DNA from: Micromonospora purpureochromogenes
Lineage (GTDB): Bacteria; Actinomycetota; Actinomycetes; Mycobacteriales; Micromonosporaceae
Direction: 5' to 3'
Assembly (NCBI RefSeq): GCF_900091515.1
Contig: NZ_LT607410.1
Span: 2,170,001-2,234,000, forward strand
DNA: 64,000 nt
The notes beneath the pieces were generated by a model. It was given only the letters and a program-made list of their open reading frames with translations. It was not told the origin of the DNA and made no database searches. Position 1 is the first letter of the stretch. Each line of letters starts with the position of its first letter. Shown in pieces: positions 1 to 64,000 of the stretch. A program made the position numbers and the translations under genes.

Positions 1-1856
1 ATGACGGTGTCGGGTTGCCGGGTCGGGCTGGGGTCGGCGTGCAGGAGTGCCCGCAGGTGGGGCAGTTCCCGGGCCAGCAGCACCGTCTCGTCGCGGGACA
101 GGGCGTGCACGGGTTCGACAAGCACTCGGGTGTCCAGGCCGTTCGGGACGATGCGGCTGGTCAGCACCACCCTGGATAGACCGTCATGAGCGCTCATCGC
201 AGCGACCAGCCGTCCCCACCGCGGGTCGCGCCAGCCCCCGGCCTCGGTCAGCAGGGTCTCCAGGTTGTCGAACACCAGCAACAGACCGGTCTGTTCCAGC
301 ACCTCGGTGAGCCGGGGCAGGAACCGGTCGAACGCCTCCGGCGCTGCGACCGCGTCCAGCATCGTGAAGTCGAGGTGCTCCAGCTGGGCCTCCAGGGACC
401 ACGCCAGGCTGGTTAGCGCGGTCGGGAACTCATCGGAGCGTTCCGGGGCCTTCCAGAACGCCAACCCGCTGAACGCGTTCTGATGCCGGTAGGCCAACTC
501 CAACGCGCAGGCGGTCTTGCCCGCCCCGGCCATGCCGTGGAACAACACTGCGCTGCGCCCGCCGTCGGGGGCCAGTGCCCCGCTGCCCCGGGCCATCGCC
601 CCGACCCGCCCCACGAACCGGACCGGCTCGCTCGGAAATCCGGCCATCAGGGTGCGGGCGGGGTCGGCCACGACCGGCCCGGCCGGCGGAGTCAGCAACA
701 TCCCCGCGGCGGACGCCCCCAGCAGCACCGGGGTGGCGATCGACACCGCCGGCCGCGCCAGCGAAGCCTGTTCACCAGCGGCGGCGGGCACTGCTCGGCG
801 CACCGCGGCGTCGACCGGCAGGTCCCATTCGAACAGGCCCCGGTACAGCTCGTCGGCCAACGCCACTGCGAAGTCGTCGACCACCGGATAGCGCATCGCG
901 ATCACCGCGCACCCCAGTTGCTGGGCCACCTGCCGCGCCACCCCCATCACCGGGCGCAGCCCCGCGATCGCTGTCGACTCGGCGTCGGCCTGCTCCTGCG
1001 CCGCCTCGGCGGCCTCGTCCAAGCGCAGCCACCGCAGCGTCTCCGCGGTCGTCGCTGCGGCTGACTGGCACGCCGACATCACCGCCAGCTTCACCCGACC
1101 CCGTCCCGGGCGCAGCAAACCCAAGAGCTCCTCGGTGTTGACCTGGTCCTCCGATCCGTCCCGGTGCTCCAAGGCGATGACTCCAGCGCCGCCGTGGCCG
1201 GACAGGTGCAGCACGTCGGGACCACCCGCGGCGGTCATCCGCTGCGCCAGCACCTGTCGGGTCACCCCGTACTGCAACACCTCCAACTCCACCGCCCGGC
1301 CCCGCCGGGCAGCGAGCGTCCGCACCAACCGGGTCAACCCGTAGCGTTCCCGCCGCAACGCCAACGCCGTTGTCTGCGATGGCAGGCTAAACACCGCCAA
1401 CATCCGTAACCGACCACCCACCGGAGCCTTGCCCGCGCTGCCGGGGCCGATGTCGAAGACAAGGCTCACATCCCCCCGCCGGGCCAACGCGACCCCGTCG
1501 ACATGCGCCAGTTCCAACGGCCGCACCGCCAAGAACCCCAACCGATCCGGCACCACGACCCGCACCGTCACTGGTGAGGCGTCCACGATGGCCCGGCCGA
1601 TGGCCTCGCCCAGCACCACCCGGCCAATCCACGCCCCGAGCTGCTCGACCAGCTCCGCCTCCGAGGCCACCCGCCGATCCAGCTCGGCGTTCCACCGCAA
1701 ATGCCGGTACAGGTCGTCAAACGCCTCGACCTCCACCGAATCCGGCCGCAACACCACCGTATGGTCGGCCAGTACTGCCCCTGTGGCCTCATCGGTGAGC
1801 AGCCACCGCCACCGCCACCGATCCAGCACATCCACGGCCTCAAGCAGCAGACCCAT
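1..1856 (-). CDS. CHAT protease / P-loop NTPase (NLR-like) protein, C-terminus outside window
   Basis: Starts at an ATG (1854-1856) behind a GGGGAGG ribosome site (1863-1869) and runs off the left edge, so only about 618 residues are visible. Residues ~150-370 form a caspase-like CHAT domain. Its histidine motif HLSGHG (H221) and cysteine motif AVMSACQSA (C263) give the expected His/Cys dyad. Residues ~410-600 are a signalling NTPase with Walker A GMAGAGKT (441-448) and Walker B LLLVFDNLE (~525-533), as in NB-ARC/STAND ATPases. In this architecture the missing C-terminus is usually a TPR or other sensor. Family members are proteases held inactive until the sensor/NTPase part is triggered. A role in phage defence or self-recognition here is inference, helped by the element end at 2845-2875. 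Confidence 0.88.
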   Translation of the reverse strand, partial: MGLLLEAVDVLDRWRWRWLLTDEATGAVLADHTVVLRPDSVEVEAFDDLYRHLRWNAELDRRVASEAELVEQLGAWIGRVVLGEAIGRAIVDASPVTVRVVVPDRLGFLAVRPLELAHVDGVALARRGDVSLVFDIGPGSAGKAPVGGRLRMLAVFSLPSQTTALALRRERYGLTRLVRTLAARRGRAVELEVLQYGVTRQVLAQRMTAAGGPDVLHLSGHGGAGVIALEHRDGSEDQVNTEELLGLLRPGRGRVKLAVMSACQSAAATTAETLRWLRLDEAAEAAQEQADAESTAIAGLRPVMGVARQVAQQLGCAVIAMRYPVVDDFAVALADELYRGLFEWDLPVDAAVRRAVPAAAGEQASLARPAVSIATPVLLGASAAGMLLTPPAGPVVADPARTLMAGFPSEPVRFVGRVGAMARGSGALAPDGGRSAVLFHGMAGAGKTACALELAYRHQNAFSGLAFWKAPERSDEFPTALTSLAWSLEAQLEHLDFTMLDAVAAPEAFDRFLPRLTEVLEQTGLLLVFDNLETLLTEAGGWRDPRWGRLVAAMSAHDGLSRVVLTSRIVPNGLDTRVLVEPVHALSRDETVLLARELPHLRALLHADPSPTRQPDTV

Positions 1857-2067
1857 CGTGAACCTCCCCACCGTCAGTAGAGGATGGCCGATCAAGCCTG
1901 GGCAGGCCGCGAGGGGTAGGAAATCCGACAGTCCAACATCAGCGCCGCGGGATGGACCTCACAGGCGCCGATCAATGACGACCACCCGGCGACTTCTACC
2001 GAGCGATCCCACAAGGGGCGTGGTCCTTGATATCGGGGCGGTTTCGATACGGGGAGTATGAAGCGGC

Positions 2068-2089
2068 CCCGCCCACCCTTAGGGGCGGG
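2068..2089 (-). terminator. GC hairpin after the small minus-strand gene
   Basis: CCCGCCC (2068-2074) pairs with GGGCGGG (2083-2089) around an 8-base loop. It lies 30 bases past the stop codon at 2119-2121, in the right place for a terminator of that gene. No T-tract follows, which is common in actinobacteria. Confidence 0.4.
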
Positions 2090-2118
2090 CGCGGCGCTCC
2101 CTGTCCGGCTGGATGCGG

Positions 2119-2472
2119 TTACAGGCGGTTCTTCACCGTGGTCTTCGCGGTGCCGGCGTCCGTCGCGGTCGCCTCGCACGTCAGGCTCAATGCATAGGGC
2201 GTTTGGCCCAGCAGCGGCGTCGTCATCGTGTAGTTGACGGTGCCGTTCACCGCGTAACGGTTCTCGATCTCCCACGTCTCCTGCAGCTCGACCCCGGCCA
2301 CTGGCATTAGGACGTGTCCCTGGTGCTGCCCGCGGTATCCGAGCGCAGGTTTGCTTCCCGTTCAAGGGCAGTGTGGCATTTCCCGCTGGGCGGTCTCCTG
2401 ACTCAGGTCGTTGCTGTTGAGTACCCAGACGAGCACTACGACGGCGACAATCCCCGCAGCTCCATCGCACAC
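2119..2472 (-). pseudogene. Small membrane-anchored protein gene, probably frameshifted
   Basis: Two minus-strand frames look like halves of one gene. The first starts at GTG 2472 behind GGAGG (2484-2488). It encodes a short hydrophobic helix (GIVAVVVLVWVL) followed by SNDLSQETAQREM, and stops at 2362. The second, open from 2361 to 2119, carries a polar beta-rich segment (WEIENRYAVNGTVNYTM, then ALSLTCEATATDAG) typical of an exported domain. Joined, they would be a single-pass protein of about 115 residues with an outside domain. An internal ATG at 2307 could alternatively start a separate 62-residue peptide. I recognise no family. The hairpin at 2068-2089 fits its 3' end. That it is one broken gene is inference. 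Confidence 0.35.
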
Positions 2473-2483
2473 GATCTTTCTAG

Positions 2484-2840
2484 CCTCCAAGGGACCCGGA
2501 TGGGTTCTTCGCCATCCTGGCGCAGTGGACCGCCACCACCCTCGACCTTCTGCCGGAGTCGGCCCGCCTGGCCGCGAAGCTGCTGTGCGGGATCGAGGAC
2601 GACGACCGCTGGTCGTTCGTGGCTCGCGTCGAGATGCATCCCGACTTTGAGATCGTGCGCACGGACGCTGATCACCAGGCTGATCGTGTGATCTTGCACG
2701 TAGTCGCGCGGCAGCCGACATTGTCCTGGTCGGGTGGCGATTACGCGGAGGTGCGCTGGGTGCGGGTGAGGCTTTACGAGCCGCTCGGCGACCGGCAGGT
2801 GCTGGATGCTGTGAGCGGCAGCCCTGTGTCACGAGGCTGA
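2484..2840 (+). pseudogene. Remnant resembling part of a CHAT/NTPase-associated protein
   Basis: From just after a TAG (2481-2483) to a TGA at 2838-2840 this frame has no ATG or GTG before 2619, yet its composition is protein-like. It reads DPDGFFAILAQWTATTLDL, then LPESARLAAKLLCGIEDDDR, then a strand-rich tail. The second segment resembles helices in the C-terminal part of actinobacterial CHAT/NB-ARC proteins, which often have a Leu-Pro-x-x-Ala-Arg stretch ending in an acidic Glu/Asp-Arg cluster. That comparison is from memory and weak. I read it as a 5'-truncated gene piece left at the end of an integrated element, five bases before the tRNA scar. It could also be an unrelated small gene with a non-standard start. 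Confidence 0.35.
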
Positions 2841-2844
2841 TCCC

Positions 2845-2875
2845 TCGGTCGCGGGTTCGAGTCCCGCCTGCCCCA
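2845..2875 (+). other. tRNA 3'-end fragment, probable attachment-site scar
   Basis: A perfect T-arm (stem GCGGG 2851-2855, loop TTCGAGT, stem CCCGC 2863-2867) is followed by an acceptor strand CTGCCCC (2868-2874) and discriminator A. The matching 5' acceptor strand GGGGCAG, a D-arm and a proper anticodon arm are absent upstream, so this is not a whole tRNA gene. A repeated tRNA 3' end is the usual distal att copy made by tyrosine integrases. With this orientation the element would lie to the left, and the intact tRNA beyond the window's left edge. Confidence 0.7.
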
Positions 2876-2995
2876 ACACGAGATTTGATCTAGCGTCTGA
2901 CCTGCAAAATTGCGGTTCGGGTAAGCGGTCCGCGGTAGTCAAGAGTTGGCAGTGCGCGAACCGCATGGCCCCGAGCTGGACGCGTGGAATCTTGC

Positions 2996-3030
2996 GGTCG
3001 GCGGTCGGCGGTCGGCGGTCGCCGGTCGGC
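2996..3030 (+). repeat. Five tandem 7-bp units (GGTCGGC)
   Basis: Units start at 2996, 3003, 3010, 3017 and 3024. Four are exactly GGTCGGC and the fourth is GGTCGCC. The tract lies in non-coding DNA just outside the tRNA scar and is a plausible slipped-strand site. Confidence 0.8.
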
Positions 3031-3114
3031 TGGTGCCTGTGCCGGCGGAGAACGGGCGTCCGATTCGGACGCACGAGGGGATGCCTTGCCGACAGGATCG
3101 GTGCACCCTGAGTC

Positions 3115-3375
3115 TCATACCGGCTTAACCATGACAGGGCCCGCCGGGCTGCCCGCGTCGGCAGGTCCCGCGCCGTGGTGCCGCTGGTCTTGATGAGCGT
3201 CGGTACGGTCTGGTCGTCCCCCGGCGGTGAGCCCACGCGGCTTGATCACGGACCATGAGAGGGTGACGGTCAGCAGCACATCGCCGGCGGCGTGCACGGA
3301 CGGTGGCGGACTGCGCGACATGGCAGGGTGGGCGGCGGCACGGGCCAGGTCCGCGAGCTGGGTGAGGATCTGCAT
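3115..3375 (-). CDS. Small hypothetical protein (86 aa), doubtful
   Basis: An ATG at 3375 opens an 86-residue frame whose first third is helical and protein-like (MQILTQLADLARAAAHPAM). The middle and end become low-complexity and rich in Pro, Gly and Asp. The same frame stays open upstream past 3400 with sensible composition (IANPTERPDFAALAY) but offers no start codon there, so the 5' end may have been lost. It sits immediately downstream of the SMC-like remnant on the same strand. It could be a broken second gene of that locus or a chance frame. No family recognised. Confidence 0.25.
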   Translation of the reverse strand: MQILTQLADLARAAAHPAMSRSPPPSVHAAGDVLLTVTLSWSVIKPRGLTAGGRPDRTDAHQDQRHHGAGPADAGSPAGPVMVKPV

Positions 3376-3422
3376 GTAGGCGAGGGCGGCGAAGTCCGGC
3401 CTCTCGGTCGGATTCGCGATCT

Positions 3423-5075
3423 CTACATCAGCTCTCTGCCCTCCAGTAGAGCTTCTGCGGTCAGCTCTACCCGGCTGCCCAGCCGATCCACTCCGAACAT
3501 TCTTGTGGGGCGGTTCAGTGCCTCGGACTTGGACGGGTAGTGGAAGTAGAGGACTTGTCCGCAGTGCGGGCTTGCCTCGGACATGATCGCATCCTGGCAG
3601 GTGGCCAGGATCGTTATCCGGTGCTCACGAGCCACCTCGGCGATGGCATCGAGCACTTCACGACGATGTTCGGCGCCCAGCGAGTCAGCAAGCTCGTCGA
3701 GTATCAGTACCCGACCCTCGGGACTTGGTGCCGCGAGCAGCGCAGCCAGAACGAGGTGGATCGAAAAGAGTTTCTCCTGCGCTGTATTGGTGACGTTGTC
3801 GTAGGCCAGCATAGGGCCCTCTGGGTTCCGTCGCCATCGCGGTACGACCTGGCACACCCATTTCTTATCGGGCGTGTCGGGCGGGAGGAGCGTGTAATCG
3901 AGCTTTGCGCCGAGACCGCCGGAGTTGCGATTGAGATCATTGAGCGCGTTGCTGATCCGATCCAGGGCGGAGGAGGCGCGCTGTTTAATCGCCTCTTGCG
4001 TCATAATGAGTGCTTGTTCGAGTTCGCGGCATTTTTCGCTGACGAACTCGGTGGTCTCCCGCCGTGTTTTGCGGGCGTGGTTTACCTCTTCGTGGGCAGA
4101 AGAGTCGCGCTCTGCTGAGTCGTCGAGCCACTCCATGATGCTGGCAAGTGTGGACGCGAACTGCTCGGCGGAGGCGGAGCCTAAACTCTCGCGGCTTGCG
4201 GCGTAATTGCTCGCGGCTTCAGCAACATCGGACGGTGGAGGCGCGCTGCTGTCTGGATAGACTTTAAAGTTTGCGATGGCTTCGACGAGTTTATCGTGAG
4301 CGCCTTGTTGGAGCGCTGCGTAGGTGCGGCGCTCGACGTTCGGGTTTTCGTGGCTCGCCATCGGAGCGTTGGCCTCGTCGACGAGTTGGTCGTAGTCGTC
4401 GTCGATGTTGAGCGCTGGCCACCCCAGTTGCCGCAGCGCGGCGCCAACGCCGCGTGCCCATGCGGAAAGAATGGCGTCCTCCGGCCGGCTGGCGGCTTTG
4501 TGTCTGTCAATCTCCGCCGTCAGCGAGCGAAGCTCTGCCTCCACGGCCACCAGTTTTGCGTTGGCCTCGTTGAGCAGTTGAGTTCGTTGTGCCAATGCCG
4601 TCTCGACCGCGCGCTGGTCGGCGTCTGCGTCGTCAACGGCCTTAGACAGCGGTGGCATGATTTTTTGCCGGTGGGTGGTCAGGTGCTGTTGGAGTTCTTC
4701 CTGCTGTCGCGTCAGCGATGCGCATTTTTCGGCAGCCTGCGCGCGTGTCGCGTTCGCCACCGCTGCGAACCAGGGCGATCGCTGCCTCCCGCGCCCTGGA
4801 TAGGCCGAAGTAGTCGACGATCGTGGTCCAGCTTCGAGCGCGAATATCAACTCCCGCGAGTCTAGCGTGGCTGGTGGCTTGTAAGCGTTTGTGGGGCCTT
4901 CCGCAATGAGATCGACGACCTCGATGTTGAGCTGACCGCGTCGGTTGCGGGGGACACGTCCCTGCCCCTCGCGGCGAACAGGCACCGTGACCGCGATGAC
5001 TCCGTCGGGTAGGCCGCCGATCGGTGCACGCTCGCGCCCTTCACGTTCACTGAACAGAAGTTGCACTCGTCCCAC
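3423..5075 (-). pseudogene. SMC/RecN-like coiled-coil ATPase lacking its Walker A region
   Basis: The 550-residue frame ends like an SMC/RecN/DndD-type ATPase. An ABC-signature-like helix (NTAQEKLFSIHLVLAALL) is followed by a Walker B-like strand RVLILDELADSLG and a switch segment HRITILATCQDAIM, with a coiled-coil middle (Gln/Glu/Ala-rich, residues ~100-400). The N-terminal half of such an ATPase, with Walker A, is missing, and nothing upstream of 5075 supplies it in any frame. Near 4760-4835 a shifted frame reads WTTIVDYFGLSRAREAAIAL, which looks more protein-like than the main frame there, so a compensated frameshift is possible. The region is visibly less GC-rich than the core genes. I read it as a 5'-truncated, decaying gene, possibly from a DNA-processing or defence locus. 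Confidence 0.55.
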
Positions 5076-5810
5076 CTAGCACCGTGCGGCATCCAGCCGA
5101 CAAGACGTTGATGGGCCGACATTTACGAATCTGCCCAGACCAGAGATTCTAAGCCGGAAGAGCGTGCAATCTCGGGCACGCAATCGCCCCCTACCCCCCC
5201 TCCAAGCCCGGTCCGTGCTGCTGAGAGCCCCGGCGCGAATCGGTTACGGCTTGGGTGTGTCCGGTATGCGACAGAGCCCGTATCTCCAACTCGAAGTGCC
5301 TCTCGCGGCACACGTTCGCCGACGGTCCGCCCTGACGAAGGGCGCGCCAGGCAAGCGACACGTTTGCCACCAGCGCGGGGACAGCACCTGTCAATCAGGT
5401 GCATATCGCATCAGCTTGCGGGCGTTGGATCGGGTGCATTAAGCCATGCGTGTTCGGCCGCTGTGATGTGGGCTACCGGGTCTCCGGGCCCAGCCTCGGC
5501 GGGAAGGCCGGGCCGTTCCACCGGTGAGTGTTGTCACGGGGATGGCGTCGACACCCGTGCGTGCGGCGGTGTCAGGTCATCCGTCTGCGGACGGCGGGAA
5601 CCACTACGAGGGCCCCTGAGCTGCGGGTATGGGGTTCGGGTTGTGCCACATGCGCTCCATACTGGTCAGCAGTAAGCGGCCCGAGTGATCATCAGCTGGG
5701 CCGTTGATTCGTTTCCGGCCTGTTTCTCACAGGCGCGGTGCAACTGGCGGGCCTGGTGCGCCCGCTGCGGCCGCGTGCATGCCTTCAGCGGCCACCACAC
5801 CGGCACGCGT
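5076..5810. other. 735 bases without a convincing gene
   Basis: Only short, arginine- and serine-rich shadow frames are open here. I see no ribosome site paired with protein-like sequence, no hairpin and no repeat. It probably marks DNA lost from the 5' side of the SMC-like remnant. Confidence 0.6.
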
Positions 5811-6386
5811 TCACACCGGCGCGAGCAAGGTGTCGAATACCGAGAAGAAGGCGTCGAAGGCGGCGGGGGAGCGGTCGGTGCGCGCCCGGATGAGCGTGCC
5901 TTCCCAGGCGTTGACGAGGAAGCCGGCGGTGACCTCGGGGTCGACGTCGGTGCGGACCGTACCGGCACGCTGCGCCTCGACCAGGGTTGTCGCGATGAGG
6001 CCGGCCCACTTGTCGAGGCTGTGCCGGACGGCGTCCCGGATGGCGTCCCGGTGATCGACGATCTCGGTGCCGAAGTTCCCGTACAGGCAGCCGCGGTGGT
6101 ACTCGTACCGGACGACCTCGTCGCGCAGGAACTCGAAGTGTGACCGGAGCCGCTGCACCGGCGGGACCGAGCTGTCGGTGAGGTCCTCAAGCCGGCGTCC
6201 GTCGCCGTACCGATCGAGCGCGACGATGGCGAGTGCTTCCTTGCTGTCGAAGTGGTTGTAGAACGACCCCTTCGGTACGCCGGCCGCCTGAGTGATGTCG
6301 TTGACGCCGGCGGCGTTGTACCCGCGGGCGTGGAACCGGTCGAGCGCGGCCGTGACGATCTCTTCGCGCGTGCTCTTCCTGGCCAA
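5811..6386 (-). CDS. TetR/AcrR-family transcriptional repressor
   Basis: A 191-residue regulator. The N-terminal helix-turn-helix is clear: REEIVTAALDRFHARGYNAA, then VNDITQAAGVPKGSFYNHFD, as in TetR/AcrR proteins of the NemR-like branch. An all-alpha ligand domain follows, with YEYHRGCLYGNFGTEI near residue 100. I chose the TTG at 6384-6386 because CACCTCC (6394-6400, GGAGGTG on the coding strand) sits at proper spacing. Longer starts would translate through the operator. It faces a frameshifted gene across a region holding two copies of an 18-base operator, so it very likely represses both itself and that gene. The inducer is unknown. Confidence 0.9.
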   Translation of the reverse strand: MARKSTREEIVTAALDRFHARGYNAAGVNDITQAAGVPKGSFYNHFDSKEALAIVALDRYGDGRRLEDLTDSSVPPVQRLRSHFEFLRDEVVRYEYHRGCLYGNFGTEIVDHRDAIRDAVRHSLDKWAGLIATTLVEAQRAGTVRTDVDPEVTAGFLVNAWEGTLIRARTDRSPAAFDAFFSVFDTLLAPV

Positions 6387-6407
6387 GTCGGACCACCTCC
6401 CGGTGCA

Positions 6408-6492
6408 AATATGACCGGTCGTCTTGGCGGGATCAAGTGCACGTTGCTGTGATCCAGCGCTCGTTGCCACTTCTAAGACGACCGGTCATATT
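6408..6492. promoter_or_regulatory. Paired 18-base inverted operators between tetR and its divergent neighbour
   Basis: AATATGACCGGTCGTCTT (6408-6425) is repeated as its exact reverse complement at 6475-6492. Each copy has the palindromic core GACCGGTC. One copy flanks the TetR start and the other faces the divergent gene, which is the layout expected for autoregulation plus target repression. Confidence 0.75.
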
Positions 6493-6576
6493 CAACCGGT
6501 AGCCGGGTAAGCAGCCCCTGGTCAACCGGTGTCTACCCCGGGACGACGCATCCACCTCACCGAGGAGAAGTTGATC

Positions 6577-7297
6577 GTGCGCGACCTTGTGAACGCCATC
6601 ATCGAGGCCCACGGCGGCCTCGACCGCTATCAGCAGTTCAGCTCGGCCACGGCCCACTTCCGCTCGGGCGGCGCGCTGTGGGCCATCAAGGGCCACGAGG
6701 GGATTTTCAACCCGGCTGCCGTACGGGTCGACCTGCGCCGAGAGCACGCCAGTCACTACCCCTTCAAGGCGCCTGATCTGCACACCTCGTTCACTGCTCA
6801 GCGAGTGGCCGTGGAGAGCGACACCGGCGAGGTGAAGGCCGAGCGCCTCAACCCCCGCGCCTCCTTCGCCGGCCACGTCCTCGAAACCCCCTGGGACGAC
6901 CTGGACGTCGCCTACTTTCGCCGGCTACGCCATGTGGACGTACCTGACGTCCCCGTTCACCTTCGCGAGGCCCGACTTCCGTACCGACGAGCTGTCTCCG
7001 GTGACGGAGGAGGGGGAGACCTGGAACCGTCTCAAGGTCACGTTCCCCGATGACATCGCCACCCACTCCCGGCAGCAGACGTTCTACTTCGGCCAGGACG
7101 GGCTGCTGCGCAGGCACGACTACACGGCCGAGGTCCTGAATGCCGGACCGGCCGCGCACTACTGCTCTGACCACAAGGAGTTCGGCGGCATCATGGTCCC
7201 GACCCGGCGGCGCGTCTACCCACTGGCTGAAGACGGAACAGTGGTGCGCGACATCGAGCTGGTCACCATCGACATCGATGATGTCGTGTTCGCCTGA
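6577..7297 (+). pseudogene. Conserved hypothetical protein paired with TetR, interrupted by a +1 frameshift
   Basis: The frame opened by GTG 6577 (GAGGAG at 6562-6567, 9-base spacing) reads DLVNAIIEAHGGLDRYQQF and continues sensibly to DDLDVAYF near 6918. It then turns into nonsense and stops at 7053. The frame that is open from there to 7297 continues exactly the same protein: AGYAMWTYLTSPFTFARPDF, then HSRQQTFYFGQDGLLRRHDY. Removing one T from the run at 6916-6918 (CTACTTTCGCC to CTACTTCGCC) restores about 240 residues. The rebuilt protein resembles a family of uncharacterised proteins often divergent from TetR regulators in actinobacteria. Its YFGQDGLLRRHDY stretch suggests a lipid-binding, LolA-like sheet, which is inference. 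It may be a real pseudogene or a sequencing slip. Confidence 0.75.
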
Positions 7298-7314
7298 CGC
7301 CAGACAGCCGCTGA

Positions 7315-7351
7315 TGTCCCCCCCTGCGCGCGTTCTCGGTCAGGGGGGACA
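7315..7351 (+). terminator. Hairpin after the frameshifted gene
   Basis: TGTCCCCCCCTG (7315-7326) pairs with CAGGGGGGACA (7341-7351) with one bulged C and a 14-base loop, 18 bases after the stop at 7297. Confidence 0.6.
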
Positions 7352-7416
7352 CCGGGTTCGACGCGCCCGTCGGAGGGCAGTGCGAGGCCGAGCGCTCGTC
7401 GCATTCGGCTAGGAGA

Positions 7417-7626
7417 TCAGCGCCGCCGGTACCTGGTGGCGTCGGTCAACGCGCTCAACCGGTAGCGCAGCACCCGGGCTTGCCCGATCGACAACACCAC
7501 CCGGTGAGCGGTGGTGGGCACTGTCGCCGTCAACGCCACGACCGGTTCGGCCGCCGGGTGGGTCGTCTGCACCAGCCCCACGGTGAGGATCGACGCCTCG
7601 GGCCGGTTGGTGTCGACATCAGTCAC
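7417..7626 (-). CDS. Small hypothetical protein (69 aa)
   Basis: I start it at GTG 7626, giving a protein beginning VTDVDTNRPEASILTVGLVQ and ending in a basic tail (RYRLSALTDATRYRRR). A TTG at 7698 would add 24 residues but overlap the neighbouring gene. Composition is balanced and strand-rich, with two hydrophobic stretches too short for membrane spans. No ribosome site stands out. It is divergent from a small helix-turn-helix gene, so the two may be partners. I do not recognise the family. Confidence 0.4.
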   Translation of the reverse strand: MTDVDTNRPEASILTVGLVQTTHPAAEPVVALTATVPTTAHRVVLSIGQARVLRYRLSALTDATRYRRR

Positions 7627-7640
7627 CCGCGACCGGGCTA

Positions 7641-7958
7641 TTGGCCAATCGGCAACCCCGATACGTTGGCCTATCTCGATGCCAGCAGAGGTGGCCAAGT
7701 GGATCTCGACCGAGCTATGCGAGCACTGAGGGTCGCCGAAAAGGCGCTACGCAGGCGGAGGAACGCGCCGCGCAGGCCGCCCGGCAGATCAAGGCCGACG
7801 CCCGCGCCCGGGTTGAACAGGCCCGGGCCGAGCTGCACCGCGCGATGGTGGCGGAGTATCGAGCCGGCATGCGGCAGGTGGATCTGGTCAAGCGAACGGG
7901 CTACTCCCGCGAACGGGTTCGGCAGATCCTGCGGGCCGGCGGCATCGAAGCGGACTGA
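7641..7958 (+). CDS. Small helix-turn-helix DNA-binding protein, 5' end uncertain
   Basis: The C-terminal 60 residues are convincing: an alpha-helical stretch (QIKADARARVEQARAELHRA) then a helix-turn-helix, MRQVDLVKRTGYSRERVRQI, close to sigma-region-4-like or TrfB-like folds seen in small actinobacterial proteins. The beginning is unclear. In frame, the only start is ATG 7641, but its first ~35 residues look random. A neighbouring frame from ATG 7717 reads MRALRVAEKALRR and would join smoothly to the good part if one base were missing near 7750-7760. So either the start is wrong or the gene has a frameshift. It probably regulates a neighbour. Confidence 0.55.
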   Translation: MANRQPRYVGLSRCQQRWPSGSRPSYASTEGRRKGATQAEERAAQAARQIKADARARVEQARAELHRAMVAEYRAGMRQVDLVKRTGYSRERVRQILRAGGIEAD

Positions 7959-7992
7959 TCGTCAGGACCGACTGCGGATACCCTGGTCAGCC

Positions 7993-8688
7993 GTGGAGTC
8001 GACGGTGGCGACGGACGCGGCTTTCAGCTATCTGGCCCGAAACCTGATCCCGCTGGTGGTCATACCGCCGGGTCCGTTGCCGCGCAACCGCCCTCGATTG
8101 CGTGGTCTGGTCCGGGTCGGTGACGACCGTGTCCGGGTGGCCCTCACCGTCGATCCCTCGACCACTTCCGGTGTGGCGATCGAATTCCCTCTCACCGAGG
8201 GCGAGGAGCCGCTGCCCGCGGAGGCGGTCGTCGACTTCCTCCGCACCGTGCACGTGGAGGATCTGGGCCGAGCCGTCGGACACCAGCCCCGGTACGACAA
8301 CCACCGCAATGCCGTCGTCGACGCCGAGTCCGTCGGCTTCCGTGCCCTACGCCGGGAGTCGGCGACGGACCTGAACCTGTTCGCCCTGTTCAGCCTGTTG
8401 GTGCACGGCGGCGGGTTCCCCTGGTTCGAGGACGTCTACACGTTCGCCGGGTTGATGCTGACCGGCGATGTCTCCTGCCGCTGCTACGTCCGGGTCACCG
8501 GGACCGGAGCCGTCTACGGGCTGGACATCCCACTGCGCGACACCGATGGATGGCCGCTCTCCAGTTACACCAGCCTGCCCCAGGAGCTGACGCCGCTCAT
8601 CCGTGAGAAGGACCTGTTCCGCCAACCGCAGATCAACGACGAGGACGACTACTGCGCGGCGGTGTACGACCTGATCCACTGGGTCTGA
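7993..8688 (+). CDS. Hypothetical protein (231 aa)
   Basis: Open from GTG 7993 (or GTG 8005) to TGA 8688, with no strong ribosome site. The sequence is soluble and mixed alpha/beta: AAFSYLARNLIPLVVIPPGP, a strand pair around VGDDRVRVALTVD, a helix EAVVDFLRTVHVEDLGRAVG and an aromatic C-terminus DEDDYCAAVYDLIHWV. There are no membrane segments, signal peptide or catalytic motif I can name. It may be cotranscribed with the small HTH gene 34 bases upstream. I do not recognise the family. Confidence 0.6.
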   Translation: MESTVATDAAFSYLARNLIPLVVIPPGPLPRNRPRLRGLVRVGDDRVRVALTVDPSTTSGVAIEFPLTEGEEPLPAEAVVDFLRTVHVEDLGRAVGHQPRYDNHRNAVVDAESVGFRALRRESATDLNLFALFSLLVHGGGFPWFEDVYTFAGLMLTGDVSCRCYVRVTGTGAVYGLDIPLRDTDGWPLSSYTSLPQELTPLIREKDLFRQPQINDEDDYCAAVYDLIHWV

Positions 8689-8838
8689 GTACGACGCGGG
8701 CGACGAGCGCTGACCCGGCGAATACACCCTGCGGAAGTTCGCGGCTCACCTCCGCTTGTGGACGAAGGTCTAGGGTGGACATCCGGGGGCGCCGTTGGGA
8801 GCCTGCCGGCCGGGGCGTACCGCCCGTATGGTGTCCGC

Positions 8839-9642
8839 ATGGCGCGCGAGGTATGGGCCGACGGTGCGGCGTACGAGGCGTACGTGGGCCGGTGGAGTCG
8901 CCTCGTGGCGGCGGACTTCCTGGCCGGGCTGGAGCTGCCGCCCGGCCTGCGCTGGCTGGACGTGGGCTGCGGCACCGGCGCCCTGACCTCGACGGTGCTG
9001 GCCCGCACCGAGCCGGCCCGGGTGGACGGCGTAGACCCCTCCGAAGGCTTCGTGGCGCACGCCCGTACCCGGGTCGACGACCCGCGCGTGGTCTTCCACG
9101 TCGGCGACGCCCGCTCGCTGCCGCTGCCCGATGCCGCCGTCGACGTCGTCGTCAGCGGCCTGGCGCTGAACTTCGTGCCCGACCCGGCGCGCGCCGTGGC
9201 GGAGTTCGCCCGCGTCCTCGCCTCGGGCGGCGTGGCCGCCGCCTACGTCTGGGATTACGCCGAGGGCATGGTGATGATGCGCCACTTCTGGGACGCCGCG
9301 GCGGCGCGCGACCCGGCGGCGGCGGAGCTGGACGAGGGTCGCCGCTACTCGATGTGCCGACCGGAGCCGCTCCGCGCGCTCTGGACCGGCGCGGGGCTGC
9401 GCGACGTGACCGTTCGGCCCGTCGAGGTGCCCACCGTCTTCGTCGACTTCGCCGACTACTGGACGCCGTTCCTCGGTGGGCAGGGATCTGCGCCCGGCTA
9501 CGTCAGCTCGCTCGCCGAGCCGGACCGGGCCGAGCTGCGGGAGCTGCTGCGCGCCCGGGTGCCGACCGGACCGGACGGCGCCATCCGACTCACCGCCCGC
9601 GCCTGGGCGGTCCGGGGGACCGCACCGACACCCCGATCGTGA
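8839..9642 (+). CDS. SAM-dependent class I methyltransferase
   Basis: A 267-residue Rossmann methyltransferase of the Methyltransf_11 type. Motif I is LRWLDVGCGTGAL (~34-46), the acidic motif II falls in VDGVDPSEGF, motif III in FHVGDARSLPLPD and the post-motif in VVVSGLALNFVPDPARAVAE. Substrate is not predictable; relatives methylate small molecules such as quinone precursors or secondary metabolites. I start at ATG 8839. The frame is open to 8758, but the extra codons look like leader DNA (RPYGV). It stands alone between decayed genes. Confidence 0.88.
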   Translation: MAREVWADGAAYEAYVGRWSRLVAADFLAGLELPPGLRWLDVGCGTGALTSTVLARTEPARVDGVDPSEGFVAHARTRVDDPRVVFHVGDARSLPLPDAAVDVVVSGLALNFVPDPARAVAEFARVLASGGVAAAYVWDYAEGMVMMRHFWDAAAARDPAAAELDEGRRYSMCRPEPLRALWTGAGLRDVTVRPVEVPTVFVDFADYWTPFLGGQGSAPGYVSSLAEPDRAELRELLRARVPTGPDGAIRLTARAWAVRGTAPTPRS

Positions 9643-9689
9643 GTACGAATCCTCATCCGCGACGCGGTCCGTACCGCGAGGATCGGGGC

Positions 9690-10077
9690 GTGAACAGCAT
9701 GACGCGCGCCCTCCTCGCCGCTCTCGTCCTCGCCGTGGCGGCGGTCGCCACCTGGTGGGCCTGGCTGGGGTGAGGACACCGGCTACACCATCGACCCCGA
9801 GACGGGCGCCGTCAGCGGGCCCTACCAGCCGTGGCAGGTGGCCGGCTGCATGCTCACCCTCGCCCTGGTCGCGGCCGTCGCCGGCTGGCGGCTCCGGCCG
9901 TGGCTGGTCGCCCCGGTGCTGACGGTCGCCTTCACCGCCGCCTGGACGGTGCACGCCGCCTCGACCGACGACAGCGGACTCTGGGCGGTGGGGGCGGCGC
10001 TGGTGCTGGTCGGCACGGCGCTCGGGACGACGGTGGTGAGCGGCGTCGCCCACCTGCTGCGGCGCCGGCGGGGCTGA
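9690..10077 (+). pseudogene. Small multi-pass membrane protein, split by a frameshift
   Basis: GTG 9690 (or ATG 9699) opens a 27-residue frame with one clear membrane helix (LLAALVLAVAAVATWWAWLG) that stops at 9771-9773. One base later a second frame continues without a stop to 10077: EDTGYTIDPETGAVSGPYQP, then three more hydrophobic helices and a basic tail LLRRRRG. An ATG at 9847 or GTG 9838 could start this part alone, but the soluble loop before it then goes unused. Together they make a ~128-residue four-helix membrane protein. One extra base near 9771 explains the break, so this is a pseudogene or sequencing error. Confidence 0.65.
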
Positions 10078-10179
10078 GGACCGGCAACCGTCAGCTACCC
10101 GGGGGCGACGGCTGGACCACGAGGTGCGGGTGCTCCAACAGTCCACCAGCACCTCGTGATCGCCGGTGTGCATCCCGGC

Positions 10180-12165
10180 TCAATCGATCAAGTCTTTAAT
10201 GGTCGCCGTGAGGCCGGCCAGCCGATCGTCAGCGCGCTGGCGCTGGTGCCTTACCCACTCCTTCCCCTCGGCGGCGATCCCCTCGAGGACGTTGAGGGTG
10301 TGGACGAGCCCGGATGCGTCCAGCGAGACCTTGGCCAGCATCAAGGCGTCCTCGTCCGGCTGGACGCCGTCGGTGATGGATTCGGTCACCCGGACCGAGA
10401 TTGGTTCGCCGTTGAACAGGGTCAGCTCAAACGTCTGCTGCTGGGTCTCCGGGCCGTCGATCCGAACGGCGGCGACGGCGTCGAAGCGGTAGTTCAGCCG
10501 CTGCATCGTCCGGTAACCGCCATCCTTGAAGTCGAGGTCGATGTTCACCTGGCGGACGCCGTCGTCAGTCAAAAGGAACAGCAGGAGCCGGTACCGCGAG
10601 TAGCGCCACGGACCGTGGGGGACCCGGGCCCGCTGGTACGACCGAGCGGGCGCCTCGATGAAGGCTTGCGCGATCACCTGGCTCGGCCGGAGCCGGTAGT
10701 GCCGCATGGCCGCATTCACCAGAATCTTGCGGTCACACTCCAGCCAGGACGCCATCTCCGCGTCCGACGGCTTGTCCGACAGCCTCTGCTGCCAGCGGTC
10801 GAACGCCCCCCGCCGTGCCGCCAACTGGCGGGCACGTTCCACCTCGTCCGCCGCCACCCGCCGCCGCTCCGCGACAATGCGGAAGCAGGCCCGTGCCTCT
10901 ATCACTGCGGCAGCCGCGGCGAGCAGCACCCACGCCGTTCCGGCCAACGGCGCCGTCAGCACGGCGGCCGGCACCATCCAGAAAGCTCCTGCGGCAAGGA
11001 CCGCCAGCCCGCCCAGGTGCAGGACTGTCGTGGTGAACGGGACACGGAGTTCGACCCGGTGCGCCATCAGCGTGTCCTGCTCCCACCGCTGTCGCACGTC
11101 ACTGACCAGATGACGGATCAGCCAGGCGATCCGCTCGGCGCCGACCCGATCTTCGCGATAGAGCTCGACGACCTCGTCGCGAAGGTGCCTGCGGATGCCG
11201 GCGGTCTGGGTCAGCCAGTGGGAGCGGTCGGTGTCCCTGGGCACGTACCGCCTGAAGTAGTCATCGAAGTACCGGTCCACCTTGCGGGCGAAACCGCCCG
11301 CCGGCGCCTCAGCCCGCCGCTGGCGGGGTGGCGTGAACGTCGATTCCATGGCTCTGCGGCGTGCCTGCCGGAAGTGCCGGTCGACACCGCCCACTGCGAA
11401 CGCGGCGAGACCGGCCACACAGGCGAGGTAGCCGAGGATCGAGGGCAGCTCACCGCGGTGCAGCAGCAACGCGGCGATCTTGCCGGCGGCGAGCACGAAC
11501 GCGGCTGCTCCCACGACGGCACGCACCCACACGCCCAGGGGAGTCGACGCCGGCTCGACGGGCAGGACCCGGGGCGGCACGGGTGAGGGGTGGAAGAACT
11601 TCCAGATTCGTCCCGCCCTGTCACCCGCCAGACGACCGGCGCTGGCCCGCTTGGCCGAGCGTTGCCACATCTGGTCCTCCATCGGACCGTCGAGCAGCAC
11701 CCCGAGGTGATCAACGATTTTGTCGCGCTGAGTGCGCTCCAGCTCGTCGAGTTCCTTGATCACCAGCTCGGTCTCCGCGGTGTTCAGGGAATTGAGCAGC
11801 CGCAGGACGGCCCGTAGGCCCGCCCTCCACTCGTCGCCCCCGTCTAGGTGCGGGAAGCTGTCGCAGATGGCGGACAGATGGTCGAAGTCCTCGCCCAACT
11901 GGCGCAGGGTGCGGCCGCTCAGCAGGGCGAGCAGGCGGTGGAACTGGACCTCGTCGGTCACGTACCCCTCGGCAGCGGCCTCCTCGATGAGCTGCCGCGC
12001 ACGGTCCCGCACCCGGGCGTCGAGATACCTGACCCCTACCCGGAACTTGTGTTCCGGAGAGGCATTCGGGGGCAGCTGGTAGTAGACGTCGCCGTGGATC
12101 GCCTGGGCCTGCACCCCGACCTGCGCGCCGTCCTGGGCGATGTTGGTCGTGATCGGGGCAGTCAT
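10180..12165 (-). CDS. Four-helix membrane protein with N-terminal amyloid-like signalling motif
   Basis: A 661-residue protein, last gene of a three-gene operon; its ATG overlaps the stop of the nucleosidase gene (ATGA). Residues 7-30 hold a motif with core VGVQAQAIHGDVYY, almost the same pattern as VGVQAGQIYGNVTV in the upstream protein. This Val-x-Val-Gln-Ala ... Ile-x-Gly-x-Val pattern matches bacterial amyloid signalling motifs described on NLR-type proteins and their effectors. Residues ~35-190 are helical and soluble. Membrane helices lie at ~211-235, 242-262, 377-400 and 402-425, with a basic helical loop between the pairs. The C-terminus (~500-661) is soluble and strand-rich, ending in a helix. 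No enzyme motif seen. Sensor, scaffold or pore is all possible. Confidence 0.85.
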   Translation of the reverse strand: MTAPITTNIAQDGAQVGVQAQAIHGDVYYQLPPNASPEHKFRVGVRYLDARVRDRARQLIEEAAAEGYVTDEVQFHRLLALLSGRTLRQLGEDFDHLSAICDSFPHLDGGDEWRAGLRAVLRLLNSLNTAETELVIKELDELERTQRDKIVDHLGVLLDGPMEDQMWQRSAKRASAGRLAGDRAGRIWKFFHPSPVPPRVLPVEPASTPLGVWVRAVVGAAAFVLAAGKIAALLLHRGELPSILGYLACVAGLAAFAVGGVDRHFRQARRRAMESTFTPPRQRRAEAPAGGFARKVDRYFDDYFRRYVPRDTDRSHWLTQTAGIRRHLRDEVVELYREDRVGAERIAWLIRHLVSDVRQRWEQDTLMAHRVELRVPFTTTVLHLGGLAVLAAGAFWMVPAAVLTAPLAGTAWVLLAAAAAVIEARACFRIVAERRRVAADEVERARQLAARRGAFDRWQQRLSDKPSDAEMASWLECDRKILVNAAMRHYRLRPSQVIAQAFIEAPARSYQRARVPHGPWRYSRYRLLLFLLTDDGVRQVNIDLDFKDGGYRTMQRLNYRFDAVAAVRIDGPETQQQTFELTLFNGEPISVRVTESITDGVQPDEDALMLAKVSLDASGLVHTLNVLEGIAAEGKEWVRHQRQRADDRLAGLTATIKDLID

Positions 12166-13316
12166 GACAACCCCTTTGCCACGACTATCAGTGCGGCCAG
12201 CTTCGCGGCCAGCTCGGCCACATCGACCACCAGGCCGCGCAGTCTCTTGAGCGTCACCACCAGGGTGCCTCGGCTGCGGACGGTGTTCTCCTTGAGGCAG
12301 TCACTCGCGACGTCCAGCTCCGACTCCGCTGCCGCGTACGTCTCCTCGTCGAGCTGACCGTCCCGGTGTGCCTTCCTCATCCGGTCCCGCAGCTCGGCGA
12401 TGCCGGCCGTCAGGTCGACTGGCCGATCCCGGTCGGGGCCGACCGTGACGTTGCCGTAGATCTGCCCGGCCTGAACTCCTACCCGGGCGTTGCCCGTCGC
12501 GATGTTCCGGTTGGTAATGCTCATCGGCTCACTCCCGCCCTTGCCGATCGACGACGGCCGGTCGGCCGCGCCTTCGGCGATCAGCTCCTGTGCCAGTGCC
12601 GTCGCGAACGCGGCGGCGTGCGCCACCGCCCGTGGCTGCCAGTTCTCGCCGTCGGTGACCGTCTTGCTCCCGTCGGCGCGGTCGCTGATGCCGCGGACCA
12701 CGACCACGGGCAGGGCATGGTTGAGGTGGCCGGCCTGGGCGACACCAGCGGCCTCCATCTCGATCGCCACCGCGTCGTTGTAGTGCTCGCGCACCCACCG
12801 GGCCTGCTCGGAGACCGCGGAGTCCTGCACGATCTCGCCGGCGGCGATCGGTCCGAAGTGAACGGCCGGCGGGGTGCCGGCGGAAAGGCCAACCGCCCAG
12901 TCACCGCGCCGCGCCAGGTGGTGGGCGATCTGGCTCGGGCCATGCGGGATCTCCCACGCCTTCGGCCGGGCCTTCAGGCCGTCGTCCTCGCTCGTGCCGC
13001 CGTGATAGGCGTAGATCTTGGTCGCCACCACCACGTCGCCGAGGCGAATGCTGGGCCACAGGCCGCCGGCCACGCCGACGAAGAGCACGGCCGCGGGGGT
13101 GAACTCGGCGATGGCGCGTTCGGCCAGCACCGCCGCCGGGTGGTTGCCCTTGCCCACCAGGCCCAGCGCCACTCGACATCCGGTTCTGCCGAGCCGGCCG
13201 ACCTCGAACCGGGTCCCGGCCGGATGCCGGTGGACTCGAAGGTCGGTCAACTTCTCCCGGACCGCCTCGTACTCGAGGTTCAGGGCCGTGAGGATCACGA
13301 CGAGAGTGCTGTTCAT
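12162..13316 (-). CDS. PNP/MTAN-family nucleosidase fused to an amyloid-like motif
   Basis: A 384-residue protein. Residues 1-247 are a PNP_UDP_1 nucleosidase/phosphorylase: GVAGGLWPSIRLGDVVVATK (81-100), the ribose/base site VAIEMEAAG (183-191) and the catalytic-Asp motif VVRGISDRAD (D212), as in MTA/SAH nucleosidases. Residues ~267-293 carry the motif VGVQAGQIYGNVTV. The tail is a charged helix pair (AELRDRMRKAHRDGQLDEET) and an amphipathic C-terminal helix. Housekeeping MTAN is about 230 residues without such a tail. PNP-family domains are known as immune effectors, including ones that destroy ATP in phage-infected cells, and as N-terminal domains of fungal NLRs. Substrate here is unknown. 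Both ends overlap neighbours by ATGA, so the three products are probably made in balance. Confidence 0.88.
   Translation of the reverse strand: MNSTLVVILTALNLEYEAVREKLTDLRVHRHPAGTRFEVGRLGRTGCRVALGLVGKGNHPAAVLAERAIAEFTPAAVLFVGVAGGLWPSIRLGDVVVATKIYAYHGGTSEDDGLKARPKAWEIPHGPSQIAHHLARRGDWAVGLSAGTPPAVHFGPIAAGEIVQDSAVSEQARWVREHYNDAVAIEMEAAGVAQAGHLNHALPVVVVRGISDRADGSKTVTDGENWQPRAVAHAAAFATALAQELIAEGAADRPSSIGKGGSEPMSITNRNIATGNARVGVQAGQIYGNVTVGPDRDRPVDLTAGIAELRDRMRKAHRDGQLDEETYAAAESELDVASDCLKENTVRSRGTLVVTLKRLRGLVVDVAELAAKLAALIVVAKGLS
12522..12545 (-). promoter_or_regulatory. Possible internal ribosome site and start inside the nucleosidase gene
   Basis: On the coding strand GGGAG is followed after 7 bases (TGAGCCG) by ATG at 12524-12522, codon 265, in frame. 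Initiation here would release a separate 120-residue piece consisting of exactly the amyloid-like motif and the helical tail, without the nucleosidase domain. Confidence 0.4.
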
Positions 13317-14047
13317 GCTTCTGCCGCCTCCTTGTCTGTCGAACCGGTAGGTCGGGTCATCGGGGGGTGAAGTGCCGTGCGCGGGCCGGGGCGGAACAGC
13401 CGTGCGGGACGACCGGTGTCCGTCTTCCTGGTAGGACCGGCGGGGACGATGAAGCCGTTGACGCTCTGGACCTTGCGGTAGAAGTTGCGGGGATCGAGGC
13501 GGACGCCCCAGACCGCCTCGTAGACCTCCTGCAACTCGGAGATTGTGAATGTCGGGCCGCAGAACGCGGTCGCCAGCGCCGAGTGCTCCAACTTGGTGCG
13601 GGCCCGCTCCACGCCGTCCGCGATGATCCGTCGGTGGTCGAAGGCGAGTCGGACGTCAGCGGAGAGCGCGCGGTCGGTAGGCGTCCAGCACGCGTCGGAG
13701 GCGTCCGTGCCGGCGACCGGCTCGGGCAGCCGGGGCGCGATCGCCAGGTAGGCCACCGAGACGACCCGTCCCCGAGGGTCGCGCCCCGGCGTGCCGTAAA
13801 CGCCAAGCTGTTCGAGGTGCAGGTGGTCGGCGTCGAGACCGGCCTCCTCGGACAACTCCCGGTGAGCCGCCGCGAGCAGGTCCTCCTCGGCGTGGTTGAG
13901 GAAGCCGCCGGGAAGGGCCAGCGCGCCCCGGTGCGGCTCGATTCCACGCTTTACGAGCAGCACCTGGAGGCGGGATTGGCGCAGGGTGAGGATGACCAGG
14001 TCCACCGCGAGCAGCGCGGTGGGAGGAACCCAACGATCGCCGGACAT
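13313..14047 (-). CDS. Nudix-domain / winged-helix protein, NrtR-like regulator
   Basis: A 244-residue protein. The N-terminal Nudix fold is clear (RWVPPTALLAVDLVILTLRQ, then ALPGGFLNHAEEDLLAAAHR, then ELSEEAGL). Counting from GG to REL gives one residue more than the canonical Nudix box (G-x5-E-x7-RE), so the catalytic geometry may be lost. Residues ~165-230 are the winged helix of NrtR proteins (FTISELQEVYEAVWGVRLDP, then FYRKV). NrtR regulators bind ADP-ribose or related NAD metabolites and repress NAD-linked genes. Here it is the first gene of an operon with a nucleosidase, overlapping it by ATGA. It is more likely the sensor or regulator of that module than a housekeeping NAD regulator, which is inference. 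Confidence 0.85.
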   Translation of the reverse strand: MSGDRWVPPTALLAVDLVILTLRQSRLQVLLVKRGIEPHRGALALPGGFLNHAEEDLLAAAHRELSEEAGLDADHLHLEQLGVYGTPGRDPRGRVVSVAYLAIAPRLPEPVAGTDASDACWTPTDRALSADVRLAFDHRRIIADGVERARTKLEHSALATAFCGPTFTISELQEVYEAVWGVRLDPRNFYRKVQSVNGFIVPAGPTRKTDTGRPARLFRPGPRTALHPPMTRPTGSTDKEAAEA

Positions 14048-14079
14048 GGATGCACACTAGGCTTATTGTCAGCCCGACA
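14048..14079 (-). promoter_or_regulatory. Promoter/operator of the Nudix-nucleosidase operon
   Basis: A -10-like TAGTGT (14059-14054) ends six bases before the ATG, implying a nearly leaderless message. Just upstream, TGTC-AGCCC-GACA (14067-14079) is a spaced palindrome that could be the binding site of the operon's own winged-helix protein. No good -35 is visible. Confidence 0.4.
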
Positions 14080-14224
14080 GGAAGTCGTCCCGGCTGTCGG
14101 CTTTCGGCAGGACCGAGCGCTCGGCGGGGCGATGCCCGGTCGGCGGAGGCGCGCCGCACCACGGTTCGCCCGGCCGGTGTCGCGCTGACCGGGTCGGCGT
14201 CGCTCGTCGCCTAGGATGGGACTC

Positions 14225-14779
14225 ATGAGCGCTGAGGCCGTCGGGATGCACATGCCCGCTGTCGTCACGCTCGACGACGTCGCGGCGATGAACGCCGCCG
14301 ACCCCAACGGTCATCGCTACGAGACGAGCCCCGAGGGGGTCCTGTCGGTCATGCCGCCGCCCGACTCGGAACACGCGATGATCGCCAGTCGCCTCTTCGC
14401 CTGGCTGATCATGACTGGGTGGCCCGCCGAGCAGGTGCTCCAGGCGGCCGGCGTGCGCATACCCGGGCCGGACGGCGACGGCGGCCGGATCCCCGACCTG
14501 ACCGTGTGGCGGAAGCCCCCACCTCGCGGAGTCTGGTCTGCGGTGGCCGACGTCGCCCTGGTGATCGAGATCGTCTCGCCCGGTTCGGAGGCCATGGATT
14601 CCGTGACGAAGGTCCGGGAGTACGCCACGGCGGGCATCCCCCAGTACTGGGTGGTGGACCGGGACGGCGGACAGACCGTCACGCTGCACCGGCTCACCGG
14701 GCAGGGCGGGTACGAGGAGCGGGCGAGAATGCCGCTGGCCTGGCTGCTGCAGACGTCGCCCGCCGACCACCTCGACTGA
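14225..14779 (+). CDS. Uma2-family PD-(D/E)XK nuclease-like protein (DUF820)
   Basis: A 184-residue protein with the Uma2 layout: an N-terminal helix (VVTLDDVAAMNAAD), the helix with SEHAMIASRLFAWLI, then the restriction-endonuclease-like core IPDLTVWRK ... VALVIEIVSPGSEAMDSVTK, where the Asp, Glu and Lys could form the nuclease site, and AGIPQYWVVDRDG near the end. Such genes are abundant in actinobacteria and cyanobacteria; their targets are unknown, and many are in mobile DNA. ATG 14225 is chosen; ATG 14216 would add three residues. It is divergent from the Nudix-nucleosidase operon with 177 bases between the two starts. Confidence 0.85.
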   Translation: MSAEAVGMHMPAVVTLDDVAAMNAADPNGHRYETSPEGVLSVMPPPDSEHAMIASRLFAWLIMTGWPAEQVLQAAGVRIPGPDGDGGRIPDLTVWRKPPPRGVWSAVADVALVIEIVSPGSEAMDSVTKVREYATAGIPQYWVVDRDGGQTVTLHRLTGQGGYEERARMPLAWLLQTSPADHLD

Positions 14780-15218
14780 GCCGGTACCCGCACGCCGTCG
14801 CCGGGGTCGCAATCGGCCACCCGGACAACCCCGGCGACGGATAGCCGACAGGACGCCGTACCCCCTTCCGACGCATTGTTTATGCAGGTGGAGAGGCTGC
14901 GGATGGCGGGCCACATCCCATCCCTCACCCCGACGGCGACAGCACGGTCGCCGTCGGACGCCGCCATCGCCGGGCCCGGCCCGGCCGTCCCGGCGGACAC
15001 GGCCACGCCGGTCCGACCGCGCCCACGGCCACGTCGCGTCCCGGTGGACCCCGTCCCGGGCGCCAGGGCCGGGGTCAGCTTCCACCAGGACAAGGACGTC
15101 ATCACCTCCGGTCGACGCCGTCGCGCGTGCGCTCCGCCCTGACCGGCGGCAGTCCCGCGCCTCGACCGGGCGCACCGGCGCAAGCCGGGCGTACGAGCAA
15201 GGAAAGGAGGGGGCGGAC
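14780..15218. other. 439 bases without a convincing gene
   Basis: A minus-strand frame is open across much of this stretch but reads as low-complexity Ala/Gly/Arg. I see no ribosome site with protein-like sequence. One detail: ACCCCCTTCCGACGC (14860-14874) recurs exactly at 38814-38828, where it runs into a large stem-loop. Here it is followed by a small hairpin, GCAT-TGTTT-ATGC. Confidence 0.6.
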
Positions 15219-15488
15219 ATGGCCGCTCCCACCGTCTCCGCGAGCCTGAACGCCGCGACCTATTCCCCCGGCGACCAGATGACCCTCACGGTCACCTACG
15301 GCGACCCGGACACCAGGCCCCTCACCGTCACCGTCGTGGTGACCGACGCCCAGGGCAACAGCAGCGCCCCGGTCAAGGTCACCGCCGTCATCGACCCGCT
15401 CACCCTCACCGTCACCGACGACTCCGGGCGTACCTGGACCCGGGCGTCGGACAACGGGTCGGTGGCCGTCTACCGGGCGGTGGCGTGA
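15219..15488 (+). CDS. Small Ig-like beta-sandwich protein
   Basis: An 89-residue protein from ATG 15219 with a strong AAGGAGG-type ribosome site. The sequence alternates strands and turns (VSASLNAATYSPGDQMTLTV, then RPLTVTVVVTDAQGNSS), typical of an Ig-like or bacterial surface repeat fold. There is no signal peptide. Its stop overlaps the start of the next gene (TGATG), so both are translated together. The protein probably serves as binding or spacer module for the glycosidase-like partner. Paired Ig and glycosidase proteins without signal peptides occur in phage tails and contractile particles, but no other tail genes are visible here. Confidence 0.75.
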   Translation: MAAPTVSASLNAATYSPGDQMTLTVTYGDPDTRPLTVTVVVTDAQGNSSAPVKVTAVIDPLTLTVTDDSGRTWTRASDNGSVAVYRAVA

Positions 15489-16525
15489 TGCCCCGGGTCA
15501 CCGTGACCGTCCGCGACAACGGCGGGCGCACCGCCACCGCGACCGCCGACTACACCCTCGCCCCACCGGTCCTCGGCGGCTACTACCTGGCGGGCAACGC
15601 CGACCCGACGGCCGACATGGCCGGCGGCAACTTCCGCTCGCTGACCCAGTACCGCAGCTTCGCCGACGGCTACACGTTCCCGGGCTACAACAAGCCCTGG
15701 CTGCTCAGCCTGGGTCGCAGCGGGTTCGCTATCAACATGGTGCTGGAGCTGAAGCACTACGGCGTGGCCACCGCGGCGGCGCAGACCTTCGCCGTGGACG
15801 GCGTCAGCTACACCGTCCCGGCGCCGGCGATGACCATCCAGCAGCGTCCCGGGACGACCTGGCCGAAGGCGTACGGGTACGGCCAGGTGCTCGCCGGGCT
15901 CTGCGACGGCCTCTTCGCCCGGGCGCTGTCGCAGTACCGGACGATGGGCTTCGGGGTGAACATCCAGCTCGCCTCCGAGCTGGACACCGACCACGAGTTC
16001 GGCACCACCGAGTCCGGGGTGTCGTACGGCTGGGCGGAGTCGGACGCCCGCGCGGTGCAGGCGATGACCTACATCGTGAACTGGTTCCGGGCCCGCGCGC
16101 TGCCGGCCGGCACCACCTTCTCCATCGGCTCGGGCGGCTTCGACCGGGCCTGCTTCCAGCGCACCCACCCGGAGTCGCTGATGGGCAAGCTGGACTTCCT
16201 CCAGTGGAACGCCTACGCCACCGACCCGAGCCACACCGCGCTCGCCCGGTTCCGCCGGGCGAAGGACTGGGCGGTTGCCGACCTCGGGCCGGTGGCGCTC
16301 TCCCGTCCCGTGATCATCGCCGAGTGGGGGGTGCGGGCCGCCGAGATCCCCGACCAGGCGGCCTGGATCGCCACCGTGCCCGCGGCCATCGCCCGGCTCA
16401 ACAGCGAGCGCGGCCCGCGCATCGTCCGGACGAACTACTTCAACTCCAGCTGGGGCACCCTGGCGCCCCGCACCGACGGGCTCGCGGCGCTGCGGGCGGC
16501 GTACGCGACCAGGCCGTACGTCTGA
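15488..16525 (+). CDS. Glycoside-hydrolase-like TIM-barrel protein
   Basis: 345 residues from ATG 15488 (GTG 15485 also possible), coupled to the preceding gene. The N-terminus finishes with an Ig-like strand region (VTVTVRDNGGRTATATADYT). From residue ~30 on it reads like a clan-A glycosidase barrel: INMVLELKHYG, then MGFGVNIQLASELDTDHEFG, KLDFLQWNAYATDP and the C-terminal strand VIIAEWGVRA, whose Glu is in the position of the catalytic nucleophile in GH5/GH26-type enzymes. The acid/base residue is not obvious. No signal peptide, so secretion by Sec is unlikely. Function could be polysaccharide cleavage or binding by an intracellularly assembled particle. Confidence 0.65.
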   Translation: MPRVTVTVRDNGGRTATATADYTLAPPVLGGYYLAGNADPTADMAGGNFRSLTQYRSFADGYTFPGYNKPWLLSLGRSGFAINMVLELKHYGVATAAAQTFAVDGVSYTVPAPAMTIQQRPGTTWPKAYGYGQVLAGLCDGLFARALSQYRTMGFGVNIQLASELDTDHEFGTTESGVSYGWAESDARAVQAMTYIVNWFRARALPAGTTFSIGSGGFDRACFQRTHPESLMGKLDFLQWNAYATDPSHTALARFRRAKDWAVADLGPVALSRPVIIAEWGVRAAEIPDQAAWIATVPAAIARLNSERGPRIVRTNYFNSSWGTLAPRTDGLAALRAAYATRPYV

Positions 16526-16823
16526 GGGAAGCCGGCGTCGCCGGCACCCGGCGCCGCCGGTGTGACCCGCTCGTCCGGCGGGCGCAGGCGGCCGTGCCGG
16601 GCGGGCTCCTGGCCTGCCCGCGAGGTGCTGCCGCGGTTGCGCTGACCGTGGCCTCGGGCCGGAGCCGGCGCCCTGGCCCGAGGGCGGTCTCCGTCGGCCC
16701 ACCGGCGGGACCGGGCAGCGGCGGCGCCGTTCCCGGAGCTGACCGACGGGGAGCGGAAGGCGCCGGACCTCGTCGCCCAGGAACTGGAGGCGGGACCGGG
16801 CCAGCCCTGAACTCGGCGCCGGC

Positions 16824-17402
16824 TCAGCTGGCGAACTCCGCGGTGACGGTGCGCAGCGCCCGGGTCAGGTCGGCGGCGGAGGGGGCCCGGTCGGGGTCGA
16901 CCAGCCACTGGGCCGCCAGCCCGCCGAGCAGCGCCTGGTAGAAGGCGCCGAGGGCGAGGGCCTGCGACTCGTCGGCGACCGGGTCGAGGCGGTGGAAGAC
17001 CTCGGCCAGCCCGAGCCGGGCCTGGTGGTTGGCGGTGGCGAACGCCTCCCGCAGCTCCGGCGACCGGTCCATCTGGCCGATCAGCTCGAACTGGACGGCC
17101 CACAGCGGCCGGAGCCGGGCGAAGGACTCGATGATCCGGGTCCAGGCGGCCTCGAACCGCTCCTCGGGGCCGGCGTCCGGCCCGACCTCCACCGCGAGGG
17201 TGCGTTGCAGCTCCTCGCCCCACTCCGCCATCGCCTCGAACAGGGCCTGGTCGAGCAGCGCTCGGGTGGTCCGGAAGTGGTAGCCGATGGCGGCGAGGCT
17301 GGTGCCGGCGGCGGCGGCGACGTCGCGGGCGGTGGTGGCGGCGTACCCCTTCTCGATCAGGCAGCGCTTGGCGCCGGCGAGGAGGTCTTCCCGGTTTCCC
17401 AT
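16824..17402 (-). CDS. TetR-family transcriptional regulator
   Basis: 192 residues. The helix-turn-helix is textbook: LLAGAKRCLIEKGYAATTAR, then DVAAAAGTSLAAIGYHFRTT. The C-terminal domain (~75-190) has the long helices of the TetR_C family and a conserved Trp/Phe-rich stretch (RLRPLWAVQFELIGQMDRSP). It starts 72 bases from the FAD monooxygenase gene on the other strand. An inverted repeat in that gap overlaps the monooxygenase promoter, so repression of the monooxygenase is the obvious role. The 298 bases downstream (16526-16823) hold nothing I can name. Confidence 0.92.
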   Translation of the reverse strand: MGNREDLLAGAKRCLIEKGYAATTARDVAAAAGTSLAAIGYHFRTTRALLDQALFEAMAEWGEELQRTLAVEVGPDAGPEERFEAAWTRIIESFARLRPLWAVQFELIGQMDRSPELREAFATANHQARLGLAEVFHRLDPVADESQALALGAFYQALLGGLAAQWLVDPDRAPSAADLTRALRTVTAEFAS

Positions 17403-17427
17403 GGCGCCAGCCTAGCGGATCTGCAGA

Positions 17428-17466
17428 ACAAACGTCTTGCACAACTGTCTAAAACGTTTGTACAGT
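17428..17466 (+). promoter_or_regulatory. Promoter with overlapping TetR operator, probably leaderless
   Basis: TTGCAC (17437-17442) and TACAGT (17461-17466) are 18 bases apart, and the ATG at 17474 lies 7 bases after the -10, so transcription would begin at or next to the start codon. ACAAACGT (17428-17435) and ACGTTTGT (17454-17461) form an inverted repeat covering the promoter. Confidence 0.6.
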
Positions 17467-17473
17467 CGCCGCC

Positions 17474-18688
17474 ATGACCGACGTTCTCATCTCCGGCGCC
17501 GGCGTCGCCGGCCCCGCACTGGCCTGGTGGCTCCGCCGCTACGGCTTCCGTCCGACCGTGGTCGAGCGGGCTCGCGCGCCACGCGACGGCGGCTACAAGG
17601 TGGACATCCGGGGCGCGGCGCTGGCGGTGATCGACCGGATGGGGCTGCGCGAGCAGGTCCGGCGGCACGACACCGGCATGCGGCTGGCCCACTTCGTCGA
17701 CGCCGACGGCAACCGGCTCGCCACCATGGACGCCCAGCTCTTCGGCGGACGCGTGGGCGACGACGTCGAGATCATGCGCGGCGACCTGGCCCGCGTCCTG
17801 GCCTCGGCCACCGCCGACGGCGTCGAGTACGTCTTCGACGACTCCGTCGCCGGGCTGACCCCCACCGACAGCGGGGTGGAGGTCGACTTCGCCCGCTCCC
17901 CGCGCCGCAGGTTCGACCTGGTGATCGGCGCCGACGGGCTGCACTCGACGGTCCGCCGGCTGGCCTTCGGGCCGGAGGAGCCCCAGATGCGTTCGCTCGG
18001 GCACCACATCGCGATCTTCTCGGTGCCGGGGCGGTTCGGCCTCGACCGCACCGAGCTGATGCACGTCACGCCGGGGTGCAGCGTCGGCGTCTACCGCACG
18101 GCCGGCGCGCCCGACGCCCGGGCGCTGTTCCTGTTCCGGTCCCCGACCGGCGGCGACGGGGACCGCGACGTCGCCGCGCAGCAGTCGCTGCTGGCCGAGG
18201 CGTTCGCGGGCCAGGGCTGGCAGGTGCCCGGGCTGCTGGAGGCGATGCGCGGCGCACCGGACTTCTACCTCGACTCGATCAGCCAGGTACGGATGCGGCG
18301 CTGGTCCGCCGGTCGGGTCGCGCTGGTCGGCGACGCGGCGTACGCGCCGTCGCCCGCTTCCGGACAGGGCACCAGCCTCGGCCTGGTCGGGGCGTACGTG
18401 CTGGCCACCGCCCTGGCCGACGCGGGCGGCGACCCGGCCGTCGGCTTCGCCGACTACGAGCGGCGGATGCGTCCCTTCGTCGAGGCGAACCAGCGTCTCG
18501 CCGACCGCAACCTGCGGGGGATGGTGCTCGGCTCGACGGCGCAGATCCGGTTCCAGCTGCTGATGCTCCGGCTGATGCCGCACCTGCCCGGGCGGGACCG
18601 CATGATCGCGCGGGTCGCCGAGCCGATCCGCCGGGCCGCGAACGCGATCACCCTGCCCGATCCCGCGCCGGCGCCGCCCGGCGCCTGA
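17474..18688 (+). CDS. FAD-dependent aromatic-type monooxygenase
   Basis: A 404-residue group A flavoprotein hydroxylase of the PHBH/UbiH fold. The ADP-binding motif GAGVAGPALAWWLRRYGF (residues 7-24) opens the Rossmann fold. The FAD/NADPH motif appears as DLVIGADGLHSTVRR (~150), and the second FAD motif as GRVALVGDAAYAPSPASGQG (~280). Relatives hydroxylate phenols, polyketides or antibiotics such as tetracyclines and rifamycins; the first residues and the KVDIRGAALAVIDRMGL segment resemble the antibiotic-modifying branch. Control by the divergent TetR would make it inducible by its substrate. The substrate itself is unknown. Confidence 0.9.
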   Translation: MTDVLISGAGVAGPALAWWLRRYGFRPTVVERARAPRDGGYKVDIRGAALAVIDRMGLREQVRRHDTGMRLAHFVDADGNRLATMDAQLFGGRVGDDVEIMRGDLARVLASATADGVEYVFDDSVAGLTPTDSGVEVDFARSPRRRFDLVIGADGLHSTVRRLAFGPEEPQMRSLGHHIAIFSVPGRFGLDRTELMHVTPGCSVGVYRTAGAPDARALFLFRSPTGGDGDRDVAAQQSLLAEAFAGQGWQVPGLLEAMRGAPDFYLDSISQVRMRRWSAGRVALVGDAAYAPSPASGQGTSLGLVGAYVLATALADAGGDPAVGFADYERRMRPFVEANQRLADRNLRGMVLGSTAQIRFQLLMLRLMPHLPGRDRMIARVAEPIRRAANAITLPDPAPAPPGA

Positions 18689-18706
18689 GGCCGGGGGTAC
18701 GGCGGA

Positions 18707-19249
18707 TCAGGGGCGAGGCGGTTGCCCGCCGAGCCGGTCGGCGTAGGTGTCGCGCAGCTCCGCCCAGCCGAAGTCCTTCGCCTCCGCGCCCCGGATCGGG
18801 CCGACCGGGTCGCCGGCCAGCAGGTGGTCGGCGACGTCGAGGCAGAGGTGCCAGCCGGCGGCCACCATCGGCAGCATCCCCCGCTCGGCGAGGGTGTGCC
18901 GCAGCAGCAACCGGGTGCCGGTGCCGGACGGGGTCAGCTCCCAGCGGAGCAGGTCGTCGCCCCAGGTGTATTCGAGCAGGTGGGGCGGCTCGGCCCGGCG
19001 TACCGTCGCGGGTTGCGGCACGGCCGTGTCGCCGTCGACCAGGGTGAGCGTCGCGGCGCCCGGGGCGCCGAGGTCGCGGTCGGCCAGGAACGGCGCCCAC
19101 TCGCGCAGCCGGGCCGGGTCGGTCAGCGCCGCCCACACCTTCTCCGGCGCGTGCCGCAGCTCGCGGACGAACAGCAGCGTCCACCGGTCGCCGGCGGGCT
19201 CGGCGTCGATCTCGGCCGGCGGGCCGGGGCGGAACGAGTCGCGGTCCAT
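18707..19249 (-). CDS. SRPBCC/AHSA1-like START-fold protein
   Basis: 180 residues from ATG 19249, beginning two bases after the stop of the upstream ArsR gene, so the two are cotranscribed and probably translationally coupled. The AHSA1 pattern is visible: FVRELRHAPEKVWAALTDPA near residue 30, LREWAPF, a strand-rich middle (PHLLEYTWGDDLLRWELTP) and the helix GWHLCLDVADHLLAG at the end. These proteins enclose hydrophobic ligands in a helix-grip fold. ArsR-AHSA1 pairs are frequent in actinobacteria but their ligand is rarely known. Confidence 0.88.
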   Translation of the reverse strand: MDRDSFRPGPPAEIDAEPAGDRWTLLFVRELRHAPEKVWAALTDPARLREWAPFLADRDLGAPGAATLTLVDGDTAVPQPATVRRAEPPHLLEYTWGDDLLRWELTPSGTGTRLLLRHTLAERGMLPMVAAGWHLCLDVADHLLAGDPVGPIRGAEAKDFGWAELRDTYADRLGGQPPRP

Positions 19250-19251
19250 GG

Positions 19252-19575
19252 TCACTCCTTGTCGAGGTGGCGCTCCAGGGCGTCCAGGTGTGCGGTCCAC
19301 ATCTCGCGGTACGGCGCGAGCCAGCCGTCCACGGCGCGGAACGGGCGTACGTCGATGCGGTAGATGCGCTGCTGTGCCGCCGTGCGGCAGGAGACGAAGC
19401 CGGCCTCGCGCAGCACCTTGAGGTGCTTGGAGACGGCCGGCTGGCTCATGCCCAGCACGTCGACCAGCTCGCCGACGCTGCACTCCGAGCGGCGCAGCGC
19501 GTCGAGGATCCGGCGTCGGGTGGGCTCGGCCAGCACGGCGAAGGCGTCGACGGGCACCGCCACAATATGCCGCAC
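19252..19575 (-). CDS. ArsR-family winged-helix regulator
   Basis: 107 residues. FAVLAEPTRRRILDALRRSE and VLGMSQPAVSKHLKVLREAG are the canonical ArsR/SmtB helices with recognition helix QPAVSKHLK. It lacks the CVC metal motif, so it belongs to the non-metal group found with AHSA1 proteins. GTG 19575 is taken as start; GTG 19563 is also possible. It is divergent from the LLM oxidoreductase with an inverted repeat between them, and likely controls itself, its START-like partner and perhaps the oxidoreductase. Confidence 0.9.
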   Translation of the reverse strand: MRHIVAVPVDAFAVLAEPTRRRILDALRRSECSVGELVDVLGMSQPAVSKHLKVLREAGFVSCRTAAQQRIYRIDVRPFRAVDGWLAPYREMWTAHLDALERHLDKE

Positions 19576-19590
19576 CGCTCATATGCCTGT

Positions 19591-19607
19591 CAAGGAATGA
19601 AGCCTTG
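19591..19607. promoter_or_regulatory. Inverted repeat between arsR and the LLM oxidoreductase gene
   Basis: CAAGG-AATGAAG-CCTTG lies 15 bases upstream of the ArsR start. Size and position suit an ArsR-type operator, but it could also be a chance hairpin. Confidence 0.35.
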
Positions 19608-19653
19608 TCCAGGACCGGAGGCGACGGCGCCGCCGCCTCCATATGCTCGGCAC

Positions 19654-20583
19654 ATGGAACTCCGGATCTTCACCGAACCCCAGCAGGGCGCCAGCTACGA
19701 CCAGCTGCTCGCCGTGGCCCGCGCCGTCGAGGACGCCGGTTACGGCGCCTTCTTCCGCTCGGACCACTACCTGAGGATGGGCTCGGTGAGCGGGGAACCC
19801 GGGCCGACCGACGCCTGGACCACCCTGGCCGGCCTGGCCCGCGACACCTCCCGCATCCGGCTCGGCACGCTGATGACCGCGGCCACCTTCCGGCTGCCCG
19901 GCCCGCTCGCCATCACCGTGGCGCAGGTCGACCAGATGAGCGGCGGCCGGGTCGAGCTGGGCATCGGCACCGGCTGGTACGCCGAGGAGCACACCGCGTA
20001 CGGCATCCCGTTCCCGACGCTCGGGGAGCGGTTCGCGCGGCTGGAGGAGCAGCTGGCGGTGATCACCGGGCTCTGGGAGACACCGGTCGGCAAGACCTTC
20101 GACCACCCCGGGACGTACTACCCGGTCACCGACTCGCCGGCGCTGCCCAAGCCGGTGCAGCAGCCGCGCCCGCCGATCCTGCTCGGCGGGATGGGTCCGA
20201 AGCGCACCCCGCGCCTCGCCGCCCGCTACGCCGACGAGTTCAACCTGCCCTTCGCCTCGATCGAGGACACCGTCGCGCAGATCGCCCGGGTCCGCGCGGC
20301 GTGCGCCGAGATCGGCCGTGACCCGGCCACCATGCGCTGGTCCAACGCCCTGGTGCTCTGCTGCGGACGCGACGAGGCCGAGGTCGCCCGCCGGGCCGAG
20401 GCGATCGGCCGGGAGCCCGCCGAGCTGCGCGAGAACGGCCTCGCCGGCACCCCGGCCGAACTGGTCGACAAGATCGGCCGGTACGCCGAGGCCGGCAGCG
20501 AGCGGATCTATCTCCAGCTGCTGGACCTCACCGACCTGGACCACCTGGAGCTGGTCGCCGCCGAGGTGATGCCGCAGCTCTGA
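19654..20583 (+). CDS. LLM-class F420-dependent oxidoreductase
   Basis: 309 residues of the luciferase-like monooxygenase fold, F420 branch. Visible hallmarks: SYDQLLAVARAVEDAGYGAF at the first barrel helix, RIRLGTLMTAATFRLPGPLA, then VDQMSGGRVELGIGTGWYAE, and PPILLGGMGPKRTPRLAARY for the phosphate end of the cofactor. ATG 19654 is chosen; the frame is open far upstream but that part overlaps the ArsR gene. The substrate is not predictable. Actinobacteria have dozens of such paralogues using reduced F420 or FMN. Confidence 0.92.
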   Translation: MELRIFTEPQQGASYDQLLAVARAVEDAGYGAFFRSDHYLRMGSVSGEPGPTDAWTTLAGLARDTSRIRLGTLMTAATFRLPGPLAITVAQVDQMSGGRVELGIGTGWYAEEHTAYGIPFPTLGERFARLEEQLAVITGLWETPVGKTFDHPGTYYPVTDSPALPKPVQQPRPPILLGGMGPKRTPRLAARYADEFNLPFASIEDTVAQIARVRAACAEIGRDPATMRWSNALVLCCGRDEAEVARRAEAIGREPAELRENGLAGTPAELVDKIGRYAEAGSERIYLQLLDLTDLDHLELVAAEVMPQL

Positions 20584-20586
20584 GGG

Positions 20587-20985
20587 TCAGCGCGCCCGCA
20601 GGCCGCCCGGCTCGCGCAGCACGGTGTCCAGCCGGCCGTCCCGGTCGCTGTCCAGATAGGTGATGTCCGGGACGCCGTCGCCGTCCAGATCGAACTGGAC
20701 CACGTCGGCGATCCCGTCGCCGTCCAGGTCGGTGACCACCTGGGTCGACCCGTCAACGTGGTGGGTGACGATCGAGACCGAACCCGGCCCGGCCGCGCGC
20801 GGCGGCGGGCCGGGGGTCGGCGGGGTGGGCTCCGGTTCGGGCGTGGGCGGCGGCGCCGGTTCGGTCCGATCCGGGTACGCCGCCGGCGGCGCGCTCGTCG
20901 GCTCCAGGCCCATGCCGGTCGGGTCGATCTCCTCCTCGGACGGGTAGACGTCGCCGTGCAGGGTGGGGTCGCGGTAGCTGCTCAT
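20587..20985 (-). CDS. Small acidic protein with Asp-rich calcium-binding-type repeats
   Basis: 132 residues. The first ~80 are disordered and rich in Pro, Glu and Thr (EPAPPPTPEPEPTPPTPGPP). The end holds three tandem Asp loops, DLDGDGIADVVQF, DLDGDGVPDITYL and DSDRDGRLDTVL, each a DxDxDG loop as in dockerin or thrombospondin-type-3 repeats. Calcium binding is likely. There is no signal peptide, so it is cytosolic or exported by another route. It is convergent with the LLM gene, three bases between stops. Confidence 0.8.
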   Translation of the reverse strand: MSSYRDPTLHGDVYPSEEEIDPTGMGLEPTSAPPAAYPDRTEPAPPPTPEPEPTPPTPGPPPRAAGPGSVSIVTHHVDGSTQVVTDLDGDGIADVVQFDLDGDGVPDITYLDSDRDGRLDTVLREPGGLRAR

Positions 20986-21064
20986 CCACCCATTGTTCCC
21001 ATGGACGCCGTCGACAAGCGTGCCGGATGATGCACTCCGACACGATCGCGGACGGGGGTACGAC

Positions 21065-21811
21065 GTGGAACTGCACCGCAGGCCGGGCCGGCTGCTGCTG
21101 CCGGCGATCTGCATCCTGGCCGGGATCGTCCTGCTGACGCTCGGTGACGGCGGCGGGCTGCTGCGGACCCTGGTGGCCCTCGGCGGGATCGCGCTCGGCG
21201 TGGTGGTGCTCGTCGGCGCGCTGCGGCCGTTCCGGTTCGTCGTCGACGCCGACGGCCTGACCGTCCGGCGGCCGGGCCTGCGCCGGACGATCCGCTGGCC
21301 GGAGCTGGCCGCGGTGGTGCTCGACCAGCCGGCGCCCCGCTCCGGCGTACCGGCCGCGCCGCGCCTGCTCGCCGTGCCGGCCACCGGCACCGGAATCGGC
21401 CCGCTGGACGCCCGGCACCCGCTCGACGAGCGTCCGGCGGTCGAGCTGCTCGACCTCGCCGGGATCCGGGAGTCGCCGGCGGAGATCGCGGCGGGGCTGG
21501 CCCGGTACGCCGGCGAGCGCTTCCTCGACGCCCGCGCGCTGCGCCGGGCCGCCTTCGCCGACCCCGACTTCGCCGTCGGCCTGCGCGGCTACCGGGTCGA
21601 CATGGTCGACGCGCTGATCCGCGGTGGCCAGGAGGCGCTCGCCTCGGGCGACCCGACCCGGCGCCGCGCGGCGCGGACCGAGATCGACCGGGCCCGGCGG
21701 GCCGGCCTGCCGGTCGACCTGCGCGGCTACAGCACCCTGCAGGTGGACGAGGCGCTGGACGCCCTCGGCGCGGCGCTGGCCGACGAGCCCGCCGAACGGG
21801 AGCCCTCGTGA
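21065..21811 (+). CDS. Membrane protein with PH-like domain and DivIVA-like motifs
   Basis: 248 residues from GTG 21065. Two adjacent membrane helices (LLLPAICILAGIVLLTL and LVALGGIALGVVVLVGAL) are followed by a PH-like strand set, RFVVDADGLTVRRPGLRRTI, of the bPH_6 type. The C-terminal half has two repeats, GLRGYRVDMVDALI and DLRGYSTLQVDEALDAL, matching the Gly-Tyr-x-x-x-x-Val-Asp motif seen at the start of DivIVA-like proteins. This suggests a membrane-attached scaffold for envelope growth, which is inference. Its stop overlaps the next start (GTGA). Confidence 0.75.
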   Translation: MELHRRPGRLLLPAICILAGIVLLTLGDGGGLLRTLVALGGIALGVVVLVGALRPFRFVVDADGLTVRRPGLRRTIRWPELAAVVLDQPAPRSGVPAAPRLLAVPATGTGIGPLDARHPLDERPAVELLDLAGIRESPAEIAAGLARYAGERFLDARALRRAAFADPDFAVGLRGYRVDMVDALIRGGQEALASGDPTRRRAARTEIDRARRAGLPVDLRGYSTLQVDEALDALGAALADEPAEREPS

Positions 21812-23052
21812 CCGACGTCGCCCGCCACAACTGGGCCGGCAACGTCGCGTACGCCGCCCGTAGCTTCCACCGGCCGTCCAGCTTGGACGAACTGCGTCGG
21901 CTGGTGGCCGGCAGCGACCGGATCCGCGCGGTCGGCACCGGGCACTCCTTCAACCGCCTGGGTGACACCACCGGCGACCTGGTCTCCCTCGCCGGGCTGC
22001 CGCCCACCGTCGAGGTGGACCGGGAACGCGGCACGGTCACCGTCGCCGCCGCCCTGCGGTACGGGGACCTGGCGAGCCGGCTGCACGCCGAGGGGCTGGC
22101 CGTGGCGAATCTCGCCTCCCTGCCGCACATCTCGGTGGCCGGGTCGGTGGCGACCGGCACCCACGGCTCCGGTGACGGGAACCGCAACCTGGCCGCCGCC
22201 GTGACCGCGCTGGAACTGGTCACCGCCGACGGTGACCTGCTCACCGTGAGCCGGGCCGACGACGACCGGTTCGCCGGCATGGTGGTGTCGCTCGGCGCGC
22301 TCGGCGTCGTCACCCGGGTCACCCTGGACGTGGTGCCGACCTTCGCGGTCCGCCAGTACGTCCGCCGCGACCTGCCCGCCGAACGGCTCGACGCGGCGTT
22401 CGCCTCGACGTACAGCGTCAGCGGGTTCACCACCTGGCGGTCGTCGACCATCGACCAGGTCTGGCGCAAGCAGCTCGCCGACCAGCCGCCGCCCCCGGCG
22501 GACTGGCTCGGCACCACCGCCGCCGAGGCCCCGCTGCACCCGGTGCCCGGCCTGGACCCGGTGCACTGCACGGCCCAACTGGGCGAGCCCGGCCCGTGGC
22601 ACGAGCGGCTGCCGCACTTCCGGCTCGGCTTCACCCCGAGCAGCGGCGACGAACTCCAGTCCGAGTACCACCTGCCCCGCGCGGCGGCGGCCGGCGCACT
22701 TGCCGCGCTGGGCGGCATGCGGGACCGGATCGCCGCCGTGCTCCAGGTCTCCGAACTGCGCACGATCGCCGCCGACGATCTCTGGCTCAGCCCCAACCAG
22801 GGGCGCGACAGCCTGGCAATCCACTTCACCTGGATCGACGACCCGGTGGCGGTGCTGCCGGTGCTGGCCGAGGTGGAACAGCGGCTGGCCCCCTTCGCGC
22901 CCCGCCCGCACTGGGGCAAGGTCTTCACGCTCGACCAGCCGTCGGTGGCCGCCGCCTTCGGCCGGTACGCCGACTTCGCCGCCCTGCTGGCCGAGCTGGA
23001 CCCGACCGGGAAGTTCCGCACCGACCTGCTCGACCGCTACTTCCCGCGCTGA
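21808..23052 (+). CDS. Alditol/xylitol oxidase-like FAD enzyme (AldO family)
   Basis: 414 residues, the length of AldO from Streptomyces (about 418). The VAO-type FAD domain starts NWAGNVAYAARSFHRPSSLD. RAVGTGHSFN places His46 exactly where AldO carries its covalently bound FAD. VAGSVATGTHGSG is the second FAD-binding stretch. The C-terminal substrate domain ends FGRYADFAALLAELDPTGKF, as in the D-arabinono-lactone oxidase family. Such enzymes oxidise xylitol, sorbitol or similar polyols with O2, giving H2O2. Coupling to the PH/DivIVA-like membrane protein by a 4-base overlap is unusual. Confidence 0.9.
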   Translation: MTDVARHNWAGNVAYAARSFHRPSSLDELRRLVAGSDRIRAVGTGHSFNRLGDTTGDLVSLAGLPPTVEVDRERGTVTVAAALRYGDLASRLHAEGLAVANLASLPHISVAGSVATGTHGSGDGNRNLAAAVTALELVTADGDLLTVSRADDDRFAGMVVSLGALGVVTRVTLDVVPTFAVRQYVRRDLPAERLDAAFASTYSVSGFTTWRSSTIDQVWRKQLADQPPPPADWLGTTAAEAPLHPVPGLDPVHCTAQLGEPGPWHERLPHFRLGFTPSSGDELQSEYHLPRAAAAGALAALGGMRDRIAAVLQVSELRTIAADDLWLSPNQGRDSLAIHFTWIDDPVAVLPVLAEVEQRLAPFAPRPHWGKVFTLDQPSVAAAFGRYADFAALLAELDPTGKFRTDLLDRYFPR

Positions 23053-23208
23053 CCTGGCGAGGCGACCGGCGCCGAGCCGGTGCGCAGGGTGCCGCGCTGC
23101 CCCGCCGGGACGCCCGAGGTCGAGCGGACCCGACCGGAGCGGGCACCGGATGTCGGGTCGGGCGCTCACCGGTCGGCCTAGCGTCGAGGCACACGGGAAG
23201 GAGACCAG

Positions 23209-24075
23209 GTGCTGGAGCGGCTGAACGAGGCGATGGCCCACATCGAGCGGCACCTCGACCAGCGGATCGAGGTCGCCGACCTGGCGCGGATCGCGCTGAC
23301 GTCGGAGTACCACTTCCGGCGGATGTTCTCCGCGCTGGCCGGGATGCCGCTGTCCGAGTACGTCCGCCGCCGCCGGCTCACGGTGGCGGCGGCCGAGGTG
23401 ACGGCCGGCGAGCGGACGCTGCTCGACATCGCGGTCCGCCACGGGTACGGCTCGACCGAGGCGTTCACCCGGGCGTTCCGCGCGCTGCACGGGGTCGGGC
23501 CCGGCGAGGCCCGGCGGACCGGTGCGGCGCTCCGCTCCCAGCAGCGGTTGTCCTTCCGCCTCGTCGTCGAAGGGAGTGGCAGCATGCGCTATCGCGTGGT
23601 GGAGAAGCCGGAGTTCCGGCTGGTGGGCCGGCGGGCCCGGGTGCCCCTGGTGCAGCAGGGGATGAACCCGGCGATCGTGGAGTTCATCCGGGGCATCCCG
23701 AAGGAGACCGTCGCGCGGATCGCGGCCCTGTCGGACCTGGAGCCGGCCGGGATCGTCAATGTCAGCGACAAGGTGGCCGAAGATCGGGCCGAGGGCAGCG
23801 AGCTGGACTACTGGCACGGGGTGGTCACCGCCGCAGAGGCCCCGGCCGACCTGGACGCGGCGACCGTGCCGGCGGGGACGTGGGCGGTCTTCGAGACCTC
23901 CGGCGAGTTCCCGGCCGCCGTGCAGGAGTTGTGGCGGGACGTGTTCACCCAGTGGTTCCCGTCGAACGCCTACCGCAGCCGCCCCGGGCCGGAGATCTCC
24001 CGCAACCGGCTCTCGGCGGACGGCACGCACGTGGACGCCGAGCTGTGGATCCCGGTGGAGCGGGCCGCGGCCTAG
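23209..24075 (+). CDS. AraC-type regulator with GyrI-like ligand domain
   Basis: 288 residues from GTG 23209, behind GGAAGGAG. Residues 1-105 are the double helix-turn-helix of AraC/XylS proteins (HIERHLDQRIEVADLARIAL, YHFRRMFSALAGMPLSEYVR, then TEAFTRAFRALHGVGPGEAR). From residue ~125 the GyrI-like/SOUL domain begins (MRYRVVEKPEFRLVGRRARV) and ends with AYRSRPGPEISRNRLS ... AELWIPVE. This is the Rob/BltR design, in which the C-terminal domain binds drugs or small hydrophobic ligands. It is convergent with the site-2 protease gene, sharing four bases at the stops. Confidence 0.92.
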   Translation: MLERLNEAMAHIERHLDQRIEVADLARIALTSEYHFRRMFSALAGMPLSEYVRRRRLTVAAAEVTAGERTLLDIAVRHGYGSTEAFTRAFRALHGVGPGEARRTGAALRSQQRLSFRLVVEGSGSMRYRVVEKPEFRLVGRRARVPLVQQGMNPAIVEFIRGIPKETVARIAALSDLEPAGIVNVSDKVAEDRAEGSELDYWHGVVTAAEAPADLDAATVPAGTWAVFETSGEFPAAVQELWRDVFTQWFPSNAYRSRPGPEISRNRLSADGTHVDAELWIPVERAAA

Positions 24076-25214
24076 TGCCGGCTGCCGGCCAACTGGTCGC
24101 GCAGGCTGCCGCGCTGCACCGCCCGGCTGATGTCGCTGGGCGAGACGATGCCGACCAGCCGCTGGTCGGTGACCACCAGCGCCCGGCCGTCGGCGCACTC
24201 GCTGAGCCGGGGGAGCAGGTCGTTGAGCTGCTCCTCCGGCCGGGCGAGCACCAGGTCCTCGGCCCGGCAGGAGACCTCGGCCAGGGTGGTGCTGCCCCGG
24301 CGATCGGCGGGGATGCCGCGTACCCGGTCGAGGGTGACCAGGCCGACCGGCCGGCCTTCCTCGGTCAGCGGCAGCGCCGAGTGCCGGTACGCGAACAGGT
24401 AGTGGTCGACGAAGTCGGCCACCGTCATCTCCGCCGACGCGGTCTGCGGCTGCGGGGTCATCACGTCGCTGACCCGTACCCCCTGCAGGGCGCTGCCCAT
24501 CCGGGCCTGGCGTTCCTCCGCGCCGGCCGCGCCGATCAGGAACCAGCCGATCAGCGCCAGCCAGAGCCCGCCCACGCCGAAGCCGGTCAGGAACTGCACC
24601 AGCCCCAGACCGATCAGCAGCGCGCCGAGGACCCAGCCGGCCCGGGCGGCCACCACGGAGGCCTTCGTCCGGTCGCCGGTGGCCTTCCACACCGCCGCAC
24701 GCAGCAGCCGGCCGCCGTCCAGCGGCGCGGCCGGCAGCACGTTGAAGATCGCCAGCAGCACGTTGATGCCGGCCAGCCAGGCCAGCGAGCCGAGCAGCAG
24801 GCCGCGCTGCCCAGCCAGCGCGAGCACCACGGCGATGCCGCCGAAGAAGAGCCCGAGCAGCAGGCTCACCAGCGGCCCGACCCCGGCGATGCGCAGCTCC
24901 GCGCCCGGGTTCTTCGCCTCGCCGCGCAGCTCCGCCACGCCGCCGAAGAGCCACAGCGTGATCCCCTCGACCTGCAGGCCGTTGCGCTTGGCGACGACCG
25001 CGTGCGAGATCTCGTGGGCGAGCAGGCCGAGGAAGAAGACGACCGCGGCGGCCAGGCCGGCCAGCACGTACGCGGCCGTGGAGCGGCCCGGGTACGCCCG
25101 GGGGAACTGGTTGGCCGCCAGCCCCCAGGCGATCAGCAGGAAGATGACCAGGACGCTCCAGTTGACCCCGACGGGTACCCCCGCGATCCGGCCAAGCCGG
25201 AAGCTCGCCCTCAT
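24072..25214 (-). CDS. Site-2 protease-family zinc metalloprotease with CBS domains
   Basis: 380 residues. Six hydrophobic segments surround the zinc motif LLAHEISHAVVAKRNG (HEISH) and the second motif NVLPAAPLDGGRLLRAAVW, where the Asp is the third zinc ligand. After residue ~235 come two CBS repeats (VSDVMTPQPQTASAEMTVAD, then the segment ending RALVVTDQRLVGIVSPSDIS), which usually bind adenine nucleotides and regulate activity. Arrangement and length match SpoIVFB-like or Rv2625c-like proteases of actinobacteria. It likely cuts membrane-bound anti-sigma factors or similar targets in response to energy state. Confidence 0.93.
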   Translation of the reverse strand: MRASFRLGRIAGVPVGVNWSVLVIFLLIAWGLAANQFPRAYPGRSTAAYVLAGLAAAVVFFLGLLAHEISHAVVAKRNGLQVEGITLWLFGGVAELRGEAKNPGAELRIAGVGPLVSLLLGLFFGGIAVVLALAGQRGLLLGSLAWLAGINVLLAIFNVLPAAPLDGGRLLRAAVWKATGDRTKASVVAARAGWVLGALLIGLGLVQFLTGFGVGGLWLALIGWFLIGAAGAEERQARMGSALQGVRVSDVMTPQPQTASAEMTVADFVDHYLFAYRHSALPLTEEGRPVGLVTLDRVRGIPADRRGSTTLAEVSCRAEDLVLARPEEQLNDLLPRLSECADGRALVVTDQRLVGIVSPSDISRAVQRGSLRDQLAGSRH

Positions 25215-25260
25215 GAGTCGGTCATACCCGGCCGACGCCGTCCCATGCCAGCGGCGGGCG

Positions 25261-26112
25261 TCACCACCGGGGCGCCTCGCCGACGATCGCCGGCGAACGG
25301 GTGCACGCCATCTCCACCGCCCAGTCCAGCGCGCGGTCGGCCACCTTCTCCCAGCCCCGCTCGCCCACCGTGAAGTGCGAGCGCCCGGGGAACTCCTGGT
25401 AGTCGGTGACCGCCCGGGACTTGCGGTACAGGTTGGCGTTGGACTTGACCAGGGCCGGCGGCGACACGTGGTCTTCGCCCCCGGCGATCAGCAGCAGCGG
25501 CGCGCGGTCGTCGCGCCCGTTGTCCACCGTCGCCGCCGAGCGGGCGTCGAGGTTGGCGAACGCCCCCTCGAAGACCACGTGCCCGGCCGCCGGCACGGCG
25601 TACCGCTGCCAGGCCCGGTCGGACTCCTCGCGGGGGAGGGTGTTGCCGAAGGCGTACCGGAACTCGTCGTGCGTGATCGGTACGGCCCGGTGCCGGTTGC
25701 CGGGGCTGCGCAGCACCGGGTACACCGACCGCAGGGTGCTCACCGGCAGCCGGACCACGCCCCGGGGCGCCGCCGGGGCGATGGCCACCGTGGCCGCGCC
25801 GAGCCCCCGGTCGAGCAGCACCTGGGCGACCAGTCCGCCGAAGGAGTGGCCCATGATCAGCGGTGGGTTCGGCAGTTCCCGGACGAGCGCCGCGTAGTGG
25901 TCGACGATCTGCCCCAGGGTCAGCCCGGCGATCGGGGCGGGATCGTCGCGCAGCGCCTGGACCTCCGCCTCCATCCCTGGCCAGGCGGGGGTGTGCACCT
26001 GGAAGCCGAGGGCCCGGTAGCGCCGCGCCCAGTGCTCCCAACTGCGTGACGTCATCCACAGGCCGTGGATCAGCACGATCGTGTCGACCCGTCCGGTCGG
26101 CGCGGTGCCCAT
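25261..26112 (-). CDS. Alpha/beta hydrolase
   Basis: 283 residues from ATG 26112, behind GGGGAGGT. The fold is complete: oxyanion strand TIVLIHGLWMTSRSWEHWAR, nucleophile elbow MGHSFGGLVAQ (Ser), acid in LLLIAGGEDHVSPP (Asp) and His in FPGRSHFTVGERG. The long cap region (RGVVRLPVSTLRSVYPVLRS) suggests a lipophilic ester or lactone substrate. No signal peptide, so it is cytosolic. Divergent from the ABC transporter operon; no specific substrate can be given. Confidence 0.9.
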   Translation of the reverse strand: MGTAPTGRVDTIVLIHGLWMTSRSWEHWARRYRALGFQVHTPAWPGMEAEVQALRDDPAPIAGLTLGQIVDHYAALVRELPNPPLIMGHSFGGLVAQVLLDRGLGAATVAIAPAAPRGVVRLPVSTLRSVYPVLRSPGNRHRAVPITHDEFRYAFGNTLPREESDRAWQRYAVPAAGHVVFEGAFANLDARSAATVDNGRDDRAPLLLIAGGEDHVSPPALVKSNANLYRKSRAVTDYQEFPGRSHFTVGERGWEKVADRALDWAVEMACTRSPAIVGEAPRW

Positions 26113-26253
26113 TGGCGTACCTCCCCGGTGTGCGCGGACCCGGCGGCATACCCACCGGACGGCACCGGAACCGGCGGGGGCTGACATTTGTCATGGTCGG
26201 GTCGTGACGCCGGGGCCGGGGACGCGGCCCCGGTGCGGCCCAGGATCGATGTC

Positions 26254-27156
<903 letters not shown>

Positions 27157-27157
27157 G

Positions 27158-27958
27158 ATGACGCTGACCTCGCCCGCACCCGTCGCCGCCGCCCGCCCGG
27201 CCCGGCGCCCGCCGGCGCTCGGCGGCTTCTCCCCGGCGGTGCTCGCCATCGAGCTGCGCCGGCTGCTGCGCAACCGCCGCACGCTGGGCTTCACCCTGGT
27301 CATGCCGGCGGTCTTCTTCCTGCTGTTCGGCCTGCCGCAGCGCGGGCAGGAGCTGCCCAACGGCCGGCCGGTCACCGCCTGGATCATGATCAGCCTCGCC
27401 GTGTACGCCGCGATGGTCGCCACCACCAGCGCCGGCGCGGCGGTCGCCACCGAACGGGCGCTCGGCTGGACCCGGCAACTGCGGCTCACCCCGCTGCGGC
27501 CGGCCGCGTACGTGGCGACCAAGGTGGTCACCGCGATGGCGCTCGGCCTCGCCGCGGTCGTCGTCGAGTTCGGCGTCGGCGCGGCCGCCGGGGTACGCCT
27601 GCCGGTGTCCGTCTGGCTGCTCGCCGGCCTGGCCGCCTGGCTCGGCTCGCTGGTCTTCGCCGCCCTCGGGCTCCTCGTCGGCTACCTCGCCCCGGCCGAG
27701 AACGTCATGCAGTACCTGGGCCCGGTGCTGGCGGTGCTGGCCATGCTCGGCGGCCTGTTCGTCCCGCTCGACGTGCTGCCGCACGCGCTGCAGGAGCTCG
27801 CCCGCTTCACCCCGGTCTACGGGGTCGGCCAGCTGGCCCGGGCACCGCTGACCGACACCGGGGTGGGGCCGGCGGAGCTGGCCAACGTGCTCGGCTGGAC
27901 GGCACTGTTCGGCTACGGCGCGTCCCGGCTGTTCCGCCGGGACACCGCCCGGGTCTGA
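27158..27958 (+). CDS. ABC-2 type exporter permease
   Basis: 266 residues starting one base after the ATPase stop. Six hydrophobic helices are visible, from TLGFTLVMPAVFFLLFGLPQ through FAALGLLVGYLAPAENVMQY to VLGWTALFGYGASRLF, the ABC-2 (DrrB/NatB) topology. Two such permeases or a homodimer pair with the ATPase. The cargo is not predictable; relatives export antibiotics, lipids or ions. Confidence 0.92.
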   Translation: MTLTSPAPVAAARPARRPPALGGFSPAVLAIELRRLLRNRRTLGFTLVMPAVFFLLFGLPQRGQELPNGRPVTAWIMISLAVYAAMVATTSAGAAVATERALGWTRQLRLTPLRPAAYVATKVVTAMALGLAAVVVEFGVGAAAGVRLPVSVWLLAGLAAWLGSLVFAALGLLVGYLAPAENVMQYLGPVLAVLAMLGGLFVPLDVLPHALQELARFTPVYGVGQLARAPLTDTGVGPAELANVLGWTALFGYGASRLFRRDTARV

Positions 27959-27988
27959 GCCGCGACGGCGGTGGCTAGCGTGTACCCG

Positions 27989-29104
27989 ATGGAGCGTGCA
28001 CCGGGCCGGCCCGCGCCGGTGAGCCGCCACTGGCGGTTCACCGGCTGGCTGCTCGCCGTGGTCTGGCTCTTCTTCCTCAACATCCCGCTGGCCACCGCCC
28101 TGCACCAGGCGCAGCTGTGGCGGCGGGCGGTGGGAGTGACCACACTGGTCGCCTTCGGCCTGGTCTACGTGGTGGTGTTCCAGTGGGCGCGGGCCCGCCG
28201 GCAGGCGCACCGGCCGGTGCCGGTCGGCCGGGCCCGGGCCCTCGTCGCGCTGCTGCTGGGGCTCGGGCTGGCCGGCATCCCCGGCACCGGCGGGGACTGG
28301 CTGACCACCCTGGTCTTCGTCGCCACGGCGGCGGTGTTCCTGCTGCCCGGCGTCGAGGCGCTGGTGGTGGTGGCGCTCGCCGCGTTCACCCCGCCGGTGG
28401 TCGCCCGGCTGGTGCCCGGCTGGACGGCGGAGAGCAGCGTCGTCTTCGCGGTGCTGCTCGCCTCGTTCGCCATGTTCGGGGTGAGCCGGCTGGCCCAGCG
28501 CAACGCCGAACTCCAGGCGGCCCAGGCCGAGATCCGCCGGCTCGCGGTCGCCGAGGAGCGGGCCCGCACCGCCCGGGACCTGCACGACATCCTCGGCCAC
28601 TCGCTGACCGTGGTGGCGGTCAAGGCGGAACTGGCCGGTCGGCTGCTGGAGCTGGACACGGCCCGGGCGGCCACCGAGATCGCCGACGTCGAGCGGCTGG
28701 CCCGGCAGGCGCTCGCCGACGTGCGGCGCACCGTCGGGGCGTACCGGGAGATCAGTCTGGCCGGCGAACTGGCCGGCGCCCGGACGGCGCTGGCCGCCGC
28801 GGGCATCGTCGCGGAGCTGCCGGACGACGTGCCGGAGCTGCCGGCGGAGCGGGACGAGCTGTTCGGGTGGGCGGTGCGGGAGGGAGTGACCAACGTGGTG
28901 CGGCACAGCGGGGCGCGGCGGTGCGTCATCCAGGTCCGGCCGGACCGGGTGGAGATCGCCGACGACGGGCGCGGGCCGGCCGACCCGGACGGCCCGGGGC
29001 ACGGCCTGACCGGGCTGCGGGAGCGGGCGCGCCGGCTGGATGCCACGGTCACCGTCGGCCGGCCGGCCGACGGCCCCGGCTTCCTGTTGCGGGTCGGCGC
29101 GTGA
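27989..29104 (+). CDS. Sensor histidine kinase, DesK/NarL-partner type
   Basis: 371 residues from ATG 27989. Five or six membrane helices fill residues ~20-170. The HisKA_3 dimerisation helix carries the phospho-acceptor in RTARDLHDILGHSLTVVAVK, and the HATPase_c domain has the N-box WAVREGVTNVVRHSGARR, G1 box VEIADDGRGP and G2 box GHGLTGLRERAR. With so little outside the membrane it probably senses membrane state or a lipophilic compound. It overlaps its response regulator by GTGA and follows the exporter genes, so it likely adjusts that exporter. Confidence 0.94.
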   Translation: MERAPGRPAPVSRHWRFTGWLLAVVWLFFLNIPLATALHQAQLWRRAVGVTTLVAFGLVYVVVFQWARARRQAHRPVPVGRARALVALLLGLGLAGIPGTGGDWLTTLVFVATAAVFLLPGVEALVVVALAAFTPPVVARLVPGWTAESSVVFAVLLASFAMFGVSRLAQRNAELQAAQAEIRRLAVAEERARTARDLHDILGHSLTVVAVKAELAGRLLELDTARAATEIADVERLARQALADVRRTVGAYREISLAGELAGARTALAAAGIVAELPDDVPELPAERDELFGWAVREGVTNVVRHSGARRCVIQVRPDRVEIADDGRGPADPDGPGHGLTGLRERARRLDATVTVGRPADGPGFLLRVGA

Positions 29105-29724
29105 GCGCGCCGATCCGGCTGCTGCTCGCCGACGACCAGGCGCTGGTCCGGGGTGCGCTGGCCGCGCTGCTCTCGCTGGAGCCGGATCTGACCGTGGTGG
29201 CCGAGGTGGGCCGGGGCGACGAGGTGGTCGACGAGGCCCGCCGCACCGGCCCGGACGTGGCCCTGCTGGACGTGGAGATGCCCGGGCTGGACGGCATCTC
29301 CGCCACCGCCGCGCTGCGGGCGGCGGTGCCCGGCTGCCGGGTGCTGGTGGTGACCACCTTCGGCCGGCCCGGCTACCTGCGTCGGGCGATGGAGGCCGGG
29401 GCGAACGGCTTCGTGGTCAAGGACACCCCGGCCCGGCAGCTCGCCGACGCCGTCCGGCGGGTGCACGCCGGCCTGCGGGTGGTCGACCCCACCCTGGCGG
29501 CGGAGACCCTGGCCACCGGCGCCAGCCCGTTGACCGGGCGGGAGACCGAGCTGCTGCGCGCGGCCCGGGACGGCGGCACGGTCGCCGAGCTGGCGGCGGC
29601 GCTGCACCTGTCGGAGGGGACGGTGCGCAACCACCTCTCCGCGGCGATCGGCAAGACCGGCGCCCGCAACCGCGCCGACGCGGTGCGCATCGCCGAACAG
29701 AACGGCTGGCTGCTCGGCGGATGA
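29101..29724 (+). CDS. NarL/FixJ-family response regulator
   Basis: 207 residues from GTG 29101. Receiver domain: acidic pair DD (11-12), phosphorylation site D57 in PDVALLDVEMPGLD, Thr in VLVVTTFGRPGY and Lys in VVKDTPARQL. The C-terminal LuxR-type helix-turn-helix is LTGRETELLRAARDGGTVAE followed by LHLSEGTVRNHLSAAIGKTG. It is the cognate regulator of the overlapping kinase gene and probably activates the exporter operon. Confidence 0.95.
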   Translation: MSAPIRLLLADDQALVRGALAALLSLEPDLTVVAEVGRGDEVVDEARRTGPDVALLDVEMPGLDGISATAALRAAVPGCRVLVVTTFGRPGYLRRAMEAGANGFVVKDTPARQLADAVRRVHAGLRVVDPTLAAETLATGASPLTGRETELLRAARDGGTVAELAAALHLSEGTVRNHLSAAIGKTGARNRADAVRIAEQNGWLLGG

Positions 29725-29746
29725 CCTGGGCCTGCTACGGACGGGG

Positions 29747-30673
29747 TCAGCCGGTGGGCGGTGGGGTGGCCAGTCGCTCGATCACCACCAGCGGTGTCCC
29801 GGGGGGCAGCTCGGCGAGCAGTTGCCGCTGGGCGCTGCGGGTCAGCCGGATGCAGCCGTTGGTGGAGTTCTTGCCGAGCGTGTCGTCGTTGTGCCAGCTG
29901 TGCAGGCCGATGTGCGCGCCCCGCAGGCCGGTCGGCACCGCCTCCGGGTCGTCGGGTATCGCGCCGAGGGCGAAGATGTCGACGCCGCCGTAGACCTCCT
30001 GGGGCGGTGGGGTGCGGCCGAGGACGAAGGTCCGACCGAGCGGGGTGGACTGGCCCGGCATCCCGAGGCTGACCGGCCAGGAGTGGGTGGCCCGGCCGTC
30101 CCGGTACCAGGTCAGCCGGTGCGACTGACGCTCCACCACGAGCTGGTCGCGCAGCCCGACGGTGCTCCAGCCGCCGGCGGGCAGCCAGGCGATCCGCCGG
30201 TTCGCCGACGGCAGCAGCACCGCCGTCCAGCCCGTACGGTGCTCCACCACCGGCATCGTGACCTCGACCCCGCTGATGGTCGGGGCGAGCAGGGCCAGCG
30301 GGCGTCCCCCCGGGGCGTCGTACGCGGCGATCCGCCGGGTCGGCGTCAGCCCCTCGGTCAGCGGGGTGGTGTCCTGCGGGCGCGGGTCGGCGGGGAAGCC
30401 GGTGGGCGCCGGGTCGTAGTCGACCACCGGCAGACCGTCCGGGGCGGGCGCCGCGGCCGGCACCGACTCCTCGGGGGTCGGCTCGACCGTCGGTTCGGCG
30501 GTCGGCTCGGCGGTCGGGGTGGCCGGTGCGACCCGGGCCGGCGGCGCGGACGTCTGGTCGTGGCGCAGCGCCGAGCTGACCAGCAGCGCGAGTGCGAGCA
30601 CCACCGGTACGCCGAACGCGGCGGTCAGCCAAGCGAGGCCGAAGCGGGACGTCAATCGCTCAAAGAACACCAA
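29747..30673 (-). CDS. L,D-transpeptidase (YkuD domain), membrane-anchored
   Basis: 308 residues. One N-terminal membrane helix (AWLTAAFGVPVVLALALLVS) is followed by a disordered linker rich in Pro/Glu/Thr repeats (PTAEPTAEPTVEPTPEE), then the YkuD domain. Its active site is IGLHSWHNDDTLGKNS with nucleophile Cys in TNGCIRL, the expected His...Cys arrangement. Such enzymes make 3-3 cross-links in peptidoglycan or attach proteins to it, outside the membrane. The linker spans the periplasm-like space. Single gene, convergent with the response regulator. Confidence 0.93.
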   Translation of the reverse strand: MVFFERLTSRFGLAWLTAAFGVPVVLALALLVSSALRHDQTSAPPARVAPATPTAEPTAEPTVEPTPEESVPAAAPAPDGLPVVDYDPAPTGFPADPRPQDTTPLTEGLTPTRRIAAYDAPGGRPLALLAPTISGVEVTMPVVEHRTGWTAVLLPSANRRIAWLPAGGWSTVGLRDQLVVERQSHRLTWYRDGRATHSWPVSLGMPGQSTPLGRTFVLGRTPPPQEVYGGVDIFALGAIPDDPEAVPTGLRGAHIGLHSWHNDDTLGKNSTNGCIRLTRSAQRQLLAELPPGTPLVVIERLATPPPTG

Positions 30674-30699
30674 ACCACTCTAAGCGACAGAAAGCGCAC

Positions 30700-30739
30700 A
30701 GGGCCCCCGCCCGGCGGAACTGTGCCGGACGGGAGCCCT
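30700..30739 (-). terminator. Terminator hairpin of the amylase gene
   Basis: Sixteen bases at 30700-30715 pair with 30724-30739 around an 8-base loop, with two G-T pairs. It starts 11 bases after the amylase stop (30751). Confidence 0.7.
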
Positions 30740-30750
30740 GCCGGAACGGC

Positions 30751-32196
30751 TCAGGACAGCCGGGCGCCGACGTGGATGGCGACCCCGTCGTGGGCCGGGA
30801 TGGTCGCGGCGAACCAGCCGTTGGCGTCCACCGTGATCAACGGCCCGGAGCAGGAGCCGTTGGCGTAGTCACCGTGGATCACGTCGCAGTACCGGCCGGC
30901 GGGCAGCCCGGCGTAGTAGGACCGGCCGGTGATCGCCGAGCCCTCGTCGTTGATGGTCAGGTAGCCCTTGCCGGCCCGGCTGAAGGCGATGTGCTGGTAG
31001 CCGTTGTCGTACCAGTTGGCGACCGCGGCGCCCTGGGTGGCGTTGTGGAAGCCGACCATGTTGGCGACGACCCGCCAGCGGTGCTCGCACTCCCAGCCGG
31101 AGTAGCAGGTGGTGTTCAAGGTCTTGTTGTTGGCGTCCGAGGGTGGGTCCTGGTCGCGGGAGCTGAAGGTGTAGCTGGACATCACGGTCGGCGCCCCGTA
31201 CGGCCAGGCCAGCATGAACGCGTTGGCCAGGGCGTAGGCGGCCCCGTTGCGGTAGGTCAGCACGTTGCCGTCGCGTTGGGTGTCGTGGTTGTCGACGAAC
31301 ACCTCGGCCGAGCCGCTGGGCAGGTAGCCCCACGCCTCGCCGAAGTTGCGCAGGTACGCCAGCCGCTCGCTGTTGAACATCCGGGCCAGGTCCTTGCCGT
31401 ACCGGAACTCGTGCACGTCGCCGTTGCCGGTGTACTCACCCGGGCCGATCGGCTCGCCGGCGCCGTAGATGACCTCCTGCACGACGTACGCCGAGCGGGA
31501 CAGCCTGCCCTTGATGGCGGCGATGTCGGCGGCCGGCATGTGCTTGCTGGCGTCCAGCCGGAAGCCGTCCACCCCGAGGGCGAGCAGGTCGTTCAGGTAC
31601 CCCGCGATCTTCGACCGGACGTAGTCGGACTCGGTCTTCAGGTCGGAGAGGTTGACCAGCTCGCAGTTCTGCACCTCGTACCGGTCGTTGTAGTTGACGA
31701 TGTCGTCGCCGCCGTTGCGGCCGCAGTGGTGGAAGTCCTGCGTCTGGTAGCTGCCCGGGTAGTCGTAGTGGCTGTAGGACGAGCCGGCCCAGCCGGTGCC
31801 GGGGGTGTCCTGGCCGGACATGTGGTTGATCACCGCGTCGACGATGACCTTCACGCCCGCGGCGTGGCAGGTGTTCACCATCGACTGGAACTGCGCCCGG
31901 GTGCCCTTGCGCGACTCGATCCGGTAGCTGACCGGCTGGTACGCAAGCCACCACTGGTTGCCCCGGACGTGTTCCTGGGGCGGTGAGACCTGGACGTACC
32001 CGTAGCCCTTGGGGCCCAGCACGTTCGTGCACTCGCTGGCCACCGACGGCCAGTTCCACTCGAAGAGCTGGACGATGACGTTCCTGGCGCCGGCGGGCGC
32101 GGCGGCGGCCGGGGGAGCCGCCACGGTGGTGGGGACGAGCAGGCTGGCGAGCACGCCGAGGGCGAGGATCGCCGAGCGGCATCGACGTCGATGCAT
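30751..32196 (-). CDS. Secreted alpha-amylase (GH13)
   Basis: 481 residues from ATG 32196. A Sec signal peptide (MHRRRCRSAILALGVLASLL ... AAPPAAAAPAG) is followed directly by the GH13 barrel. Conserved regions: I VIVDAVINHMSG, II VDGFRLDASKH (nucleophile Asp), III YVVQEVIYG (acid/base Glu) and IV VFVDNHDTQRDG. It ends with the domain C beta-sandwich and no starch-binding module, similar to Streptomyces alpha-amylases of about 460 residues. It hydrolyses alpha-1,4 glucan bonds outside the cell. Expression is likely controlled by maltose or glucose through the promoter repeat at 32286-32315. Confidence 0.96.
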   Translation of the reverse strand: MHRRRCRSAILALGVLASLLVPTTVAAPPAAAAPAGARNVIVQLFEWNWPSVASECTNVLGPKGYGYVQVSPPQEHVRGNQWWLAYQPVSYRIESRKGTRAQFQSMVNTCHAAGVKVIVDAVINHMSGQDTPGTGWAGSSYSHYDYPGSYQTQDFHHCGRNGGDDIVNYNDRYEVQNCELVNLSDLKTESDYVRSKIAGYLNDLLALGVDGFRLDASKHMPAADIAAIKGRLSRSAYVVQEVIYGAGEPIGPGEYTGNGDVHEFRYGKDLARMFNSERLAYLRNFGEAWGYLPSGSAEVFVDNHDTQRDGNVLTYRNGAAYALANAFMLAWPYGAPTVMSSYTFSSRDQDPPSDANNKTLNTTCYSGWECEHRWRVVANMVGFHNATQGAAVANWYDNGYQHIAFSRAGKGYLTINDEGSAITGRSYYAGLPAGRYCDVIHGDYANGSCSGPLITVDANGWFAATIPAHDGVAIHVGARLS

Positions 32197-32285
32197 CGGT
32201 ACTCCCTGGGGGTCGGGGGTGGTGGCGACGCGGGGGAGGGGGTTCGCCTGACGGCTTCTTGCAGCCAGGCTGAAAATTTTCGGAA

Positions 32286-32315
32286 AGGTTACAAGCGTGT
32301 TGCAACAGCTGTCAA
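32286..32315 (-). promoter_or_regulatory. Amylase promoter with operator-like repeats
   Basis: On the minus strand TTGACA (32315-32310) and TAACCT (32291-32286) are 18 bases apart. Between them GTTGCAAC is a perfect 8-base palindrome, and CTTGCAG-like half sites follow downstream, reminiscent of the repeats bound by MalR-type regulators at actinobacterial amylase promoters. Confidence 0.65.
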
Positions 32316-32490
32316 TGGATGCACATGCGTCGTTGCGCTGGGCGCTACACGCGCCCCGGGCCGGGACGGTTCGACGGATCGCCCGAGAAATTCGCCACCC
32401 GCACTGATCCGTACGGGCCGGACGTCCGTACTGGATGACGGAGCAGGTCGGCCGGTGGTGGTGCCGCCGTGAGTCGCGATCGAGGAGCAG

Positions 32491-34173
32491 ATGGGCCGGG
32501 CAAAGCAGAACCAGAAGGTGACGACCGTCCGGACCACCACCAGCAGCCGTGGTGTCCGGACCACGTCGAAACCCGCGATGGCACTGCTGATCGGATCCGC
32601 GCTCGCCCTGATGTGGGCCGGTGTGGAGCTCAGCGGCGCCGGCGGGCCGATGTACTCGTACGGCTTCTTCTTCACCGAGTTCTTCGCCGGGGTGGTCGCC
32701 CTGGTCGCGCTGAGCCTCACCGTGATGATGGGGCTGCTCGCCACGGACCGGCTGGTGCTGAAGATCCCGCACCGGGTGCTGCTGCAGTCCGCGCACCGGG
32801 CCACCGGCGTGCTCGGCGTGGCCGGACTGGTCTTCCACGTCATCACCAAGGTCGCCATCGGCCGGGCCGGGCCGACCGACGCCGTGGTGCCGTTCGTGGG
32901 CGGGCGGGGCCTCTACGTCGGGCTCGGCACGGTCGCCGCGTTCCTGATGGTGAGCGTGCTCTGGACCGGCATCATCCGGGTCCGCTTCGCCGGCGTCGGT
33001 CCGAAGTGGTTCTGGCGCGCGCTGCACTCCATGGCCTACGTCGCCTGGCCGTTCGCGCTGCTGCACGGCCTCAACGCCGGCCGCGCGGCGAAGTCCTGGG
33101 TGACGCTGAGCTACCTCGCCTGCGTGCTGCTGGTGGTGGTGGCGCTGCTGGTGCGGCTCTCCGTCCACCTCGGCAAGCGCAGCCGGGAGCAGTCCCAGGC
33201 CGCCGCGATCAACAAGGCGATGGCCGGCCGGGCGACCGACGAGGGCAAGGGCCGGACGCTGCTCGCCGGGCTCGCCCGCCGCAAGGCCGGGGCCGAGGAG
33301 AGGGACGTCCGGGGCGGCTGGGCCGAGACCACCGTCGCCGCGTCGTGGACCGCGCCCACCGGCACCGCCCGGCGCCGGGATCCCGAGCGGTTCACCGTGC
33401 CGGTGGTGCCCGAGCCCGGCACGCTGCGCGAGCCCGTGCGGGGCGGCCGGTCCCGCCGCGACGTCGAGGACGTGCCGACCCCGCGCCGGGAGCGTGACCT
33501 GGAGCCGCCCGCCCGCCGCCGGGACGCCGAGCCCGCCGCCCGCCGCCGGGACGCCGACCGCCCGCGCCGCCGCGACGAGGACGTCGCCCCGGTCTCCGGG
33601 GGCCGCCGCGCCCGGTACGACGAGGAGACCGCCCCGGTCTCGGGCGGTCGCCGCGCCCGCTACGACGAGGACGTCGCGCCGGTTTCCGGCGGCCGGCGGG
33701 CGCGACGGGACGAGGACGTCGCCCCGGTCTCGGCCGGGCGGCGGGCCCGCCGGGACGACGAGGACGTCGCGCCGGTCTCCACCGGCCGGCGGGCCCGCCG
33801 CGACGACGAGGACCTGGCCGCCAGCTACTCCGCCCCGCCCCGGCGCCGCGAGCAGCCCGAGGAGCCGTGGGACAGCCCGCGCCGCTGGGAGAACTCGCTG
33901 CCGGTGTCGGCCGAGCCCGTCTCCGCCATGCCACGCAGCGGCGCCGGCCGGCACAGCGTCGACGACGAGGTGCCGGAGGAGCCGGACTACTGGCGGCCGC
34001 CGGCCCGGTACGTCCCCGACGAGGTGCCCGTCGACGACACCCCCACCCTGGTCGACCTGGCCTCCCGGCGCGCCCTGAAGGCCACCGGCGAGAGCCGCCG
34101 GCGCCGCCGGCGGGCCGACGCGGACGCGGTGGACGGGGCGTACTGGGCCGGGCTGCGGGGTGAGGCGAAGTGA
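32491..34173 (+). CDS. Membrane electron-transfer-like protein with long repetitive charged tail
   Basis: 560 residues. The first ~235 contain six membrane helices (ALLIGSALALMWAGVELSG to LSYLACVLLVVVALLVRL). Histidines in LKIPHRVLLQSAHRATG, GLVFHVITK, RALHSMAYVA and FALLHGLN are spaced like the haem ligands of ferric-reductase-like or cytochrome b-type proteins. From ~280 the tail is charged and disordered, with five near-identical repeats (see 33577-33816). It is the first of four closely spaced genes (next start at the stop, TGATG). It probably passes electrons across the membrane with the NuoF-like flavoprotein, or anchors it. This assignment is inference from layout. Confidence 0.75.
   Translation: MGRAKQNQKVTTVRTTTSSRGVRTTSKPAMALLIGSALALMWAGVELSGAGGPMYSYGFFFTEFFAGVVALVALSLTVMMGLLATDRLVLKIPHRVLLQSAHRATGVLGVAGLVFHVITKVAIGRAGPTDAVVPFVGGRGLYVGLGTVAAFLMVSVLWTGIIRVRFAGVGPKWFWRALHSMAYVAWPFALLHGLNAGRAAKSWVTLSYLACVLLVVVALLVRLSVHLGKRSREQSQAAAINKAMAGRATDEGKGRTLLAGLARRKAGAEERDVRGGWAETTVAASWTAPTGTARRRDPERFTVPVVPEPGTLREPVRGGRSRRDVEDVPTPRRERDLEPPARRRDAEPAARRRDADRPRRRDEDVAPVSGGRRARYDEETAPVSGGRRARYDEDVAPVSGGRRARRDEDVAPVSAGRRARRDDEDVAPVSTGRRARRDDEDLAASYSAPPRRREQPEEPWDSPRRWENSLPVSAEPVSAMPRSGAGRHSVDDEVPEEPDYWRPPARYVPDEVPVDDTPTLVDLASRRALKATGESRRRRRRADADAVDGAYWAGLRGEAK
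33577..33816 (+). repeat. Five in-frame coding repeats (DEDVAPVSGGRRAR-type)
   Basis: The tail of the membrane protein repeats DEDVAPVSGGRRARY five times with small changes (DEETAPVSGGRRAR, DEDVAPVSAGRRAR, DEDVAPVSTGRRAR). Units are 14-16 codons with an acidic start, a hydrophobic APVS core and a basic end, so neighbouring copies or molecules could stick by charge. Confidence 0.9.
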
Positions 34174-35636
34174 TGCGGACCAAGGTGCCGCCGGTGGCGT
34201 GCGTCGGCGAGCCGCGGCTCACCGCCGGGTTCGCCGAGTTCGGCCGGCTCGACCTGGTCGCCCACGAGGAGGTGCACGGCCCGATCGGCCCGATGGAGCC
34301 GGCGAACCTGCTCCGGCTGGCCGAGAGCATGCAGCTCAAGGGCAAGGGTGGCGCGGGCTTCCCGTTCGCCCGCAAGCTCACGGCGGTGCTGGAGTCCTGT
34401 GAGCGGCAGGACCTGCCCGCCGTGGTGGTGGTCAACGCCACCGAGGGCGAGCCGGCGAGCTGGAAGGACAAGGTCCTGCTCACCCGGGCGCCGCACCTGA
34501 TCCTCGACGGGGCCGCGCTGGCCGCGTACGCGCTGGACGCCGAGGAGATCGTGATCGGGGTGGCCGACGACGGGGTGGGTCGGGACTCGATCACCCAGGC
34601 CCTCCAGGAGCGCCGGATGCCGGTGCCGACCAGCATCGTCACCGTGCCGCACCGGTTCATCTCCGGCGAGGGCGGCGCGCTGGTCAACGGGATCAACGGG
34701 CTGCCACACATCCCGCCCGGCACCAAGAAGCGCGCCAGCGACTCCGGGGTGAACAACCTGCCCACCCTGCTCTCCAACGCCGAGACGTATGCGCAGCTCG
34801 CGGTCGCCGCCCGGCTCGGCCCGTACGAGTACGCGGCGCTGGGCACCGACGACGAGCCGGGCACGGTGCTGCTCACCGTGACCGGCGCGGCGAAGCGCCC
34901 GGCCGTGGTGGAGTGCGCCGCCGGCACCCCGCTGCGGGAGATCCTCGACCTGTGCGAGGCGCCGGACTCGCCGGGCGTCCTGATGGGCGGCTACCACGGC
35001 AAGTGGATCACCCAGGAGGCCGCGGACCGGGCGGAGGTGTCCCGCCGGGGGCTCACCAAGGTCGGCGGCACCCTCGGCGCCGGCATCGTCGTGCCGCTGG
35101 GCACCGACACCTGCCCGCTCGGCGAGGCCGCTCAGGTGGTCCGCTACCTCGCCGGCGAGTCCGCCGGCCAGTGCGGACCGTGCAAGATGGGGCTGCCCGA
35201 CCTGGCCCGCGCCGTCGACCTGGCGGTGTCCGGCAGCGCGCCGGTGGAGGTCGTCCGGGCCGCCGCCGGCGACGTCAAGGGCCGCGGCGCGTGCAGCCAC
35301 CCCGACGGTACGGCCCGGTTCGCGCTCTCGGCGATGGAGGTCTTCGCCGAGGACCTGCGCCTGCACACCACGGGGGACGGCTGCGGCCGGCGGGTCAAGG
35401 GCGTGCTGGGGCTGCCCGGCGCGCCCGACGCCAACCCGCAGAAGCTCACCCTCGACTGGTCCCGCTGCGACGGGCACGGGCTCTGCGCGCACGTCGTGCC
35501 CGACTTCATCCGGCTGGACGCCAACGGATACCCCGCCTTCCCGTCCACCCCCGTGCCTACCTGGCTCCGGGAGGGCGCGCTGAAGGCGGTCAAGGTCTGC
35601 CCCCAGCTCGCGCTGCGACTGGCCAGGGCCGAATAG
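34173..35636 (+). CDS. NuoF-like flavoprotein with C-terminal ferredoxin
   Basis: 487 residues from ATG 34173. It follows the NADH-dehydrogenase 51-kDa fold: the FMN/NADH loop GKGGAGFPFARKL (~57-69) and VVVVNATEGEPASWKDKVLL, the SLBB domain (~235-290) and the iron-sulfur segment ESAGQCGPCKMG with GRGACSHPDG. A ferredoxin-like end is added: DWSRCDGHGLCAHVVPDF ... AVKVCPQLAL, with Cys spaced for a 3Fe-4S or 4Fe-4S cluster. It is not part of a nuo operon. Together with the preceding membrane protein it likely oxidises NAD(P)H or a ferredoxin and feeds electrons to the membrane. Confidence 0.88.
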   Translation: MRTKVPPVACVGEPRLTAGFAEFGRLDLVAHEEVHGPIGPMEPANLLRLAESMQLKGKGGAGFPFARKLTAVLESCERQDLPAVVVVNATEGEPASWKDKVLLTRAPHLILDGAALAAYALDAEEIVIGVADDGVGRDSITQALQERRMPVPTSIVTVPHRFISGEGGALVNGINGLPHIPPGTKKRASDSGVNNLPTLLSNAETYAQLAVAARLGPYEYAALGTDDEPGTVLLTVTGAAKRPAVVECAAGTPLREILDLCEAPDSPGVLMGGYHGKWITQEAADRAEVSRRGLTKVGGTLGAGIVVPLGTDTCPLGEAAQVVRYLAGESAGQCGPCKMGLPDLARAVDLAVSGSAPVEVVRAAAGDVKGRGACSHPDGTARFALSAMEVFAEDLRLHTTGDGCGRRVKGVLGLPGAPDANPQKLTLDWSRCDGHGLCAHVVPDFIRLDANGYPAFPSTPVPTWLREGALKAVKVCPQLALRLARAE

Positions 35637-35661
35637 CAGCACCACCGAGAGGAGACGCGCC

Positions 35662-36279
35662 ATGCGGTCGTACCCCAGGAGCGGACCGGGTGGACGACCG
35701 CCCGCCGCGGGCCGGCTCGCCGCCGTCGGCGTCGTGCTGGTCGGCGCGCTGCTCGCCGCCGGCGGCTGCGCGGTCGGCCCGGACCCGGCGGGACCGCCCG
35801 CCGAGGTCGCCGTGCCGGCGGCCACCGCGTCTCCGCTGCCCGCCGGCCCGGCGAGCCCGTCGGCCCCGGCCCGCGTGCCCGACACGCTGCGCTTCACCGC
35901 GAAGACCCTCGACGGTACGGCGTTCTCGGCGGCCGAGCTGGCCGGCCGGCCGGTGGTGCTCTGGTTCTGGGCGCCCTGGTGCGCCACCTGCGCCAGCCAG
36001 GCGTGGACGGTCGCCGAGATCGCCCCGAAGTACCGGGACACCGTGCCGATCGTCGGGGTGGCCGGCCTGGGCGAGCAGCGGGCCATGAAGGACTTCGTCA
36101 GCGAGTTCGACCTGGCCGGCACGCCCCAGCTCGACGACCGGGCCGGGGAGCTGTGGCGCCGCTTCGAGGTGGTCGAGCAGAGCACCTTCCTGGTGATCGA
36201 CCGGGACGGGAAGATCGTGCACCAGGGCTTCCTGGATGGTGCGGACCTGAGCCGCCGGGTCGCCGCGCTGGCCGGCTGA
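35662..36279 (+). CDS. TlpA/ResA-like thioredoxin lipoprotein
   Basis: 205 residues. A lipoprotein signal is clear: VGVVLVGALLAAGGC with the lipobox cysteine near residue 37, then a Pro/Ala-rich spacer. The thioredoxin fold follows, with active site FWAPWCATCASQA (CxxC) and cis-Pro region STFLVIDRDGKIV. It would act outside the membrane to reduce or oxidise protein thiols, fed by the CcdA-like protein encoded next (TGATG overlap). Redox partners of this kind serve cytochrome maturation or periplasmic-type peroxidases. Confidence 0.92.
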   Translation: MRSYPRSGPGGRPPAAGRLAAVGVVLVGALLAAGGCAVGPDPAGPPAEVAVPAATASPLPAGPASPSAPARVPDTLRFTAKTLDGTAFSAAELAGRPVVLWFWAPWCATCASQAWTVAEIAPKYRDTVPIVGVAGLGEQRAMKDFVSEFDLAGTPQLDDRAGELWRRFEVVEQSTFLVIDRDGKIVHQGFLDGADLSRRVAALAG

Positions 36280-37220
36280 TGGAGACGCCGCTGCTGCTCG
36301 CGCTGACCGCCGGCATGCTCGGGGCGGTCAACCCGTGCGGCTTCGCGATCCTGCCGGCGTACCTGTCGCTGCTGGTCGCCGGCGCGGGCGACGGGCGCGG
36401 TCCGGTCCGCCGGGCGCTCACCGCCGCCACCGGCCTGACCTGCGGGTACGTCGTGGTGTTCGGCGCCTTCGGGCTGGCCGTGGCGCCGTTGGCCGGCTGG
36501 CTGCGCCCCCGGCTGCCCTGGCTCACGGTGACCCTCGGGCTGGGACTGCTGGCCCTCGGCTGCTGGCTGCTCGCCGGCCGCCGGCTGCCCGCCCCGGGCG
36601 CGGGCGTCGGCCGGGCGCCCCGGCTCACCCGTTCCTGGGCGTCCATGGCGCTGTTCGGGATGGCGTACGCGCTGGCCTCGCTGACCTGCACCATCGCCCC
36701 GTTCCTGGCGATCGTGGTGACCAGCCTCCAGGCCGGCTCCACGCTGCACGGGCTGGCGCTCTTCGTCGCGTACGCGATCGGGATGGGGCTGGTGGCCACG
36801 GTGGCCGCGCTCGGCGTTGCGCTGCTGCGCGGCGCGGTGGTGGCCCGGCTGCGCGCCGCCGGCGCCTGGGTGCCCCGGCTCAGCGGGCTGGTGCTGCTCC
36901 TCGCCGGAAGCTACGTCGCCTGGTACGGCTGGTACGAGGTCCGGCTGGCGCAGGGCCGGCGCGACGCGTTCGGTGACCCGGTGGTGGTGGCCGCGGCGCG
37001 GGTCCAGCGGGCGCTGGTCAGCGCGCTGGACGCGGTCGGCCCGGCGGTGCTCGCGGCGCTGCTGGTGGGCCTGCTGGCGGCGGCGGTGCTGGCCCGCCGC
37101 CGCGCCCGCCCGCAGGTGGCGTCCTCGGTGCCCGCCGCCGCGCCGGTGCCGGAAGACGGACGGCGGGGACCGGGAGACCCGATCCCCGCCGACGCTCAGG
37201 TGGTCAGCGGACCGGCGTGA
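36279..37220 (+). CDS. CcdA/DsbD-like transmembrane thiol-redox protein
   Basis: 313 residues, start overlapping the TlpA-like stop. Six or more membrane helices. The first conserved cysteine is in MLGAVNPCGFAILPAYLSLL and the second in LASLTCTIAPFLAIVVTSLQ, the pair that relays reducing power from cytosolic thioredoxin across the membrane in CcdA. It ends in a charged Pro-rich tail that overlaps the 3' end of serS by 17 bases on the other strand. It functions with the lipoprotein thioredoxin encoded upstream. Confidence 0.93.
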   Translation: METPLLLALTAGMLGAVNPCGFAILPAYLSLLVAGAGDGRGPVRRALTAATGLTCGYVVVFGAFGLAVAPLAGWLRPRLPWLTVTLGLGLLALGCWLLAGRRLPAPGAGVGRAPRLTRSWASMALFGMAYALASLTCTIAPFLAIVVTSLQAGSTLHGLALFVAYAIGMGLVATVAALGVALLRGAVVARLRAAGAWVPRLSGLVLLLAGSYVAWYGWYEVRLAQGRRDAFGDPVVVAAARVQRALVSALDAVGPAVLAALLVGLLAAAVLARRRARPQVASSVPAAAPVPEDGRRGPGDPIPADAQVVSGPA

Positions 37221-38490
37221 GCCGGTCGGTGCCGAGCCGGTCGCGGAGCACCTCGGGCAGCAGCACCGAGCCGTCGGGCTGCTGGAACTGCTCCAGGATG
37301 GCCGGGAAGAGCCGGCTGGTGGCCAGCGCCGACCCGTTCAGGGTGTGCACGAAGCGGGTCTGCTTGCCGCCCGGCTCGCGGTAGCGGATGGCCGCCCGGC
37401 GGGCCTGGTAGTCGCCGGCCCAGGAGACCGACGACACCTCCTTGTACCTGCCGGTGCTCGGCATCCAGACCTCGATGTCGAGGGTCTTCTTCATCGCGGC
37501 GCTGGCGTCGCCGGCCGAGAGCAGGCTGCGCTGGTAGTGCAGGCCGAGCTTCTCGACCAGGCTCTCGGCGTGGGTGAGCATCTCCTCCAGCGCCGTGTCG
37601 GCCTGCTCCGGCAGGCAGAACTGGAAGATCTCCACCTTGTTGAACTGGTGGCCCCGCACCGTGCCGCGCTCGTCGGAGTGCGAGCCGGCGGCCTCGCGCC
37701 GGTAGCACGGGGTGTAGGCGAACGCCTTCAACGGCAGCTTCCCGGTGTCCAGGATCTCGTCCTGGTACGCCCCGAGGATCGCCGTCTCCGAGGTGGGCAG
37801 CAGGAACTGCCCGCGCGGGGCCGACTCCCGGTCCAGGTGGTAGACGTCGTCGTAGAACTTGGGGAACTGGCCGGCGGCGAAGCCGGCGGTGTCCAGCAGC
37901 AGGTGCGGCGGGAGCAGGAACTCGTAGCCGGCCTTGACGTGCTCGTCGATGAACCAGCTGATCAGCGCCCACTCCAGCCGGGCGCCGATGCCGGTGTACA
38001 TCCAGAAGCCGGAACCGCCGAGCTTGACCCCGCGCTCGTGGTCGACCAGGCCCAGCATCCGGCTCAGCTCGACGTGGTCGCGGACCTTCTCGATGGCTGG
38101 CGGCGCGCCGTAGGTCTTCACCACCCGGTTGGCTTCCTTGCCGCCGGGCAGCACGTCGTCGGCGGGCAGGTTGGGCAGCTCGCTCATCGTGCCGCGCAGC
38201 CGGGCCTGCACCTCGTCCAGCTCGGACTCCAGCTCCGCGAGCTGCTTGCGGCCGGACTCCGGCGCGGAGACCTCGGGCTCGGCGCCGGCACGCTTCGCCG
38301 CCGCGTACGCCCGCGCCTCCGCCTTGCGGCGCTGCCGGTCGCCGTCGATCTCGCTGATCAGCGCGCGGCGTTCCTGGTCGAGCCGCTGGATCTCGTCCAG
38401 GACCCGGTTGACCTCGGCGGGATCCAGTCGCTTCGCCAGCGCGGTCGCCACCGCCTCGCGATCCTTCCGGATCAACTCCATGTCGAGCAT
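37204..38490 (-). CDS. serS: Seryl-tRNA synthetase
   Basis: 428 residues from ATG 38490 (MLDMELIRKDREAVATALAK). The N-terminal arm is the long coiled coil that grips the tRNA-Ser variable arm (VLDEIQRLDQERRALISEID). The class II core has motif 2 FAYTPCYRREAAGSHSDERG and motif 3 SALATSRLFPAILEQFQQPD, with the serine pocket TSETAILGAYQDEIL. Bacterial SerRS is typically ~425 residues, so the gene is complete. It attaches serine to tRNA-Ser and to selenocysteine tRNA if present. A -10-like TAGCAT lies on the minus strand at 38539-38534. Confidence 0.98.
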   Translation of the reverse strand: MLDMELIRKDREAVATALAKRLDPAEVNRVLDEIQRLDQERRALISEIDGDRQRRKAEARAYAAAKRAGAEPEVSAPESGRKQLAELESELDEVQARLRGTMSELPNLPADDVLPGGKEANRVVKTYGAPPAIEKVRDHVELSRMLGLVDHERGVKLGGSGFWMYTGIGARLEWALISWFIDEHVKAGYEFLLPPHLLLDTAGFAAGQFPKFYDDVYHLDRESAPRGQFLLPTSETAILGAYQDEILDTGKLPLKAFAYTPCYRREAAGSHSDERGTVRGHQFNKVEIFQFCLPEQADTALEEMLTHAESLVEKLGLHYQRSLLSAGDASAAMKKTLDIEVWMPSTGRYKEVSSVSWAGDYQARRAAIRYREPGGKQTRFVHTLNGSALATSRLFPAILEQFQQPDGSVLLPEVLRDRLGTDRLTPVR

Positions 38491-39034
38491 GCTGCTCCGT
38501 ACGCCTCCGTCCGGGATGTCAGGTGAGACCACCAGATGCTACCGTCGCGCCTTCCCGCCCCCGGTACGGCCCGACGAGCCGCCGCTGCCGTCCTGTCCGG
38601 CGTCGCTCTTTCCGGCGCGGTCTGCACCGCGCCCCGTCTCGCCCCGCACGGTGGCCGGGTGCCTTCTCACCCACCGTCACGGCAACCCGGCGGGGGCGCT
38701 GGCGTGACCGTGCGTGATGCCCGTAGAGGCGCTGCGCACGCACTGCCCGCCCCGGGATTCGCCCGCACCCGTCTGACCAGCGCCGACCCTTCACGACGGT
38801 CGTCCGGCCGGGCACCCCCTTCCGACGCTTTGCTCTGCTGCCGCCGAGGCGACAGAAACGATGTGTGACTGTTGCCGTCGGGGCAGCAGAGCAAAGCGTG
38901 CGAGCAGGGTGGGTGGGGGCCAGGGCGGCGGCTACCGTGCGTGAGCGCCAGGTCGCCGCAGCCGTGCCGGCGTCGGCGGGCGCAACCGCGCCGACGGGTG
39001 GTGCGGCCGGAGTCCGGTCAGGGTCGAGTCGGCG
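38491..39034. other. 544 bases upstream of serS: promoter and a large stem-loop
   Basis: I see no convincing gene. The serS side contains TAGCAT (38539-38534, minus strand), 44 bases before the ATG. The far side holds the 18-base stem-loop at 38825-38899. Open frames in between are Arg/Pro-rich shadows. Confidence 0.6.
38825..38899 (-). terminator. Large 18-base stem-loop after the MerR/clamp gene
   Basis: ACGCTTTGCTCTGCTGCC (38825-38842) is the exact reverse complement of 38882-38899, with a 39-base loop that can itself partly pair. It lies 136 bases past the stop of the MerR/clamp gene and ahead of the serS promoter, so a terminator role is likely. It could also be a dispersed palindromic repeat; a related stem sits at 56579-56642. 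Confidence 0.6.
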
Positions 39035-40129
39035 TCAGAGTCGGATCGGCATCAGGATCGAGAAGGCGTCCTCGTCGTCGAGGCGGCGGACGGCCAGCGG
39101 GGCGATCGGGCCGTCCAGCTCCAGCACCAGTTGCGGGCCGCCCGCGGCGTCCAGCGCGTCGAGCAGGTAGTCGCCGTTCACGCCGACCCGCAGCTCCCCC
39201 GAGTCCGCGGTGAGGTCGTCCGGGCCGAGCAGGCGCAGCCCGTCGGAATCGTCGAGGCCGAGCACGGTCACCGCCAGCGGCACGCCGTCGTGGTCGCGGG
39301 TGACGGTGGGCGCGCCGCCGTCGCGCAGCGCCGCGCGCAGGGCGGGCCCGTCCACCGGGATCCGTCGGGCCGGGGCGTCGCCGGCCGCCCGGTGCAGCAG
39401 CCGGCGGTAGTCGGGGAAGTCGTACGGCAGGGCGGTCGCGGTGACCGCCCGGCCCGCCACCGAGACCGTCACGTCGGGGCCGGCCAGGGTCAGGTGCGCC
39501 TCGGGGGTCACCCCGGTGCCGGTGTCCAGCAGGGCGCGGACCTCGTCCACCGCGTCGACCGGGAGCAGGGCGCGCACGGCGGGGCCGTCCACCCTGCCCG
39601 AGGTACGCGCCAGCGCCAGGCGGTGCCGGTCGGTGGCGACCAGCCGTACGCCGTCGGCCGTCACGTCGAGCAGCACGCCGGAGAGCACCGGCAGCTCCGG
39701 GTCGGCGCCGACGGCGAAGCGGACGGCGTCGACGGCGGCGGCCAGGTCGACGCGGGACAGCACGATACGGGTGGTCATCGGGGTCTCCTCGGGGTCGAGC
39801 AGGACGCGGATCCGGGAGAGTTCCCTGCGGGCGTCGGCGAGGCCGTCCTCCAGCCGGCGCAGGTGCGCGTCGAGCAGCCGCCCGACCACCGCCGGCTCGG
39901 CCCGGTGGCGCAGCGCCTCGGCGATGCCCGCCAACGGCATGCCGACCCGGCGCAGGCCGGCGACCAGCCGGGCCGGGGCCACCTGCTCGTCGGTGTACCA
40001 CCGGTAGCCGGTCACCGGGTCCACCCGGGCCGGGGCCAGCACCCCGCTGCGGTCGTAGAACCGCAGGGCGCTGACCGTCAGGCCGCTGGCCCGGGCCAGC
40101 TCGCCGATGCTGCGCAGCTCGCTCTCCAC
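39035..40129 (-). CDS. MerR-type DNA-binding domain fused to a DnaN-like sliding-clamp region
   Basis: 364 residues from GTG 40129. Residues ~5-75 are a MerR helix-turn-helix (SIGELARASGLTVSALRFYD, then GYRWYTDEQVAPARLVAGLR), followed by the usual dimer helix. From residue 118 the sequence is DnaN-like: VLSGVLLDVTADGVRLVATD and HRLALARTSG of the middle clamp domain, then VNGDYLLDALDAA and the ending ILMPIRL, the DnaN C-terminal signature. That is about two of the three clamp domains. Residue 118 is a Met preceded by GAGGAG at 6-base spacing, so the clamp part might also be made alone. The beta-clamp part probably acts as dimer or ligand platform; DNA-replication work is doubtful. Confidence 0.85.
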   Translation of the reverse strand: MESELRSIGELARASGLTVSALRFYDRSGVLAPARVDPVTGYRWYTDEQVAPARLVAGLRRVGMPLAGIAEALRHRAEPAVVGRLLDAHLRRLEDGLADARRELSRIRVLLDPEETPMTTRIVLSRVDLAAAVDAVRFAVGADPELPVLSGVLLDVTADGVRLVATDRHRLALARTSGRVDGPAVRALLPVDAVDEVRALLDTGTGVTPEAHLTLAGPDVTVSVAGRAVTATALPYDFPDYRRLLHRAAGDAPARRIPVDGPALRAALRDGGAPTVTRDHDGVPLAVTVLGLDDSDGLRLLGPDDLTADSGELRVGVNGDYLLDALDAAGGPQLVLELDGPIAPLAVRRLDDEDAFSILMPIRL

Positions 40130-40186
40130 GACGGTGATCCTGTCGCCTCAACCAGGTCGAGGGTCAAGCGGCGGGGCGGCCGGCGC

Positions 40187-41368
40187 TCACCGCGGCGCGT
40201 CCAGCACCCGGAACGTGATGCCGGCCTTGACCAGCCGGTCCAGCAGGGCGTCGCCCATCGCGGTCACCGGGGTGACCTGCCCGGCGGTGGCCGGCAGGTC
40301 GTCGCAGGCCAGGCAGAGCGCCGACTCGGCGAGCATCTTCGCCGTCTCGTCGTACCCGGGATCGCCGCCGGAGACCTCGGTCAGCACCCGTCGGCCCCCG
40401 CCGGAGCCGAGGAAGCGCACCCGGAACCAGGACTTCGCCCGCTGCTCGGCGGTCGGCCCCTGCCCGGCGGCGAGCCGGCCGAGCAGCCAGCGCCGGGTCG
40501 GCGGCAGCTTCACCAGACCGATCAGGCCGGCGAACCCGACCCCACTGACCAGCACCGTGGGCAGTCGCTTCACCGCGGCGAAGTGCCGGTAGCGGAAGTC
40601 CGGGCCGTACTCCGGGCGGGCCGCCGCGGACCGGCGGACCACCTGCGGGTCGATGGTGGGCAGCGGCACCGCCCACATGCCGATCTCCTTCGACCGGCCC
40701 ACCCGGCCCGGCACCGCGCGGACCCGGCGACCCTCGGGCCGGGGCTCGACGGCCTTGCGCTCCTTCGCCGCCCGGCTCATCTCGCCGGTGCGGGAGAACG
40801 CGGTCAGCGCCGAGTGGTACGTGCCGGCGGAGAACCGCCCGCCCGCCCGGACGAAGCCGTCCACCGTGATCGGCGCGTCCGACGGGAGCTGCTTCACGGT
40901 GTACCAGGCGCCCAGGTCGTGCGGGATCGAGTCGAAGCCGCAGGCGTGCACCAGCCGCGCCCCGGTGCGCACCGCCTCGGCATGGTGTCGCACGTACATC
41001 AGGTCGACGAACTCCGGCTCGCCGGTGATGTCCAGGTAGTCGGTGCCGGCGGCGGCACAGGCGGCCACCAGCGGCTCCCCGTGGTGGATGTACGGCCCGA
41101 CGGTGCTGGCCACCACCCGGGCGTTCTCGGCGACCGCCCGCAGCGAGGCGGCGTCGGTGACGTCGGCGGTGAGCAGCGGCAGCTCCGCCAGCGCCGCGTC
41201 GATGTCGGCCAGCCGGTCGCGGACCGCCGCCAGCTTGGCCGGGTTGCGGCCGGCGAGGGCCCAGCGCAGCCCGGCGGGGGCGTGCCGGGCCAGGTACTCG
41301 GCGGTCAGGCCACCGGTGAAGCCGGTCGCACCGAACAGGACGAGGTCGTACGGGCGGTCGTCACGCAT
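40187..41368 (-). CDS. Saccharopine-dehydrogenase-like NAD(P)-binding reductase
   Basis: 393 residues. The Rossmann start is YDLVLFGATGFTGGLTAEYL, followed by RWALAGRNPAKLAAVRDRLA and RVVASTVGPYIHHGEPLVAA, then DYLDITGEPEFVDLMYVRHH and LVHACGFDSIPHDLGAWYTV. This order is that of actinobacterial trans-acting enoyl reductases (mycobacterial Rv2449c/Rv2953-like), which act on polyketide or glycolipid intermediates. A hydrophobic stretch near residue ~280 (TVLVSGVGFAGLIGLVKLP) suggests membrane contact. The substrate here is not known; the family also includes proteins with no proven activity. Confidence 0.88.
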   Translation of the reverse strand: MRDDRPYDLVLFGATGFTGGLTAEYLARHAPAGLRWALAGRNPAKLAAVRDRLADIDAALAELPLLTADVTDAASLRAVAENARVVASTVGPYIHHGEPLVAACAAAGTDYLDITGEPEFVDLMYVRHHAEAVRTGARLVHACGFDSIPHDLGAWYTVKQLPSDAPITVDGFVRAGGRFSAGTYHSALTAFSRTGEMSRAAKERKAVEPRPEGRRVRAVPGRVGRSKEIGMWAVPLPTIDPQVVRRSAAARPEYGPDFRYRHFAAVKRLPTVLVSGVGFAGLIGLVKLPPTRRWLLGRLAAGQGPTAEQRAKSWFRVRFLGSGGGRRVLTEVSGGDPGYDETAKMLAESALCLACDDLPATAGQVTPVTAMGDALLDRLVKAGITFRVLDAPR

Positions 41369-41398
41369 CCGCCGAGTCTGCCATCCATGAGCGCTTTT

Positions 41399-42571
41399 TC
41401 ACCCCTCCGGATCGAAGACGGTCCGGACGCAGCCGTCGGCCCGGTCCCGGAACAGCGCGTACCCGGCCGGGCCCTGCTCCAGCGGGAACCGGTGGGTGGC
41501 CAGGTGTTCCGTGCGCAGCTCGTCGCGGGCCATCCGGTCCAGCAGCATGGGAATCCACCGCTGCCCGTGCTGACGGGCGCTGCGCAGGGTGAGGCCCTTG
41601 TTCATCACCGCACCGAGCGGGAAGGTGTGGACGAAGCCGGTGAAGGTGCCGGAGACGAAGACGGTGCCGCCCTTGCGGCAGGCGTGCACCGCCTCCCGTA
41701 CCGCGAGCGGGTCCTCGCCGTCGCCCCGGTGACCGGTGAGCCGGGCGGCCAGCGACGCCGGCGTCCCGCCGCCGTCGGCCGCGCCGACCGCCTCCACGCA
41801 GACGTCCGGGCCGCGCCCGCCGCTGCGTTCGCGCAGCTCCGCGGGGATGTCGGTCAGCTCGTAGTTGAGCGTCTCCGCGCCGGTGTGCCGCTCGGCCATC
41901 GCCAGCCGCTCCGGATGCCGGTCGATCACGATCACCCGGTCCGCGCCGAGCAGCGTCGCCGCCTGCGCGGTCAACTGGCCCACCGCGCCCGCGCCCCAGA
42001 CCGCGACGACGTCGCCGGGGCCCACCTCGCCGAGCTCCGCGCCCATCCAGCCGGCCGGGGCCGCGTCCGAGGCGAAGACGGCCCGGTCGTCGCTGACCGG
42101 GTCGGGCACGGTGAACGCGCCGACGTCGGCGTACGGCACCCGGACGTACTCGGCGTGGCTGCCGGCGAAGCCGCCCATCGCTGCGGGCTGGCCGTAGCAG
42201 CCGGCGGTGGGCTGACCCCACGCCGACTCGGTGACGGCCGGGGCGGTGCCGGAGTTGTCGCAGCAGGAGTGCGACCCCTGCCGGCAGTACCAGCAGCTGC
42301 CGCAGGCCACCGCCGCGCTGACCACCACCCGGTCGCCGACCCGGTGCCGGCGCACCTCCGGGCCGACCTCGGCCACCTCGCCGACGAACTCGTGTCCCAG
42401 CACGTCCCCGGCGGCGACGAAGGGCAGCCGGCCGCCGAGCAGCGGCAGGTCCGCCCCGCAGGTGGCGCTGCGCCGGACCCGGACGATCATGTCGTGCGCG
42501 TTGCGCAGCTCCGGGTCCGGCACCTGGCGTACCGCCAGCGAGTCGACGCCCTCCCAGCAGAGTGCCCTCAC
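41399..42571 (-). CDS. Zinc-dependent alcohol dehydrogenase (MDR family)
   Basis: 390 residues from GTG 42571. Catalytic zinc ligands are in TCGADLPLLGG and GHEFVGEVAEVG. Structural zinc cysteines appear in ACGSCWYCRQGSHSCC, though spaced irregularly. The NAD site is VVAVWGAGAVGQLTAQAATL. The family resembles glutathione-independent formaldehyde or threonine-type dehydrogenases that keep a long insert (SAWGQPTAGCYGQPAAMGGF). It overlaps the preceding small gene (GTGA), a pairing frequent in actinobacteria. Confidence 0.92.
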   Translation of the reverse strand: MRALCWEGVDSLAVRQVPDPELRNAHDMIVRVRRSATCGADLPLLGGRLPFVAAGDVLGHEFVGEVAEVGPEVRRHRVGDRVVVSAAVACGSCWYCRQGSHSCCDNSGTAPAVTESAWGQPTAGCYGQPAAMGGFAGSHAEYVRVPYADVGAFTVPDPVSDDRAVFASDAAPAGWMGAELGEVGPGDVVAVWGAGAVGQLTAQAATLLGADRVIVIDRHPERLAMAERHTGAETLNYELTDIPAELRERSGGRGPDVCVEAVGAADGGGTPASLAARLTGHRGDGEDPLAVREAVHACRKGGTVFVSGTFTGFVHTFPLGAVMNKGLTLRSARQHGQRWIPMLLDRMARDELRTEHLATHRFPLEQGPAGYALFRDRADGCVRTVFDPEG

Positions 42572-43011
42572 CCCGGCACCGCCGGCCGGTCCACCGCCGA
42601 GCGGTCCGCGCGCAGCACCTCGCCGGTCTCGGTGAGCTGCTTGACCCGGCGCAGCACGTCCCGCAGGAACAGGCCCGGGTCGTCTCCGACCAGGTGCGCC
42701 GCCATCCCGGGCAGGGTGGCCACCCCGCCGAGCGGCCGGGCGGCCAGCTCGCTGCCGCGCCCGCCGGGGGCCGGGCGCAGGCGCAGCTCCACCGCGCCGT
42801 CCAGCGGGCGCAGCGGCTCCGGCCACCGTCCGTCCGGCAGCACCGCCGCGGGCGGGCGGTCCACCGTCACCACCTGCCAGCGGCCGGGTCGCGGGTCGGC
42901 GCCGGCCGCGCGGGGCCAGTGCCCCCACCGGGGTACGACCAGCGCACGCAGCGCCAGCGCCCCGCCGGCGACCGCCGCGAGGGTGAGCCCGCCGAGGAAC
43001 CGCCGTCCCAT
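42568..43011 (-). CDS. Small membrane-anchored SRPBCC-like protein
   Basis: 147 residues from ATG 43011. One N-terminal helix (LGGLTLAAVAGGALALRALV) anchors a soluble domain with the START-like strands WQVVTVDRPPAAVLPDGRWP and AVELRLRPAPGGRGSELAAR, ending FLRDVLRRVKQLTETGEVLR. Proteins of this shape are usually encoded next to zinc alcohol dehydrogenases, as here with a 4-base overlap. A role in presenting a membrane-soluble substrate is inference. Confidence 0.75.
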   Translation of the reverse strand: MGRRFLGGLTLAAVAGGALALRALVVPRWGHWPRAAGADPRPGRWQVVTVDRPPAAVLPDGRWPEPLRPLDGAVELRLRPAPGGRGSELAARPLGGVATLPGMAAHLVGDDPGLFLRDVLRRVKQLTETGEVLRADRSAVDRPAVPG

Positions 43012-43201
43012 CCGTACCACCTGTCCCTCCGGTCTCCGGGCCGGTTGCGGTACGGGCGACCGGCCACGCGCGGCCGGCCGCCCGCGTAGGCCCATGGTCG
43101 GCGCGGCCCGGGTGAGCTGTGCTCCCCCCGAAGGGGTGAACCCGTCCCGGCCGGGTAAGCGCCGCCGACCGGGGGAGGAACGCGTCGACGGGGGTGGGTG
43201 C

Positions 43202-45907
43202 ATGCCGCAGCCGCAGGTCAGCAGCAACGCGATCGCCGAGGCGTCCGCCGGCCCGCCGCCACTGCTCGCCTCCCGGCTGACCCCGCCCGCGCTGCCCGAG
43301 CCGCTGCTGCTGCGGCCCCGGCTGACCGCCCGGCTGGACGCCGGGACCGCCGGACCGGTCACCCTGGTCCGCGCCCCGGCCGGCTGGGGCAAGACCACCC
43401 TGCTCGCCGCCTGGGCGCGCGGCGCGCCCGAGCCCGGGCCGGCGTGGGTCCAGGTCGAGGAGGGGGACACCGGGGAGCGGCTCTGGGCGTACCTCGCGGC
43501 GGCGCTGCGCGGGGTGGCGGAGGCGGAGGAGGAACCGGCCGTACCGGTGGCCCCGCCCCGCCCCGACCAGTTGGAGCTGCTCGCCGCCGCCCTGGCCGCC
43601 CGGGACCGGCCGGTGCTGCTGGTCCTGGACGACCTGCACCGGGTCACCGACCCGGCCGCGCTGACCGGGTTGGAGTTCCTGCTGCGGCACACCGACGGGC
43701 GGCTGCGCCTGGTCGCCGGGGCCCGCACCGAGCTGCCGCTGGCCCTGCACCGGCTGCGGCTGGCCGGCGAGCTGACCGAGCTCGGCCCGGAGGACCTGGC
43801 CTTCACCGACGACGAGGTCGCCGACCTGCTGGTCGCGCACGGCGCGCCGCTGCCCGCGACGGCGGTCGCCCGGCTCCGGGAGCGGACCGGCGGCTGGCCG
43901 GCCGGGCTGCGGTTCGCCGCACTGGCGGCCCGGGACCGTCCCGACCCGCAACGGTGGGCCGAGCGGTTCGGCGGCGACCAGCCGGACGTCGCCGCGTACC
44001 TGCGGGCGGAGGTGCTCTCCGGCCTGACGCCGGCGGCGCGGGACCTGCTGCTGCGGGCGGCGGTCGCGCCGGCGGTCCGCGCCGACCTCGCCGACGCGCT
44101 GACCGGCCGGGGCGACGGTGGGCAGGTGCTGGCCGGGCTGGCCCGGGACGGGGGTTTCCTGCACCGCGACGACAGCGACCCGCCCTGGTACCGGGCCCAC
44201 CCGCTGCTGGCCGACCTGCTCCGCGAGGAACTCGACGGGCTGGGCGACGACGAGCGGCGCGACCTGCACCTGCGCGCCGCGGGCTGGTACGCCGGCCACG
44301 ACCGGCCCGCCGAGGCGCTGCGGCACGCGCTGGCCGCGGGGGAGTGGGACCGGGCCAGTGAGCTGCTGCTCACCGGCTGGCCGGAGCTGGTCCCGTACAA
44401 CCGGGAGGCCGCCGCCGGCCCGCCGCCCCCGGCGCCGCCGGCCGAGGCGGTGCGCCGGGACCCGGAGCTGGCCCTGGCCGGCGCGGCCGAACGGGCGTAC
44501 GCGGGGGACGGCGCGACCGCCGCCGCCCGGCTGCGCGAGGCCGTGGCGGCGGCCCGGTCACTGCCCGCGCCGCGCCGGGACCGGTTCCGCCGGCTGGCCA
44601 CCGCGCTGGAGCTCACCCTGACCCGGCTCGCCGGCGATCACCGGGAGGTACGCGACGCCGCCGCCCGGCTGCTCGCCACCCGCGACCCGGCGCAGGTCAA
44701 GAGCCCGGACACCGACGACCCGCGGACCGGCGAGGACGCCGACGTGCGGGCGGTGGCCGGCACCGCGCTCGGCCTGGTCGACCTCGCCGAGGGCGACCTG
44801 CGGGCGGCCTCGGCGACCTTCGGCGCGGCGCTGGACGCCGCCCGGCGGGCCGGCCGGCCGCGCACCGAGCTGGTCTGTGCGGCGCGGTGTGCGCTGCTGC
44901 ACGCGCTGGCCGGGGAGCTGCGCGCGGCGGAGCGGACCGCCCGGGCGGCGCTGGAGATGCCGTCCTGCCAGGGGTGGTCGAGCCGGGCCGAGTGCGCCCA
45001 CGCCCACCTGGCGCTGGCTCTGGTGGCGCTGCACCGCGACCAGCCCGAGGAGGCCACCGCGCACCTGGCGCTCACCGGCGCGGCCGGCGGCGACGCGACC
45101 GTCTCCGCCGCGGCGGCGCTGTGCCGGGGCGCGTTGCTGCGCGACGCGGCGGAGCCGGCGGCGGCGACCCAGCTGGTCGCCCGGGCCCGGGAGGAGCTGG
45201 CGTCCCGGTCCGCCGCCGGGGACCTCGCCGACCGGCTGCTCGCTGAGGAGGCGGACCTGCGCAGCGAGCAGGGCGACGTGGACACCGCGCGCGGGCTGCT
45301 CGCCGACCGGGCGCGGGCGCCCGAACCGGCGCCGGTGCTGGCCCTGGCCCTGGCCCGGGTGGAGCTGCGCGCCGGTGACGTGCGGGCGGCCGGCTACGCC
45401 CTGCCCGACTGGGACGCCCCGGCCGCCGCGGACTGGCCGCTGCCGGTACGCCTCGGCTCGGGCGTGCTGGAGGCGGTGCTCGCCCGTCGGGGCGGCGACG
45501 ACCGGCGCGCCGGTCGGCTGCTGGAGCGGGTGCTCGACCTGGCCGGCCCGGAGGGCCACCGGCGGGTGTTCACCCGTGCGGAGCCGGCGGTGCGCGACCT
45601 CCTCGCCGCCCACCTCGACTCCGGCACGGCGCACTGGCCGACGGTGAGCGACCTCGTCCGGGGCGCCGACGAGCCCGCCGAACGGGGACCGGCCGGCGTG
45701 GGCCGGGCGCTGGACGAGCCGCTGACCGAGCGGGAGCTGACCATCCTGCGCTACCTGCAGAGCATCCTGTCCAACGTGGAGATCGCCAGCGAGCTGTCGG
45801 TGTCGGTCAACACCGTCAAGACGCACGTGCGCAACATCTACCGCAAGCTCGACGCGACCCGCCGGCGCGAGGCCGTGCGGCGGGCCCGCGAGCTGCGGCT
45901 GATCTGA
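43202..45907 (+). CDS. Large LuxR-family ATPase regulator (MalT/LAL type)
   Basis: 901 residues from ATG 43202. N-terminal STAND-like ATPase: Walker A VRAPAGWGKTTLLAAWA (~59-75) and Walker B DRPVLLVLDDLHRVTD. The middle (~400-800) is helical and TPR-like (repeated pairs such as AVAGTALGLVDLAEGDLRAA). The C-terminus is a LuxR helix-turn-helix, LTERELTILRYLQSILSNVE then IASELSVSVNTVKTHVRNIY. This MalT architecture couples ligand and ATP binding to transcription activation. It is divergent from the alcohol-dehydrogenase pair, which may be its target. A much longer frame is open upstream (to 39131) but only from 43202 does the sequence read as protein. Confidence 0.93.
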   Translation: MPQPQVSSNAIAEASAGPPPLLASRLTPPALPEPLLLRPRLTARLDAGTAGPVTLVRAPAGWGKTTLLAAWARGAPEPGPAWVQVEEGDTGERLWAYLAAALRGVAEAEEEPAVPVAPPRPDQLELLAAALAARDRPVLLVLDDLHRVTDPAALTGLEFLLRHTDGRLRLVAGARTELPLALHRLRLAGELTELGPEDLAFTDDEVADLLVAHGAPLPATAVARLRERTGGWPAGLRFAALAARDRPDPQRWAERFGGDQPDVAAYLRAEVLSGLTPAARDLLLRAAVAPAVRADLADALTGRGDGGQVLAGLARDGGFLHRDDSDPPWYRAHPLLADLLREELDGLGDDERRDLHLRAAGWYAGHDRPAEALRHALAAGEWDRASELLLTGWPELVPYNREAAAGPPPPAPPAEAVRRDPELALAGAAERAYAGDGATAAARLREAVAAARSLPAPRRDRFRRLATALELTLTRLAGDHREVRDAAARLLATRDPAQVKSPDTDDPRTGEDADVRAVAGTALGLVDLAEGDLRAASATFGAALDAARRAGRPRTELVCAARCALLHALAGELRAAERTARAALEMPSCQGWSSRAECAHAHLALALVALHRDQPEEATAHLALTGAAGGDATVSAAAALCRGALLRDAAEPAAATQLVARAREELASRSAAGDLADRLLAEEADLRSEQGDVDTARGLLADRARAPEPAPVLALALARVELRAGDVRAAGYALPDWDAPAAADWPLPVRLGSGVLEAVLARRGGDDRRAGRLLERVLDLAGPEGHRRVFTRAEPAVRDLLAAHLDSGTAHWPTVSDLVRGADEPAERGPAGVGRALDEPLTERELTILRYLQSILSNVEIASELSVSVNTVKTHVRNIYRKLDATRRREAVRRARELRLI

Positions 45908-45963
45908 CCACGCGGGCCGACCGCCGCCGGGCGGTGCGATCCCGGCGGTGGTCCGCGGCGCGG

Positions 45964-46512
45964 TCAGGCGCCGGCGGCCGCGTCCACGGCGGCGAGCAGG
46001 TCCGGCAGGTCGTGCCCGCCCTCGTGCCGGACCTCGTTGATGAACAGCGTCGGGGTGCCGTTGACCCCGCTGCGGATTCCGCCGACGAAGTCCCGCCGTA
46101 CCCGGTCGGAGTACGCCTGCCGCGCGACCTCGGCGCCCACCTCCTCGGGTGGCAGGCCGAGCTGTTCGACGCCGAGGGACAGGTGCACCGGGTCCAACTG
46201 GTCCTGGTGCTCGTAGAGCCAGTCGTGCATCTCCCAGAACCGGCCGCGCCGGGCGGCCGCCTCGGCGACCTCGGCCGCGCTCTCCGCGTACGGGTGGACG
46301 TTGGCGATCGGGAAGTGCCGGTAGACCAGCCGGACGGTGGCGGTGCGCTGGCGCAGCACCTCGGCCAGGTTCGGGTACGCCGCGCCGCAGAAGCGGCACT
46401 GGAAGTCCCCGTACTCCACGATGGTGACCGGTGCGTCCACCGGCCCGCGGACGTGGTCGGTGCCGTCCACCGGCATGCGCAGCCGGGCGGTGACCTGGAG
46501 CGGGGTCGTCAT
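45964..46512 (-). CDS. DsbA-like thioredoxin-fold oxidoreductase
   Basis: 182 residues. Active site DFQCRFCGAAYPNLAEVL (CRFC) after strand VTIVEYGD, the helical insert (ESAAEVAEAAARRGRFWEMH) and cis-Pro in SGVNGTPTLFINEVRHEG mark the DsbA/DSBA_2 family (thioredoxin_4). No signal peptide, so it acts in the cytosol. It overlaps the peroxiredoxin gene upstream (ATGA), so it may reduce that peroxiredoxin or share its stress role. Confidence 0.92.
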   Translation of the reverse strand: MTTPLQVTARLRMPVDGTDHVRGPVDAPVTIVEYGDFQCRFCGAAYPNLAEVLRQRTATVRLVYRHFPIANVHPYAESAAEVAEAAARRGRFWEMHDWLYEHQDQLDPVHLSLGVEQLGLPPEEVGAEVARQAYSDRVRRDFVGGIRSGVNGTPTLFINEVRHEGGHDLPDLLAAVDAAAGA

Positions 46513-47006
46513 CGGGTCACCACCCGCCGATCCGAGACGAGTTGCTCCAGCGTGTCGAGGATGCCGTCGGCGCCCGGATTCACCTCCGGCGGCGACAGGT
46601 GGCTCCAGGCCACCGTCTGATCCGGGTCGAGCACCACCAGCGCCCGCGCCGACTCCCCCTGCGGGCTGTACGCGCCGTACCGGCGGGACACCTCGCCCTT
46701 GGGCTCGAAGTCGGCCAGCAACGGGAAGGTGATGCCCCTGGCCTCGGCGAAGGCCTGGTGCGACCAGATGCTGTCGACGGAGAGGCCGAGCAGCACCGCG
46801 TCGTACCGCTCGAACTCCGGCATCGCGGCCTGGTACAGCGCCATCTGGTCACCGCAGACCGGGGTCCAGTCGGCGGGGTAGAAGGCGAGCACCACCGGCC
46901 GGCCGCGGAACTGCCCGGGGCCCGTACGTCGCCCGTCCGGGGTGGCCGGCAGGGTGAAGTCGGGCGCCGGGCTCCCCGGTGTGATCAGCCCGTCGGAATC
47001 AGTCAT
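46509..47006 (-). CDS. Peroxiredoxin (AhpC/TSA family)
   Basis: 165 residues from ATG 47006. The peroxidatic site is VVLAFYPADWTPVCGDQMAL, with Cys in the usual Pro-x-x-x-Thr/Ser-x-x-Cys context, here DWTPVCGDQ. The active-site Arg is probably in ESARALVVLDPDQTVAWSHL. It lacks a clear second cysteine at the C-terminus, suggesting a 1-Cys type that needs an outside reductant, for which the overlapping DsbA-like gene is a candidate. It removes H2O2 or organic peroxides. Confidence 0.92.
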   Translation of the reverse strand: MTDSDGLITPGSPAPDFTLPATPDGRRTGPGQFRGRPVVLAFYPADWTPVCGDQMALYQAAMPEFERYDAVLLGLSVDSIWSHQAFAEARGITFPLLADFEPKGEVSRRYGAYSPQGESARALVVLDPDQTVAWSHLSPPEVNPGADGILDTLEQLVSDRRVVTR

Positions 47007-47061
47007 GACTCCCACGTTGCCCGCCGGCCGGGTGAAGGCGGTTCACCCGGCCGGGGTGGTC

Positions 47062-47742
47062 TCAGCGGGCCACCGTGACGTGGTTGTGCACCTCGCGGAT
47101 GCCGGGGGCGGACCAGACGATCCGCTCCACCTCGTCGCGCTCGGGCACGGAGTGCACCAGGCCGTCGATGACCACCGTGTCGCCGTACACCCGGACGCTG
47201 ATCCGGTCCGGCTCGGTGGCGCCGCTGCGGGCGAGCGCGTCGACGATCCGGTCGGGCAGCTCGTCGCCGGTCGGCGGGGTGGACGGCCGCACGGTGATGC
47301 CGTTGCTGACCCCGCGTACGCCGGTGAGCCGGCCGACCACCCGCTCGGCGGCCCGGCGCTGGTACTCCCACTCCACCCGGCCGCGCAGCGTCACCCACGC
47401 CTCGGCGACGGTCACCTCCAGGTCCTCCACCGGCACGAAGGCGTCCCACTCCAGGGCCCGCTCGGCCGCCCCGGCGATCTCCGTGTCGGTGCGCTCGGCC
47501 GACGGGGTGATCCGCACGGCCAGGTCGTTGGCGACGGCCCGGACCCGGGCCACCCGGTGCGCGGCCCGCTCGGCGGCCCACTTCGCGGCGTAGCTGTCCA
47601 CCCGTCCGGTCAGCGTCACCACCCCCTCGGCGACGGTGACCCCCACCTCGGCCGGGCTCACCCGGGGCTCCCAGGTCAGCTCGTCGAGCACGTCGGTCTG
47701 GATGTCCTGGTCGGTACGCGTCACGATGCTCGCGCTGGCCAT
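47062..47742 (-). CDS. Three-BON-domain protein
   Basis: 226 residues from ATG 47742, behind GGGAGGAG. Three BON repeats occur in tandem: EVGVTVAEGVVTLTGRVDSY, then LEVTVAEAWVTLRGRVEWEY, then DRISVRVYGDTVVIDGLVHS, each followed by helix ERxxxRVxGV and strand VxNxI/VxV (for example VVGRLTGVRGVSNGITVRPS). BON domains bind phospholipids or other hydrophobic ligands. No signal peptide. Such proteins are often osmotic or stress-linked in actinobacteria. Neighbouring peroxiredoxin and envelope genes fit a stress context, but regulation is not visible. Confidence 0.93.
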   Translation of the reverse strand: MASASIVTRTDQDIQTDVLDELTWEPRVSPAEVGVTVAEGVVTLTGRVDSYAAKWAAERAAHRVARVRAVANDLAVRITPSAERTDTEIAGAAERALEWDAFVPVEDLEVTVAEAWVTLRGRVEWEYQRRAAERVVGRLTGVRGVSNGITVRPSTPPTGDELPDRIVDALARSGATEPDRISVRVYGDTVVIDGLVHSVPERDEVERIVWSAPGIREVHNHVTVAR

Positions 47743-47915
47743 GCGCTCACTCCTCCCGGAATCGGGACACGGGGCGGGCACACAGCCCGCCGAACCGCGA
47801 TCCTGCCGGCAGACCGGATGAGTGCCCCTCACCCGCACCGGGTGACCGGCTGCCGGGCATCGACAACCCGGGGCGGGCTCGGGCACGATCGGGCGGTCGG
47901 CGATTGGCGGGGGCG

Positions 47916-49649
47916 ATGGACGGGGTGCGCCGGGCGGGGCGGGCGCTGTGGCGGCTGGCCCGGCACGAGTGGATCCTCGTGGTGCTCGCGTCACTGCCGC
48001 TGGCCGCCGCGCTGACCTGGCCGACACTGCGCGATCCGGCCGGCACCCTCCCGCAGGACACCGGCGACCCGACCCTGCAGGCGTGGCAGGTCGCCTGGGG
48101 CGGGCACGCGCTGCGCACCGACCCGGCCCACCTCTGGCACTCGAACACGTTCTTCCCCGAGCCGTACACCTACGCCTACTCCGACACGCTGCTGGGCTTC
48201 GCCCCGTTTGCCCTCATCGGCGAGGGGCCGGTGGCCGCCGTCGTCCGCTACAACCTGCTCTACGTGCTGGTGCACGCGCTCGCCTTCGTCGGGGCGTACG
48301 CGCTGTCGCGGCAGTTGGGGGCCGGGCGGGCGGGGGCGGCGGTGGCCGCGGCGTCGTTCGCGTACGCGCCGTGGAAGCTGGCCCAGGCCGGGCACCTGCA
48401 CGTGCTCAGCATCGGCGGGGTGGCCCTCGCGCTGGCCATGCTGGCCCGGGGCCACGGCTGGTCGCTGCGCCACGGGTACCGGCCCGACCGGGTCCGTCCG
48501 GGCTGGGCGGGAGCCGGCTGGGCGGTCGCCGCCTGGCAGGTCACCCTGGGCTTCGGCATCGGCCTGCCGTTCGCGTACGTCCTGGGTCTGCTCGGCCTCG
48601 CCGTCGCCGCGGCGTACGGCGTCACCTGGTGGCGGCGCCGGTCCCGGCCGGCGGTGTCGTCCGGCCTGCTCCTGGCCGACCTGGCCGGGGTCACCGGGTT
48701 CGCCGGGGTGAGCCTGCTGATGGCGGCGCCGTACCTGGAGGTGGTGGCCCGGCACCCGGCCGGCCGGCGGACTTCCGCGCAGGTGGCGATGTTCTCCCCG
48801 CCGGCCCGTGGTTTCCTGACCGCGCCGCCGGAGTCGTGGCTGTGGGGCGAGCGGCACGGCGCGGCGCGGGCGGCGCTCGGCTTCCCGGGGGAGATGACCC
48901 TGCTGCCCGGCGTGGTGCTGCTCGCGCTGGCGGTGGCCGGGCTGGTCTTCTCCGCCTGGCGGGTGTGGCAGCGGGTCGCGCTGGCCGCCGGGGTGCTGGT
49001 CAGCCTCGCCCTCGCGGCGGGGACCAGCTTCGGCGGCGACGGCGACCCGGGCTACCTGACCCTGATGCGGCACCTGCCGGGCTGGGACGCCCTGCGCACC
49101 CCGGGCCGGCTGGTGCTCTGGACGACGCTGCTGCTGGGCGTGCTGGCCGCCGGGGCGCTGACGGTCCGGGAGCCGCCGCCGGCCGGGGCCGGTCGCGGGG
49201 ACTGGCGTCGGTGGGCGCGGGTGGCGCTGGCGCTCCCGGCACTGCTGGTGCTGGCCGAGGGGGTGAACCGGACCCCGCACGTGCCGGTGCCGGCGCAGCC
49301 GGTGGCGTTGCGCGGGGTCGCGGGCCCGGTGCTGGTGCTGCCGCTGGGCGGCATCCGCGACTACCACGTGATGCTCTGGTCGACCGACGGCTTCCCGTCC
49401 ACGGTCAACGGGCTGGCCTCGTTCACTCCGGACAGTCAGCAGCGGATCCGGGCGGGCGGCACGGGTTTCCCGGACGCCGGGTCGGTGGCGTACCTGCGGG
49501 CGGCGGGGGTGCGCACGGTGGTGCTGCTGCCCAGATACGCGACCGGCACGCCGTGGCAGGGCGCGGCGGCCCGTCCGGTCGACGGGTTGGGGATCCACCG
49601 CGAGCGGGTCGGCGACGCGGTGGTCTACCACCTCGATCGGGCGAGCTGA
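47916..49649 (+). CDS. Multi-pass membrane protein, glycosyltransferase-C-like
   Basis: 577 residues from ATG 47916. About ten membrane helices start with ILVVLASLPLAAALTWPTL. The first outside loop has DPTLQAWQVAWGGHALRTDP and NTFFPEPYTYAYSD, the acidic loop 1 pattern of GT-C or YfhO-like membrane transferases. A soluble C-terminal domain (~450-577; GPVLVLPLGGIRDYHVMLWS) is outside the membrane. Similar actinobacterial proteins are annotated only as hypothetical or glycosyltransferase-like. Sugar transfer from a polyprenyl carrier to the envelope is the best guess. Confidence 0.8.
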   Translation: MDGVRRAGRALWRLARHEWILVVLASLPLAAALTWPTLRDPAGTLPQDTGDPTLQAWQVAWGGHALRTDPAHLWHSNTFFPEPYTYAYSDTLLGFAPFALIGEGPVAAVVRYNLLYVLVHALAFVGAYALSRQLGAGRAGAAVAAASFAYAPWKLAQAGHLHVLSIGGVALALAMLARGHGWSLRHGYRPDRVRPGWAGAGWAVAAWQVTLGFGIGLPFAYVLGLLGLAVAAAYGVTWWRRRSRPAVSSGLLLADLAGVTGFAGVSLLMAAPYLEVVARHPAGRRTSAQVAMFSPPARGFLTAPPESWLWGERHGAARAALGFPGEMTLLPGVVLLALAVAGLVFSAWRVWQRVALAAGVLVSLALAAGTSFGGDGDPGYLTLMRHLPGWDALRTPGRLVLWTTLLLGVLAAGALTVREPPPAGAGRGDWRRWARVALALPALLVLAEGVNRTPHVPVPAQPVALRGVAGPVLVLPLGGIRDYHVMLWSTDGFPSTVNGLASFTPDSQQRIRAGGTGFPDAGSVAYLRAAGVRTVVLLPRYATGTPWQGAAARPVDGLGIHRERVGDAVVYHLDRAS

Positions 49650-49718
49650 CTGGGAGCGCTTCCGCAGTGGTCACCTGCACCAGCCGCTGACCCGGCCGGC
49701 GCAACCGACCGTTCCACG

Positions 49719-49757
49719 CGACGTGGCGGTGTCCGAGTCCCGGACACCGCCACGTCG
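49719..49757 (+). terminator. Strong 17-base-pair hairpin between convergent genes
   Basis: 49719-49735 pairs perfectly with 49741-49757 around the loop AGTCC. It lies between the stops of the membrane protein (49649) and the convergent gene (49796) and can serve both. Confidence 0.85.
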
Positions 49758-49795
49758 TTCTGATCCACCCGGGCGATGCCCGGCGTTGCCGTCGG

Positions 49796-50197
49796 TCAGC
49801 CGTCGAGGCCGACCGGTGAGTTCGGCCGGTCCACGTCGACGAACTCGATGTCGTCGACCGCCCGACCCTCCCGGCTGCCGGCGGCCCGCGCGGCGGTCCC
49901 GGCGGCCCAACCGATCGCGGCCCCGACCAGCGCCGCGCTGATCAGCAGCGTCCACGGCAGGGCCGGACGGCGCCCGGCGAGCGCGTCGAAGGCGAGCGTG
50001 GCCCGACGCCGGGCCTCGTCCGCCGCCGAGCCCACCAGGTCACCGGCGTCGGAAAGGTGGGTGCCGCCGCGGACCGACCGCGCCGTGTCCCGCACGCTGT
50101 CACCGGCGGAACCGACCGCCGAGACCAGCTGCTGCCAGGCCTGGTCGGCGATCCGCTCCGGCTTGCTGCGGCGCTCCAGCAGGTTGCTGCCGAACAT
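49796..50197 (-). CDS. Small single-pass membrane protein
   Basis: 133 residues with a strong GGAGG ribosome site. The first ~75 residues are helical and charged (ERIADQAWQQLVSAVGSAGD, VRDTARSVRGG), followed by one membrane helix LPWTLLISAALVGAAIGWAA and an acidic tail VDDIEFVDVDRPNSP. The N-terminal part resembles apolipophorin-like or YtxH-type stress proteins that coat membranes. No enzyme motif; a structural envelope role is inference. Confidence 0.75.
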   Translation of the reverse strand: MFGSNLLERRSKPERIADQAWQQLVSAVGSAGDSVRDTARSVRGGTHLSDAGDLVGSAADEARRRATLAFDALAGRRPALPWTLLISAALVGAAIGWAAGTAARAAGSREGRAVDDIEFVDVDRPNSPVGLDG

Positions 50198-50317
50198 GGG
50201 TACCTCCTCGGGGTGCCGAAGTCTGCGGCCACTTCGGACGTCGACGTCTGCGGCGCGTCACGGTCGCCTGTCCCGCCAGTGCCCAGCCGGGACGTGCCGC
50301 AAACCCGGGTCGGACCC

Positions 50318-50458
50318 TCAGCGGACCGTGACCACCGCGACACCCCGGGCGAAATCGTCGTCGTCATCGTCGTCGTCGTCCCCGCCGCCGAAGCCGCAGG
50401 CCAGTACGAGAGCGAGCAGCGCGCCGACACCGGCCAGGCCGAGCAGTTTCTTGAGCAT
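50318..50458 (-). CDS. 46-residue lipoprotein-like peptide with nine consecutive aspartates
   Basis: ATG 50458 follows GGAAGGA at good spacing. The protein is MLKKLLGLAGVGALLALVLA, then CGFGGG, nine Asp, and FARGVAVVTVR. The start is a basic-hydrophobic signal ending LVLAC, close to a lipobox, so the mature product would be a ~26-residue lipid-anchored acidic peptide. A nine-Asp run encoded by GAC/GAT codons is unusual. It could bind calcium or other cations at the membrane surface, which is inference. It lies 120 bases upstream of the small membrane protein gene on the same strand. Confidence 0.7.
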   Translation of the reverse strand: MLKKLLGLAGVGALLALVLACGFGGGDDDDDDDDDFARGVAVVTVR

Positions 50459-50710
50459 CGATCGTTCCTTCCGTCGTGGTGGAACCCTCGCCCGCCGACC
50501 CTAGGCGGGTGGGGCAACACCGGGGGATCTGGCGCGCACCGGGGCTCGCCGGGCGGGCCGGGTACGGAAACGACTGGACCGGGGTCGCTACCCTGGATCG
50601 GTTGGAGCGGCCGGACCCGGTCGCTCGTTGGAATGAACGGGACCAGGAACAACTCGGGAAAGAACGGTCCGGTCCGTCCGGATCCGCGAATTGCTCATCC
50701 CGGGGGGTGG

Positions 50711-50743
50711 CGACCGAGGCCGTCAGAGGAATACTCTCGGTCG
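50711..50743 (+). promoter_or_regulatory. Inverted repeat upstream of the STAS gene
   Basis: CGACCGAG (50711-50718) and CTCGGTCG (50736-50743) are perfect arms 17 bases apart, 51 bases before the STAS start. It could be an operator or leader hairpin. The rest of 50459-50794 shows no gene. Confidence 0.4.
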
Positions 50744-50794
50744 CGGCCCGCGTACTGATGAGGCGCCCGTGGACGGGCGAGTGGAGGTGCTCGC

Positions 50795-51163
50795 GTGAGC
50801 CTGTCGATCGTGAAGTCGGTTCTGCCGGGTGGTGTCATGGAGATCGCTCCGCGAGGGGAGATTGACGTCGACACCGCGTACGAGGTGCGTGAGGCGATCG
50901 CCGAGGTGCTCGCGAAGGGCCGTCCGTCCCGGATCGAGCTGAACATGCGACTCGTCACCTTCATCGACTCCGTCGGCATCAGCGCGATGGTCGCCGGGTT
51001 CCAGACGGCCGAGGTCAGCGGCGTCAAGCTGGTGGTCACCGAGCCGAGCCGGTTCGTCCACCGGCAGCTCTGGGTCACCGGCCTGCTCGGCCTCTTCGGC
51101 GCGCCGGAGCCCTACTTCGCCGGGCACGCGGCCCCCACGCCCGAGGTCCTCCCGGGCGCCTGA
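50795..51163 (+). CDS. STAS-domain anti-sigma-factor antagonist-like protein
   Basis: 122 residues from GTG 50795, behind GGAGGTG. The single STAS domain shows GVMEIAPRGEIDVDTAYEVR, then RIELNMRLVTFIDSVGISAM, where the Ser of DSVGIS is in the phosphorylation position of SpoIIAA/RsbV. In such systems the dephosphorylated protein binds an RsbW-like kinase and frees a sigma factor. No kinase or sigma gene is adjacent, so it is an orphan whose partner is elsewhere. The tail after ~105 (GHAAPTPEVLPGA) is probably disordered. Confidence 0.9.
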   Translation: MSLSIVKSVLPGGVMEIAPRGEIDVDTAYEVREAIAEVLAKGRPSRIELNMRLVTFIDSVGISAMVAGFQTAEVSGVKLVVTEPSRFVHRQLWVTGLLGLFGAPEPYFAGHAAPTPEVLPGA

Positions 51164-51195
51164 CGCCGGCACCGCCGGCCCCACGTGGCGGACGG

Positions 51196-52020
51196 TCAGT
51201 CGCCGCCCAGGCCGGAGAGGTCCACGTCGGCGACCTCGGTGACCGCCCGGACGGCGGTTACGGAGGCGTACCCGGCGGCCAGCAGGGCCAGGTCGGTGCC
51301 GGGCTGCACGGCCTGCCCCGGCTCCTCCAGCGAGGTCCGCACGAAGCCGTGCCCCGCCTCGGCCACCGTCATCTGCACCTGGCCGAAGCTGGCCAGGGTG
51401 GCCCGCCGCACGCCGCGCAGCCGCCCGTGCGGCAGGTCCGGGGCGTTGACGTTGAGCACGCTCTCCACCGGACCGGCGGTCAGCCGGGGCAGCAGGTCCA
51501 GCGCCACCCGGGCGGCGGTGTCCCAGTGCCGCTCCGCGTCGCGTACCCGGGCGGCGGCGGAGACCGCCGCGCCGCCGCTGACGGCGGTGGCCTCGCCGAC
51601 CGAGAGCACGTCCAGCGAGACGGCCATGGCGCGGCAGCCGTTGGCGGCGGCGGTGAAGGCCGCGCCGACCGTGCCGGAGTGCAGCACCGCCCGGCCGGCG
51701 TTGGCGCCCCGGTTGATCCCGGAGAGCACCACCGTCGGCGGCGGCCCGAAGGCCCCGTGCACGGCGATCAGCGCGATGAAGCCGGGCGAGCCGCCGACCC
51801 CGTACGCGGGCACCCCGGGCAGCTCCGGCAGCGGATGGTCGCGCACCACCACGTGCCCCTCCCGCTCCACCGCGGTCATCGAGGCGCTCGTGCCGCTCGC
51901 CTCCTCCAGCGGAGCGGCCACCACCACGTCCAGGCCACGCTCGGCCGCCGCCCGGGCCAGCGCCAGGATGCCCGGCGCGGCGATCCCGTCGTCGTTGGTG
52001 ACCAGGACCCGCAGCGTCAC
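51196..52020 (-). CDS. surE: SurE-family 5'/3'-nucleotidase
   Basis: 274 residues. The metal site is at the N-terminus, RVLVTNDDGIAAPGILALAR (D10, D11), with the conserved Ser in PLEEASGTSASMT and Asn in PTVVLSGINRGANAGRAVLH, followed by SGTVGAAFTAAANGCRAMAV. SurE dephosphorylates nucleoside monophosphates, with divalent metal. Typical SurE is ~250 residues. It overlaps the PfkB-like kinase gene upstream by ATGA, a pair that could remodel nucleosides or sugar phosphates together. Confidence 0.94.
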   Translation of the reverse strand: MTLRVLVTNDDGIAAPGILALARAAAERGLDVVVAAPLEEASGTSASMTAVEREGHVVVRDHPLPELPGVPAYGVGGSPGFIALIAVHGAFGPPPTVVLSGINRGANAGRAVLHSGTVGAAFTAAANGCRAMAVSLDVLSVGEATAVSGGAAVSAAARVRDAERHWDTAARVALDLLPRLTAGPVESVLNVNAPDLPHGRLRGVRRATLASFGQVQMTVAEAGHGFVRTSLEEPGQAVQPGTDLALLAAGYASVTAVRAVTEVADVDLSGLGGD

Positions 52021-52994
52021 CGGTCCACCGCCCGGTCGGCCAGCTCGTCCGGGGTGGTCCGCTCCTGCGGTCGGCTGCCGGCCGGCACCAGGCGGACCCG
52101 GTCGACCAGGCCGGCGATGGTGTCCAGCCGGCCGGTGCCCAGCCCGTGCCGGGTGACGTTCAGCGCCCCGGCGGCCGCGCCGGTGCGGATCGCGGTACGC
52201 ACGTCGCCGCCGCCGGCGACCACGGCGGCCACCCCGGCGGTCATCGAGTCGCCGGCCCCGCGCGGGTCGGCCGCCTCCAGCCGGGGCATCTCCACCTCGA
52301 ACACCTCCCCGTCCACCAGGGCGAGCGCCGGCCGGTCGGCCCGGCTGACCACCACGTTCTCGGCGCCGGAGGCGTGCAGGTCGTACATGGCCCGGGTGAG
52401 TTCGTCCTCCTCCGCGCCGGTGGACCGCCCGTCGGCGATCAGCTCCTCGTGACTGACCTTGAGGAAGAACACGCCGCTGGCCAGCACGGCGGTCAGATGC
52501 TCGCCGGCGAGGTCCACCACCACCCGGCCGCCGTTGGCGCCCAGGTCGGCGGCGAACCGGCGGTAGAGGTCGGCCGGGACGAGCGAGGGTTCGTTGGGGC
52601 CGCTGAGCACGCTCACCGGGGCCCGCAGCCCCTCACCGAGCGACAGGTTGTAGAGCTCGTCCAGCTCGTGCCGGCTCAGCGGCGCGCCGACCACGTCGAC
52701 GATCTCCTGCCGGGTGCCGTCGCGCCGGTCGTGCACGTAGCCGCCGCTGCACGAGTCGCGCCACACCACCCGCAGGTCCACCCCCTCGGTGGCCAGCAGC
52801 GGCTCCAGCACCTGCCCGATCTCGCCGCCGAGGGTCGTGCAGAGCACCACCGGCACCCCCAGCGACATGATCATCCGGGCCTGCCAGACGCCCTGCCCGC
52901 CCGGGTGCAGGTGCAGTTCCGGCTGCTCGCTGGGCTGGTCGACGGTCACGGTCAGCCGTGGCGTCGGCGCGAAGACCATCACGTGCCCGCTCAT
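52017..52994 (-). CDS. PfkB-family carbohydrate kinase (1-phosphofructokinase-like)
   Basis: 325 residues. Substrate-side motif TVDQPSEQPELHLHPGGQGV resembles LacC/FruK (HPGGQGVWQARMI), and the anion hole/catalytic motif is EAADPRGAGDSMTAGVAAVV, with GAGD and catalytic Asp. It phosphorylates a sugar or nucleoside using ATP. The 4-base overlap with surE suggests linked action, but the substrate cannot be named from sequence. Length agrees with the family. Confidence 0.9.
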   Translation of the reverse strand: MSGHVMVFAPTPRLTVTVDQPSEQPELHLHPGGQGVWQARMIMSLGVPVVLCTTLGGEIGQVLEPLLATEGVDLRVVWRDSCSGGYVHDRRDGTRQEIVDVVGAPLSRHELDELYNLSLGEGLRAPVSVLSGPNEPSLVPADLYRRFAADLGANGGRVVVDLAGEHLTAVLASGVFFLKVSHEELIADGRSTGAEEDELTRAMYDLHASGAENVVVSRADRPALALVDGEVFEVEMPRLEAADPRGAGDSMTAGVAAVVAGGGDVRTAIRTGAAAGALNVTRHGLGTGRLDTIAGLVDRVRLVPAGSRPQERTTPDELADRAVDR

Positions 52995-53133
52995 CCGTCG
53001 TACCTGTCCATGCCCCGCCTCCCGTGGCCGTCGCCGGCCGGGTTCCCCGCCCGGGCACCGTCATGCCGCCTGCGATTGCCAGCCCGGCCGTCGTACGGGA
53101 CGATCGGGCGACCGACGAGGGGTGGAGGATGGA

Positions 53134-53601
53134 GTGGTCCGGCGCGAGTCGTTCAGCTACACGGTGCAGGCGCGCTGCTCACGGGCGGACGCGGTGGCGC
53201 TGTTGAGCGATCCGGCCCGGCAGGGGGAGCTGCATCCGCTGATCGTCCGGGTGCGCCAACTGCCGACCCGCCCGGGCGCGCGGGCCAGCTACGCCATCAC
53301 CGACCGGCTGGAGCTGGGGCCGCTGCGGTTCCCGGTCACCTACCAGGCCGACGTCCTGGTGATCTCCGACGACGAGATCGTCACGGTGGCCCGGCAGCAG
53401 CCCGGCACGACGGTGCGCAACCACACCCGGCTGCAGGAGGAGGGCGACGTGCTGCGGATCGACGTGGAGATCACCCTCTCCGCGCCGGCACCGCTGTTCG
53501 GGTACGCGTTCCGTCAGGCCCGCGCCGCGCACCTGGGCCTGGCCAGCCGGCTCGGCGCGGTGCTGGACCGGAAGGCCGACGGCGGCCCGGTCCCGAACTG
53601 A
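53134..53601 (+). CDS. SRPBCC/START-fold protein
   Basis: 155 residues from GTG 53134, with GGAGG at 53124-53128; GTG 53122 is an alternative. The helix-grip fold shows as YTVQARCSRADAVALLSDPA, HPLIVRVRQLP, ASYAITDRLELGPLRFPVTY, and the closing helix GYAFRQARAAHLGLASRLGA. Such proteins hold hydrophobic ligands or act as cyclase-like enzymes. Neighbours give no hint. It is convergent with the small membrane protein gene, 12 bases between stops. Confidence 0.85.
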   Translation: MVRRESFSYTVQARCSRADAVALLSDPARQGELHPLIVRVRQLPTRPGARASYAITDRLELGPLRFPVTYQADVLVISDDEIVTVARQQPGTTVRNHTRLQEEGDVLRIDVEITLSAPAPLFGYAFRQARAAHLGLASRLGAVLDRKADGGPVPN

Positions 53602-53613
53602 CGCCCCGTCCAC

Positions 53614-54120
53614 TCAGCGGCGGCCGGCCGGCGTCGCCGCCGTCCGGCGGGGCGGTGGGACGGCCCGGCGGTTGCGGCCCCACGGCTTCCAGGTGGAGAT
53701 CACGGTCATGGTGACCAGCAGGCCGGTGGAGACCGCCGGCGCGACCACCACGTCGATGCGCTGGTGTGCGGTGGCGTCGGGTCCGGCGGCGGCGCGCAGG
53801 TTCGGCGTCAGCGCGAACAGCACCAGGCCGATCATCACCGTGGTGAGCACCAGCTTGACCACCACCCAGCGCCAGCGCAGCAGCCCCCAGGGGGTCAGCA
53901 GCGCGCTGGTCACGCCGACCACCCAGACCAGCACGCTCAGCGGCGCGAAGAGCCAGGTCGCCACCAGCGCCGCCGCCGGGTAGACCACCCCCGGGTCGGC
54001 GCCGCGCAGCCCGGCGATGCCGAGGGTGAGCAGCACGAGGTCCGCGCCGAGCCAGCCCAGCGCGGTCACCAGGTGCAGGGTGAGCAGGGTCTTGCGGCCG
54101 TCGGGGGAGAGTCGGGTCAT
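53614..54120 (-). CDS. Four-helix membrane protein (DUF2269-like)
   Basis: 168 residues. Helices: LLTLHLVTALGWLGADLVLL, PAAALVATWLFAPLSVLVWV, WVVVKLVLTTVMIGLVLFAL and IDVVVAPAVSTGLLVTMTVI, with a basic tail RNRRAVPPPRRTAATP. His16 and other polar residues in the first helices are typical of DUF2269-like proteins, which look like small cytochrome b561-type membrane bundles. Function unknown. Single gene. Confidence 0.8.
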   Translation of the reverse strand: MTRLSPDGRKTLLTLHLVTALGWLGADLVLLTLGIAGLRGADPGVVYPAAALVATWLFAPLSVLVWVVGVTSALLTPWGLLRWRWVVVKLVLTTVMIGLVLFALTPNLRAAAGPDATAHQRIDVVVAPAVSTGLLVTMTVISTWKPWGRNRRAVPPPRRTAATPAGRR

Positions 54121-54196
54121 GCCTCGATGCTCGCCCGGCCGGCGCGCTGCGTCGTGGGCCGGTCGACGACATCCCGGGTACGTCGACGCGCGTACG

Positions 54197-54227
54197 GCGG
54201 GGCCCGTCCGCCTCGGACGGGCCCCGC
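54197..54227 (-). terminator. Terminator hairpin of the riboswitch-controlled gene
   Basis: Fourteen bases (54197-54210) pair perfectly with 54214-54227 across the loop CCT, ten bases beyond the stop at 54238. Confidence 0.85.
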
Positions 54228-54237
54228 CACGGGTCGG

Positions 54238-55296
54238 TCAGTAGACCGACAGGTGCACGTGGTTGGTGTGGTCGCTGGACGGGTCCCCGCCGGCCCCGCT
54301 GTACGACTTCCACCCGCTGCTGGGCAGCCAGATCTGCCGGTACCAGATCACGTAGAGCACGGCGAGCCGGTCGGAGTTGCGGATGAAGTACGCGGCCAGG
54401 TTGTTGCCGTACGTCTTGTCGCCGCCGGTCGCGTCGCCGCCGAAGCCGCTCTGCTGCGCGGCGAAGTCGCAGGCCCGGCCCTTGGGGTGCTCACCCGACC
54501 CGCTGGGCCGGTAGCAGGAGACGTACCGGGTGAAGCCGGCCGCCTGGGCCTGCTGGAGCGCGTTGAGCATGCGCGGGGTGATGCAGCCGTTGGCCGGGGT
54601 GGGGTCGTTGACGCTGCACGACTCCGCGGGCCAGGAGCCGTCGGGGTTGCGCGGCGCCGACCTGGCGGTGGCGGTGGAGGTGCCCCGGGTGGAGCCGCTG
54701 TCGCCGGTGGCGGGCTTGTCGGCGGCGGCCACCGCCAGCGCCCGCTCGGCCTGCTGCTTGCGCTTGGCCATCACCGCGATCTGCTTGCGCTGCTCGACGA
54801 TCTCCTGGTCGAGCGCGGCCCGGGTGCGGGTGGCCTCGTCGCGGGTCTGCATCAGGTTGCGCAGCTCCCGGTCCTCGTTGGAGGCGACCGTCTCCAGCGC
54901 CGCCGCCCGGTCCAGGAAGCCTTCGGGGCTGGAGCTGTTCAGCAGCGCCGACACCGGCCCGAGCCGCCCGGTCCGGTACGCCACGCCGGCGATCTCGCCG
55001 ACCTTGCCCTGCCGGACGGTCAGCTCCGACTCGATGGTCTTGAGCTGGTTGCCGAGCTCCTGCTGCCGCTTGGTGGAGCGTTCCAGCGCGGCCTTGGCGT
55101 CGATCCAGCCCTTGCTGGCCGCGTCGAGCTGGGCGCGCAGCGCCGGGGTGCCGCCCTCGTCGTCGTCGCCGGGAGCGGCGGCGAGCCGGGTGGCGGGGGG
55201 AGTGGCGGTCGCCGGGACCGGCGCGGACGACACCCCGAGGGCGAGCGTCGCGACGACCGCGGCCGCCAGCCGTGCGGTGGTACGTCGTACGTGCAT
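54238..55296 (-). CDS. Secreted coiled-coil protein with ARB_07466-like C-terminal domain
   Basis: 352 residues from ATG 55296; ATG 55302 is too close to the GGAAGGA site. Signal peptide LAAAVVATLALGVSSAPVPA, then a coiled coil (~60-200: RQQELGNQLKTIESELTVRQ, DQEIVEQRKQIAVMAKRKQQ) as in NlpC/P60 or EnvC-type wall proteins, a short linker, and a C-terminal domain with AAGFTRYVSCYRPSGSGEHP, KGRACDFA and SSDHTNHVHLSVY. Its His/Asp set resembles D-Ala-D-Ala peptidase-like or extensin-like wall domains. It would act on peptidoglycan outside the cell. A c-di-AMP riboswitch precedes it, typical of actinobacterial wall hydrolases. Confidence 0.9.
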   Translation of the reverse strand: MHVRRTTARLAAAVVATLALGVSSAPVPATATPPATRLAAAPGDDDEGGTPALRAQLDAASKGWIDAKAALERSTKRQQELGNQLKTIESELTVRQGKVGEIAGVAYRTGRLGPVSALLNSSSPEGFLDRAAALETVASNEDRELRNLMQTRDEATRTRAALDQEIVEQRKQIAVMAKRKQQAERALAVAAADKPATGDSGSTRGTSTATARSAPRNPDGSWPAESCSVNDPTPANGCITPRMLNALQQAQAAGFTRYVSCYRPSGSGEHPKGRACDFAAQQSGFGGDATGGDKTYGNNLAAYFIRNSDRLAVLYVIWYRQIWLPSSGWKSYSGAGGDPSSDHTNHVHLSVY

Positions 55297-55310
55297 GCAC
55301 ATGTCCTTCC

Positions 55311-55430
55311 GTCAGCCGCCGACCGGGTTAGCTGACGGGTTCGGGACGGAAGATCCCTACCGCTGACGCGGATGCACCCCACGAACATGGTTCCCCGGCT
55401 CGCCCTGGCAGGCGATTAGGCGGCGGCCAC
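55311..55430 (-). promoter_or_regulatory. c-di-AMP (ydaO-yuaA) riboswitch
   Basis: On the minus strand the leader of the wall-protein gene contains the conserved ydaO blocks in order: GAGCCGGGGAACCA (55404-55391), GGGGTGCATCCGCGT (55381-55367), GGTAGGGATCTTCCGTCC (55362-55345), then CGAACCCGTCAGCTAACC (55343-55326). These are the paired and ligand-contacting regions of the class. Ligand binding usually switches expression off at high c-di-AMP, linking wall hydrolysis to turgor and potassium control. The exact 5' boundary is approximate. Confidence 0.93.
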
Positions 55431-55573
55431 CGCCGGCACCGGAGGGTGCCGCCTGGCGGAGGCCGGAACCGAGCCTACCGGTACGGATGTGACACCCGCC
55501 CGTTTCGTGACTGAGGGTACTGGAGTGAACCATGGTGTAGGTGACACAACGGGACAATAGGTGTCCGGTTTCG

Positions 55574-56488
55574 TTACCACTCGACCTGCCCGCAGGCGCC
55601 GGGGGCGGCCCCCGGCTCGATCTGGAGGGTGGCGTGCTCGATGTGGAAGTCCTCGTGCAGGGCGGTGCGGGCGGCGGCGAGCACCGTGCCGACCTCGGCG
55701 CCGGGGACCATGGTGAGGTGGGCGGAGGCGACCTCCATGCCGGAGGTGAGCGTCCAGACGTGCAGGTCGTGCACCTCGGCGACGCCGGGGACGGCGGTCA
55801 GCCGGTCGTGCACGGCGGTCACCTGGAGGTGCTCCGGGGCGGCCTGGACCAGGATGCGCACCGCCGCCCGGCCGAGCCGCCAGGTGCGGGGGAGGATGAA
55901 CAGGCCGATCGCGACCGCCACCGCCGGGTCGGCCCACCACCAGCCGGTGCCGGCGATGAGCAGCGCGGCCCCGATCACGCCCAGCGAGCCGAGCAGGTCG
56001 CCGAGCACCTCCAGGTACGCGCCGCGCAGGTTGATGCTCTCCCGCGCCCCCGCGCGCAGCAGCGCGAACGCGACCAGGTTGGCCAGCAGGCCGAGCACCG
56101 CCACCGCCAGCATCGGCCCGGTCCGCACCGCCGGCGGGTCGCCGAACCGGCGGACCGCCTCGATCAGCACGTAGATCGCCACCCCGCTGAGCAGGACGGC
56201 GTTGGCGAGCGCGGCCAGCACCTCCAGCCGGTAGAGCCCGAAGGTGCGCTGCGGGTCCCGGTCGCCGTGCCGGGTGGCGGTGATGGCGGCCAGCGCCATG
56301 CCGATGCCGAGCACGTCGGTGAACATGTGCCCGGCGTCGGAGAGCAGGGCGAGCGAGCCGGTGCCGAACGCGGTGACCGCCTCGACCACCATCAGCGCGG
56401 CGAGCAGCGCGAAGGCCGCCCAGAGCCGCCCCCGGTGGCGGTGCGCCGCGTTCGCGACCGACCCGTGGTGGTCATGACCTGCGCCCAC
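55574..56488 (-). CDS. Cation-diffusion-facilitator metal exporter (CzcD/ZitB type)
   Basis: 304 residues from GTG 56488 (GGAGG 8 bases upstream). A His-rich start (GHDHHGS, HRHRG) is followed by six membrane helices. Metal site A appears in SLALLSDAGHMFTDVLGIGM (HxxxD) and in GAYLEVLGDLLGSLGVIGAA. The cytosolic ferredoxin-like domain at the end carries VHDLHVWTLTSGMEVASAHL and HIEHATLQIEPG. This is the Zn/Cd/Co:proton antiporter family. A promoter with a small palindrome lies upstream. Confidence 0.95.
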   Translation of the reverse strand: MGAGHDHHGSVANAAHRHRGRLWAAFALLAALMVVEAVTAFGTGSLALLSDAGHMFTDVLGIGMALAAITATRHGDRDPQRTFGLYRLEVLAALANAVLLSGVAIYVLIEAVRRFGDPPAVRTGPMLAVAVLGLLANLVAFALLRAGARESINLRGAYLEVLGDLLGSLGVIGAALLIAGTGWWWADPAVAVAIGLFILPRTWRLGRAAVRILVQAAPEHLQVTAVHDRLTAVPGVAEVHDLHVWTLTSGMEVASAHLTMVPGAEVGTVLAAARTALHEDFHIEHATLQIEPGAAPGACGQVEW

Positions 56489-56523
56489 GCCCACACCCTC
56501 CGTCGCACCGGCGGCCCGAACCC

Positions 56524-56552
56524 AATCTATGCTCACATCGCTATGTATGCAA
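56524..56552 (-). promoter_or_regulatory. Promoter of the metal exporter gene
   Basis: On the minus strand TTGCAT (56552-56547) and TAGATT (56529-56524) are 17 bases apart. ACAT-AGCG-ATGT lies between them, the right place for a metal-sensing ArsR/SmtB-type repressor. Confidence 0.6.
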
Positions 56553-56578
56553 CTAACTCCGCACGCACCCTTCACGGG

Positions 56579-56642
56579 CCGCACTTTCAGAGAAAGCGTG
56601 GCTGTTCCGCGCGCGAAGGCCCCTCTTTCTCTGAAAGTGCGG
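56579..56642 (-). terminator. Large 18-base stem-loop after the HelD-like gene
   Basis: CCGCACTTTCAGAGAAAG (56579-56596) is the exact reverse complement of 56625-56642; loop 28 bases. It is 36 bases past the HelD-like stop. The plus-strand segment CAGAGAAAGCGTG is close to CAGAGCAAAGCGTG at 38887-38900. Confidence 0.65.
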
Positions 56643-56678
56643 GCTCGAGGGCGCGACGCGCGGGGGCGGGGGTGAGGG

Positions 56679-58796
56679 TCAGGGGGTGGGGTCGATGGTG
56701 GTGAGGCGCTGGGTGGCGCGGGAGAGGGCGACGTAGAGGGTGCGCACGCCGGAGCCGGGGTCGGCCCGGATCTCGCTCGGGGCGATCAGCACGACGCCGT
56801 CGTACTCCATGCCCTTGGCCTGGAGGCTGGTCACCACCTGGAGCCGGGAGCCGCCGCGCCCGGCCAGCCAGCCGGCCACCTCGTCGCGGCGCGGCACCGG
56901 CGTGATCACGCCGACCGTGCCCTCCACCTCGGTGAGCAGCGCGTCCACGGCCTGCACGGTCGCCGCCGGCAGCCCGTCGGCGGCGACGGTCAGCGTGACC
57001 GGCTCCACGCCGGTGGAGCGGACCGCCGTCGGCAGCTCCAGTTCGGGGTAGAGCCGGCGGATCTCCGCCGCCGCCACCGCGAAGATCTCCGCCGAGTTGC
57101 GGTAGTTCGTGGTCAGCGCGAAGCGGTTCCGCCGGCGTCGGCCGAGCGCCTGGTCCCGGGCCCGGTCCAGCTCCTGCGGGTCACCGGTCCAGGCGGTCTG
57201 CGCCGGGTCGCCCACCACCGTCCAGGAGGCGAGCCGGCCGCGCCGGCCGACCATCCGCCACTGCATCGGCGAGACGTCCTGCGACTCGTCCACCACCACG
57301 TGCGCGTAGTCGCGGTAGTCCTCCGGCCGTTCCCGGGCCGCCGCCCGGGCGGCCCGCTGCCGGTCGGCGAACGTGCTCAGCTCGCGCACGCCGCCGGCCA
57401 GCTGGTACGGGTCGCGCTTGGCCCGGGCCGGCCGCACCGGCTTGCCCAGCAGCGCGTCCAGCTCGTCGAGCAGGGCGATGTCGGCCACCGTCAGCCCCTG
57501 CGCGTCCAGCGTCCGGTACGCCTCCACCAGCAGCGTGGTCTCCGCCCGGGACAGGATGCCGCCGACGTACCGGCGCAGCCGCTCCGGCCGGGCCAGCCAG
57601 CCCAGCACGTGCCGCGGGTGCAGCCGGGGCCACCACGCCTTGAGGAACTCGCGGAACTCCGGCCGGTCGATGATCTCGTCCTCGAAGGCGCGCTGCTCCG
57701 GCAGCCGGGTGACGGCCAGCCGGCGGGCCTGGGCGTACAGCGCCGCGAGCACCGCGTCGAAGGCGACCCGCCGAACCTCGTTGCGGCGCGCGCCCCGGGA
57801 CAGCGCCCGGTCCCGGACGCCGTCCAGCTCGCGGCGCTCCAGCCGGAGCAGCTCACCCCGGTAGAGCAGGCGCAGCTCGCCCGGCCCGTCCGGCACCGCG
57901 TCGCGTACCGCCCGCTCCAGGACCTTCCGCATCCGCAGCGAGCCCTTCACCGCCGCCACCTCCGGCGGGTCCGTCCGGGTCGCCGACATGCCCGGGAAGA
58001 GCGAGCCCAGCGAGTGCAGGGTGCCGGTCTCCTCGCCGAGCGAGGGCAGCACCGAGGCGATGTACTCGACGAAGACCGAGGACGGGCCGACCACCAGGAT
58101 GCCGCCGCCGGCGTACCGGCTGCGGTCGGAATAGAGCAGGTACGCCGCCCGGTGCAGGGCGACCGCCGTCTTGCCGGTGCCCGGGCCGCCGGAGACGATG
58201 GTGACCCCGGAGCCGGGGGAGCGGATCGCCTCGTCCTGCTCCCGCTGGATGGTGGCCACGATGTCGCGCATCCCCCGGCCGGTGGCCCGGGACAGGGTCG
58301 CCAGCAGGGCCCCGTCACCGACCACGGCCAGCTCGGCCGGCGCCGACTCCGGGTCGAGCAGGTCGTCCTCGATCCGGGTGACCTTCTCGGCCGACGACTG
58401 GATGGTGCGCCGCCGCACCACGCCCAAGGGCTCGGCCGGGGTCGCCTGGTAGAAGGCCGCGGCGGCCGGGGCGCGCCAGTCGACCACCAGCGTCTCGGCG
58501 TTCTCGCCCCGCACGCCGAGCCGCCCGACGTGCAGCACCTGGCCGGTCCGCAGGTCGAGCCGGCCGAAGACCAGCCCCTCGTGCTCGGCGTCCAGCACGT
58601 ACCGCCGCTGGGCGGCGTGGAACACCATCGCGTCCCGCTCGACCAGCGCGCCGAAGTTGCCCACCCGGGCCAGCCGGTAGCCCTCCTTCTCGGCCTGCGC
58701 CGCCGAGCGGCGCAGTTCGGCCAGGCGGGTGTACACCCGGTCGAGATGCCGCTGCTCGGCGGCGATCTCCTGCTCCAGGGTGGTCTGGTCGGTCAA
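56679..58796 (-). CDS. HelD-like UvrD/Rep-family ATPase
   Basis: 705 residues from TTG 58796, with AGGAG at 8-base spacing. The N-terminal coiled-coil arm (LEQEIAAEQRHLDRVYTRLA) precedes the split SF1 motor: Walker A VSGGPGTGKTAVALHRAAYL, motif II AHVVVDESQDVSPMQWRMVG, motif III VVGDPAQTAWTGDP, and motif VI region VRTLYVALSRATQRLT. This layout is that of HelD, which binds and recycles stalled RNA polymerase in Gram-positive bacteria and can give rifampicin tolerance in some. DNA unwinding is not expected. Single gene. Confidence 0.92.
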   Translation of the reverse strand: MTDQTTLEQEIAAEQRHLDRVYTRLAELRRSAAQAEKEGYRLARVGNFGALVERDAMVFHAAQRRYVLDAEHEGLVFGRLDLRTGQVLHVGRLGVRGENAETLVVDWRAPAAAAFYQATPAEPLGVVRRRTIQSSAEKVTRIEDDLLDPESAPAELAVVGDGALLATLSRATGRGMRDIVATIQREQDEAIRSPGSGVTIVSGGPGTGKTAVALHRAAYLLYSDRSRYAGGGILVVGPSSVFVEYIASVLPSLGEETGTLHSLGSLFPGMSATRTDPPEVAAVKGSLRMRKVLERAVRDAVPDGPGELRLLYRGELLRLERRELDGVRDRALSRGARRNEVRRVAFDAVLAALYAQARRLAVTRLPEQRAFEDEIIDRPEFREFLKAWWPRLHPRHVLGWLARPERLRRYVGGILSRAETTLLVEAYRTLDAQGLTVADIALLDELDALLGKPVRPARAKRDPYQLAGGVRELSTFADRQRAARAAARERPEDYRDYAHVVVDESQDVSPMQWRMVGRRGRLASWTVVGDPAQTAWTGDPQELDRARDQALGRRRRNRFALTTNYRNSAEIFAVAAAEIRRLYPELELPTAVRSTGVEPVTLTVAADGLPAATVQAVDALLTEVEGTVGVITPVPRRDEVAGWLAGRGGSRLQVVTSLQAKGMEYDGVVLIAPSEIRADPGSGVRTLYVALSRATQRLTTIDPTP

Positions 58797-58928
58797 CGTG
58801 ACGGCTCCTGTGCGACGGCGGCGGCCGGGCGCGGGCGCACGCCAGGCGGAATGAGGGTACGGGCAGCCCGCCACCCCCCTTCCGGGCCGTACCGCGTCCC
58901 GCGACGTCCGCCACCCTCCACGGGCCGC

Positions 58929-59921
58929 TCAGCCGGCCGGGATCGGCTCCGTCGCGCCCGTCGTCGTCGGCTCGGTCGGGCTGATCTCCGTGGCGGCGGT
59001 CTCGGTCGGGCCGACCTCCGGCGCGCCGGCCAGCACCCGGTCCAGCACCCCGGCCAGCGCGGCGTTCACCTCGTCCGGCCGCTCCATCATCAGCATGTGC
59101 CCGGCGCCCGGGCAGACGGTCAGCTCGGTCACCGGCAGCGCGGCGGCGATCGACTCCGCGCAGGGCGGCGGGGTGAGCCGGTCCCGGTCGCCGACCAGCG
59201 CCGCCGCCGGCAGGTGGGCCAGCTCGGCCAGGGTCTCCAACCGGTGCTGGGCGCCGATCGAGGCGCGGAACCCGCCGATCGAGCGCAGCGAGGCGCGGGC
59301 CACCGCCGAGGTGACCAGGCGGATGTCGGACGGGTCGCAGCGGTCGCCGAAGAGCATCCAGCGGATGCTGGGCCGCAGCGCGCGCAGCAGCGCCCGTGGC
59401 GGGCGCCAGGAGCCGCAGCGGGCCAGCACCCCGGCGCCGGTGGTCTCGGCGATCCGGATCAGCCGGGCGATGCGCGGCGACAGCCCGTAGACCGTGTGCG
59501 TGTGCCCCTCGGCGGTGGTCGAGACGAAGACCAGCCCGGCGGTACGGGCGGCGAAGTGCTCGGGGTGGCGGTGGGCGTACTCCATCACGGTCATCCCGCC
59601 CATCGAGTGCCCGACCAGCACGACCCTGCCCGTCGGGGCCACCGCGTCGAGCACCGCGGCGAGGTCGTCGCCGAGCTGGGCCACGGTCGCCGTGCGCAGG
59701 GCCATGCAGCTGGACCGGCCGTGCCCGCGGGCGTCGTAGGTCACCACCCGGACCCGCCGGCCGAAGCGGGCCGTCAGGTCGGCGAGCTGCCGGTGCCAGG
59801 CCCGCCCGTCCAGCGTCCAGCCGTGCAGCATGATCACGGTGACCTCGGCGTCCGCCGGCCCGGTCACCTCCACGTGCAGGCGCACGTCGTCGGGAAGCCG
59901 TACCTGCTGCTGCTCCGACAT
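58929..59921 (-). CDS. Alpha/beta hydrolase
   Basis: 330 residues. Core motifs: VIMLHGWTLDGRAWHRQLAD (oxyanion), TYDARGHGRSS, nucleophile VVLVGHSMGGMTVMEYAHRH (Ser), LVGDRDRLTPP (Asp) and CPGAGHMLMMERPDE (His). The tail after ~295 is a Thr/Glu/Pro-rich repeat (TETAATEISPTEPTTTG), probably disordered. It resembles haloperoxidase/epoxide-hydrolase-like enzymes. Substrate unknown. Divergent from the carbonic anhydrase gene. Confidence 0.92.
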   Translation of the reverse strand: MSEQQQVRLPDDVRLHVEVTGPADAEVTVIMLHGWTLDGRAWHRQLADLTARFGRRVRVVTYDARGHGRSSCMALRTATVAQLGDDLAAVLDAVAPTGRVVLVGHSMGGMTVMEYAHRHPEHFAARTAGLVFVSTTAEGHTHTVYGLSPRIARLIRIAETTGAGVLARCGSWRPPRALLRALRPSIRWMLFGDRCDPSDIRLVTSAVARASLRSIGGFRASIGAQHRLETLAELAHLPAAALVGDRDRLTPPPCAESIAAALPVTELTVCPGAGHMLMMERPDEVNAALAGVLDRVLAGAPEVGPTETAATEISPTEPTTTGATEPIPAG

Positions 59922-60067
59922 CGTGACCTCCCCGGGCCGTCCGGTCCCCTCGTACCGGGTTAACCCGGCGGTAACACCGGCTACCCGTCATGACACCACG
60001 CCAACCGTGGTGGTGAGAAGATTCGCATCCCGCCCCGCCAGGCCGGATCCGTGACCAGGCTGGAGGC

Positions 60068-60682
60068 ATGACCGGTTCGAGCGCGGGAGCGGCGCGGACG
60101 CCCCGGGCCGCGCTGGCCGAGCTGCTGACCGGCAACCGCCGCTTCGTCAGCGGGCAGCCGGTGCACGGCCACGACGTCACCGCCGCCGCGGCCGTCGCCT
60201 CCGGCGACCAGCAGCCGTACGCGGTGCTGCTGGGCTGCATCGACTCGCGGGTGCCGCTGGAGGCGATCTTCGACCAGACCTTCGGGTCGATCTGCGTGAT
60301 CCGCACCGGCGCGCACGTGCTGGACCGGGCGGTCTGCGGCTCCATCGAGTACGTGGTGGGCCAGCTCGGGGTGCCGCTGGTGATGGTGCTCGGCCACGAG
60401 CGGTGCGGGGCGGTCGCCTCGGCGGTGGACACCCTGCGCACCGGGGAGCGGCCGGGCGGCTCGCTGGCGTACCTGGTGGACCAGATCGCCCCGGCGGTGA
60501 CCGAGGTGGGGGCGGACGACCCGCGGGCGCACCCGATGGCGGTCCGCCGGCACGTGCTGCGCACGGTCGCCGCCCTGCGCGCCGACGACCTGCTCACCGG
60601 GCCGGTCGCCGAGGGCCGGGTGGACGTGGTCGGCGCGGTCTACGACCTGGCCACCGGCGAGGTCACCCTGCTCGACCGCTGA
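60068..60682 (+). CDS. Beta-class carbonic anhydrase
   Basis: 204 residues. Zinc ligands are Cys in [18 protein letters not shown], then His and Cys in [20 protein letters not shown]; the Asp/Arg pair of CIDSR is the catalytic dyad. [12 protein letters not shown] and the long insert ([20 protein letters not shown]) match the plant-type, secreted-like actinobacterial branch, but there is no signal peptide here. It interconverts CO2 and bicarbonate in the cytosol. Confidence 0.94.
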
Positions 60683-60720
60683 CCGGTCCCGGCCCCGGCC
60701 ACGCGTACCCGGGACAGACG

Positions 60721-60754
60721 GAACCGCCCGCCGGGGTGACCCGACGGGCGGTTC
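60721..60754. terminator. Bidirectional terminator between convergent genes
   Basis: GAACCGCCCG (60721-60730) pairs with CGGGCGGTTC (60745-60754), and CGGG-GTGA-CCCG forms an inner stem. It lies between the carbonic anhydrase stop and the stop of the convergent small gene. Confidence 0.85.
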
Positions 60755-60777
60755 CAGGTGGCGCTTGGGGGGAGGGC

Positions 60778-61107
60778 TCAGCCCTCGAAGACGCCGGCCT
60801 CGACGAGGCGCTTCTCGGTCTTGTCCCAGCCGTCGCCCGGGTGGGTGGCGGCGAGGTTGTTGATCTCGGCGCGGATCTTGGCGGCGTGGCCGGCGGCGGC
60901 CAGCACCCGGATCTCCTCGACGAAGGCGTCCGAGTCGGTGCGCAGGTGCGCGGTCTTGCCGTTGGTCAGGTTCCGCACGTAGGCGTGCTTGCCGCCGTTG
61001 AGCGGGATGAGGTACTTGAACTCGCCCAGCACGCTGAGGGCGCCACCCTGGCCAGCCTGGCCGGCCCGGACTGACGCGCGCGCGGTCTTAGAGGTGTTGC
61101 TCGCCAC
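60778..61107 (-). CDS. Small conserved actinobacterial protein (109 aa)
   Basis: From GTG 61107, preceded by GGAG. The C-terminal ~80 residues are well-formed: [60 protein letters not shown] and [17 protein letters not shown], ending in a helix. There is no signal peptide, membrane segment or metal site. The N-terminus ([20 protein letters not shown]) is disordered. I do not recognise a named family, though its regular composition and ribosome site make it real. Confidence 0.8.
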
Positions 61108-61424
61108 GGAGGTACTCCTTGCAAGACGTACGGGAGGACGGAAAAACGTCCGGGGGCTGTATGCGGGAGACGCCCGATGAGCCTCGGCCCGCGAAGATGT
61201 ACGACGGCGCAGAACCGCCCAGAGAACTGTACACGAACACGATGCCTGGTCGGCCACCGTGCCTGTCCGGAGAGCACAACCGGGTCACCGGTCCGGGTAT
61301 TTCCCCCGGCGAATTTTCCGATTCCCTGGCGAACCATCTGTCACAGAGTCATCATGTGTTGCAGGAACCACTCGGGTGGTCGAGGTCGTAGGGGAAGACG
61401 CACCTCGGTCTCCGGGAGGTCACC
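61108..61424. other. 317-base divergent control region
   Basis: It lies between two genes transcribed away from each other. ACCAC-TCGG-GTGGT (61367-61380) is a perfect palindrome 45 bases before the DUF3145 start and could be an operator. I see no gene and no clear -35/-10 pair. Confidence 0.45.
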
Positions 61425-61916
61425 GTGCCAACGCGTGGCGTCGTATACGTCCACTCGACCCCGCTCGCCGTGTGCTCGCACGTCGAGTGGGCGATCGCGC
61501 GCGTCCTCGCCGCGCCGGTCAACCTGCAGTGGACGGGCCAGCCCGTCGATCCCGGCGCCCGCCGGGCCGAGTGCGGGTGGACCGGTCGCCCCGGGACGGG
61601 CGCCGAACTGGCTGCTGCCCTCCGGCAGTGGCCCATGATCCGTTTCGAGGTCACCGAGGAGCCCAGCCCGGGCGCCGACGGTGAGCGCTTCATGTACGTC
61701 CCCGGCCGTGGTCTGTTCCGCGCCACCGTCGGCGCGGCCGGCGACATCCAGCTCGGCGAGGACCGGCTGCGCAGCATCATGGCGACCGCCCGCGCCCCGG
61801 AGGCGCTGGCGCACGCCCTGGACAAGGCGCTCGGCACCGCCTGGGACGCCGAGCTGGAGCCCTACCGGTACGCCGGGGACGGTGCCCCGGTGACGCTGCT
61901 CACCCGGGTCGGCTAG
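61425..61916 (+). CDS. DUF3145 family protein
   Basis: 163 residues from GTG 61425, with GGGAGGT six bases upstream. The start PTRGVVYVHSTPLAVCSHVE and EWAIARVLAAPVNLQWTGQP are typical of DUF3145, a family found almost only in actinobacteria, with a conserved RFEVTEEPSPGADGERFMYV in the middle and ALAHALDKALGTAWDAELEP at the end. Soluble, no known motif. Function is unknown; it is usually single-copy and vertically inherited, so this part of the window belongs to the core chromosome. Confidence 0.94.
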   Translation: MPTRGVVYVHSTPLAVCSHVEWAIARVLAAPVNLQWTGQPVDPGARRAECGWTGRPGTGAELAAALRQWPMIRFEVTEEPSPGADGERFMYVPGRGLFRATVGAAGDIQLGEDRLRSIMATARAPEALAHALDKALGTAWDAELEPYRYAGDGAPVTLLTRVG

Positions 61917-62012
61917 GCCCGGGCTTCGCGCCCGGACACCCGGTGGGGGACCGGCACACCCCACCGGCCGGCGCCCGGCTCCGGTTGCCGCGACGAGTCG
62001 GCAGCGGGTTTG

Positions 62013-63740
62013 ATGGGCCGCGTGCCGACCTCTCCGCGACGTGCCGGCGTCGCCCTCGCCGCCCTGACCGCGCTGCTCGTCTCCGGGTGCGCGACGGAGC
62101 CGGAACAACCGGGCCTGGCGCCGAGCCCGTCGGCCTCCGCCACGCCCGGCCCGACCGCCACCCCGGCGGCCGACCCGGCCGCCCGGGCCGCCGCGCTGGT
62201 CGGCACGCTCGCCGACGAGGACCTGGTCGGCCAGGTGCTGATGCCCTACGCGTACGGCAGTTCCGCCACCGACGTCACCGCCGCCTCGGCCGCCGGCAAC
62301 CGCGCCCTCGCCGGGGTCGACACCCCCGCCGAGATGGTCGCGAAGTACCGCCTGGGCGGGGTGATCCTGGTCGGCTTCAGCGCCGACGACCCGACCTCCG
62401 GCAACCAGGCCACCACCAACGTCGACAACCCGGCCCAGGTGCGCGACCTCACCACCGGGCTGCGCGCCGCCGCGGCGAAGCTGCCCGCCGGGGCGGCACC
62501 CTTCCTGATCGGCACCGACCAGGAGTACGGCGTGGTGACCCGGATCACCGACGGGGTGACCACGCTGCCCAGCGCGCTGGCCGCCGGGGCGGCCGACGAC
62601 CCGGCGCTGACCGAGGCCGCCTGGCGGGCTGCCGGCGCCGAACTGGCCGCGATGGGGATCAACCTGGACTTCGCCCCGGTCGCCGACGTGCTGGCCACCC
62701 GCAGCACGGTGATCGGCTCCCGCTCCTTCGGCGCCGACCCGAAGCGGGCGTCCGCCCAGGTCGCCGGCGCGGTGAAGGGCCTGCAGAGCGCCGGCGTCGC
62801 GGCCAGCGTCAAGCACTTCCCCGGCCACGGGCTCAGCGCCGCCGACTCGCACAAGGACCTGCCGGTGATCGGCCAGCCGCGCAAGGAACTCGACGCCACC
62901 GCGTTCCCGCCGTTCACCGCCGGCATCGACGCCGGGGCGATGGCGGTGATGTCGGCCCACCTCGACGTCAAGGCGGTCGACCCGGGCACCCCGGCCACCT
63001 TCTCCCGCAAGCTCCTCACCGACGTGCTGCGCGGGCAGCTCGGCTTCCGGGGCGTGGTGATCACCGACGGGATGAACATGGCGCCGGCCAAGCGCTGGTC
63101 GCCGGGCGAGGCCGCGGTCCGGGCGCTGCTGGCCGGCAACGACCTGATCCTGATGACGCCGCACGTCGGTCGGGCGTACGACGGGCTGCTCGCCGCGCTG
63201 CGCGACGGGTCGCTGCCCCGGCCCCGGCTGGTCGAGGCGGTCACCCGGGTGCTGACCATGAAGTTCCAGCTCGCCGACCGGCCCGCCCCGGCGATGTCCA
63301 CGCTGAACAGCGCGGAGCACCGCAGGGCGGCGCAGGCCCTCGCGGCGGCGGCGGTGACCGTGCTGCGCGGCTCCTGCGGCGCCCCGGTCCGCGGCCCGGT
63401 GACCGTCACCTCCTCCGCCGGCCGGGACCGCACCCGGGCCGCGCTGACCGAGGCGCTCACCGCGGCCGGGGTGCCGGTGGCGCCGAGCGGCGGCACCAAG
63501 GTGCACCTGGTCGGCTACGGCGACGGCGCGGACGACCTGAGCGCCGACGCGGCGGTGACGGTGGCCATGGACACCCCGTACGTGCTGGAGAAGGCGAAGT
63601 CGCCGACCCTGCTGGCCACCTACTCCTCCAGCCGTACCTCGATGACCGCCCTCGCCGACGTGCTCGCCGGCCGGCAGCGGCCGGGCGGCCGGTCGCCGGT
63701 GCGGGTGCCGGGGCTGCCGGCCACCACCTGCCCGGCCTGA
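62013..63740 (+). CDS. GH3-family lipoprotein, NagZ/beta-glucosidase-like
   Basis: 575 residues from ATG 62013 (GTG 62022 possible). Lipoprotein signal: ALAALTALLVSGC, then a Thr/Pro-rich linker. The GH3 barrel follows: LVGQVLMPYAYGSS, GAAPFLIGTDQEYGVVTRIT, NLDFAPVADVLATRSTVIGS, SVKHFPGHGLSAADSHKDLP (the NagZ-type KHFPGHG ... DSH motif) and VVITDGMNMAPAKR (nucleophile Asp). A C-terminal second domain (~430-575) is present. DSH with the flexible loop suggests N-acetyl-hexosaminidase or phosphorylase activity on muropeptides or chitin, at the outer face of the membrane. Confidence 0.94.
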   Translation: MGRVPTSPRRAGVALAALTALLVSGCATEPEQPGLAPSPSASATPGPTATPAADPAARAAALVGTLADEDLVGQVLMPYAYGSSATDVTAASAAGNRALAGVDTPAEMVAKYRLGGVILVGFSADDPTSGNQATTNVDNPAQVRDLTTGLRAAAAKLPAGAAPFLIGTDQEYGVVTRITDGVTTLPSALAAGAADDPALTEAAWRAAGAELAAMGINLDFAPVADVLATRSTVIGSRSFGADPKRASAQVAGAVKGLQSAGVAASVKHFPGHGLSAADSHKDLPVIGQPRKELDATAFPPFTAGIDAGAMAVMSAHLDVKAVDPGTPATFSRKLLTDVLRGQLGFRGVVITDGMNMAPAKRWSPGEAAVRALLAGNDLILMTPHVGRAYDGLLAALRDGSLPRPRLVEAVTRVLTMKFQLADRPAPAMSTLNSAEHRRAAQALAAAAVTVLRGSCGAPVRGPVTVTSSAGRDRTRAALTEALTAAGVPVAPSGGTKVHLVGYGDGADDLSADAAVTVAMDTPYVLEKAKSPTLLATYSSSRTSMTALADVLAGRQRPGGRSPVRVPGLPATTCPA

Positions 63741-63830
63741 GGTCTCCCACGACCGGCCCGGGCGGTGCCCGTCCGGCTGATAGCGTGCGGTGGTCCACCA
63801 GGGGAAAGACGCGCGGGAGGGGCGAGCGCC

Positions 63831-64000
63831 GTGACGCGACCGGAGCCGGCCCTCTCGGTGGTGGTGCCGATGTTCGACGAGATGAGCGTCCTGCCGCTGC
63901 TCGCCCGGCGGCTGCGCGCGGTCCTCGACGGCCTCGGCGAGGCGTACGAGGTGGTGGCCGTCGACGACGGCAGCACCGACGGCACCGGGGCCGGGCTGGC
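63831..64000 (+). CDS. Family 2 glycosyltransferase, C-terminus outside window
   Basis: Starts at GTG 63831, behind GGGAGGGG, and runs off the right edge after 56 codons. Visible is the GT2 start: ALSVVVPMFDEMSVLPLLAR and EVVAVDDGSTDGTGAG, the nucleotide-sugar-binding strand and the Asp-Asp of the first motif. The Phe-Asp-Glu and DDGSTDGT pattern fits DPM1/GtrB-like enzymes that charge polyprenyl phosphate with a sugar. Confidence 0.92.
   Translation, partial: MTRPEPALSVVVPMFDEMSVLPLLARRLRAVLDGLGEAYEVVAVDDGSTDGTGAGL

Follow-up and report, generated by a model that had tools for sequence, protein, structure and literature searches.

BASS3, among the BASS families, is RHIM-like, according to the available portions of PMC8086366 and PMC7889193. 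BASS pairs are encoded by adjacent genes, also in actinobacteria, and have in common a short RHIM-like motif and an NLR/STAND NTPase receptor. PNP_UDP domains likewise bear amyloid signalling motifs, and for one of them prion behaviour has been shown in a fungal model (PMC9815663, in the part at hand). In fungal PNP_UDP effectors the nucleosidase is followed by a PUASM or HRAM motif that is matched in a neighbouring gene, and the partner is an NLR. PNP_UDP domains are moreover a known nucleotide-depleting effector class (accessible text of PMC10952713 and PMC12881547), and the PF01048 effectors of CBASS and Detocs break down (d)ATP (same portion of PMC10952713). Could a membrane protein take the place of the NLR in such a system? 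From the operon described here we tentatively propose an NLR-free amyloid-type signalosome, accessory and autoregulated, in which a membrane protein instead of an NLR triggers a nucleotide-depleting PNP.

The operon is encoded on the minus strand of the window, by which we mean the whole stretch of 64,000 nucleotides analysed, from Micromonospora purpureochromogenes. It consists of NUD (13313..14047, 244 aa), a Nudix protein with an NrtR-type winged helix and a probable dedicated autorepressor; PNP (12162..13316, 384 aa), an MTAN-like nucleosidase (residues ~6-241) with a motif (271-290) and a helical tail (~300-384); and the membrane protein MEM (10180..12165, 661 aa). By their ORF coordinates, NUD and PNP, and likewise PNP and MEM, overlap by 4 nt (ATGA), which confirms the three-gene operon proposed in the initial annotation. 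That the genes act as one unit is further supported by natural NUD-PNP fusions (homologues P0207 and P0236) and by the joint occurrence of all three genes in 40 of the 44 module loci examined, a count that leaves aside L054-L059 and L061-L067, whose MEM or PNP is distant or which hold small motif proteins or the MEM fragments of G075, as well as L115-L127, where PNP stands alone without MEM or, in L117, is a second PNP. L116-L119 and L127, which hold other PNPs without MEM, were excluded from the analysis, their PNP having been missed by the gene caller. The full gene set is present in 23/23 class-level loci retrieved via a MEM match; a single-sequence scan of genome contigs returned one locus only.

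PNP matches PF01048 (PNP_UDP_1, E 1e-33). Its active-site residues E15, M187, E188, S211 and D212 are invariant in 40/40 rows of alignment A2 and in 41/41 rows of a wider set (40 loci and the reference), so the full nucleosidase site first read from the letters alone is borne out. R117 is retained in 40/40 and 41/41 rows of the two sets, K56 in 38/40 and 32/41, and K115 in 37/40 and 33/41. We take these three residues to lie at or near the MTAN site that binds the 5'-thio group, and they give only a hint that the substrate may be 5'-phosphorylated. Counting against our explanation, the closest characterised relatives by sequence are MTA/SAH nucleosidases and the best PDB relatives are MTANs. 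The MTA/SAH nucleosidase equivalog NF004079 scores 101.8 bits, below its cut-off of 169; this and the patchy distribution described below rule out a housekeeping MTA/SAH nucleosidase. Three other PF01048 proteins are encoded in the same genome. PNP resembles the PNP immune effectors (Cap17; Detocs, CBASS and NLR-like systems) in its PF01048 domain and matches a PADLOC PN-superfamily effector (E 1e-20). Unlike these systems, the operon has no visible CD-NTase, SLOG or two-component sensor.

Nothing in MEM exceeds the Pfam cut-off, and NB-ARC, NACHT and AAA matches are absent from the Pfam results of MEM, NUD and PNP. In the structure model, MEM looks like a protein of motif, TPR-like, TM and PH-like parts without an NLR ATPase. 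Predicted are a TPR-like alpha-solenoid (residues ~25-177; 11635..12093, minus strand), two TM helix pairs (residues ~210-274, 11344..11538; residues ~377-461, 10783..11037; both minus strand), assigned from hydrophobicity judged by eye on the model, and a PH-superfold-like C-terminal domain (residues ~498-640; 10246..10674, minus strand). A Foldseek search with whole MEM gave no match at E<=0.001. The C-terminal domain alone retrieved PH-like folds just above that value, and because the best E is 3.4e-3 we regard this assignment as a moderate call.

A short motif is found both in PNP (residues 271-290, NIATGNARVGVQAGQIYGNV; 12447..12506, minus strand) and at the N-terminus of MEM (residues 8-27, NIAQDGAQVGVQAQAIHGDV; 12085..12144, minus strand). 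By eye, we take it to be BASS3/RHIM-like on account of its VQAG core. The PNP tail aligns to MEM with a local score of 66, compared to a mean of 35.9 for 1000 shuffled MEM sequences (sd 5.3, max 58), which places the sharing beyond chance; the next best called window protein (>150 aa) scores 44. Of the earlier description of a nearly identical motif at opposite ends of the two proteins, the sharing therefore stands and the position needs correction: in PNP the motif follows the catalytic domain, and ~90 residues of helical tail are still downstream. The window pair uses different codons at 5 of its 12 identical residues, so that recent copying at the DNA level does not account for the match. 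Most of the MEM motif lacks structure when the single chain is modelled, with a mean pLDDT of 29 over residues 1-10, 39 over 11-20 and 74 over 21-30.

Do the two motifs vary together? Across 34 non-redundant loci, cognate PNP and MEM motifs are more similar than non-cognate ones (60.3 vs 47.1; 0/20000 permutations as high), and the covariation persists given catalytic distance (partial Mantel r 0.39; 0/5000 as high); counting against this, only 3/34 PNPs have their cognate MEM motif at rank one, and the permutations only partly remove shared ancestry. No clear matched pair was seen by eye in L115, L121, L122, L126, L061 and L062, and in L120 a PNP with a matched motif adjoins an NB-ARC protein. 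As in BASS pairs, the motif is shared and matches better within than between loci. Unlike them, the operon encodes no NLR/STAND NTPase receptor among MEM, NUD and PNP and lacks a recognised Bell domain. A Nudix regulator stands at its head, and the motif is shared between a nucleosidase and a TPR/TM/PH-like membrane protein. The order of nucleosidase, motif and matched neighbour is that of the fungal effectors, but the partner is a membrane protein, and the motif is RHIM/BASS3-like, not PUASM.

The matching of PNP and MEM motifs is strikingly paralleled by a sister system of NUD, PNP2 and MEM2, in which 12 loci carry matched motif pairs of about eight kinds (by our own grouping) on homologous scaffolds. 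When 11 of these loci were scored against each other, cognate pairs reached a mean of 125 (min 74), compared to 33 (max 60) between types. This strongly supports the motif as the link that confers specificity. Under the broader reading given further below, the pairs are wholly unlike one another between homologous scaffolds yet nearly identical inside each operon, probably through gene conversion in several loci. With its homologous scaffolds and roughly eight motif pairs, the sister system is a natural experiment in which specificity and orthogonality can be tested by motif swaps.

NUD has the NrtR-type architecture, a Nudix domain (PF00293 NUDIX, E 7e-18) fused to a winged helix (PF21906 NrtR_WHD, E 4e-15), and in this it is like the NrtR/AraR repressors, with homology to 3gz5 (E 3e-26) and AraR 5bs6 (E 3e-24). 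The Nudix box REUxEE is retained in 39/41 NUD-bearing loci, and the next Gly in 26 of these 39. Upstream of NUD we find a new 23-bp palindromic, operator-like site, CTTNNTGTCRNNNTGACANNAAG (14062..14084). At <=3 mismatches the palindrome stands beside NUD or PNP in 40/41 NUD-bearing loci, L104 being the exception; in L112-L114 it follows a NUD copy and precedes PNP. The genome-wide scan of the own genome, run at <=1 mismatch only, yields a single site, at this operon. At the same threshold 17 of 121 genomes searched hold the palindrome, which is a marker of the module in all but one of the 17. Since the site adjoins NUD or PNP and marks the module in genomes, NUD is most simply explained as a putative, and probable, dedicated local autorepressor. 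NrtR/AraR repressors act on NAD or arabinose genes, whereas the site and its distribution across genomes suggest that NUD has a single main target, the operon it belongs to. The initial annotation had named NUD as a sensor; a role as upstream sensor of NAD pools is not evident, and a signal-transducing NAD sensor was set aside in favour of the autorepressor.

Does the module belong to the housekeeping complement of the genus? MEM matches occur in 22/121 genus genomes and are intact in 12; PNP and MEM are intact together in 12/121, others hold decayed copies, and the copies occupy different genomic places. Matches to the A2 profile of PNP, distant ones counted, are present in 28/121 genomes. 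The PNP tail (E<=0.001) occurs in 17/121, always within the module or a remnant, bar one small mobile-element-like protein of G088. The module is accessory and its distribution patchy and decaying; neither a conserved housekeeping context nor dispersed partners, both of which would speak against it, were found. In a class scan, 12 of the 36 genomes with this PNP type lack MEM, which counts against our explanation and indicates that PNP also works in other settings. Also counting against it, MEM is broken beside an intact PNP in four genus copies, by inserted ORFs in G049 and G085 and by frame breaks in G113 and the second copy of G106. The reverse was not seen among the genus copies, a hint that MEM may be the part that carries a cost.

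The genomic neighbourhood was compared with PADLOC. At 1e-10, 131 neighbour proteins (133 before the length limit) match 84 families and 109 control proteins (123, reduced to 122 by length and by 13 hand-removed repeats of shared flank genes) match 11; these are counts of models, not proteins, and many models match one protein. The strongest helicase-type and type IIG matches in the pooled neighbours are HmaA (E 1e-174) and REase_MTase_IIG (E 8e-74). Among 20 large neighbours of our choice from the 131, checked singly at 1e-20, 2 match, both of L108, and the commonest Pfam families are not defence-specific. A search for defence islands thus turns up PADLOC matches but does not establish a general island location, and such support for the module is weak.

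In the proposed signalosome, MEM would detect some insult at the membrane, and its N-terminal RHIM/BASS3-like motif would nucleate and template the same motif in PNP. Clustered and activated, PNP would strip the base from purine nucleotides, our guess being 5'-phosphorylated ones such as ATP, and their loss would arrest or kill the cell. NUD would bind the palindrome beside its own gene and hold the operon low until released by a nucleotide ligand; an ADP-ribose-like ligand has precedent in the NrtR-type family. If this is true, amyloid (RHIM-like) immune signalling reaches beyond NLR receptors to membrane proteins, and in bacteria is tied to nucleotide-destroying PNP effectors with a dedicated, possibly nucleotide-responsive regulator. 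More doubtful still is the generalisation that actinobacteria run NLR-free amyloid signalosomes, a membrane protein templating a nucleosidase through a motif that serves as an exchangeable barcode, with a small protein of mobile elements that carries two copies of the window-type motif (L055:9032-9232) as a possible decoy or trigger.

Could MEM instead be the effector, with PNP as the sensor or producer of a nucleotide-derived signal and MEM brought in via the motif to open or damage the membrane? Its four long predicted helices look membrane-spanning in the model, and its breakage beside an intact PNP would fit a costly protein; PNPase domains have been proposed as second-messenger makers and TM SLATT proteins as nucleotide-responsive effectors (PMC7159879, in the part available). 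We nevertheless consider this unlikely, if a serious contender: PNP_UDP is already a known nucleotide-depleting class (PMC10952713, PMC12881547, as above), MEM makes up half of the operon length, so that frequent breaks are expected there anyway, and its TPR-like and PH-like parts are equally compatible with a pore and with a role as sensor or platform. An unstructured MEM motif suits amyloid templating and a simple docking or oligomerisation element equally; the latter appears rather unlikely, as the VQAG core and the matched-pair architecture resemble those of motifs for which fibril and prion evidence has been published (PMC8086366, PMC9815663, in the portions at hand).

A non-immune operon for nucleotide or envelope homeostasis, in which NUD would be a nucleotide sensor, PNP would salvage or detoxify that nucleotide and MEM would localise PNP, would agree with the NrtR family membership of NUD, the resemblance of PNP to MTA/SAH nucleosidases, and neighbours whose most frequent Pfam families are not defence-specific and which rarely match PADLOC singly. 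The scarcity of intact copies in the genus, their decay and changing location, the three further PF01048 proteins and the palindrome, which at <=1 mismatch occurs once in the genome, make it, too, an improbable explanation. Least probable, and quite remote in our judgement, is a toxin-antitoxin-like pair in which NUD represses and neutralises PNP. NUD does precede PNP with a 4-nt overlap, in an autoregulatory design, and is fused to it in two homologues, but a fused PNP would stay neutralised permanently, and MEM and the motif pairing are left unexplained.

The three minus-strand ORFs (NUD, 13313-14047; PNP, 12162-13316; MEM, 10180-12165) and their two ATGA overlaps were confirmed as the initial annotation had placed them. 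A family search bore out the description of NUD as a Nudix domain joined to an NrtR-type winged helix, and its nearest solved structures are AraR and 3gz5, titled MutT/nudix family protein, which we take to be an NrtR. PNP is indeed a PNP-type nucleosidase, in which a PF01048 domain of the MTAN type is followed by a short motif (residues 271-290) and a helical tail; its best matches stand at 94-95%. The membrane protein MEM, with matches from Micromonospora, hit no family above the cut-off in a family profile search. The near-identity claimed for the motifs of PNP and MEM (residues 8-27) is real, with a match score above all 1000 shuffles. From its VQAG core, we liken the motif to BASS3/RHIM.

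Its consensus, N-x-A-x-G-x-A-x-V-x-x-Q-A-x-x-V/I-x-G, was drawn from the homologues that matched the search pattern, 115 of the 120 PNP and 105 of the 120 MEM homologues listed; that pattern itself fixes several positions, and only the remaining ones are informative. In 34 non-redundant operons, drawn from 40 pairs, the motif regions of PNP and MEM resemble each other more within an operon than between operons (60.3 against 47.1, a value reached by none of 20000 permutations), and the correlation persists once the distance between catalytic domains is accounted for (partial r of 0.39; 0 of 5000). Only 3 of the 34 PNPs have their cognate MEM motif as the top match, and many motifs are near-identical between loci. 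VGFQA occurs in PNP and MEM alike at L045 and L050, VGAQA in both proteins of L106, and N.G replaces V/IHG in both proteins of L112-L114. L120 is a locus of the classic form, in which the motif at the C-terminus of a PNP has its counterpart at the N-terminal end of an NB-ARC protein.

A sister system (L123, L124, L125, L153, L163-L172) was found around other PNPs and has matched motifs of its own at the opposite ends: MEM2, of about 640 residues with membrane helices by eye, carries one at the C-terminus, and PNP2 repeats it at the N-terminus. Twelve loci gave readable, matched pairs of about 8 kinds; the distant MEM2 relatives L173-L178, with no PNP2 match within the stretch examined, were excluded. 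Of these, 11 pairs were scored, and we sorted them into 7 types once the matrix was in view; the mean score is 125 for cognate pairs (lowest 74) against 33 between types (highest 60), and 0 of 20000 permutations scored as high; by eye, the twelfth (G521, L153) adds a further matched motif. Scaffold identity to the query among ten homologues is 36-59% for MEM2 and 55-80% for PNP2. Identical motif residues mostly share the same codon (19/19 positions in L166, 23/24 in L124 and 18/21 in L171, but 6/10 in L169), a pattern that speaks for gene conversion or duplication of the motif copies in several sister loci; the window pair differs at 5 of 12 such codons. Sister loci also contain a gene of 222-256 codons and, head-to-head with it in all three loci with enough flank, a relative of NUD at about 57% identity; GTCA-N3-TGAC-like palindromes were seen by eye in their intergenic regions. 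The system matched in 16 of 40 genomes of one genus and 2 of 6 of another; MEM2 has an in-frame stop in G535 and a frame break in G544.

What might the nucleosidase act on? Its catalytic residues are invariant, and in the alignment parts of the MTAN 5' pocket, at the positions we presume for it, are replaced by K56, K115 and R117. These are kept in 38, 37 and 40 rows, respectively, of a 40-row alignment, and in 32, 33 and 41 of a wider set of 41 (40 loci plus the reference), and hint at a 5'-phosphorylated substrate.

Upstream of NUD, at 14062-14084, sits the operator-like site CTTNNTGTCANNNTGACANNAAG. It recurs at <=3 mismatches in all but one (L104) of the 41 loci with NUD, preceding NUD in 37, whereas in L112-L114 it follows a NUD copy and stands ahead of PNP; L063, a locus outside the module, likewise gave a match with 3 mismatches. 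When <=1 mismatch is allowed, 17 of the 121 genomes contain it: 16 have it at the module, and G019, a genome without a module match, has two one-mismatch copies 34 bp apart in one spot (G019:C1:2499649-2499705); the backward control pattern matched in 2 of the 121. The own genome has exactly one such place, and encodes a second NrtR-type protein elsewhere. With the site thus tied to the module, NUD is probably a dedicated autorepressor.

MEM matches occur in 22 of 121 genus genomes, which by our reading comprise 12 with intact MEM adjoining intact PNP (G000, G005, G013, G017, G035, G042, G054, G064, G068, G077, G088, G106), four with broken MEM (G049, G085 and G113, PNP intact; G097, PNP mostly gone), three with fragments (G004, G008, G075) and three with distant paralogues (G025, G093, G102). 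A further copy in G106 has MEM broken and PNP intact, and G007 has NUD and a PNP that stops short of the motif. PNP-like matches, distant ones counted, occur in 28 of the 121. Across the class, MEM matched in 27 of 394 genomes, 24 of them (own genome counted) at E<1e-70, all 24 with PNP; 12 more have the PNP type (E<=1e-40) without MEM. All three genes stand together in 23 of 23 fetched class loci, the window excluded, a figure conditional on MEM because the loci were chosen by MEM match. Overall, 40 of 44 module loci are complete (exceptions L048, L052, L053, L060); L112-L114 are divergent, with MEM 26-27% identical, and 2 NUD-PNP fusions occur among 120 PNP homologues listed. L111 is a four-gene variant, with an additional short ORF similar to the tail of PNP placed between PNP and MEM (L111:8262-8498).

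Relatives keep part of the flank to the right of the module: G002, G004, G005, G007 and G008 share 15.2-16.5 kb as well as stretches within 18.7-25 kb, and G003 shares 15.2-16.5 kb only. Among the fetched stretches, module DNA similarity at that site was found only in G004, as a MEM fragment beside the Uma2-family gene; in G005 and G007, module genes lie at other positions. This marks the module as an accessory of variable position. The Uma2-family gene, which adjoins the module in the window (14216-14779) and is retained next to the MEM remnant in G004, has no same-site DNA match in G002, G003, G005, G007 or G008. By eye, a transposase-like ORF interrupts MEM in G085 and G049, and recombinase-like ORFs flank L049 on both sides.

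How, then, is the module best read? Tentatively, we favour an amyloid-type signalosome free of an NLR, in which the nucleosidase would be the effector and NUD a built-in repressor. That MEM is the effector seems rather unlikely, and a role in homeostasis slightly more so. We give that same low standing to the motif being a non-amyloid docking element, which would be compatible with the other readings, and consider a toxin-antitoxin-like system improbable. The sections retrieved from PMC8086366, PMC7889193, PMC12261475, PMC9815663, PMC12881547, PMC10952713, PMC7159879 and PMC8195603 describe no Nudix-PNP-membrane operon, nor does any title or abstract start among the matches listed from open full text, which leaves out subscription papers and most preprints; novelty is provisional, because the search was limited in scope.

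Related motif proteins occur outside the module. A small protein of about 60-85 residues with two tandem module-type motifs (L055:9032-9232, L054:9178-9435, L193-L200) is found in 8 of 121 genus genomes (E<1e-8); in 4 of 8 loci it adjoins, by eye, the same large transfer-protein-like ORF, itself with no Pfam match, and it may be a decoy, a trigger or a regulator carried by integrative elements. Three genomes hold a two-gene relative without PNP or NUD (L056:8067-9763, L057, L058:8336-10032), in which a small motif and helical protein precedes one with motif, TPR-like, TM and C-terminal domains, adjoining genes that by eye resemble those for cytochrome c biogenesis. In L061, L062 and L122, further PNP-like proteins have Macro-domain proteins nearby; the Macro domain falls below the Pfam cut-off in the first two but exceeds it in L122, whose Macro domain is joined to TIR.
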